Shown here: positions 1 through 24,546 of the stretch, piece by piece
Position numbering within the stretch: the stretch's first letter is position 1
Layout of the letters: the number at the start of each line of letters is the position of its first letter
DNA from: a virus
Length of the DNA stretch: 24,546 nt
Strand: one strand, 5' to 3'
IMG/VR virus record: IMGVR_UViG_3300037427_000047
Location: 1 to 24,546 of that record
The notes under the pieces: model-generated
What the model saw: only the letters and a program-made list of their open reading frames with translations
Database searches by the model: none
Told to the model about the DNA's origin: nothing
Made by a program: the position numbers and the translations under genes

Positions 1-130
1 AAGTTCTTACCCCACATGAAACTCCAAAATCTACTTTAGTCTTAGTAATAGCCAGGTTTACTATATCTACAAGAACTGGATTAACCCCTTCTAATCTTTC
101 TATACTTCTACTTGATAATCTGAATGTCAT
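1..130 (-). CDS. Endolysin, M15-type peptidoglycan peptidase (3' part cut by window edge)
   Basis: Only the first 43 codons are present; the gene runs off the left edge. The ATG at 130-128 overlaps the TGA of the upstream gene (127-129). The translation starts MTFRLSSRSIERLEGVNPVL and continues to a DFGVSCGVRT segment. This matches the N-terminus of phage L-alanyl-D-glutamate / D-Ala-D-Ala peptidases of the M15 (VanY-like) family, which typically read FKLSQRSL..L.GVHPDL...V..A......DF.V..G.RT. By family knowledge the product would cleave peptide cross-bridges of the cell wall at the end of infection. The zinc ligands lie beyond the window and cannot be checked. Its place at the end of a run of small membrane-protein genes fits a lysis cassette. 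Family call fairly sure, exact bond specificity not. Confidence 0.8.
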   Translation of the reverse strand, partial: MTFRLSSRSIERLEGVNPVLVDIVNLAITKTKVDFGVSCGVRT

Positions 131-492
131 TTCTTTTTCCCTATTGGATTGAAAAATTTCTTAGCACTTCGTGTGGCGAATGATGCCGCAACAATACTGC
201 CCAAACTTACCTGATACCAAGTCGGCATCCCAGAGAGAGCAAGGAAGCCGTCAGTTACTATCTGCCTACCCCACTCGCCACAGAAACATAATACCAAAGG
301 TATAGAAAAAAGTACAGTAAGCCATTCATCTTTCCAAGAAGATTGACTAGCTCTCATTGCCGCCAAATCCCAGTCAATTTCTCCTGTTGCTTCTTTCATC
401 TTGATGGTAGCTTCTGCTTTTTGAATAGCAGTCTTACCCTCAAGATAAGAAGAGGCTAGAGAACTAACTGATGTAAGTAGTGTACCTATCAT
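127..492 (-). CDS. Holin-like membrane protein, 121 aa
   Basis: The protein has an amphipathic N-terminus (about residues 1-18), a charged middle (20-56, with KAEATIKMKEATGEIDWDL and a W-K-D-E-W block), a hydrophobic helix at about 57-71 and a weaker one at about 92-106. It ends in a very basic tail (KKFFNPIGKKK). The pattern, including the conserved-looking W..EW just before the first helix, recalls the three-helix holins of gene-transfer agents and related phage proteins (GTA_holin_3TM), but I cannot confirm the family. The start ATG at 492 overlaps the stop of the upstream 24-codon gene in an ATGA, and its own stop overlaps the endolysin start, so translation is probably coupled. Position directly before an endolysin makes it the best candidate for the pore-forming holin. 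Confidence 0.6.
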   Translation of the reverse strand: MIGTLLTSVSSLASSYLEGKTAIQKAEATIKMKEATGEIDWDLAAMRASQSSWKDEWLTVLFSIPLVLCFCGEWGRQIVTDGFLALSGMPTWYQVSLGSIVAASFATRSAKKFFNPIGKKK

Positions 493-563
493 TTAGGTTT
501 CTTTATTGGCTTCTTAGGTGGTCTACCTTTCTTACTTCCGTAAGTTCCTTTCCCAGATGGCAT
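489..563 (-). CDS. Tiny basic peptide with an AT-hook-like core, 24 aa
   Basis: A 75-nt ORF begins with ATG at 563-561, behind an excellent Shine-Dalgarno sequence (AAAAAGGAGATTGCT then ATG), and ends with TGA at 489-491 overlapping the next start. The peptide is MPSGKGTYGSKKGRPPKK followed by PIKKPK. It is almost entirely Lys, Gly and Pro, with a KKGRPPKK core that resembles an AT-hook (G-R-P flanked by basic residues). I recall similar very short basic proteins of the GKGTYGS type in marine phages but know no function. The strong ribosome binding site, tight ATGA coupling and non-random composition support a real gene. DNA binding is only an inference from the motif; it could equally bind membrane or RNA. 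Confidence 0.6.
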   Translation of the reverse strand: MPSGKGTYGSKKGRPPKKPIKKPK

Positions 564-589
564 AGCAATCTCCTTTTTATTTTATAATA

Positions 590-700
590 CTATTGTTTCT
601 TTTTTCTTTCAACTCTCAAGCGAATGTAATTAATTGTAGTGTTGGCAGTTATCATTAACACAAGCCACAACTCCCAATAATGTATGTAACCCCAAAGCAT
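590..700 (-). CDS. Small single-span membrane protein, 36 aa
   Basis: The ORF starts at ATG 700-698, overlapping the stop of the preceding gene in TAATG, and ends at TAG 590-592. The peptide begins MLWGYIHYWELWLVLMITAN, with one hydrophobic stretch at about residues 8-25, and ends in a basic tail (RLRVERKKKQ). There is no strong Shine-Dalgarno of its own, so expression would depend on translational coupling. Topology and place fit an auxiliary lysis protein such as a holin partner or antiholin. No family is recognised. It is supported by the stop-start overlap and by filling the gap between two real genes, not by similarity. Confidence 0.45.
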   Translation of the reverse strand: MLWGYIHYWELWLVLMITANTTINYIRLRVERKKKQ

Positions 701-906
701 TATTTCTTTTCACTCCCTAACCAAAGAGAGAAGCAAGCACTAAAGCAACCAAACACTACTGAACAAAAACCAGACTGCTCAATAGTAGGGTTTTCTAAAC
801 TCATCATCCAGAGAGTAACTTGAAAGCACATGATAGTAATTGCTATCATCATTAAGCGAGGAAGTATTTTCCACCTCAAGAATCTTTCCATTGTAACTTC
901 AGCCAT
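700..906 (-). CDS. Two-helix membrane protein, candidate holin, 68 aa
   Basis: Sequence seen: MAEVTMERFLRWKILPRLMM, a hydrophobic helix at about residues 15-35, a short turn with NPTIEQS, a second helix at about 46-63 and a C-terminal SEKK. Two helices with a short polar loop and a basic end is the shape of class II holins. The R-W-K-I-x-P-R-L-M-M start and the NPTIEQS turn resemble a family I recall from marine podoviruses and myoviruses that is often left hypothetical. The gene starts in a TAATG overlap with the lipoprotein gene upstream and ends in TAATG with the 36-aa gene downstream. Membrane protein is secure; holin is an inference from context, and the 121-aa protein competes for that role. 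Confidence 0.65.
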   Translation of the reverse strand: MAEVTMERFLRWKILPRLMMIAITIMCFQVTLWMMSLENPTIEQSGFCSVVFGCFSACFSLWLGSEKK

Positions 907-1292
907 TATTTAAACGCCTCCTTCATTGAGTTTAATAAGTCTTTAACTGTGATTCTTTTTTCTCTTGGTTCGTAGAGACATACGATTTGACGAGGGCAAG
1001 CGTCAATGCTCTCCATGATTTCGATTCCCCCACTATTGTTTGCTCCTTCGTATAAGCACCAATATTGTCTTGTTGTTTTTCCTCTGAATGATTCATGTAC
1101 CTTCTCAATCTTTTTTAGTCTACATATAGTATAACCACCATTATCTAGTGTAGGTCTATAGTAATGTTCATGTGCTTCGGTCAAGCAGGAAGAGACCATA
1201 AGCAAAACCGCAGAGGATAGCAATGCCGATACCAAAGGTACAGATGCCAATAGTCCACATAATAATCTTTTCTTTACGCTCTTGTGCCTCAT
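906..1292 (-). CDS. Predicted lipoprotein, spanin-like position, 128 aa
   Basis: From the ATG at 1292 (preceded by GAAAGAAG) the protein starts MRHKSVKKRL, then a long hydrophobic stretch (11-32) ending in V-S-S-C with Cys36, which fits a lipobox. A mature lipoprotein would begin at Cys36. The remainder (about 93 residues) is soluble and Cys-rich, with YTICRLKK, YWCLYEG, DACPRQIVCLYEP and a helical end. The first 125 nt overlap the 162-aa gene in another frame, so the signal peptide and the upstream protein's membrane helix are encoded by the same DNA. Overlap of a lipoprotein gene with a membrane-protein gene in a lysis cassette recalls Rz/Rz1 spanins, though neither partner has typical spanin features. 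An internal ATG at 1199 would remove the signal peptide and is less likely. Confidence 0.65.
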   Translation of the reverse strand: MRHKSVKKRLLCGLLASVPLVSALLSSAVLLMVSSCLTEAHEHYYRPTLDNGGYTICRLKKIEKVHESFRGKTTRQYWCLYEGANNSGGIEIMESIDACPRQIVCLYEPREKRITVKDLLNSMKEAFK

Positions 1293-1656
1293 ATACTTCT
1301 TTCTGTCTGCGTTTCCTTATCTGCCCTTCCATACCTATAAGTTCATCCCATGCTTTTGTTCCATGAGTAAACATTATGAAAGTCTTTAGCTCGTCTCGTT
1401 GTTGGTCTAGCTTTTTTTTAGCGGCAAATGCTTCGATAGCTTCTTGCTCTATGCTCTGTCCATTAAATACTTTGGAAAATAAGGTGGGATTCTTAGACCT
1501 CTTCTCTATATTAGCTACATCAGATACAGCACCCATCCATTTAGATAGGTCTTGAGTCATAGACTCAAGTTCTCTACCTGCCATAAACGCTTTCTTTATT
1601 CCCCCAAATGCGGCAGTCGCAGTTGAGATAGCCGCACTTATAGTGAGAGGGTCCAT
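1168..1656 (-). CDS. Tail-anchored coiled-coil membrane protein, 162 aa
   Basis: The protein begins MDPLTISAAISTATAAFGGI, a small-residue amphipathic helix. It continues with a long charged helical region (about 24-130; AAKKKLDQQRDELKTF and QIRKRRQKEVYEAQERKEK) and ends in one strong membrane helix at about 131-157 followed by DRST. It resembles a hypothetical family I recall next to lysis genes in marine podoviruses (MDP.t...A...A..G.kKA start, G...W.E.......IR..R). Function is not known; an inner-membrane partner of the overlapping lipoprotein is possible, although a spanin would normally carry its helix at the N-terminus. The start codon at 1656 lies just after the stop of the 56-aa gene with little Shine-Dalgarno, so coupling is likely. 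Confidence 0.65.
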   Translation of the reverse strand: MDPLTISAAISTATAAFGGIKKAFMAGRELESMTQDLSKWMGAVSDVANIEKRSKNPTLFSKVFNGQSIEQEAIEAFAAKKKLDQQRDELKTFIMFTHGTKAWDELIGMEGQIRKRRQKEVYEAQERKEKIIMWTIGICTFGIGIAILCGFAYGLFLLDRST

Positions 1657-1657
1657 C

Positions 1658-1828
1658 TTACATCCGTATAACTATGCTTATTAATAGAAGAAGAGTAGCA
1701 CCAGTAGAAGCAAGCATGATAGATTCAAGTCGCTTAACACGATTAAACAAATCTTTAAACTGAATAGTGGTTTCAGTTTCGAGGCGAGCAGTGCGTGTAT
1801 CAAGAGAGTTTAGTGTTGGCTTGCTCAT
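1658..1828 (-). CDS. Small coiled-coil plus membrane helix protein, 56 aa
   Basis: ATG at 1828-1826, TAA at 1658-1660. The N-terminal half is polar and heptad-like (TRTARLETETTIQFKDLFNR then VKRLESIM). The C-terminal half (about 38-55) is a hydrophobic helix with small residues ending in IVIRM. This soluble coiled coil plus C-terminal anchor is the architecture of XhlA-like haemolysin/holin-associated proteins and of many small phage proteins; no specific family is claimed. It begins 3 nt after the stop of the upstream tail-chaperone-like gene and ends one base before the start of the 162-aa gene. Tight packing and coherent topology support it. Confidence 0.55.
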   Translation of the reverse strand: MSKPTLNSLDTRTARLETETTIQFKDLFNRVKRLESIMLASTGATLLLLISIVIRM

Positions 1829-1831
1829 TTA

Positions 1832-2335
1832 TTAACTCGGTTTAGTAGGCCAAGTAATGCCATTTATTTTTATTCCATCATTATCTTTTTCAGTATTAAG
1901 AGATGCAGAAGGATTCCATTTTGAAGTTCCTGCCGCAGGTAAATCTCTAAGTTCTTGTCTGTATGTTTTCCAATTGCTAGGTACAGCAGAACCAGACTCT
2001 AATGCTTTTAAGGCAACCCAATCAGATTCTGTTAAAAAACTATTCCTTTGGTCTTTTGCTAGTTCTGTTATTTCATCCTGAGAAAGCGCATCTACTTTTG
2101 CTTGAGTCCATGCGTGGTCATTCGAATGGTCATCAGCTTTTTCTTTAGTATTTCTTTTTGCACCTTCAGTAGCAAAACTTGGAACACTTCCTGATTTTGG
2201 TCCGAAGTCAAAAGCAAGAGCATCAAAGTCATCTTCAGTCATACTGTCTTTCATAAGTATGTGAGCATAGCTACCATCTGAATAAGTAACAGTAGCAATA
2301 CCGCTTTCTATTTTTGCAATTGTATATTCACTCAT
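1832..2335 (-). CDS. Tail fibre / tail assembly chaperone-like protein, 167 aa
   Basis: The C-terminal half carries RNSFLTESDWVALKALESG, then NWKTYRQELRDLP and a terminal ITWPTKPS. This R..LL..tDW..l....p..W..YRq.LRdlP...WP..P pattern is characteristic of small phage proteins encoded directly after tail fibre or adhesin genes (tail fibre assembly and tail assembly chaperone families). The N-terminal part (1-80) is a beta-rich segment with SDGSYAHILMKDSMTEDDF and a charged linker. By analogy it would help fold or trimerise the fibre/adhesin proteins upstream without necessarily staying in the virion. The start at 2335 follows the stop of the upstream gene by 4 nt. Confidence is good in the motif class, lower in the exact role. 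Confidence 0.65.
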   Translation of the reverse strand: MSEYTIAKIESGIATVTYSDGSYAHILMKDSMTEDDFDALAFDFGPKSGSVPSFATEGAKRNTKEKADDHSNDHAWTQAKVDALSQDEITELAKDQRNSFLTESDWVALKALESGSAVPSNWKTYRQELRDLPAAGTSKWNPSASLNTEKDNDGIKINGITWPTKPS

Positions 2336-2339
2336 AAGT

Positions 2340-3113
2340 TTACCTTTCTTTTGAACGCCAATTATCTCTGTAATGATTTTTAATTTGTCTTTTCATAATA
2401 GACTCAGCTTTGCTTGTTTCTTTTTCATCCACTTTGTTTTTAAATCTAAGATTTAATTTTGAATTAACTCGTTTAAATGGGATAACTTGAGCAATAGGAG
2501 TGCCTATATTTACTGTACCTGCAAATCCTTTATTAATAAAAAAAGGAAAATTAACTGGATGAGGGTATGTATCTGTATCTACAACACCACTGATTATCTT
2601 TATAGGAATATCATCTCGGTGTTGAGGTGTTATGTAAAGACACGACCAACCTTTCGGAGTTACAATTTTCCAAGGGTTTGTAAGTTTATAGATAATGTTT
2701 GGGAGTATATCTGTGTTTAAAGTAGTGTCATCTATTTGTTTTTTTGTGTGAGATGATAACGCATACAATTCGTGTTCTCGTCGAGAACTTACTGGGATTG
2801 GATTATTATCGTAAGCCGTTTCATTACGAATAAAAATATCGTGCCATAGTGGAATAGCAAATCCAGTTTTCATCATGTCAACGAAAGGCATACACTTTTT
2901 AATACTTGTATTATCTGTAAGATTTTCACCAGATAGTTTAGAAGGCTCTACATTTAACTCATGCCCTTTCATTTTGTCAGGAAAAAACCTAGCCATTAAA
3001 TCTGGCTTTGGAGCAATCTCATAATCAAAATCTTCACCTCTATTATAGATGAAATCTATATCTACAAGTTCATTATCTTCTGCTCTTTTTTTTATTTTAA
3101 GAAGTTGCGCCAT
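2340..3113 (-). CDS. DUF6065-like protein, 257 aa
   Basis: Landmarks seen are CMPFVDMMKTGFAIPL (74-89), YKLTNPWKIVTPKGWSCLYI (142-161), GVVDTDTYPHPVNFPF (176-191) and GTPIAQVIPFKR (204-215). This order (cpPflDam..GyviPl, NPW.I.TP.GyS.lf, GvVDTDtY..vnfPf, GTPI.QviPFkR) matches the DUF6065 group I know from cyanophages and other marine phages, of unknown function. The last two motifs look superficially like dUTPase motifs III and IV, which may mean a related beta fold. No enzymatic claim is made. The gene overlaps the glycine-rich adhesin gene by 17 nt and is clearly more AT-rich than the capsid and tail genes. Lying between an adhesin and a chaperone, it may be a tail accessory or host-range gene. 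Confidence 0.65.
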   Translation of the reverse strand: MAQLLKIKKRAEDNELVDIDFIYNRGEDFDYEIAPKPDLMARFFPDKMKGHELNVEPSKLSGENLTDNTSIKKCMPFVDMMKTGFAIPLWHDIFIRNETAYDNNPIPVSSRREHELYALSSHTKKQIDDTTLNTDILPNIIYKLTNPWKIVTPKGWSCLYITPQHRDDIPIKIISGVVDTDTYPHPVNFPFFINKGFAGTVNIGTPIAQVIPFKRVNSKLNLRFKNKVDEKETSKAESIMKRQIKNHYRDNWRSKER

Positions 3114-4191
3114 TAATAGTTCCGCTATTTGATATTATGTTTATTGAACCAGATGAAAAGGATGCCGCTTTCCCTGCCGCACCACCTGAACCTGCTGAAC
3201 CTCCACTTGAACCTCCGCTTCCATTAGAAACATTTCCGTTTGCTCCAGTTGAACCAGTTGAACCTGCACTTCCATTTGAACCTGTCGCTCCTGCCGCTCC
3301 TCCATTTCCTCCGTTTCCACCGTTCCCACCAGTTCCACCAGTACCTGCATTTGTGCCACCGCTTGCTCCACCAGAACCAGATGAAGAACTAGAACCAGAA
3401 CCTGCGGATTGACCATAGCCAAATCCTACTGCACCTGCTCCACCTGCTCCACCTGCTCCACCCGAACCGCCTGATGTATTACTTGTAGTTTGTGTATCTC
3501 TACGAATTTCATAAAGTGGATAATAATCGTTCCAAGCACCAGATGACCTTAAAGTACCTCTGTGATAGTGTGGGTCAGAATTATTGCCAGGATATACTGT
3601 AGAATTTCTATAGTTGTGTGCCGCAATTTCATTTGAACCATTCGCCGCCCAATATATAGACGCAAAGTTAGTTACGGCTTGCCACTTGTATATATTCTGC
3701 GCCCAGTTTGGATAGTTACTACCAGTTGTAACATACATCCAAGAACTTTCAGACCAACTTGTGTAACTTCCGTTTCCACCCGAACCACCCTGACCACCGC
3801 CACCACCGCCTGCTCCGCCACCACCGCCACCAGAAATTGTGCCAGTATTGATTAAATCAAAGCTATGTGCTGAAGTTATTGCGTGACCACCTGCACCTCC
3901 GTTACTACCAGTGCCACCGTTTGCACTACCTGCCGAACCTGCCGAACCACCTAAACCTTTAATTGTACCTGCGTTTTCTATTTGAAGAATGCCACCCATA
4001 CCAGATGGAATTGTCATTGGGCCTAAGTCAACACCTGATGGAATAATTAAAATCTTTGGTGTACCTGATTGATAGTCAGCAGTACCAAACGCAGTTTGAA
4101 CATTAAATGTACTTGCGGAACTAGCCGTTGCAAATATAGAGCGGTTTGGAAATGAACCAAACCCTAATACATTATAACCAAAGCTGCTCAT
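3097..4191 (-). CDS. Glycine-rich tail-tip / adhesin-like protein, 364 aa
   Basis: N-terminal residues 1-75 form a conventional beta-rich head that leads into IENAGTIKGLGG. Two long Gly/Ser/Ala blocks follow (about 75-140 and 240-342), with runs such as SGGGGGGAGGGGGGQGGSGG and GTGGTGGNGGNGGNGGAAGA. Between them sits an aromatic-rich island (about 142-236; SWMYVTTGSNYPNWAQNIYKW and later NDYYPLYEI). The protein ends with INIISNSGTINGATS, an I-x-N-x-G-x-I element like the two near the N-terminus. Glycine-rich adhesins of T-even-like phages (gp38 type) fold as polyglycine-II sandwiches with variable loops for receptor contact, so a host-recognition role is the natural inference. Its stop lies inside the next gene (17-nt overlap). 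The tail fibre gene ends at its start. Confidence 0.7.
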   Translation of the reverse strand: MSSFGYNVLGFGSFPNRSIFATASSASTFNVQTAFGTADYQSGTPKILIIPSGVDLGPMTIPSGMGGILQIENAGTIKGLGGSAGSAGSANGGTGSNGGAGGHAITSAHSFDLINTGTISGGGGGGAGGGGGGQGGSGGNGSYTSWSESSWMYVTTGSNYPNWAQNIYKWQAVTNFASIYWAANGSNEIAAHNYRNSTVYPGNNSDPHYHRGTLRSSGAWNDYYPLYEIRRDTQTTSNTSGGSGGAGGAGGAGAVGFGYGQSAGSGSSSSSGSGGASGGTNAGTGGTGGNGGNGGNGGAAGATGSNGSAGSTGSTGANGNVSNGSGGSSGGSAGSGGAAGKAASFSSGSINIISNSGTINGATS

Positions 4192-6575
4192 TAGGCATCA
4201 TTCGCTGCATCTGTTGTAAAGAATAGTTTTATACCCAATAGTCTAGCATCGCCCGATTGGTCATCAGCAGAAACATCTCGCATTATTCTAAAGATACATA
4301 AATCTTCTGCCGCAGGTGAACCTGCTATAGTTACAGCACCAGACTCAGCAGTAATATTTAAATCACCCGAAGTTCCAGAATGGGCTTTAGCAGTCGGAGC
4401 CACCGCAGTACCAAATGCCGTGTTTAAATCTCCATTGTCAGAGAAAGAAACTCCACTCAATGCCCAAGAAACATCTCCAGTATTTGTACCAGATACAGTA
4501 AAGTAAGCTGAGAATGTAACTGTTCCTTCATTCCATGATTTCGGAAATGCTACTGAAAACTGTGCGTGTTCATCCGAAGAGGCATCGAAATCTAAGCACT
4601 TTAACTCAGGCCCATTTGATAATTCAACTTGAGCCAAAGCCGCACACCCATTGGTACTTTCTGGATACATAGCAGCGGCAGGAACCCACATAGTTTCTTT
4701 GCCTTGCTTTTTAACTGTATCAAGAGAAAGATCACTTGTTAATTCTGCGTAAGTTCTTCCCTTAACGTGGCTACTGCCTGCTAATAGAATATCATTTGTT
4801 GTAACTGCTTCTTCCAGTTTTAAAGCATTAGTATCTGACTTACCGAAAGTTAAAGCCGCTTGACCACCAATATCACTTAAAGTCTCTGCTGCCGTTCTTC
4901 CCTCAACTGAAGTGCCGTCAATTCTCAAAAAGTCATTGTCACTTACTGCTGCATTGGCAGCTAAGACATTTCCGTTTGAAATACCGATTGTGATGGTTGG
5001 TATAGCGTTCCAACTTGATCCATCATAAAATTTTAAAGTATTCGATGAACTATTATAAAATAAATCTCCTTCGTCTAAAGAACTAGACGGATCAGAAGAA
5101 CCTACTCTATATCTTTCGGCAAATGAATTAACTCCAGAAATATTAGATGCCGTTGTATTTACGTTAGCTATAGAGCCTGCAACTGTAGCTATATTAGTAA
5201 CAACTCCTGATGCGCCAAGCGTTGCCATGTTTGTGACATTTGCAGATGTAGCTAAAAGTCCCATGTCTTCTATGACTGATGCCACACCTAAAAGGCCCAT
5301 GTCCTCAATTACTGCGCTCGTTGCCAAAAGTGCCATATCGTCAATAACTGTGGACACGGCCAATAGCGATAGGTCTTCGATTATCGCAGTGGTGGCAAGC
5401 ATCGACATATCGGTTATTACCGCAGATGCTGCTAGTGCGTTGATGTTTGTTTGGTTTGATGAAGATGGAGTAGTTGCTTGCCAAGCACTACCATTATAAA
5501 CCATCATAACATTGTTACTTGAGTTAAAGTATAGATCGCCTGCATTTAACCCTGATGATGGGTCTGATGATGCAGAGCCGTGATATTGGCCCGTGAAGGT
5601 ACTTAAACTGGACGCGGCAGAGGTAGCACTAGCAGCTGCTTTAGCAGCGTAATGCAATGCCGAATAACCAGTAGTAGAGCCATCAGCCAATGTGAACTGA
5701 CTATCTTCAACCGTGACCGCGTATTTGCCTGCGTCTGCTGCTTTGTTAGTTGCTATCGTGGCTTGAGCGGTTGCCGTGTCTTTATGCCCAGATGCCGTGG
5801 ATGCACTGGAGGCACTTGCAGTAGCAGAGCTTGCAGCCGCAGTAGCAGATGTAGCCGCAGAAACTGCATCGACTAATAATGCGAAATGATCGGTATCTGT
5901 AAGTGTGTCACCAACTGCTGAGTCAGCAACGCAGATGTAAATATTATTGAGTTGAGCAGTGGTGGAACCTTTTACAATATCTCTTTGAACAAAGGCTGCC
6001 GTGGTTGTAGTTGCGCTAGTTCCTTTGTATGTGCCTAGTTCCTGAGTAACAGATATTTCACCACTAGAGTCAAAAGCAAGGATCTTTGAGGCTCTATCCG
6101 TTGCTGAGTTGGTAAACTCCGTGCTAGTCATCGTATTTGTTTTTGATAGCTTGAGTGTACGACCCAATTCCTCATCATGTGAGTGAATCATAAAGGTCAG
6201 CTTATCTAATGCGTCCTCGAAAGACGAAGCCGAAAATGGGTCGTTAGGAACGAGATCGAATCCTTGGGTCATAGGCTGCTCTCGAAGCAGAATTACAGTC
6301 TCACCTGATGCAGGCCGATAGTCCGTGGCACTATAATGGCTATCCGATCCTGAGCCAGTATTGTGTTTGAATAATACCGCTCCACCACTAGCCGAACCAG
6401 CACCCGTAATAATGTAATGCGTATTTAGAGTCTTTGTCGTTTCTGCGCCCGTAGTAGATCGCACTATGACTGTCAGATCCGCGTCTGCAAATATTTTGAA
6501 TCCATAGGCAAAACTATGTGTGGTGGCATTGCTAGTAGTATACGATGCTCTGTTTGTTGCGCTAGAAACTGTCAT
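4191..6575 (-). CDS. Tail fibre protein with T7 gp17-type N-terminal domain, 794 aa
   Basis: Residues 1-145 are a clear T7 gp17-like tail-attachment domain (RASYTTSNATTHSFAYGFKI, ETVILLREQPMTQGFDLVPN, FEDALDKLTFMIHSHDEELG then RTLKLSK). Next come a beta module (about 165-240), an Ala/Ser/Thr-rich probable coiled coil (240-325), a YxGS..DPSSGLNAGDLYFNSS module (331-367), seven 12-residue repeats (381-464), and a second copy of the module (489-525). A further beta region follows, then a C-terminal beta-sandwich-like domain (about 628-794; WVPAAAMYPESTNGCAAL, LDFDASSDEHAQFSVAFPKS, LGIKLFFTTDAAND). That terminal domain recurs in marine phage structural proteins. The N-terminus would dock on the tail nozzle, and the distal parts probably carry or hold receptor-binding elements, with the glycine-rich protein downstream as possible tip. 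The gene starts one base after the stop codon of the 1126-aa gene. Confidence 0.88.
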   Translation of the reverse strand: MTVSSATNRASYTTSNATTHSFAYGFKIFADADLTVIVRSTTGAETTKTLNTHYIITGAGSASGGAVLFKHNTGSGSDSHYSATDYRPASGETVILLREQPMTQGFDLVPNDPFSASSFEDALDKLTFMIHSHDEELGRTLKLSKTNTMTSTEFTNSATDRASKILAFDSSGEISVTQELGTYKGTSATTTTAAFVQRDIVKGSTTAQLNNIYICVADSAVGDTLTDTDHFALLVDAVSAATSATAAASSATASASSASTASGHKDTATAQATIATNKAADAGKYAVTVEDSQFTLADGSTTGYSALHYAAKAAASATSAASSLSTFTGQYHGSASSDPSSGLNAGDLYFNSSNNVMMVYNGSAWQATTPSSSNQTNINALAASAVITDMSMLATTAIIEDLSLLAVSTVIDDMALLATSAVIEDMGLLGVASVIEDMGLLATSANVTNMATLGASGVVTNIATVAGSIANVNTTASNISGVNSFAERYRVGSSDPSSSLDEGDLFYNSSSNTLKFYDGSSWNAIPTITIGISNGNVLAANAAVSDNDFLRIDGTSVEGRTAAETLSDIGGQAALTFGKSDTNALKLEEAVTTNDILLAGSSHVKGRTYAELTSDLSLDTVKKQGKETMWVPAAAMYPESTNGCAALAQVELSNGPELKCLDFDASSDEHAQFSVAFPKSWNEGTVTFSAYFTVSGTNTGDVSWALSGVSFSDNGDLNTAFGTAVAPTAKAHSGTSGDLNITAESGAVTIAGSPAAEDLCIFRIMRDVSADDQSGDARLLGIKLFFTTDAANDA
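5184..5435 (-). repeat. Seven tandem 36-bp repeats inside the tail fibre gene
   Basis: Residues 381-464 of the fibre consist of seven consecutive 12-residue units of the type LATSAVIEDMGL, LGVASVIEDMGL, LAVSTVIDDMAL, with a degenerate eighth at the end. Hydrophobic residues recur at fixed places and an acidic pair (ED, DD, TD) or TN occupies the same position each time. The DNA repeats with a 36-bp period but the copies are diverged. A 12-residue period suggests a repeated shaft element (triple beta-helix or coiled-coil turn). Copy number could change by recombination and so change fibre length. Confidence 0.85.
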
Positions 6576-6576
6576 T

Positions 6577-9500
6577 TTACATTGCTTCCTTCATTAGTTT
6601 TTCTGATTGGTCACGGAGTCCACCCTCTTGCATGGTTTCTTTAAATTTCTCATAACCTGGTAGTTCCATAAGAATTAGCAATGCCCGATCCATATAGGCA
6701 TCTTCTAAATTCTGTATCATTTTATACTTCTCAAAATTTGTAGAGCGCATATATTCTTGGCCCCTTTTTGTTGCTCCATTTATTTCGGGGTTTATCATTT
6801 GGTTGAGGGCTTCATAAAAATTAACTACCCCATCATCACGATCTAACTTTACTGCGCTGGGATTATCTTTATTCTTTGCAATGTTAACCCAATCCGAAAT
6901 AACACCTGGTTGTAACTTAATTCCTTTTAAATGGGTCTTGTTTGTAAGAGGCCATCCCTTAGAAGGCAGTAACTTCGTAATCCTAATAAGTTCCGATTTA
7001 ACACCATCTGGTTTTTCTCCAGCGGATATTTTTACACCAGTAAAATTTGATATAAGTGTGCGTGTTGGGTTGACTGCAAAACTCGTTTGATCTTCTCCAT
7101 ATATTTCTCCTAAGGAGTCAAACTCAGGTACAGTTCGACCCTCCCGATCTACTAAGCCATATGTCTGGTATGTTTTTGTAGAACTCTGAACGAGATAGGC
7201 TGAGAGACTGTCCCAGGCTCCACCCAAAGACCCTTTCTTTGGCATACCAACCTTAGAGTAGTTTGGAGATTTATCGTCTAACGGATCTACATATGTGTAT
7301 TTTGCCTCACCAAATTCATCGTAAGTATATGCCTCGACATCCTCTACCGTCCAAAATTCTCCCATATTTCCTTCAGCGACATACCTTTTTGGGTCTATTG
7401 ATCGTGCTATTGCCCGTTGCAATGATGTTGCAATGAATGGAAAATTCTCAACTGGGCCTCTTGCTATAGGCTGCAATGCCGTGTCAAAGTTTTCGGTGTA
7501 AAGTCGCTCCATTAGGTTCATAACATCTCCCATTCCTTGAAGCATTGGCAGATCTCTATAGTATTGAGCCGTGGCAGCAATAGGCGCAAATGCCATTGCA
7601 AGCATATCGCCATCCTTGTTGTTGTTTACCATTCTCTGGGTGGTGTCTGAAATTAAGGCCAGAATACCACCAACGGGTTCAAAGCCTGCGTAATTAATAT
7701 ATTTCAATGGGCCGTTTGGAACACCAAAGCTATCATAGAGAGGCATATCAGGGGGAAATCCCGTATCCCTTACGACAAAACTGTACGGCTGCCAACCATC
7801 TGGCAGGGCATCCCGTTCCTTTTGTGTCCTTGGCATGGAGGCAGTCATGTGACCATTTAAAGTCCATTCACTAACCTGGTAGCCCACATAACTTGAAACC
7901 GCTAACTTTCCAATTGCATTTTGATGCGCCTTTGGCCCGTTCTTTCCACGAAGATCATTGAGATAACCAGGGTGTAAAAATTGTACCAAAGGTGTATGTA
8001 AGGCGGTATTTTTTAAAGAGTTAGTTGGTGCCGTTACAAATGGAAGTATAAACTTTCCAAACCAGTTGTTCGATGCCGTTGTCAGAACTTTACCCATTGG
8101 CCCCAAGTCACTTTGCATCGTGTCATGCAATGCCTTTATCTCAAGATCCATAGCAAAAGTCTTTGGGTCAAGAAGAACCATTGAGGCATTATCCATAGCC
8201 TCTTGATTTGAACCACCTCTTCTTAATGTGTGGTTGTATCTCTGGAGTGCCTTAACACTTAACTCACCACGCATTGACATTGTTTTAAAAAATTCATCTG
8301 CACTTAAAAGTAATCTAAAAGGCACCCTGGCTGCTGCACCAACATAGTTAATTGCCGTGCCAACCTTTGTTTGACTTTCTGAAGAAACTGCAAATAAAGT
8401 TTCCGTATCAAGTTTAGATGCTCTGGCAGGCATCTCATTTCGCCAGGCATACCCAGCTGCTGATAGGGCATCACGAAAGGACTGCCCCCAGGCCTTCATT
8501 CTAATTAGTGCATCAAGTGAGGAAACCTGATCTTCAGTTAACGAAAATTGGGCATCGGGCCTCATACCTCTTACGACATCTCCGTAGACACCGCCAATAA
8601 GTTCTGAGGGTAGCTGATAAAGCATATACCCTGCATTACCCAAAATGTTTTTAAATTGTGTCGCTGGACTACTTAGTATGCTTGATACGAATAATTCATG
8701 GACAACTTTTTTTGTTCTGGCTGCGTACCCATCTGAAAGAATGTTTACACCCTCAAGACCTTTTTCCTTTATAGATAATAGCACGGCATCTGCTAACATA
8801 TCTGTGGTTCCCTTGTCGTTCTCAAGCGCCATTTTTGCAAACTGTGAGGCTTGCTCTGGGTCTAGTTCACCACCAATCTGAATATTAAATGACTGTAATG
8901 CTCTTGCTATCTCAGCCTGCGCTCCCTTTACTTGTGCTTGAATTGCAGCATGGACAGATAATTGTCTTCGAAATGCAATCTTATCTATAGGTGTTGCCTG
9001 GCCTAGCTGGATCTTGCTTGCCATTTCCGCTAGTTGTTTTGCAGAATTTACAAGTAAGGTTCTTGCAGCAGTTATCTTAGTGGCTCCAAAACCTTCCCCA
9101 TCCCTGCGCTTTAAAATTTCCCTAGTCAAGCCAATGCTATCACCAGCCAATTCATGGGCCTCTGTTTCGGTAAGTTTATTACTGACCCTAGACTTTGCAA
9201 ACGTAGAAGTCTCATCGGCATGAACGACTGAAACGGCATCTATTGCATTAATTACATCCTGGTCAGTTTGGATATTCTTGAAATTAAAGTCAGCACCGCC
9301 ATCAATAGTTCTGGCTTGGTTCTTCATTTCCTCCAGAACTCTCTCAGTTCTGTTAATGTTTGCGGCACCAGAATGACCGCCCCATCCTCGGTCTAAGGCC
9401 GTAACCGCTTTTCGGCCTTCCTTAATTATTTCAGTATTCTGTAAATTTTCTGCTTCTAGGTTATTTAATGCCGCCTCTGCATTCTTGGAAAAGTCTACTT

Positions 9501-9957
9501 CTTCTAAAGTTTTTGCCTTAAAGCCTTGTTCTGAAAATCTTTCAAAACCTTCGTCTGACATAATTTTTTTGCCGACTTCCTTTTGCGTCTGCTGATAATC
9601 AAAATTTCCAACATCTGGAACTAACCCTGTTTCCTGTTGTGTTGGAACTAGACTAGGCTGAACGGAATTTACAAAAGGTTCCTCAGAATAATCTACACCT
9701 CTTGGTCGTGTTACCCGTCTTCCAGAGAGTTCATTTAGCCTGCTTAGAAAGTCACCTCTATTGCCAAAGGATTGATCTAAAGGAATAACCTTTTTAATTC
9801 CTTTCCCTATGCTTGCTCCAAGATCACCTAAACCAGCAAATTGTAGATAGTCATTATTGGGGTTACTTGCGAACTCAGTCGGTGTACCTTGTGCCAGGTT
9901 GTCCTGAGAACGAATATTACTCTCAGCTATTTTGCCAGGGTCTTTTGGTAGTGCCAT
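6577..9957 (-). CDS. Very large internal virion / ejection protein, 1126 aa
   Basis: No catalytic motif is recognised. The protein is mostly helical and polar in the first 400 residues. It then has a region starting HELFVSSILSSPATQFKNIL and continuing with GYMLYQLPSELIGGVYGDV, which resembles the lls.p.T...N...N....~~E segments of large phage virion proteins. Further hydrophobic stretches (VPFRLLLSADEFFKTMSMRG; WFGKFILPFVTAPTNSLKNT) suggest membrane contact during ejection. It lies after the gp15-like and EIQSDW proteins and before the tail fibre, where T7 has gp16, so I infer a component of the core that crosses the cell envelope. No lysozyme or transglycosylase signature is visible, unlike T7 gp16. 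The start at 9957 has only a weak Shine-Dalgarno (GGAAAT) directly behind a hairpin plus U-tract. Confidence 0.7.
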   Translation of the reverse strand: MALPKDPGKIAESNIRSQDNLAQGTPTEFASNPNNDYLQFAGLGDLGASIGKGIKKVIPLDQSFGNRGDFLSRLNELSGRRVTRPRGVDYSEEPFVNSVQPSLVPTQQETGLVPDVGNFDYQQTQKEVGKKIMSDEGFERFSEQGFKAKTLEEVDFSKNAEAALNNLEAENLQNTEIIKEGRKAVTALDRGWGGHSGAANINRTERVLEEMKNQARTIDGGADFNFKNIQTDQDVINAIDAVSVVHADETSTFAKSRVSNKLTETEAHELAGDSIGLTREILKRRDGEGFGATKITAARTLLVNSAKQLAEMASKIQLGQATPIDKIAFRRQLSVHAAIQAQVKGAQAEIARALQSFNIQIGGELDPEQASQFAKMALENDKGTTDMLADAVLLSIKEKGLEGVNILSDGYAARTKKVVHELFVSSILSSPATQFKNILGNAGYMLYQLPSELIGGVYGDVVRGMRPDAQFSLTEDQVSSLDALIRMKAWGQSFRDALSAAGYAWRNEMPARASKLDTETLFAVSSESQTKVGTAINYVGAAARVPFRLLLSADEFFKTMSMRGELSVKALQRYNHTLRRGGSNQEAMDNASMVLLDPKTFAMDLEIKALHDTMQSDLGPMGKVLTTASNNWFGKFILPFVTAPTNSLKNTALHTPLVQFLHPGYLNDLRGKNGPKAHQNAIGKLAVSSYVGYQVSEWTLNGHMTASMPRTQKERDALPDGWQPYSFVVRDTGFPPDMPLYDSFGVPNGPLKYINYAGFEPVGGILALISDTTQRMVNNNKDGDMLAMAFAPIAATAQYYRDLPMLQGMGDVMNLMERLYTENFDTALQPIARGPVENFPFIATSLQRAIARSIDPKRYVAEGNMGEFWTVEDVEAYTYDEFGEAKYTYVDPLDDKSPNYSKVGMPKKGSLGGAWDSLSAYLVQSSTKTYQTYGLVDREGRTVPEFDSLGEIYGEDQTSFAVNPTRTLISNFTGVKISAGEKPDGVKSELIRITKLLPSKGWPLTNKTHLKGIKLQPGVISDWVNIAKNKDNPSAVKLDRDDGVVNFYEALNQMINPEINGATKRGQEYMRSTNFEKYKMIQNLEDAYMDRALLILMELPGYEKFKETMQEGGLRDQSEKLMKEAM

Positions 9958-9965
9958 ATTTCCAT

Positions 9966-9990
9966 AAAAAAAGGGCAGTCAAAGCTGCCC
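9966..9990 (-). terminator. Rho-independent terminator before the 1126-aa gene
   Basis: On the minus strand a perfect 6-bp stem, GGGCAG and CTGCCC, encloses the loop CTTTGA and is followed directly by seven T residues. This is a textbook intrinsic terminator shape. It lies 41 nt after the stop of the 903-aa gene (10031) and ends about 9 nt before the ATG of the next gene (9957). Partial read-through would lower expression of the distal internal protein, fibre and lysis genes relative to upstream structural genes. Confidence 0.75.
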
Positions 9991-10001
9991 ATGTTAATTA
10001 A

Positions 10002-10030
10002 TTTATAAGGTGTTTTAGTTAATTCGTAAA
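10002..10030 (-). promoter_or_regulatory. Sigma70-like promoter candidate in the 73-nt spacer
   Basis: The minus strand shows TTTACG (10030-10025; four of six matches to TTGACA), 17 nt, then TATAAA (10007-10002; five of six matches to TATAAT). A start would fall near 9995, just upstream of the hairpin at 9973-9990. The spacer is AT-rich, so chance is a real possibility. If active, the hairpin would form at the extreme 5' end of the transcript. Tentative. Confidence 0.25.
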
Positions 10031-12742
10031 CTAATTTCTCATATCATTATTCATAGCGACCCCTGCACCAGTAACTGCGGTAGGGATTGCAAATAGTGCC
10101 TGACCTTCCTTGATTGCATTCTTTAGCTTATCCGTTAGCTTTATTTTCAATGAATCTGTAAACACATCTGTATGAATAGTTGCAAATTGTTCATCTGTGA
10201 CTAGCCCTCCGTCTAAGTCTACTCCTTCTGCTTTGCCCTTACTGACCAATGCTTCGCTATCGTACTTCTTTATAAGTTTGTTGAGAACACTCGGTAGCGT
10301 TTCGCCATAGTATTTCTTTATATTATCGTTACTTCTAGCAAAGTAATTCTGAGCCGCACCAAGATCACCAGTAGCAAATGAAACATATTCGTAACCTTCC
10401 TCTACTGCCTTTGCCAGTATTCTCTTAATGCTCAAAGCAGTCCAGTTTCGCTGATATTTTGGATCTGTCACAAAAGGTGCCTTTGGAATGGTTGGCCCTA
10501 ACTTTCTCCATTCTGCATTATATCTATACCCTGCCTCAAAGACATCTGCTAACACATCTGTTGCCGCAGCAGTGCTATCGACTAATTCACCATTTTTATT
10601 ATATACAACACCGTTCCTCATTTGATCTATTAAGCGATTATTTAATTGTGATGGGTCTAAGGTAAGAGGACTACCCTCGACCATTTGAGTAGGTTGAATT
10701 CCTAACATTTCATCACCTAATTTTTGGTCATAAAAATCAACAAAGGGAACTTGTTTGCCTTCATGTAATATTGTGTATGTGTTCAATATTTTACGATAAT
10801 CGTCTGCTAGTTTTTCTGCGTTTTCTTTAGCAACTTTAAATTCTTCCTCAGAAGGTTGAAAACCTCTGCGTCTACCTTTTTGCGCCCAATCCGATTGGAT
10901 TTCTTCTATGAAAAGTGCTTTCTCTCCATTCGGGCCTTTTATGTCAGTTGTGCGGAAATGAGCCACAACATTTTCTTCACTATAGTGGCCTGCGGTAAAA
11001 CCTCTGCCTTTCTGATTTGGCAAGGTCAAAAGAAACTCTCTGTAATTATCGCCACCAGAAACAGTGTATTCTGAATGCTGAACTACATCGTCTGCAAATG
11101 CCATTCTGCCATCATCCTCTGCAATTTGTTGTGCTTGGATCTTAGCTTCGTCTAAATCAAAGAGATCACCAGAACTTCTAGCATTCTTATAGGCACCTTC
11201 ACCAACTGTATCAGCCCTATTATTGAATATTGAATACCCAACATCATCATTACCAGTAATGACCATACCAGTATTTTCATCCTCATAAATTCTTATGGGG
11301 TTGTCGTAGTATTCTTTAAGTGCTTCGTTATACGCGTTCTCTTTCACTTTTGGTGTATTCGTTTTATCAACTGGATATTTACCGCCTTCACTCCATTCTT
11401 CAAACAGTTCTCTGGCTCTAGCATTAGTATATCCCTCACCATAGGCTTCCTCTGGGGTAAGTGTATTTGTTAATTGATTATTTTTTAATCGCTCTTCTAA
11501 AGTTCCTTCTTCTCCATACAATATTCTATTATCGTCATTTACTCCCGTATGTGACTTAAAAAAGGTCATTTCCGCATCTTCTCGCTGAACAGTTTTAGGT
11601 ATTTCCTCAATTTCTACGGCTTCGTTCTCAAGCTGATCTAAGATTTCTTGCTTCGTTACCTTTTTGTTTTTGAGAAGGTCATCTAAACCCGTCCACTTCA
11701 GTTCTTCGTCTTTTACTCCAGCCTTTTTAAGAAGGGAACGAAACTGTGTGCCTGATCCTTTTTCTATGTCTAATCTTTTAGTTTGCTCTACGGCCTCTGA
11801 GAAAAAGCCAAGTTCATCAAGCACTCTATTTACTAATTTTCCAACCCCACCTTTAGCCTCGGCCTCTTCTGGAATAGCAGTAAGAGCCGTTGTTCCCAGG
11901 GTAAACTGAACACCGCTATTTTTAAGCATTTTAAATGTAATGGGTAGGGCCAGAAAGGCAGCCGTTAGAACTCCTTCTTCTACCAGGTTACGCATTCTGA
12001 GATTTAATCTCTCATAGCCTACTTCTGCATTCTCAGGCCTACTTCCTAGATACTCAGCTAATTCTGGCAGTATTCCGAAATCTGCCAATACATTGGAAAG
12101 ATTGCCTTCTTGTAAGTCGATTGTACCAGCTGCTAAAACGGTTCCAGCTAATTTAGTCGGCCCACCGCCAAATAAAGAGGTTAGGAAATAACTGGCTACG
12201 GGTTCCAGCATTGTTTCTATTTCCGTGGGGTTTCCAATTCTACCCATGTTCATATCAGATGTTGCATCACCCGTGGCATAGGCATTTTCTTGTCTTTCCG
12301 TTAGCATCTCATCTGAAGACTTAAACCGCATTTCCTCCAGGCTAAAGGCAGGGATATTTATACCACTCTGTCTTATGCTATCTTCTATATCAGCCGTAAA
12401 CTTCATTGCATCTTCTAATGAATTAATAGCTACGTTGGCACCAAACCTACTAACTGCGCCTATCTTTTTCGTTGAATACTCTGGTTGAAGAATTGCATCC
12501 CTGGCAATGTTCATAGGGTTTATTTCATCTGCCAGCCATCTCGCACCGTCACCGACCACAGTAGCAATAGTTCCAAGTAAAGAATGCTCTTTTTGCAATT
12601 CATCTGCATCCTTACCAACAAGCATTTCATCTTGTGCAATAGATGATAGGCTACTGTACTCAGCCATTCGCTTATCATTCGCTTCTTTTACAACGGCAGA
12701 GATTCTTTCTTTTGGATCTATTGTGTTCTTGTCGTATTCCAA
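10031..12742 (-). CDS. Large internal virion protein with EIQSDW-type domain, 903 aa
   Basis: Residues 1-300 are helical with a hydrophobic region (about 255-290). At 330-370 is a GTQFRSLLKKAGVKDEELKW then TGLDDLLKNKKVTK segment, typical of very large phage polyvalent proteins. The C-terminal third carries a distinctive domain: YTVSGGDNYREFLLTL (559-574), NVVAHFRTTD (591-600), LFIEEIQSDWAQKGRRRGF (610-628), WTALSIKRILAKAVEEGYEY (767-786) with VSFATG next, and a closing IKEGQALFAIP. This block (NYRE..L.LP ... H.R ... L.iEEiQSDW.q.GR..GF ... A...Gyd.v...tG) recurs in large phage structural and polyvalent proteins; its activity is unknown to me. Gene order places it as a T7 gp15/gp16-equivalent ejection protein, so the domain may be delivered into the host. 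The start is at 12742, two bases before the end of the gp15-like gene (12744). Confidence 0.72.
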   Translation of the reverse strand: MEYDKNTIDPKERISAVVKEANDKRMAEYSSLSSIAQDEMLVGKDADELQKEHSLLGTIATVVGDGARWLADEINPMNIARDAILQPEYSTKKIGAVSRFGANVAINSLEDAMKFTADIEDSIRQSGINIPAFSLEEMRFKSSDEMLTERQENAYATGDATSDMNMGRIGNPTEIETMLEPVASYFLTSLFGGGPTKLAGTVLAAGTIDLQEGNLSNVLADFGILPELAEYLGSRPENAEVGYERLNLRMRNLVEEGVLTAAFLALPITFKMLKNSGVQFTLGTTALTAIPEEAEAKGGVGKLVNRVLDELGFFSEAVEQTKRLDIEKGSGTQFRSLLKKAGVKDEELKWTGLDDLLKNKKVTKQEILDQLENEAVEIEEIPKTVQREDAEMTFFKSHTGVNDDNRILYGEEGTLEERLKNNQLTNTLTPEEAYGEGYTNARARELFEEWSEGGKYPVDKTNTPKVKENAYNEALKEYYDNPIRIYEDENTGMVITGNDDVGYSIFNNRADTVGEGAYKNARSSGDLFDLDEAKIQAQQIAEDDGRMAFADDVVQHSEYTVSGGDNYREFLLTLPNQKGRGFTAGHYSEENVVAHFRTTDIKGPNGEKALFIEEIQSDWAQKGRRRGFQPSEEEFKVAKENAEKLADDYRKILNTYTILHEGKQVPFVDFYDQKLGDEMLGIQPTQMVEGSPLTLDPSQLNNRLIDQMRNGVVYNKNGELVDSTAAATDVLADVFEAGYRYNAEWRKLGPTIPKAPFVTDPKYQRNWTALSIKRILAKAVEEGYEYVSFATGDLGAAQNYFARSNDNIKKYYGETLPSVLNKLIKKYDSEALVSKGKAEGVDLDGGLVTDEQFATIHTDVFTDSLKIKLTDKLKNAIKEGQALFAIPTAVTGAGVAMNNDMRN

Positions 12743-12743
12743 T

Positions 12744-14696
12744 TTAATTTCCTTGCATTAAATCTTTAATGAATTGCACCTGACTATCGATAATAAGTTT
12801 ATGTGTCGCTGCCTGCGTTCTCGCGTTCTTATCTAAATTTTCCTGAGTTATTCTGGTGTTTGCCATGTTCATAATGGCATTTAGATCAGCAATGGTTTCT
12901 ACTTCGATAGGAAATTTATTCACACCATTAGCCCCTCCTAAAGAGACAACTGCATTAAATGTTTGAATTTTTGCAGCTAGTTCTCGCTTTGCTTCTAGTA
13001 TGATGCTTTGAGAGTGAACCTTTAAAACCTCCCTATATTTTGCATCTATATCGCTTGCTGAAGGCCTGCCAACAGTATCAACCTGATCTTGAAACCAATC
13101 ATACAGTTCACCCGTTACTTTCATATACCCATTTCTTTGGACTTCCTCTAGACCTGTAGTTGCCGCTATACCTTCCTGGTATCCAAATGTTTTCTGAGCA
13201 ATCTTAATGACATTGCTAAGTCCTTCATTTTTTAATGCAATCACTCTGTTTTTAAGTTTGTCAAATTGGCTTTCCGTAAGGTCACCACTAGCAGCTGCCT
13301 GGGCAAGTTCTTGAATAGAGGGTCTTTGTTGTCCTTCTGGGTACTCAATAAGCGCAACTAGTTCAGCATATCTTCCAAGCTGGGCCGCACTGTCTGTGCC
13401 ACCACTTCCATCCTTGGAGGAATCTGGAGGCCAGTCCATCATTGTTTTTTGTCGCTCTGGAGAGGTTCCATTGGTTACGATAACATCCATCATTAATGCC
13501 CTTAGTTCATCAGCAGTTAATGTGTCTTTATCCCCAAATGCCTTCCGTAATGCATCTGCACCGTAACTCCGTGGAATGGTTGCCTGGGGCAGCATTCTTT
13601 CTACGGCATTTTCATCGTATGTCTGACCATCCTTAATAGCAAAGAATTGTTCATAGGCTTCATTTTCAAAAAACTGATCTTTCTTAATATTTTCCTCATC
13701 TGCCTCTCGAAGTTGCTGCCTATAATCATTTGCGTCCTTTAAGATATTAAACGTAATATCTTGAATGCTATCGCCAGTTAACTGCCCTAAAGAATGAAAA
13801 GCATACTTTACATCGTTAATGTCAGCTTCACCCGTTGAGGCCAGCAAAACCCCCGTAATGTCTTGAATGGCCTCTCCCATCTCTAATACTTGCGTTTTGT
13901 ACATTTGTAGTTTTTCGGGTCCTAATACTAACTCTATTTCATCTTCTGAAATGGTTCTTAATATTTCTTCTGCCTTTACTCCCTGGTCTATGATTTCATT
14001 GAATGCTGAAAATCGTGAGGCAAGATAGGGGTCATTGCCAACCAATTTAGCCAGGACACCTTTCGCAACATTTGTTTTCATTTCCCTGATTTTGCCATCA
14101 ACAACGGACTGCTTTATATCTTTGTTCTTTACTTTGGGCGCATGGTAATCTCGAATTTCCTGTATGGTATCTTTGTAGTTTTGAACACTGAAATTATTAA
14201 TTAATAATTCCTCTTGCTGCGTAAAGTATGTTGTCGATATTTTCTCTTTTCGGGTTTTAATGGCTTGGTTTAAATCATTACGCAAGGCAAAGCGATTGTT
14301 TGACTCTGATGTCATAAAGGTTGAATTAAACTTCTGAAGGGTGTTCTTATTGGTTCCCAGACTAGCCAGAATATTCTTTTTAATTTGATTGGATTGCGAC
14401 TGCCATTTGTTTGATCCATCAAGAACATTTGCTGGGTCATCGTCACGGGCCAGATCAAAGGCAAGGTTTCTTAACTCATCTTGAACCTTTACAGATGCCT
14501 CATCCAGTTTAAGCTGCTCTGACATATTGTATCGATAGAGAGCATAATCCCCGATACTGCTTGTTAAGGCTCTACCAGCTGCGCCTTTATCCAATGCCGC
14601 CTGGACGAATGGCTGCGCGTTTTTTCGTGTCTGGAATGCACGACCAGGGGCTTCATTGGTTGCCTGGATTTGGGATCTGTAAACTGGTATTCTCAT
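12744..14696 (-). CDS. Internal virion protein, gp15-like, 650 aa
   Basis: The protein starts MRIPVYRSQIQATNEAPGRA, a typical opening of the gp15-position internal proteins of marine T7-like phages (MRIPVYe.Q.....aPGR). It is then almost entirely charged alpha-helix with repeated coiled-coil stretches and no signal peptide or membrane helix. The T7 counterpart (747 aa) forms the middle of the internal core and part of the periplasmic ejection channel; the length here is comparable. The start codon overlaps the end of the gp14-like gene by 4 nt (ATGA at 14693-14696), so the two are translationally coupled. Identification rests on N-terminal pattern, composition and gene order. Confidence 0.75.
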   Translation of the reverse strand: MRIPVYRSQIQATNEAPGRAFQTRKNAQPFVQAALDKGAAGRALTSSIGDYALYRYNMSEQLKLDEASVKVQDELRNLAFDLARDDDPANVLDGSNKWQSQSNQIKKNILASLGTNKNTLQKFNSTFMTSESNNRFALRNDLNQAIKTRKEKISTTYFTQQEELLINNFSVQNYKDTIQEIRDYHAPKVKNKDIKQSVVDGKIREMKTNVAKGVLAKLVGNDPYLASRFSAFNEIIDQGVKAEEILRTISEDEIELVLGPEKLQMYKTQVLEMGEAIQDITGVLLASTGEADINDVKYAFHSLGQLTGDSIQDITFNILKDANDYRQQLREADEENIKKDQFFENEAYEQFFAIKDGQTYDENAVERMLPQATIPRSYGADALRKAFGDKDTLTADELRALMMDVIVTNGTSPERQKTMMDWPPDSSKDGSGGTDSAAQLGRYAELVALIEYPEGQQRPSIQELAQAAASGDLTESQFDKLKNRVIALKNEGLSNVIKIAQKTFGYQEGIAATTGLEEVQRNGYMKVTGELYDWFQDQVDTVGRPSASDIDAKYREVLKVHSQSIILEAKRELAAKIQTFNAVVSLGGANGVNKFPIEVETIADLNAIMNMANTRITQENLDKNARTQAATHKLIIDSQVQFIKDLMQGN

Positions 14697-15220
14697 GCAA
14701 ATATTCCCATCTGATCTGCCATCTTGGCGGTATCACCAAAAGATTTAATAAGACTAGCAGTCCCTTGTGACTGTAGAGAGGCCGCTTGTGCGCCACCTTC
14801 CATCCGTGATAGTTCTGCCTGCAATCGACTATCTTCCTGGGCATCGGCTATCTGCATCTGAGTTATCGAATTGTTATAATCCATTACTTTCTGCTCGTAC
14901 TCAAATTCCCTGGCATTCTGCTCTAAATTCATCTGCGTGGTGCCACTAGACATATCTATGCCAGCATATGCCGTATTTGCTCTTACCTCTCCCTGGAAGG
15001 ATTCAAATGCGGATTTACCGCGCAACTTTTCCATCGCCAGGTTCTGATTAATAAGATCGGACTGTTTGCCTAGAAGATCAACATTTCGCTCTATGATTTC
15101 AGCATTAAACTCACCAACTTCTCTGGCTGCTTTAGCTGCTCTGTCAGCAGCTGATTTCTGTTGCAAACCTCCAATGAGGTTCATTCCCAGAGATATTATT
15201 TCAAATGGGCCAAGCGGCAT
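14693..15220 (-). CDS. Small internal virion protein, gp14-like, 175 aa
   Basis: The N-terminus (MPLGPFEIISLGMNLIGGLQ) is an amphipathic, glycine-containing helix. The following Ala/Glu/Asn-rich coiled coil (about 20-150) contains AAKAAREVGEFNAEIIERN, a segment GEVRANTAYAGIDMSSGT that is conserved in this position in marine podoviruses, and SLQSQGTASLIKSFGDTAK near the end. T7 gp14 is the core protein that inserts into the outer membrane on ejection. The gene lies right after tail tubular protein B and before the gp15-like gene, as in T7. A Shine-Dalgarno (GGTGAG) precedes the ATG at 15220. Confidence 0.8.
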   Translation of the reverse strand: MPLGPFEIISLGMNLIGGLQQKSAADRAAKAAREVGEFNAEIIERNVDLLGKQSDLINQNLAMEKLRGKSAFESFQGEVRANTAYAGIDMSSGTTQMNLEQNAREFEYEQKVMDYNNSITQMQIADAQEDSRLQAELSRMEGGAQAASLQSQGTASLIKSFGDTAKMADQMGIFA

Positions 15221-15227
15221 ATCTCAC

Positions 15228-17231
15228 CTATATGTCAAATGTATTTAATCGCGGAAATAAGGCCAGAACCGTAAGAGGTAAAGCCTGCGTTTGCTGAAGA
15301 TAGATCCTATCCTGGTCATCAAAACCGCCCGTAAACTCTATATCCTTGTCACCCGTAAAGAGAGACACTGCGGTATCCATAGCCATACTACTATCTCTGA
15401 ATGGTATACGTTCTACGGAACTTGAACTGGTGCCGACTTCAAGACCTACGGTTTCATAGAGCCTAACAGTCACGGCATGAATTCTCTTTGGCTTACCTTG
15501 ACTAGTTCCGTCAACAGATCCGCTTTCCAGCCGTAATGTTTTCATACTGCTTGTAAAACCTAATCCCACGGCTGCCGTTGTTACACTGAAGTCCGTAGTA
15601 ATACCGCCCGATGCAACTGTTTTTGTGGCATGAGAGGCTCCATTTCCAAGCACCGAAGCCGTCTGCCCCTGGAGATGATATAATCCCGTTAGTGAAGTTG
15701 TTGCAGATCCAGAATAACTTAATCCGCTATCTACAAAGAATGATCCCGTTGCAGCTGAACCAAAGTCAAATGTTTTTAGTTTCTCCACATATCTTTTCGT
15801 AACAGAATTTACTGTTCTCTTGACGATCATATAGAGATCATCTTCACCGCTATCCGTGGGCAGTGTGGCAATGCTTTCTACTACCGCCTGACCAGATCCA
15901 AAGACACCACCTAAAGTATGCTTATGCCAGGCAACAACTTGTTCTTCTCTACGATAGGTAAGACCTAGTAATGTGCCATCTGCACGGACGCACCACACAA
16001 TAGAGTCTGGTTCCTGCTGGAAGGCCAGGGCATCAATACCGCCATCGGTAATATGTTCTGCCAGGATAGTCATGTCAGGAGCCTGATAGCCTGACGCATC
16101 GACATCTCCGACATACTTAAATTCTCTGAGTTTCCTTCCTCCTCTTTGAAGAAATAGAGTAACATCGGCAACTTGAACTGGAGGTACTTGAGCCGATCCG
16201 TAGTTTGAATACTTTCTTATAAGTGTAGTCGTTGGTGTAACTGGCCCGTCATTACTGGCAGTCACCACATATTCCCCACCAGAAGTTCCGACAGTTAGCA
16301 CCCTGGTAGCTGAGAGCCAACGGATACTATCCACCGTATTCGAGGCTATGGTGTAGATCAAAGCATCGTCTGCATCGGTGCCAACCGTAAAGTTTAAATA
16401 GGCACCATTTTTAGAAAACCACAATGTCTGTGGGTTATTGTTAGAGTTTCCGAACACCAACCTTTGCTCAAAGAAGGACACCACACTCGGATAATTGTCT
16501 GAAGATGCCAACCCAGGGGAGGGACTGCCTGATATACTGGCGGTGGCAAAAGTCCAATTATTGTGAGCAGAGCGCGTCAATGTCCTTATCGCGTAGGAAG
16601 GATGAACCAAATACATCGTATCTGCGCTTTGTGCGAAATTGACATTCGGAAGATGGGCCTCGGTATATGGGGACGCAACTTCAAATATTTCTGTTGCCGT
16701 ACCTCCAGAGGTATAAGTCGTGAAATCTGTTGTATTGATTGCCGTGCCGAATAGGTCAGTCAATGTAAATGTGTGCGTTGTGGAATTTGCGACAAGGTAG
16801 TTTCTTGCGTTTAATTCTGTCATACCTCCAACAGAGGCAATATAAATTTCATCTCCATTAGAAAGTCCGTGGCTCGTTGACGTAAGTACACCAGGGGATG
16901 CCTTGGTTGCCGCTGATATTGTCTTTGCCGTACTATTGAGAACCTGAGATCCGTTTCGAATAACACGCATTGTCTGGTTTCCGAATACCAAAACATATGT
17001 ATCCGTGGTCTTGTATTGAAAAGGTATGAGCCTATTCTTTACGGAACTGGCCTTAACTTCTCCAACAAATTCCGTGCCTGGTCTTCTTGTTGCACCTCCT
17101 TGAGGCAATACAATCATATTTGTTAGATCTGCTAATCCCGTCTGGTATTTCTCCAGAGTTACCCGTCCTTCCAATCGTGGAGATAATTCCCCACTTACGA
17201 AGGCAGATATGGCTGGCGCAGATCGTGCCAT
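15228..17231 (-). CDS. Tail tubular protein B (tail nozzle), T7 gp12-like, 667 aa
   Basis: The N-terminus MARSAPAISAFVSGELSPRL, followed by LEKYQTGLADLTNMIVLPQG and GATRRPGTEFVGEVK, is a hallmark of phage tail nozzle proteins (FsgGElsP.l.GR.dl.kY..gl....N.i..p.Gga.rRPGt.fv). The rest is beta-strand-rich with FEQRLVFGNSNNNPQTLWFS and WLSATRVLTVGTSGGEYVV, seen in the same family. Length is a little below T7 gp12 (794 aa). The protein would form the hexameric nozzle below tail tubular protein A and dock the fibres. Its ATG at 17231 shares one base with the stop of the upstream gene (TAATG). Confidence 0.92.
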   Translation of the reverse strand: MARSAPAISAFVSGELSPRLEGRVTLEKYQTGLADLTNMIVLPQGGATRRPGTEFVGEVKASSVKNRLIPFQYKTTDTYVLVFGNQTMRVIRNGSQVLNSTAKTISAATKASPGVLTSTSHGLSNGDEIYIASVGGMTELNARNYLVANSTTHTFTLTDLFGTAINTTDFTTYTSGGTATEIFEVASPYTEAHLPNVNFAQSADTMYLVHPSYAIRTLTRSAHNNWTFATASISGSPSPGLASSDNYPSVVSFFEQRLVFGNSNNNPQTLWFSKNGAYLNFTVGTDADDALIYTIASNTVDSIRWLSATRVLTVGTSGGEYVVTASNDGPVTPTTTLIRKYSNYGSAQVPPVQVADVTLFLQRGGRKLREFKYVGDVDASGYQAPDMTILAEHITDGGIDALAFQQEPDSIVWCVRADGTLLGLTYRREEQVVAWHKHTLGGVFGSGQAVVESIATLPTDSGEDDLYMIVKRTVNSVTKRYVEKLKTFDFGSAATGSFFVDSGLSYSGSATTSLTGLYHLQGQTASVLGNGASHATKTVASGGITTDFSVTTAAVGLGFTSSMKTLRLESGSVDGTSQGKPKRIHAVTVRLYETVGLEVGTSSSSVERIPFRDSSMAMDTAVSLFTGDKDIEFTGGFDDQDRIYLQQTQALPLTVLALFPRLNTFDI

Positions 17232-17836
17232 TAAAACCTCGATTCGATAAAGTCAGATGCTTCAATTCTCTGTGGCGCACCCTCAGTCGCGTCAACATTT
17301 TTAGCCACCGATAGTTTCTGCTGGTATAGCTGAAAGGTGGTATTAACAAGAGATGCAGATCCCGTAATGGAATAACATATTTCCGTGGCTATCTTGGCAG
17401 CCAAAGCATCTATGAGAGAGGCATCATACTCATTTGGGTCTTCAACCCGTGCTATATATCTTATTTTTACAGTACCTTCATCCGTCAGAAGTTTACGACC
17501 TTCAACCACAAATACGGGGCCGCCAGTGTTATTTGTCATATTGTCTTGTGGGTAGCTGGAAGTGCCATTAGAGAATTCCAGAACTCTCAAACAATAGGGA
17601 AGGGTGGGGAGTGTATATTGGTATGTATATCCGAAATCGGGTGTTTCGGTATCTCTTGCCAGAGTTGCCCTAGACATTAGGCAGTTCCAGGGGTGATCTC
17701 TAAAGACACTATCCCTTATGGAATCGTACCGCTGATTAATAACGATAGCTGCCTTTGAGTTCTCATCTAAAGCAGAAATCGTATTCGCTCCGATAATATT
17801 CAAAGCATGGTTTGCTATGTCTACAACTGATGGCAT
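17231..17836 (-). CDS. Tail tubular protein A (adaptor), T7 gp11-like, 201 aa
   Basis: MPSVVDIANHALNIIGANTI, then DENSKAAIVINQRYDSIRDS and VFRDHPWNCLMSRATLAR match the gp11 adaptor family (..ic N.AL..lG...I.sl.ensk.A..c...Y...Rd.~L..hPW.fa..r..L). The length is close to T7 gp11 (196 aa). It forms the dodecameric ring joining portal and nozzle. A good Shine-Dalgarno (TAGGAG) lies 8 nt before the ATG at 17836, just after the UUCG terminator, so this gene probably restarts translation on read-through transcripts. Confident. Confidence 0.92.
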   Translation of the reverse strand: MPSVVDIANHALNIIGANTISALDENSKAAIVINQRYDSIRDSVFRDHPWNCLMSRATLARDTETPDFGYTYQYTLPTLPYCLRVLEFSNGTSSYPQDNMTNNTGGPVFVVEGRKLLTDEGTVKIRYIARVEDPNEYDASLIDALAAKIATEICYSITGSASLVNTTFQLYQQKLSVAKNVDATEGAPQRIEASDFIESRF

Positions 17837-17850
17837 TGAATTCTCCTAAT

Positions 17851-17879
17851 TAAAAGGACGGCCCCCGAAGGAGCCGCCC
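17851..17879 (-). terminator. Rho-independent terminator with UUCG loop after the head genes
   Basis: On the minus strand GGGCGGCTCC pairs over ten positions (two G.U) with GGGGCCGTCC around a TTCG tetraloop, followed by TTTTA. The stem lies 8 nt after the stop of the 154-aa gene (17887) and upstream of the tail tubular A ribosome binding site. In T7 the main late terminator (Tphi) also sits between the capsid region and gene 11, so the position is conserved in function: it keeps capsid mRNA in excess of tail mRNA. Confidence 0.88.
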
Positions 17880-17886
17880 AAGATCT

Positions 17887-18351
17887 TTAATCTACAACGT
17901 AGAGCATTTGCAGTTCGACAGTTCCAGTGCCAGCTGCTCCACCCATTGTCACACTTACTGTGTAACCATCACCATCAGCATCTATTACGGTGTTTCTGCC
18001 CAATGCAGAAGTAGCCGCAACCGCCACTGTTGTGATTGAAGTAGAAGCAGCAGCAGCGAAAAATTCGTCTGCATCAAGTGCAACTGTTGTACCAGCAGCA
18101 TTCTTATATGCCGCATGACCTACCGCCAAAGTAGTAGATGAACCCATCGCGTCATGTGTCAAAGTACCTTCAAGAACTCTCGCTCCGTTTGGTAAAGTGA
18201 ACATATTGATGACATCACCACTTGAAAGAGAGGATGCTTCGTATAGCGCGTATGCAATACGAACCCTGCCACCCTTTTCGTTTGGCTTGATCTTTTCAGT
18301 AGGATCATTCTGGTTATGCTTAGTCTGTTGGACTGAGTAAACTGTAGCCAT
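17887..18351 (-). CDS. Putative capsid decoration / head fibre protein, 154 aa
   Basis: The protein starts MATVYSVQQTKHNQNDPTEK and continues with KGGRVRIAYALYEASSLSSG, then a Thr/Ala/Val-rich beta-strand region (VLEGTLTHDAMGSSTTLAVG; DADEFFAAAASTSITTVAVA) ending VELQMLYVVD. There is no signal or membrane segment. Such small beta proteins encoded directly after the major capsid gene in marine T7-like phages are usually virion components, but I know no defined function, so decoration or head fibre is an inference from position. A strong Shine-Dalgarno (TAGGAGG) precedes the ATG at 18351, only 15 nt after the capsid stop, and the strong terminator follows, which predicts high expression together with the capsid protein. 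Confidence 0.65.
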   Translation of the reverse strand: MATVYSVQQTKHNQNDPTEKIKPNEKGGRVRIAYALYEASSLSSGDVINMFTLPNGARVLEGTLTHDAMGSSTTLAVGHAAYKNAAGTTVALDADEFFAAAASTSITTVAVAATSALGRNTVIDADGDGYTVSVTMGGAAGTGTVELQMLYVVD

Positions 18352-18366
18352 TTTTTAATCCTCCTA

Positions 18367-18628
18367 CTATTCGTTGCAAGCAATTTGAACTACTTTAGAT
18401 TCCTCTAATCGGCTTGAGCCGAAGGAGGCGCAGTAGTACACTTGCGTTGCCATTGATTTATCAGGTCGCACATCAATGCTGGCCGTTGGTTCCTTACCCA
18501 TTGCCAAAACCATCCCATCGTCAGCCCAAGCATAGCACAGTCTTGATGTGCCATCGTCAGTTAAACGATTTGATGTTATGAACTTAAAACCGACAAATGT
18601 GTCGATATCACCTTGTACGAGTGCCTTT
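18367..18628 (-). CDS. Major capsid protein, exon 2 (C-terminal 86 residues)
   Basis: This segment has no start codon of its own. Read in the frame set by splicing, it begins with the last base of the split Val codon, then KALVQGDIDTFVGFKFITSN, then RLTDDGTSRLCYAWADDGMV, LAMGKEPTASIDVRPDKSM, and ends ESKVVQIACNE before TAG at 18367-18369. These are C-terminal hallmarks of T7-like capsid proteins (alv.GeidtF.GF.Fi.teRL, a......gv.la......idvrpdk..~~qvy....~g..r.....vv.i.c). The stretch is therefore real coding sequence orphaned by the intron, not spacer or a decayed gene. The decoration gene starts 15 nt after its stop. Confidence 0.9.
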
Positions 18629-18830
18629 CATACCAACTACGGTTTTCACCGCCTCTGTCGAGTTTGTGGTCTGGACTTTCTCTTTACCCTCATCTGAATG
18701 TTAGGGTATCAGCCGTCAAGTCTCTACACCTTCCTATTTCTAGGCTTGGCTCGGGATTAGCATTTTAAAGCCTTCCCCGAATTTGACTGAGTTTCATCTA
18801 AGTGTTTCCACCTAGATAGGCAAAGTATTT
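18629..18830 (-). ncRNA. ORF-less group I self-splicing intron (IC3-like), 202 nt
   Basis: Counting intron bases from 18830 downward, the group I elements are all visible. P1: exon GGU with intron GCC (10-12), giving a U.G pair at the splice site, extended by AAA:UUU. P2: 14-22 with 27-35, closed by GAAA. P3: UCAG-UC (41-46) with GA-cgg-CUGA (114-122). P4: UCGGG (51-55) with CCCGA (76-80). P6: GCC:GGU with P6a CCUA-GAAA-UAGG (87-98). P7: GaGACUU (107-113, bulged A) with AAGUCC (153-158). P8: ACCCU:AGGGU. P9 region: includes CGGU-GAAA-ACCG (180-191). P10: exon-2 AAAG with CUUU (6-9). The last base is G. Core strings CAAAUUCGG, CCGAGCCAAGC and GAAGGUGUAGAGACU match the Azoarcus tRNA-Ile intron as I remember it (205 nt). 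There is no room for a homing endonuclease. Confidence 0.95.
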
Positions 18831-19426
18831 ACCGAGTTATAATCCGCACTTGTAACAGTTGTGATGTTAAGTAGATCTTCCATCTGCTCTGGTGAAACTA
18901 CGATATATCGCTTGATTGATGGATCTACATTGCCCTCATCCAGGATCTTTTTGGCACTAACCAATTTTGCAACGGTTAGACCTCCAGAACCATGCGCGAT
19001 CTTCTGCGCTGCTGGAAGAGCAGTTGATGTAGAACCAGAACTTCCAGTTTTAGCTGAACCACCCATAGCTGCTATGATGACATCATCCATCTTTCGCCCT
19101 ATAGCAGCAGCTGCGGCTTTCGCATATGTGCTGGTGGGGTCAATAAGCATTCGAATTTTATCTTCCGAATCAATGAGATCTGCGTACTCGTAATCGGATA
19201 ATGTTACCATTCTTCTGGAATGTGGTGTATCCATTAGCGGAGTATCGCTGTTTCTTGTGGTTTTCTCCTCTGCGGCGGCACTGCCTACCTGCTCGAAGAA
19301 TGCTTTGTCACCATTAACAGTTTCAACATTCACCGCATTTCTCAAAAGACTTCCCATCTGTTGAGAGAGTAGCTGAACATTGGAACTATACTGGTTCACA
19401 AAACTTGTTGTGATTTGCGTACTAAT
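18831..19426 (-). CDS. Major capsid protein, exon 1 (N-terminal 199 residues)
   Basis: Exon 1 encodes (M)STQITTSFVNQYSSNVQLLS, QQMGSLLRNAVNVETVNGDK, DTPHSRRMVTLSDYEYADLI (around 80-100) and ends MEDLLNITTVTSADYNSV. This is the T7-like capsid pattern (MSt.ItqaFV.qf..nv..l.qq.gS.Lr..v........f.q.g...........t...d..h.rr.v...dy.~a~.id). Joined to exon 2 it gives 285 residues. Without splicing, translation runs five codons into the intron (NTLPI) and stops at 18812, a 204-residue truncated product. The start is chosen as ATT at 19426: it lies 7 nt behind a strong TAAGGAG and gives the family N-terminus exactly, whereas the first conventional start (GTG at 19399) has no Shine-Dalgarno and would remove nine conserved residues. 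Confidence 0.92.
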
Positions 19427-19525
19427 AGCACTTCTCCTTATTTAAAAATTTAAGTTAATGTTTGATGGATTGTCCCTAGAAAGGGGTCACGATGATAAAA
19501 AAGTCGTAAGGCCGTAAAGGTTATC
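19427..19525 (-). promoter_or_regulatory. Capsid gene leader: ribosome binding site and possible promoter
   Basis: This 99-nt spacer between scaffold and capsid genes ends in TAAGGAG, 7 nt before the ATT start. A possible sigma70 promoter is TTTACG (19518-19513), 15 nt, TATCAT (19497-19492). Alternatively CCCCTTTCTAGGGACA (minus strand, down to 19471) recalls the TATAGGGAGA initiation region of T7-type promoters and can fold as CCCU-UUCU-AGGG. T7 has its strongest promoter at this place. No second copy of the candidate phage motif was found in an intergenic region of the window, so the promoter part is weak; the ribosome binding site is clear. Confidence 0.35.
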
Positions 19526-20320
19526 TTACTCTTCCATCAGTTCAAAAAGCTGCTGCGCCCTTTGAACGAAGGAATCATGTTGAGGGTGGGTCTTATCCCA
19601 GTATGGACTGTCCTTCGCTTGAAGTTCCGCAAGTTCGCGGTTTGCTTCAACGGGTGTCATAATCGCATCCTGGGCCTTACCCTCTACGTTGTCCTCTGCT
19701 ATCCTTTCGGCTAGAGAGGCAAACATTCTTATTAATTGCGGATGGTCACCTACTTTTCGACCATCGGCAAGCTGAATATCCAAGACTTCGCCATCGGCAA
19801 AATATTCTGCCCCACGGTTAGCCTGCTGCATTTTTTGTTCAAATGCCTTACCCCATTCATTTCTTAATTCCATTTCGGAATCATGGCGCAAGTTTTCTGC
19901 ATTTGTCGTATAGGTTTCGGAAGCCTCTGTGAGTTGACCGTTAAGCATTTCAGCCATAGCCGTTGCCTGCTTTCCGTTCAATCCAGCCTTAAAGGCGGCT
20001 TCCCTAAATCTCTGACTGTCCTTGTCCTCAAAGGCCTTCGGCATTTCAATCTCATAGCCGTTGGCATCTGTCGGTCTTCCCAGCCTGGAATAGACCATAT
20101 CCCAATCCTCTTCGGTAGCTGACTTGCCTGGTATCGGCACCTTGTCAGACCCAATGAGCCTTTGTGCGTGGACATAACTTTTTGCCAAACCACCAATATC
20201 TGAAAAGTTTTTCAGAGAAGGTTCTGCTCTCATGTCCTCTGGTAATGTATCAATAAAATTAACTGCTGGCGCAGCAGCCTCCTGAGATCCAGTTTCCTGG
20301 ATTGCCTCTGCTTCACTCAT
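19526..20320 (-). CDS. Capsid assembly scaffolding protein, T7 gp9-like, 264 aa
   Basis: An acidic N-terminus leads into NFIDTLPEDMRAEPSLKNFS and DIGGLAKSYVHAQRLIGSDK, then VPIPGKSATEEDWDMVYSRL and GRPTDANGYEI. That L.e..r...sl..f.d...laksyv...kliG.dkv..P...a...dw...y..lG.P....gYe pattern is standard for phage scaffolds. A central coiled coil (about 105-170) and a short C-terminal helix (FVQRAQQLFELMEE) follow; scaffolds of this kind bind the inner capsid surface through the C-terminus. The gene sits directly before the capsid gene. AAAGGAAT is its ribosome binding site. Confident. Confidence 0.9.
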   Translation of the reverse strand: MSEAEAIQETGSQEAAAPAVNFIDTLPEDMRAEPSLKNFSDIGGLAKSYVHAQRLIGSDKVPIPGKSATEEDWDMVYSRLGRPTDANGYEIEMPKAFEDKDSQRFREAAFKAGLNGKQATAMAEMLNGQLTEASETYTTNAENLRHDSEMELRNEWGKAFEQKMQQANRGAEYFADGEVLDIQLADGRKVGDHPQLIRMFASLAERIAEDNVEGKAQDAIMTPVEANRELAELQAKDSPYWDKTHPQHDSFVQRAQQLFELMEE

Positions 20321-20323
20321 CTT

Positions 20324-20551
20324 TTATTCCTTTAATTGTTGAATTTCTGCCGTTGTTTTCTCTTCCATCATTCTTAATATCGTCAGAACAACGGATCGCT
20401 GACCCTCGCGGAATGCGGTGTCATTCGTATCGCCAGGCACAAATGTTGAGGAAAGCATATGGTTTCTGAGTTTTAAATCACGCAAAACGACCTTGCCTTC
20501 GTCAGTATTAAATAGCTGGCGGTATGTCTTCTTTAAATCGTCTAATTTCAT
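20324..20551 (-). CDS. Bbp19-like small phage protein, 75 aa
   Basis: The peptide has LKKTYRQLFNTDEGKVVLRD then LKLRNHMLSSTFVPGDTN, then FREGQRSVVLTILRMM. This (y..~F.t~~Gk.vL.dL......~~~~~~~~~~~~~~~~~eGqR.vvl.I...l) is the pattern of small proteins, often labelled Bbp19-like, found between portal and scaffold in many podoviruses. Their function is undefined to me; a minor head role is plausible. The start overlaps the portal stop (ATGA at 20548-20551), and the scaffold follows after 3 nt, so it is part of the head operon. Confidence 0.7.
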   Translation of the reverse strand: MKLDDLKKTYRQLFNTDEGKVVLRDLKLRNHMLSSTFVPGDTNDTAFREGQRSVVLTILRMMEEKTTAEIQQLKE

Positions 20552-22173
20552 TGTTGGTTAGCGGCTTGTTCAGCTTGTTGTAGAACTTTCATCATGGGGG
20601 CGGCCTGCTGCATATTCTGACCTTCGACCATCTGTTCTTGTTGTTGTGCCTGGATTGCTGCCTGCTGCTGTTGTTCCTCTCTTAATGCCGCGACTTCTTC
20701 TTCTGATTTTATAATTTTCGCAGGCATTCCAGTAACTTCTGCAATATACTTAATCAAACCATCGGTGTCGATATAGTCACCAACGGGAGCCATTTCGCCC
20801 ATCTGCATCATCACTTCGAGGCCTCTCATTGTGCTTTGAAGATCCGTTAGCTTCTGTGCTTTTGCCAGAGGTGATACATACTCAATATCTATATTCTGTC
20901 CCTGGAGCATTTCGGGAGCCTCTGGTAATTCCTTATTTGCCAGCATCAATTCAAATGTCCTTGAGATAAGAGGTTGTAGAAGTTCTGCCTGGAGCCTTCC
21001 AAGAACTGGGCCTAGTAGCCGCATTCTTTCCTCGTTCTTTTGTAAAACCTCCGTAGCCGTCATTCTTGGGCCTTCCTGGGAAAGCAGCTGGTCTACATAG
21101 AAGGCTTCACGGATAGCATTCCGTCTTTGCTCTTCCATATTCAAACCCAATGGATTGTTTGCGCCAACCTGGAGAGGCTCTAATCTGTCTCTTGTTCCAG
21201 TACGATAGAAGTTTAATGCGCCAGGTGTTGTTCTTACTGGTAGAATAAATCCGTCATCTGGAACCATCAGTGGTGGATCTATCTGTTTTTGTGCCGCCCG
21301 AATGGTAACCTCGGACATCTTATTGAGCATTTTGGTGTCAGGTAACGCATTCATAGCAGGGGATCTGCCCCAAATGCTGACACTATCCTTATTCATACGG
21401 GGTACGCAGAACGGCATAGAGTCAAAACCACTTTCGGAAAGAAGAACTTTCGTGTCTTCGTGGTAATATATAGAGGCAAACGGCTTGTCTTCTGCAAATC
21501 CACCTTTGGCATCTGCCCGTGGAAATACGACATGAACCACCTCATGTTCGACATAGGGTTCGTTATCGCCATCCTTCTTCACTCTGTCGGGGGCATTTTT
21601 ATCGCCAAACCTCTGTATGATCTGTCGGGCCGTCATTTTAAATTTTCTGAAAACCGTATCGACCTTATCGTTCATGTTTTCGGAAATACATATTTCTGCA
21701 ATGTGACGCGCTGAAAATCTTAGAGATCTTTCTTCCTGGGCATATTCAATAAAGATAGAAGCGGTGCCAAACACCACCAGGTCATAATATAATTCGTGAA
21801 TCTCTTGCTGAAAATTGGATCGCTGCAAAGACTTGTACATCTGGGAGGAGCAAGTCTCCAGCCATTCATTTGCTTCGTCATTACTCTGAAGATCACTATT
21901 CCTATATTGTAAGCTGAACCAGGGGGTGCTTGGACTTGTCAACATACCGTGCAGACTAGAGGCTAGAAGTTCCACGGAATGAAGTGCGGTACTGTCATAG
22001 ATCAACTCAGTGCGCTTATCGCCCTGGGTTCTCCGCTTGGTAATATCGGCTTTTCTTGGCAGCATATAATCTGCCAGTTCTTGCCAATGTTTTTCCCAGT
22101 TGGATCGCTGAGACAGTAAACTCTTATATCTCTTGTCGAGTGCCGCGACTTGCGGCAATACCTTATCTGCCAT
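20548..22173 (-). CDS. Portal / head-to-tail connector protein, T7 gp8-like, 541 aa
   Basis: The protein has KRYKSLLSQRSNWEKHWQEL near the start, ADYMLPRKADITKRRTQG, TALHSVELLASSLHGMLTSP and STPWFSLQYRN. Further on come VRTTPGALNFYRTG, then a NPLGLNMEEQRRNAIREAFY region with VDQLLSQEGPRMTATEVLQK, and LGPVLGRLQAELLQPLISRT. These are the standard landmarks of the T7-like connector family (W.e.~~y~lP, D.tg..a...LAs.l.g.lt.p...Wf.l, mTAtEv.~r..e....LGpv..rl..E.l.Pli.r). The length is equal to T7 gp8 (536 aa). The C-terminus (490-541) is a Gln-rich coiled tail. Its start overlaps the 64-aa gene by 11 nt. Confidence 0.93.
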   Translation of the reverse strand: MADKVLPQVAALDKRYKSLLSQRSNWEKHWQELADYMLPRKADITKRRTQGDKRTELIYDSTALHSVELLASSLHGMLTSPSTPWFSLQYRNSDLQSNDEANEWLETCSSQMYKSLQRSNFQQEIHELYYDLVVFGTASIFIEYAQEERSLRFSARHIAEICISENMNDKVDTVFRKFKMTARQIIQRFGDKNAPDRVKKDGDNEPYVEHEVVHVVFPRADAKGGFAEDKPFASIYYHEDTKVLLSESGFDSMPFCVPRMNKDSVSIWGRSPAMNALPDTKMLNKMSEVTIRAAQKQIDPPLMVPDDGFILPVRTTPGALNFYRTGTRDRLEPLQVGANNPLGLNMEEQRRNAIREAFYVDQLLSQEGPRMTATEVLQKNEERMRLLGPVLGRLQAELLQPLISRTFELMLANKELPEAPEMLQGQNIDIEYVSPLAKAQKLTDLQSTMRGLEVMMQMGEMAPVGDYIDTDGLIKYIAEVTGMPAKIIKSEEEVAALREEQQQQAAIQAQQQEQMVEGQNMQQAAPMMKVLQQAEQAANQQ

Positions 22174-22357
22174 TATACATTCCCATTAAGGATTTCTTTC
22201 TTTTGGATTTCTTCGGATCGCCACCCATCAATCGGCCTTTTCGCTTTTGCTCCATTCTTTCCAGAGGGTCTACATTCATAGCAAACCGCATTCCCTGGAG
22301 GGGTTGTGAGGATAATGCGCCCATCATCCCAGCGACATTTTTCTTGGAGCCGTACAT
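22163..22357 (-). CDS. Small basic protein, 64 aa, unknown
   Basis: MYGSKKNVAGMMGALSSQPL is followed by NVDPLERMEQKRKGRLMGGD and a Lys-rich end (PKKSKRKKSLMGMYNGR). It is unusually rich in Lys, Gly and Met, with no membrane segment. It starts in a TAATG overlap with the 190-aa gene and overlaps the portal start by 11 nt, an arrangement that is hard to explain unless it is translated. A nucleic-acid-binding or small virion role can be guessed from charge only. Confidence 0.55.
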   Translation of the reverse strand: MYGSKKNVAGMMGALSSQPLQGMRFAMNVDPLERMEQKRKGRLMGGDPKKSKRKKSLMGMYNGR

Positions 22358-22929
22358 TACGTTAACATCTGGGTTTGGTCTTCATTCGCCAGAAGACCCT
22401 TCTTTTTCTTCTTATAGCTAGACATAAGTGTCGTTTTCGGCTTTATCGCACTATTATCTAGGTTTTTGTTTGCGACAACCGTGCCGCCTTTGACATCGCC
22501 TTCCGTGCTGCTCGCACTCTCTTCATTATTTGTTTGACCCGTTTCTGGGGGTGTTGGTGGAGTAGGGAGTGTGACTTCTTCGGTGGTTTCTGCTGCATCG
22601 ACAGTTTCTTTAACTAATGATTGTCTGGCTTGCTCATCTCTTTGCCTTCTTTCGCGTTCATTCGATGCTTGGTTTTTTTGAAAAAGATCAAACCTTTCTT
22701 TCTCTTCCTCAGTCGTAGGTTTCATATTGACGGCTTGAAATTTAAAGTCCTTACCACCAATATTGTAAGTTTTTTCCACCTGACCAACACCAAGCGCACC
22801 AAGAAGACCTCCCTTTGGAGGTGTCAAAACCTGATTAGCTGCCGTTAATGGTTTGTCTTTATCTTTTTTATCAAAATAGGTTGGCCCACCTATATTCAAA
22901 CTCTTAAATATATCTGCCCATATAGACAT
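22357..22929 (-). CDS. Hypothetical protein between terminase and portal, 190 aa
   Basis: The N-terminus is MSIWADIFKSLNIGGPTYFD, followed by a Gly-rich stretch (PKGGLLGALGVGQVEKTYNI), a charged helix (about 70-105; EEEKERFDLFQKNQASNERE) and a disordered acidic/Thr/Pro linker (TLPTPPTPPETGQTN). The C-terminus is basic (SSYKKKKKGLLANEDQ). I do not recognise a family. Genes at this place in podoviruses are often minor head proteins. The start at 22929 lies behind GGAG/AAGAG, with the Shine-Dalgarno overlapping the terminase stop. The disordered composition suggests a structural or adaptor protein rather than an enzyme. Confidence 0.6.
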   Translation of the reverse strand: MSIWADIFKSLNIGGPTYFDKKDKDKPLTAANQVLTPPKGGLLGALGVGQVEKTYNIGGKDFKFQAVNMKPTTEEEKERFDLFQKNQASNERERRQRDEQARQSLVKETVDAAETTEEVTLPTPPTPPETGQTNNEESASSTEGDVKGGTVVANKNLDNSAIKPKTTLMSSYKKKKKGLLANEDQTQMLT

Positions 22930-22938
22930 CTCTTACTC

Positions 22939-24228
22939 CTATGCAGCGAAAGGGTTATAGTGATTATCAGCCATCTGTTGTGGCGGTCTGTCACCCATTC
23001 TATTTTCACGAATACCTACCGCAAGATACCGAAAGGCATCGGATGCGTGTGATGACCAATCGTGTACGGGTGATGTTCTAAAACTTCTTGTCTTTTCGTT
23101 GTATGCCCGATGATACTGACGTAGGGATTCCAATCCCGTGTGGCAGGCGGCCTTATCAAACCAGCAGCGCGGTATCAGCAGCTGCGCGGCATGAATACCA
23201 TCTTCAAGCGGCAATTTCGGAACAACTCTAAAATTCAATCCCAGATCCCAGGCTACTTCTCTTCTCGATTTACCAGACCCTAATTCCCTGACATCTATGT
23301 CGTGCGGTGCGTTATGTGTACCGTATAGGTATCCTTTTTGGTTAAGAACGGAACAGTAGTGGGGTAACCCTTCATTCCTATTCTCATAATAATCCATTAC
23401 CTGGATGGCTCTCCCAACTGTCTGTGTAAACCAAATAGCGGTACTATCCCCAATTCCTAAATCCCACCAGGTATCTACCTTAACCGAGGGATCATAGGGA
23501 ACCTTCGTAATTCTTCCAGCATCCAGAGCATCTTGCATCTCCTTACCAAAGATCGCGCCAGGGACATTCGCATTCCAGGAACACTCAAACTCCTGGGCAT
23601 ACTGATCCGCAGACATCATCTTCTGCGCGGCATCAAGTTCCTCTTTTGCTACTATCCCCGTTTCGCTGGCTTTGTAGACTGCTGTGATCCAATCGGTCTG
23701 CCCCTTCGCTTCTTCGTAGAGGTCGAAGAATGCGTTATGTCCTTTTGGGGTTCCGATGAAGACACACCAGGTCTTCCTATCAGCCGTTGACCTATCCGAT
23801 AAGGCAGGCCTAATAACTTCAGGAAATAAACTCTCAGGCATCTGAGAATACTCATCAAGTATTGCACCATCTAAAAATATTCCTCTTAAACTGTCAGGTG
23901 TCTCGCCACCAAGTAAATTAATCCGCGCACCATTTGGGAGATCACACCGCAATTCAGTTTCGTGAAATCTCACTCCTGGTATCTTTCCAGAAAAATCCTT
24001 TAGGTAATCCCAAGCTACACTTTTCGCCTGACGATAGGTGGGGGCGATATATGCGTATCTGGGGTTCTTCTTCTGGTTAAGAATAGCATCCCGTAAGACA
24101 TGATTTATGGCCCATACAGTCTTGCCAAACCTTCTGTGTGCTACAACGACACCCCATCGCTTTTGCATCATCTGGTGGTGCAATTTCGCTTGTATAGGGC
24201 GAGGTGCGTAAGGTATCTCTATTTTCAT
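22939..24228 (-). CDS. terL: Terminase large subunit (packaging ATPase and nuclease), 429 aa
   Basis: The ATPase domain shows Walker A AHRRFGKT (30-37), Walker B GAILDEYSQM with DE at 125-126, and coupling motif FIGTPKG (157-163). The nuclease domain shows WWDLGIGDSTAIW (Asp256), HDIDVRELGSG (Asp310/Asp312) and a C-terminal HDWSSHASDAFRYL (Asp397), the expected acidic triad of a RuvC/RNase H-like fold. It docks on the portal and pumps and cuts DNA. At 429 residues it is well short of T7 gp19 (586 aa) and looks more like the general Terminase_6 type. It is also placed at the head of the morphogenesis block rather than after the tail fibre. The ATG at 24228 overlaps the upstream stop (ATGA). 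Confidence 0.93.
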   Translation of the reverse strand: MKIEIPYAPRPIQAKLHHQMMQKRWGVVVAHRRFGKTVWAINHVLRDAILNQKKNPRYAYIAPTYRQAKSVAWDYLKDFSGKIPGVRFHETELRCDLPNGARINLLGGETPDSLRGIFLDGAILDEYSQMPESLFPEVIRPALSDRSTADRKTWCVFIGTPKGHNAFFDLYEEAKGQTDWITAVYKASETGIVAKEELDAAQKMMSADQYAQEFECSWNANVPGAIFGKEMQDALDAGRITKVPYDPSVKVDTWWDLGIGDSTAIWFTQTVGRAIQVMDYYENRNEGLPHYCSVLNQKGYLYGTHNAPHDIDVRELGSGKSRREVAWDLGLNFRVVPKLPLEDGIHAAQLLIPRCWFDKAACHTGLESLRQYHRAYNEKTRSFRTSPVHDWSSHASDAFRYLAVGIRENRMGDRPPQQMADNHYNPFAA

Positions 24229-24546
24229 CGCTTAGAGGCCAAAATGTCTTTTGCTACCTCTGGGTCACCATTTGCCTTTATATTCCATGTCGGCTTAATT
24301 TTTTGGGTGTAGAGGTTAAGTAATTCGTCTTCTAGCTTCCTTGGGTCTTGTCCAGGTGCTACATCCCTATGCGGATAAGTTTCACCAGACTTCATAGCAT
24401 TTTGAATAGCAGTATGCATATCTACTTCCTTGCCGTTCCACCAGGAAGGAATAAGAAAGACTTTGTTGTCCATCTCCACAGTTATGGCTCTTACTGTCTG
24501 CAATCCCTGCTTACCTTCTTTTGCGGTTCCAGAAGCAATACTGTTA
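24225..24546 (-). CDS. Hypothetical protein, 5' end beyond the window (106 codons visible)
   Basis: The frame is open to the right edge: reading from 24545, NSIASGTAKEGKQGLQTVRA, then ITVEMDNKVFLIPSWWNGKE, VDMHTAIQNAMKSGETYP and a helical tail with KLEDELLNLYTQKIK. The TTG at 24503 is probably not the start, because the frame and the G..TVR motif continue upstream. The segment TVR.itvE.dnkvflIPs.w.Gkev....AI..A..sG..yP resembles a short C-terminal module seen in several phage virion and lytic proteins (TVRS.s.e.dG..vliPTv..G), but the protein as a whole is not identified. It overlaps terL in ATGA. A small terminase subunit would be expected nearby, but nothing here shows it. Confidence 0.55.
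   Translation of the reverse strand, partial: NSIASGTAKEGKQGLQTVRAITVEMDNKVFLIPSWWNGKEVDMHTAIQNAMKSGETYPHRDVAPGQDPRKLEDELLNLYTQKIKPTWNIKANGDPEVAKDILASKR

Follow-up and report, generated by a model that had tools for sequence, protein, structure and literature searches.

Introns in phage structural genes have several described precedents. The major capsid gene of mycobacteriophage LittleE contains, at a single site, an intron that is about 819 bp long and includes a LAGLIDADG ORF; its splicing in vivo was demonstrated by RT-PCR and N-terminal sequencing, and its assignment to group I was only thought likely (PMC3706429). Lactococcal Tuc2009 is cited in the same paper (PMC3706429). Three introns in the tape-measure gene of ICP1 were shown from RNA to be spliced (PMC10448857), and splicing was seen in RNA in the Jug phages, each of whose genomes carries approximately 18 group I introns (PMC12363816). 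In ICP1 and Jug, the targets are the tape measure, terL, nrdD, DNA polymerase and other genes, whereas several of the near-complete contigs described below have introns in the capsid gene only. Finally, the cyanophage psbA intron and its free-standing endonuclease, as cited in PMC9860041 and PMC10448857, provide the model of collaborative homing for an ORF-less intron that is moved by a separate endonuclease; here, no candidate endonuclease was identified.

The locus considered here lies in a 24,546-nt stretch of viral DNA (IMG/VR record IMGVR_UViG_3300037427_000047, positions 1 to 24,546), referred to in its full length as the window. Judging by sequence comparison, it very probably represents a mobile, self-splicing, IC3-like group I intron that has colonised the capsid gene of the HTVC010P-type marine podoviruses, which are unrelated to LittleE. 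According to a first-pass annotation of the window, made from the sequence alone, no IC3-type intron is known to have been described in the major capsid gene of a T7-like phage. LittleE is a precedent for an intron in a capsid gene, and the introns of the present lineage appear undescribed in the open literature searched. The name T7-like is not supported, as the window capsid is 61-63% identical to those of HTVC010P/HTVC034P and belongs to PHROG 3437, not PHROG 267; the polymerase region is outside the window.

Sister introns are found in the capsid genes of two phages that are T7-like, HTVC120P and KM23-C739. These are 73-85% identical to the window's intron at the DNA level and follow the same U/G rules, but they interrupt PHROG 267 capsids at other insertion sites, and each split gene is annotated as two capsid CDS. 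A third split gene, in Phage C72C1, is annotated as two major head proteins.

L002 2327-3501 (MH598807): split capsid gene of the Pelagibacter phage HTVC120P, one intron
L003 2164-3500 (KT997847): split capsid gene of the uncultured phage KM23-C739, two introns
L427 1531-2732 (OQ984150): split capsid gene of Phage C72C1, PHROG 1328, IA-like intron

No description of these three cases was found in the open literature searched, and the multi-site, two-class, lineage-wide pattern of capsid introns appears undescribed there. An additional 77-kb genome, that of Pseudoalteromonas phage pYD6-A (L005 / JF974296), has six matches to the Rfam group I model RF00028, three of them over the cut-off and one at the DNA polymerase gene.

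The split capsid gene and its splice junction

The capsid gene of the window and its surroundings comprise the following features.

18831..19426, minus strand: capsid exon 1, 596 nt, amino acids 1-198 and two bases of codon 199, starting with ATT
18629..18830, minus strand: group I intron, 202 nt, no ORF, IC3-like (tRNA-intron type)
18812..18814, minus strand: in-frame TAG that ends the unspliced ORF, inside the intron
18367..18628, minus strand: capsid exon 2, 262 nt, from the remainder of codon 199 to the stop codon TAG
19434..19439, minus strand: Shine-Dalgarno sequence AAGGAG, 7 nt 5' of the ATT (GAAGGAG in relatives)

The joined exons make 858 nt, or 285 codons and a stop. The sequence agrees in these lengths, in the exon and intron coordinates and in the ORF stop at 18812 with the first-pass annotation, which left out the ATT start. 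This codon (19424-19426) is ATG in 63 relatives, including L045, which starts with ATG although its intron is identical to that of the window; either the ATT is a start codon of a rare kind or the sequence contains an error here. Downstream of the capsid gene, the stretch 17849-17895 (minus strand) scores below threshold with the model of the Listeria sRNA sbrA (28.5 bits versus 45), and has the look of a common intrinsic terminator that follows the gene at 17887-18351.

The two exons belong to a single protein family. Exon 1 alone matches positions 4-201 of the 294 in PHROG 3437 (major head; E 3.9e-67) and exon 2 alone matches positions 201-292 (E 2.6e-22), so that the two matches abut and the profile covers the whole spliced protein. 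A comparison of intron-bearing alleles gives a median dN/dS of 0.081 for exon 2, equal to that of exon 1, and by this measure the region past the stop codon is under purifying selection in the same way as the region before it. The insertion might instead have truncated the gene and left exon 2 as a decaying remnant or as a separate small protein, in keeping with the stop at 18812 in the unspliced ORF and with the annotation of sister cases as two capsid genes in public records. This is highly improbable given the selection on exon 2, which furthermore lacks a capsid-frame start codon close to its 5' end, and given that the inserted sequence is intact as a group I RNA, with covariation, and that the pattern recurs at about 17 sites of an essential gene.

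A single full-length protein could also be obtained from a split gene by ribosome bypass, as in T4 gene 60, or by removal at the protein level, as with an intein. However, an in-frame stop is found in 90 of the 90 introns called by spliced alignment, and the lengths of these inserts fall into all three classes modulo 3, which together exclude an intein, and the group I core, the P1/P10 pairing and the U/G rule are explained by RNA splicing only. Either mechanism is extremely improbable, and the intein, bypass and pseudogene readings are set aside on the basis of the stops, the length classes, the covariation and the dN/dS.

Comparison with relatives fixes the position of the splice junction. 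Exon 1 has 57 relatives in viral contigs. The same intron is found in the window-like contigs L006-L010, L040 and L045, while intron-free relatives include L011 (87% amino acid identity), L060 (93%) and many others at 68-73%. The latter are continuous across the same junction, reading for example AATTCTGTAAAGGCACTTGTACAGGG where the window has AACTCGGT and AAAGGCACTCGTACAAGG, and they place it at NSV/KALVQGDID (here and below, the slash marks the splice site). Sixty-three introns, 47 of which lie at the window's site, were tested with a strict rule (U at the end of exon 1, G at the end of the intron, an in-frame join and the best available protein match); each has a single junction under this rule, with the omega-G at the intron end in all calls. 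Both approaches lead to the splice sites and the in-frame join proposed in the first pass, for which insert-free relatives with a different junction had been named as one kind of counter-evidence; the relatives that lack the insert share the junction. One residue is uncertain at the second intron of L122 (nt 251), where DLYIDD, not DLIDD, results from the strict rule. A 162-nt spliced-alignment call in L061/L062 was judged false; L061, the record tested, is without an Rfam match.

Structure and tRNA kinship of the intron RNA

A covariance search, suggested in the first pass as a check on the intron, matched RF00028 over its full length (model positions 1-253) at 18840-18649, with 84.3 bits (E 1.8e-21) against a curated cut-off of 50 bits. 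The window's record contains no other match to RF00028, and the U.G splice-site pair of the model is aligned to U18831, the previously proposed end of exon 1. The main paired elements are listed below.

18819..18833, minus strand: P1, exon GGU/AAA with the internal guide UUUGCC, U.G at the splice site
18718..18722, minus strand: P7 5' strand GACUU (guanosine-binding helix), pairing with AAGUC, RF00028 placement
18674..18678, minus strand: P7 3' strand AAGUC, pairing with GACUU, RF00028 placement
18625..18628, minus strand: exon 2 AAAG, P10 partner of the guide CUUU, 97.9% paired

Covariation was assessed in 25 distinct aligned introns, all at the window's site, using a model of 61 pairs, in which 97.9% of cells are paired. 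Both-sided changes affect 27 pairs and 174 cells, versus at most 7 pairs and at most 17 cells in controls with slid partners; RNAalifold, on its own model, finds 28 pairs with both-sided changes. Overall, covariation is seen in P1, P2, P3, P5, P6a, P8, P9 and P10. The P1 U.G pair is kept in 25 of 25 introns, two alleles have a compensatory A-U to G-C change in P1, and P10 is 97.9% paired over the 25 alleles, with double changes (U-A, U-G and C-G at the first pair). The P7 strands are fully paired and invariant in all 25, and are therefore neutral as evidence of covariation. Finally, at the synonymous exon position that pairs with the guide, G is present in all 31 intron-bearing genes, compared to 14 of the 92 others (Fisher p 1.4e-18, a value inflated by related sequences, including near-copies). 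The group I elements, and the P1 and P10 pairings in particular, are thus borne out as first described, and on this comparative evidence the insert is a functioning group I RNA with a conserved P3-P9 core and a P7 pseudoknot.

This small RNA almost certainly removes itself from the capsid message, as far as can be judged from sequence. From its anatomy and from established group I chemistry, we infer that the late transcript would fold so that a P7-bound guanosine attacks after U18831, at the P1 U.G pair; the freed exon 1 would then attack after G18629, with P10 holding exon 2 in place, and the spliced message would encode the capsid protein of 285 amino acids.

The intron has only 3 nt between the P7 5' strand and the P3 3' strand, which leaves no room for the P7.1/P7.2 hairpins of group IA. 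The same core is found in bacterial tRNA IC3 introns (tRNA-Arg CCU, tRNA-Leu UAA), which are likewise about 200 nt long with no P7.1/P7.2 and no ORF; the intron of tRNA-Ile in Azoarcus is another IC3 intron of a bacterial tRNA gene. In contrast to these, the window's intron sits in a protein gene, with P1 and P10 matched to capsid codons. The core pattern was detected in 89 viral stretches, of which 43 are in this capsid family, 3 in T7-like capsids and 35 inside tRNA genes (ARAGORN), with 8 undetermined. Of the 73 core matches in bacterial genomes, 67 are in tRNA genes, chiefly those for Arg(CCU) and Leu(UAA), and 0 in a capsid gene; none of the capsid introns was mistaken for a tRNA. The intron tree has 4 changes between tRNA and capsid homes, compared to a mean of 25 in shuffled trees, which indicates few moves between the two. 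Spacing and kinship together fit a tRNA-intron type, IC3-like assignment, in accord with the class originally given.

Intron sites across the capsid gene

The first-pass annotation described a single intron. That intron is real, but the picture is wider, and takes in a hotspot with many sites across the lineage. Spliced alignment of all loci, with RF00028 as an independent check, places introns at about 17 sites of the 858-nt gene.

nt 127, 150, 158, 180, 190, 204, 213, 251 and 272 of the capsid gene: intron sites
nt 318, 455, 596 (the window's), 604, 615, 772, 816 and 833 of the capsid gene: intron sites

Uncertain duplicates of these sites are present in L215 (nt 156) and at two positions in the divergent L260. 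Six loci (L081, L083, L088, L122, L150 and L215) have three introns each, all confirmed by Rfam, and in the near-complete L088 (36.9 kb) and L122 (32.6 kb) group I matches are found in the capsid gene only. At nt 833, the introns of L349 and L126 differ in length (249 and 190 nt) at the same site, and that of L126 matches the tRNA-type core.

A second, IA-like class, with about 40 nt and two hairpins between P7 and P3, occupies many of the remaining sites. These introns (nt 127-213, 455, 772, 816 and others) resemble the group IA introns of Twort and T4-like phages, a class to which the window's own intron does not belong. A scan with the F2 core (L154-L273) provides a sample of this class among the matches listed, with near-copies counted. 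Among those matches, major-head genes predominate: at least 16 are in such genes by direct match, and 62 of 96 further exons are major-head by cluster and PHROG; the head families include PHROG 1328, 1357, 9953, 334, 267, 283 and 10. The remaining homes among the matches listed are DNA polymerase, ribonucleotide reductase, tape measure, sheath and terminase genes, and some exons are hidden by a neighboring endonuclease ORF. ORF-less introns of this class are, among the same matches, strongly over-represented in major-head families that are unrelated in sequence.

The frequency of introns was estimated with an intron-blind scan based on the first 42 capsid residues, which lie upstream of every site. 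Introns were detected in 7 of 69 distinct full genes, with 62 of the 69 lacking them. Some partial capsid loci end at or beside known intron sites (L423 at amino acid 198 and L042 at amino acid 150), which suggests that assemblies break at polymorphic introns and that intron frequency is underestimated.

The recurrence of introns in the same late and abundant protein, to the exclusion of the rest of L088 and L122, and the convergence of two unrelated intron classes on the capsid gene could be taken to mean that the intron is not purely selfish, and is kept for a benefit to the phage, either in the timing of capsid translation or through interference with intron-free competitors. Such a benefit seems distinctly unlikely, as intron-free close relatives are common in the intron-blind sample and the HTVC010P-type isolates among the matches listed are all without the intron. 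Under the favored model, several introns, belonging to two structural classes, would use the capsid gene as a whole as their landing zone.

Probable movement of the intron between capsid genes

Presence and absence of the window's intron were compared on a tree of 123 capsid genes, which has 9 changes of state, at least 8 of them forced by well-supported branches. Near-identical pairs with and without an intron were found (L396/L399, L413/L378, L369/L362 and L365/L377). The first of these differs at nt 190, reading CCGT/TAATC versus CCGCTGATC, a synonymous difference located at the junction itself.

In 12 pairs, the introns are 100% identical in genes with a third-position identity of only 59-87%. 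In the flanks of these pairs, third-position identity drops from 88-93% (up to 30 nt from the junction) to 61-65% at a distance; in intron-free control pairs it stays level at 64%. In two pairs with identical introns, the identical flank runs extend to 62/45 and 133/78 nt; in the pair formed by the window and L152 they are only 5 and 9 nt, and the co-conversion signal is weaker. Older intron-bearing pairs also have a raised identity near the junction (0.44-0.52 versus about 0.33), so the flank effect is in part constraint, not co-conversion. Identical introns in diverged genes, most of them with matching flanks, together with the plus/minus pairs, are indicative of homing.

The intron could nevertheless be real and now immobile, its distribution due to vertical inheritance and patchy loss with no homing. 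No endonuclease has been found, intron and gene divergence are correlated (Spearman 0.52) and intron-bearing genes cluster on the capsid tree, all of which would be compatible with immobility. That reading is judged unlikely, given that an intron that varies freely elsewhere in the lineage is unchanged in genes so diverged, that long flank runs accompany it in two such pairs and that near-identical alleles with and without an intron differ at the junction.

Homing would spread the intron between co-infecting phages by break repair with co-conversion. Because the 202-nt intron encodes no endonuclease, the enzyme would have to come from another part of the genome or from a co-infecting phage. 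Among 24 intron-bearing records, an HNH_3 ORF was found in 4 and an HNH or GIY-YIG ORF in 0; searches for Endonuclease_7 and PDDEXK_5 had no positive control and carry no weight. With none in the intron and none consistently nearby, the homing step is left without its enzyme. In L069, L090, L121 and L148, HNH-like ORFs adjoin non-capsid copies of the intron core, that of L121 being in a tRNA gene, and it is possible that these ORFs encode partner endonucleases. A broader proposal, which is tentative and somewhat doubtful at present, is that the capsid gene is a convergent target of unrelated IC3-like and IA-like introns, driven in trans by a putative capsid-targeting endonuclease system that may serve as a weapon in mixed infections, and that the tRNA-type introns jumped from tRNA genes to capsid genes.

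For marine viruses, the major capsid gene commonly serves as a marker and as an anchor for annotation, and in part of an abundant lineage it consists of two to four coding pieces, which public records give as two capsid genes or as a truncated one. A recurrent tRNA-type intron within a protein gene, showing signs of homing yet lacking an endonuclease, makes the movement of ORF-less introns testable, and the T7-like isolate HTVC120P is a culturable relative. The convergence of two intron classes on a single gene would provide a natural experiment into the reasons for which certain genes attract introns.

Follow-up and report, generated by a model that had tools for sequence, protein, structure and literature searches.

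Which kind of intron interrupts the major capsid gene of this virus, and how could such an element spread among phages if it carries no gene of its own? The window (the whole stretch of DNA that was analysed, 24,546 nt) is a 24.5-kb podophage fragment in which Pfam recognises a head-tail connector (PF12236), a terminase (PF03237) and a capsid protein (PF19821); the pelagiphages HTVC034P and Skadi are relatives of the window phage. On the minus strand, codon 190 of the 276-aa major capsid protein is split by 202 nt (18830..18629), with the 5' splice junction at CUCGGU/AAAUAC (18831/18830) and the 3' splice junction at GGUAUG/AAAGG (18629/18628). Joining the exons yields an unbroken 276-aa protein (...ADYNSV/KALVQGDIDTF...; PF19821, E 4.8e-92), and many relatives carry an empty version of the same capsid site. 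The insertion matches the Rfam group I intron family RF00028 (E 2e-20; gathering cut-off 50 bits), no other RNA family being found by the Rfam scan of the window, and its fold energy (z = -3.65) was equalled by none of 200 shuffles. An earlier note had proposed a group I intron at 18629-18830 from the letters alone, and the family match, the restored frame and the empty sites of relatives confirm, at the level of sequence, both its identity and its exact boundaries. The parts of the interrupted gene are as follows.

18629-18830, minus strand: group I intron, 202 nt, of IC3 (bacterial tRNA) type, no ORF (RF00028 84.3 bits; IC3 covariance model 118.4 bits; empty-site comparison)
18831-19399, minus strand: major capsid gene exon 1, codons 1-189 plus two bases of codon 190, with GTG as the listed, putative start (tblastn, Pfam PF19821)
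18367-18628, minus strand: major capsid gene exon 2, last base of codon 190, codons 191-276 and stop (joining restores the frame)
18812-18814, minus strand: in-frame stop UAG for the unspliced mRNA, intron nt 17-19, in P2 (sequence)

No ORF lies within the 202 nt, in agreement with the earlier claim that the intron encodes no endonuclease. The same note had called it about as small as natural group I introns get; it is indeed small, but it is not extreme, as the bacterial and phage tRNA introns reported by ARAGORN include sizes of ~173-200 nt.

The predicted secondary structure was examined through covariation at the site itself, where 15 sampled alleles comprised seven intron haplotypes that were aligned. 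Its elements are listed below.

18819-18833, minus strand: P1, exon GGU (18833-18831) paired with the IGS GCC (18821-18819), U.G at the splice site, and intron AAA paired with UUU within (sequence; invariant in seven haplotypes)
18625-18628, minus strand: P10, 3' exon AAAG (18625-18628) paired with intron CUUU (18825-18822) (sequence)
18797-18816, minus strand: P2 with GAAA loop (haplotype alignment)
18785-18790, minus strand: P3 5' strand, partner 18714-18709 (compensatory change in four of six pairs)
18751-18780, minus strand: P4-P5 domain, P4 18780-18775/18756-18751 and P5 18772-18770/18761-18759 (two compensatory pairs)
18728-18750, minus strand: P6/P6a with GAAA loop, P6 18750-18748/18730-18728 and P6a 18744-18741/18736-18733 (two compensatory pairs)
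18718-18722, minus strand: P7 5' strand GACUU, partner AAGUC 18678-18674 (invariant at this site; covaries among bacterial relatives)
18686-18707, minus strand: P8 hairpin (one compensatory pair)
18632-18670, minus strand: P9 three-way domain, P9 18670-18667/18635-18632, P9a 18662-18653 and P9b 18651-18640 with GAAA loop (three compensatory pairs in P9a/P9b)
18629, minus strand: terminal (omega) G, the last intron base in 15 of 15 alleles at the site

Across the seven haplotypes, the 57 proposed pairs, P7 included, were paired in 397 of 397 cells, with compensatory changes in 12 of the 57, as against 30-47% paired in control structures slid by one to three columns. The splice-site U.G of P1, the terminal G and P10 are invariant in the 15 alleles. 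In the window haplotype, P2, P6a and P9b each end in a GAAA loop, as had been noticed from the letters together with the quoted core strings, all of which are present; the P2 and P9 loops, which could serve tertiary docking, are conserved. P5 is a short hairpin with no P5abc extension, and J7/3 consists of three bases, so that no P7.1/P7.2 insert is present. The exons also bear a signature of occupancy: the P1 base G-3 is found in nine of nine occupied alleles and in 5 of 33 empty ones, the P10 base G+4 in nine of nine and 2 of 33, respectively, and the changes that produce these bases are mostly synonymous. The in-frame stop is likewise kept in L068-type haplotypes, where it reads UAA instead of UAG owing to a G to A change in P2.

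Read as a working ribozyme, the capsid pre-mRNA would form P1 and P10, in which GGU and AAAG of the exons pair with GCC and CUUU of the intron, respectively. Attack of exogenous guanosine at the U/A junction would be followed by exon ligation, guided by the terminal G, to give an intact 276-aa capsid protein, while the stop at intron nt 17-19 may halt ribosomes ahead of the catalytic core. A degenerate, non-splicing intron that leaves a split capsid gene could be suspected from the annotation of some relatives with two capsid ORFs. We regard this as highly improbable, given that every proposed pair is maintained, with compensatory changes, that the P1 and P10 exon bases are fixed in occupied alleles only, and that the joined protein is a full-length capsid.

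As to the class of the intron, the core had been likened to that of the IC3 introns of bacterial tRNA genes. A pattern taken from the window core and run over bacterial genomes returned 118 loci, nearly all in tRNA genes that ARAGORN calls intron-bearing, with introns mostly of ~190-290 nt. A covariance model (R1) built from 37 bacterial tRNA introns only gave the window intron 118.4 bits, compared with 93.7-133.5 bits for held-out bacterial tRNA introns uncut by contig ends and 99-129 bits for phage tRNA introns. Scores for IA/IB-type phage and other introns were far lower (T4 22, Twort 27-50, S-PM2 38, pYD6-A 62 bits), as were those of a second family of introns in the capsid gene (family B, 29-38 bits). 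Because the R1 training loci share the search pattern, the positions outside it were scored alone: the window intron reached 58.7 and the held-out bacterial introns a median of 58.3, with T4 at 17, S-PM2 at 14, Twort below 0 and family B at 17 or less. Finally, a pattern-free search with the window intron through two bacterial classes (385 and 369 genomes) found 19 of its 20 best loci in tRNA genes. Taken together, the R1 score, the outside-pattern score and the pattern-free search mark the intron as of the bacterial tRNA type and support its assignment to the IC3 subgroup, although it lies in a capsid gene and not in the usual home of IC3 introns, the tRNA anticodon loop.

Could it instead be a compact phage IA or IB intron whose core has converged on that of tRNA introns? 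A phage protein gene is the usual location of IA introns, and family B, in the same capsid gene, is not IC3. Membership of IA/IB was nevertheless rejected on the wide gap in R1 score (118 against 22-62 bits for identified IA/IB-type introns), which persists outside the pattern, and on the three-base J7/3 with no P7.1/P7.2 insert, which leaves convergence a very slim prospect. As a separate observation, the intron of HTVC120P (L002 2540-2659) is missed by RF00028 yet scores 112 bits with R1; the general family thus misses some such introns, and general searches may undercount tRNA-type introns in phages.

Comparison with known systems sharpens what is unusual here. The window intron resembles bacterial tRNA IC3 introns, such as that of Azoarcus tRNA-Ile, in size, core, the GAAA loops of P2 and P9 and the lack of P5abc, P7.1 and an ORF, but differs in lying in a phage protein gene, in a guide that fits the capsid exon and in being AT-richer. 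It shares core and P9 domain with the IC3 introns of phage tRNA genes (Atu_ph07, LR756501 and 13 IMG/VR contigs); unlike it, these sit in tRNA genes, mostly called Leu-UAA, and the guide of one of them (L067) is GAGU where that of the window is GCC. The cyanophage S-PM2 psbA intron is similar in its ~210 nt, its lack of an internal ORF, its place in a phage protein gene and its occupied and empty alleles, but is not IC3 by score (38 bits) and has a known partner, the free-standing endonuclease F-CphI, whereas none was recognised for the window intron. The introns of T4 td, Twort nrdE and SPO1 are also group I introns in phage protein genes; they belong to IA2, have P7.1/P7.2 inserts and often come with endonuclease genes, and those of T4 and Twort, in contrast to the window intron, score low for IC3 (22-50 bits).

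Like the window phage, mycobacteriophage LittleE, lactococcal phage Tuc2009 and crAss-like phages have group I introns in their capsid genes, several of which may occur in one crAss-like gene (PMC3706429, PMC7886860). In the portions of these two papers available to us, the IC3 type is not reported for any of these capsid introns, and the LittleE intron, unlike that of the window, carries an HNH gene (819-bp insert). The introns of gut huge phages average ~206 nt (PMC12363816); phage introns are described as mainly IA2 (PMC11835236, PMC11878797), a subgroup that makes up more than half of viral introns (PMC11835236). A 2014 review placed all phage introns then known in protein genes, despite the many tRNA genes of phages (PMC3984707). 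Capsid group I introns and small ORF-less phage introns are known already; from partial coverage of the literature, we tentatively take as new the occurrence of the bacterial tRNA type in both capsid and tRNA genes of phages. With close relatives at hand in occupied and empty states, the scatter of tRNA introns across distant bacteria becomes testable, as does the way in which introns without an endonuclease spread.

For the occupancy survey, 59 relatives were fetched by capsid protein. Besides the window, eight carry the intron at this site, and about thirty are empty, so that a scan which the earlier note had suggested did reveal both states. The occupied allele L047 is nested within a group of empty alleles with which it shares 95-97% identity, and L051 is empty within an occupied clade. 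The introns of eight alleles show 0-1 differences in 202 nt, while their capsid exons are 76-98% identical and differ at up to 57% of four-fold sites. Other haplotypes at the site (the L047, L298 and L068 types) are ~11% different from the window intron, much of it compensatory, and the near-identity of the eight introns therefore reflects recent spread rather than immobility of sequence. Presence is thus patchy rather than universal, and the intron does not simply follow the capsid tree; strict vertical descent was rejected on the divergence of intron versus exon and on the nested occupied and empty states. A version in which the intron was gained once in the capsid lineage and the ribozyme was held by selection while the exons diverged agrees with the single variable base (intron nt 4), which fits the capsid tree of the main clade. 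It seems quite unlikely: the ~11% divergence of the other haplotypes indicates an intron free to change, 0-1 intron differences alongside divergence of up to 57% at four-fold sites would need an implausible gap in rates, and L047 and L051 would still have to be accounted for.

The exons flanking the intron carry a further trace of its movement. Between L050 and L042-L044, the longest identical exon run (200-242 nt, in genes that differ at 137-150 sites) spans the insertion, and the longest run also includes the insertion site in the pairs L038/L042 (107 nt) and window/L053 (122 nt). The window and L039 have an identical intron with only 14 nt of identical flanking exon, so that tract length varies and can be short. 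Exon divergence among occupied lineages falls from ~0.22 far from the site to 0.09 near it, whereas the drop is much weaker in pairs of empty alleles. Mismatches between L047 and its empty siblings were locally enriched near the site, but the excess was only weakly significant (P 0.003-0.12), and we do not rely on it. Co-conversion tracts of this kind favour transfer at the level of DNA, and the pattern points to an intron that has spread among related phages by gene conversion, with no cutting enzyme of its own. Among related marine podophages, conversion together with flanking exon would fill intronless alleles, driven either by an endonuclease supplied in trans or by ordinary recombination during co-infection.

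We looked for a partner enzyme, as the earlier note had recommended. Searches for HNH_3, GIY-YIG and HNH, which covered the window record together with 19 related ones, found no partner near the window intron, and neither that record nor the relatives occupied at this site yielded a recognisable homing endonuclease; these negatives come from contig fragments, the window itself being without early genes. The only match above the cut-off was in Chosvirus KM23-C739, with a weak one in a phage whose intron lies at site 60. Two intron-bearing relatives of 36 kb (G021, G022) are without HNH_3 or GIY-YIG, and no homing family was among the families shown by Pfam and PHROG scans of their ORFs. The same scans showed VRR-NUC and resolvase-like proteins, which are structure-specific nucleases and were on that ground not accepted as homing enzymes. 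A small HNH_3 ORF of 74-77 aa occurs in KM23-C739 (L003 621-845, 74 aa) and in a further relative (G031 12959-13042). In KM23-C739 it adjoins the scaffold gene, upstream of a doubly interrupted capsid gene, and is a candidate free-standing homing endonuclease for the capsid introns of that phage.

Were the intron RNA to reverse-splice into capsid mRNA and then undergo reverse transcription and recombination, no endonuclease would be needed, and no gene for one was found in the records searched. This route would also suit the occurrence of related introns at several positions in capsid genes, where each has a short guide that matches its site, and the occupied pairs that share almost no exon flank. 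A matching guide is needed for splicing in any case, however, and does not identify the route of spread; the long co-conversion tracts at this site are a mark of DNA repair or recombination, and no reverse transcriptase was noted. We accordingly hold this route to be unlikely. Set against the routes that had been suggested from the letters (a free-standing endonuclease, reverse splicing or vertical descent), the tracts, which the note had not foreseen, favour spread at the level of DNA over reverse splicing at this site, and strict vertical descent is rejected.

Where did the capsid intron come from? The same core was found in tRNA genes of 13 viral IMG/VR contigs (mostly Leu, with Arg, Val, Tyr and Met as called) and in the tRNA-Leu(UAA) introns of the isolate Agrobacterium phage Atu_ph07 (L233) and of the 735-kb LR756501 (L004). 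Of the 13 contigs, four have a terminase match that passes the family cut-off, and one more has a weak match. Intron-bearing phage tRNA genes, mostly tRNA-Leu(UAA), include those of L233, L004, L067, L071, L075, L079, L087, L089, L104 and others. Related IC3 introns also lie at other positions of the capsid gene in HTVC120P and KM23-C739. In BLAST searches, the window intron matched its own site family first (251-258 bits), then a phage tRNA intron (L087; 155 bits, 81% over 189 nt), with the best bacterial intron at 122 bits; in the pattern-free search, bacterial tRNA introns were 74-75% identical over ~157 nt. One tree, from an alignable core of only ~126 columns, nests the window intron with the phage tRNA introns L085, L075 and L079 (98/83, 99/92, 85/99); in another, which places it within a starred set of 31 rows, it shares an unresolved fork with phage tRNA introns, and the two trees disagree in detail. 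AU tests (p 0.10-0.67) rejected neither the bacterial introns nor the capsid introns as one clade. By similarity and tree, the closest relatives beyond the capsid site thus appear to be introns in tRNA genes of phage contigs, in a sample biased toward similar introns, the search pattern for phage relatives having been derived from the window intron.

Direct transfer from a host tRNA gene to the phage capsid gene, with no stage in a phage tRNA gene, has some claim to attention, given that the bacterial tRNA introns are close (74-75%) and that the AU tests give no rejection. It is nonetheless unlikely in our estimate, since phage tRNA introns are closer both by similarity and by tree path, albeit in the pattern-biased sample. 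A jump from a host tRNA intron, which the earlier note had raised as a testable origin, would be one possible source: the bacterial introns are close, the nearest introns are phage-carried ones, and the AU tests reject no order of transfer.

The reading that we prefer, a functional, endonuclease-free IC3 intron that comes from a lineage circulating in phages and spreads by gene conversion of DNA, is in our judgement probably correct. Such a lineage would reside mostly in phage-encoded tRNA genes and would have entered capsid genes from there. The broader proposal, that phages keep this lineage in their own tRNA genes and have repeatedly moved it into capsid genes by changing a guide of three to four bases, we put at even chances; if it is true, phages would serve as a reservoir of the tRNA introns scattered among bacteria and might also transport them.

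Several minor observations accompany these results. Family B, the second and non-IC3 intron family of the same capsid gene, measures 246-250 nt where measured, has no ORF and occurs at aa 43, 60, 63 and 143, with the guide of each copy fitted to its own site; it was listed for L040, L045, L046, L064, L053, L050, L083, L093, L101 and L102, and a pattern scan for additional family B introns found none. Both families occur together in L050, L053 and L298. At such introns, gene callers break the capsid genes of marine phages in two: GenBank lists a pair of capsid proteins for what is a single intron-bearing gene in HTVC120P (L002 2327-3501) and KM23-C739 (L003 2164-3240). The ORFs of the 36-kb relatives G021 and G022 include integrase, PAPS reductase, cytosine methylase, zeta-toxin-like and VRR-NUC families, which suggests that these intron-bearing phages may be temperate. 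Lastly, a tail-region protein of the window (15228-17231, minus strand) matches the E1_FCCH domain of ubiquitin-activating enzymes (PF16190, 1.4e-10), a match that is also found among the ORFs of G021 and G022.
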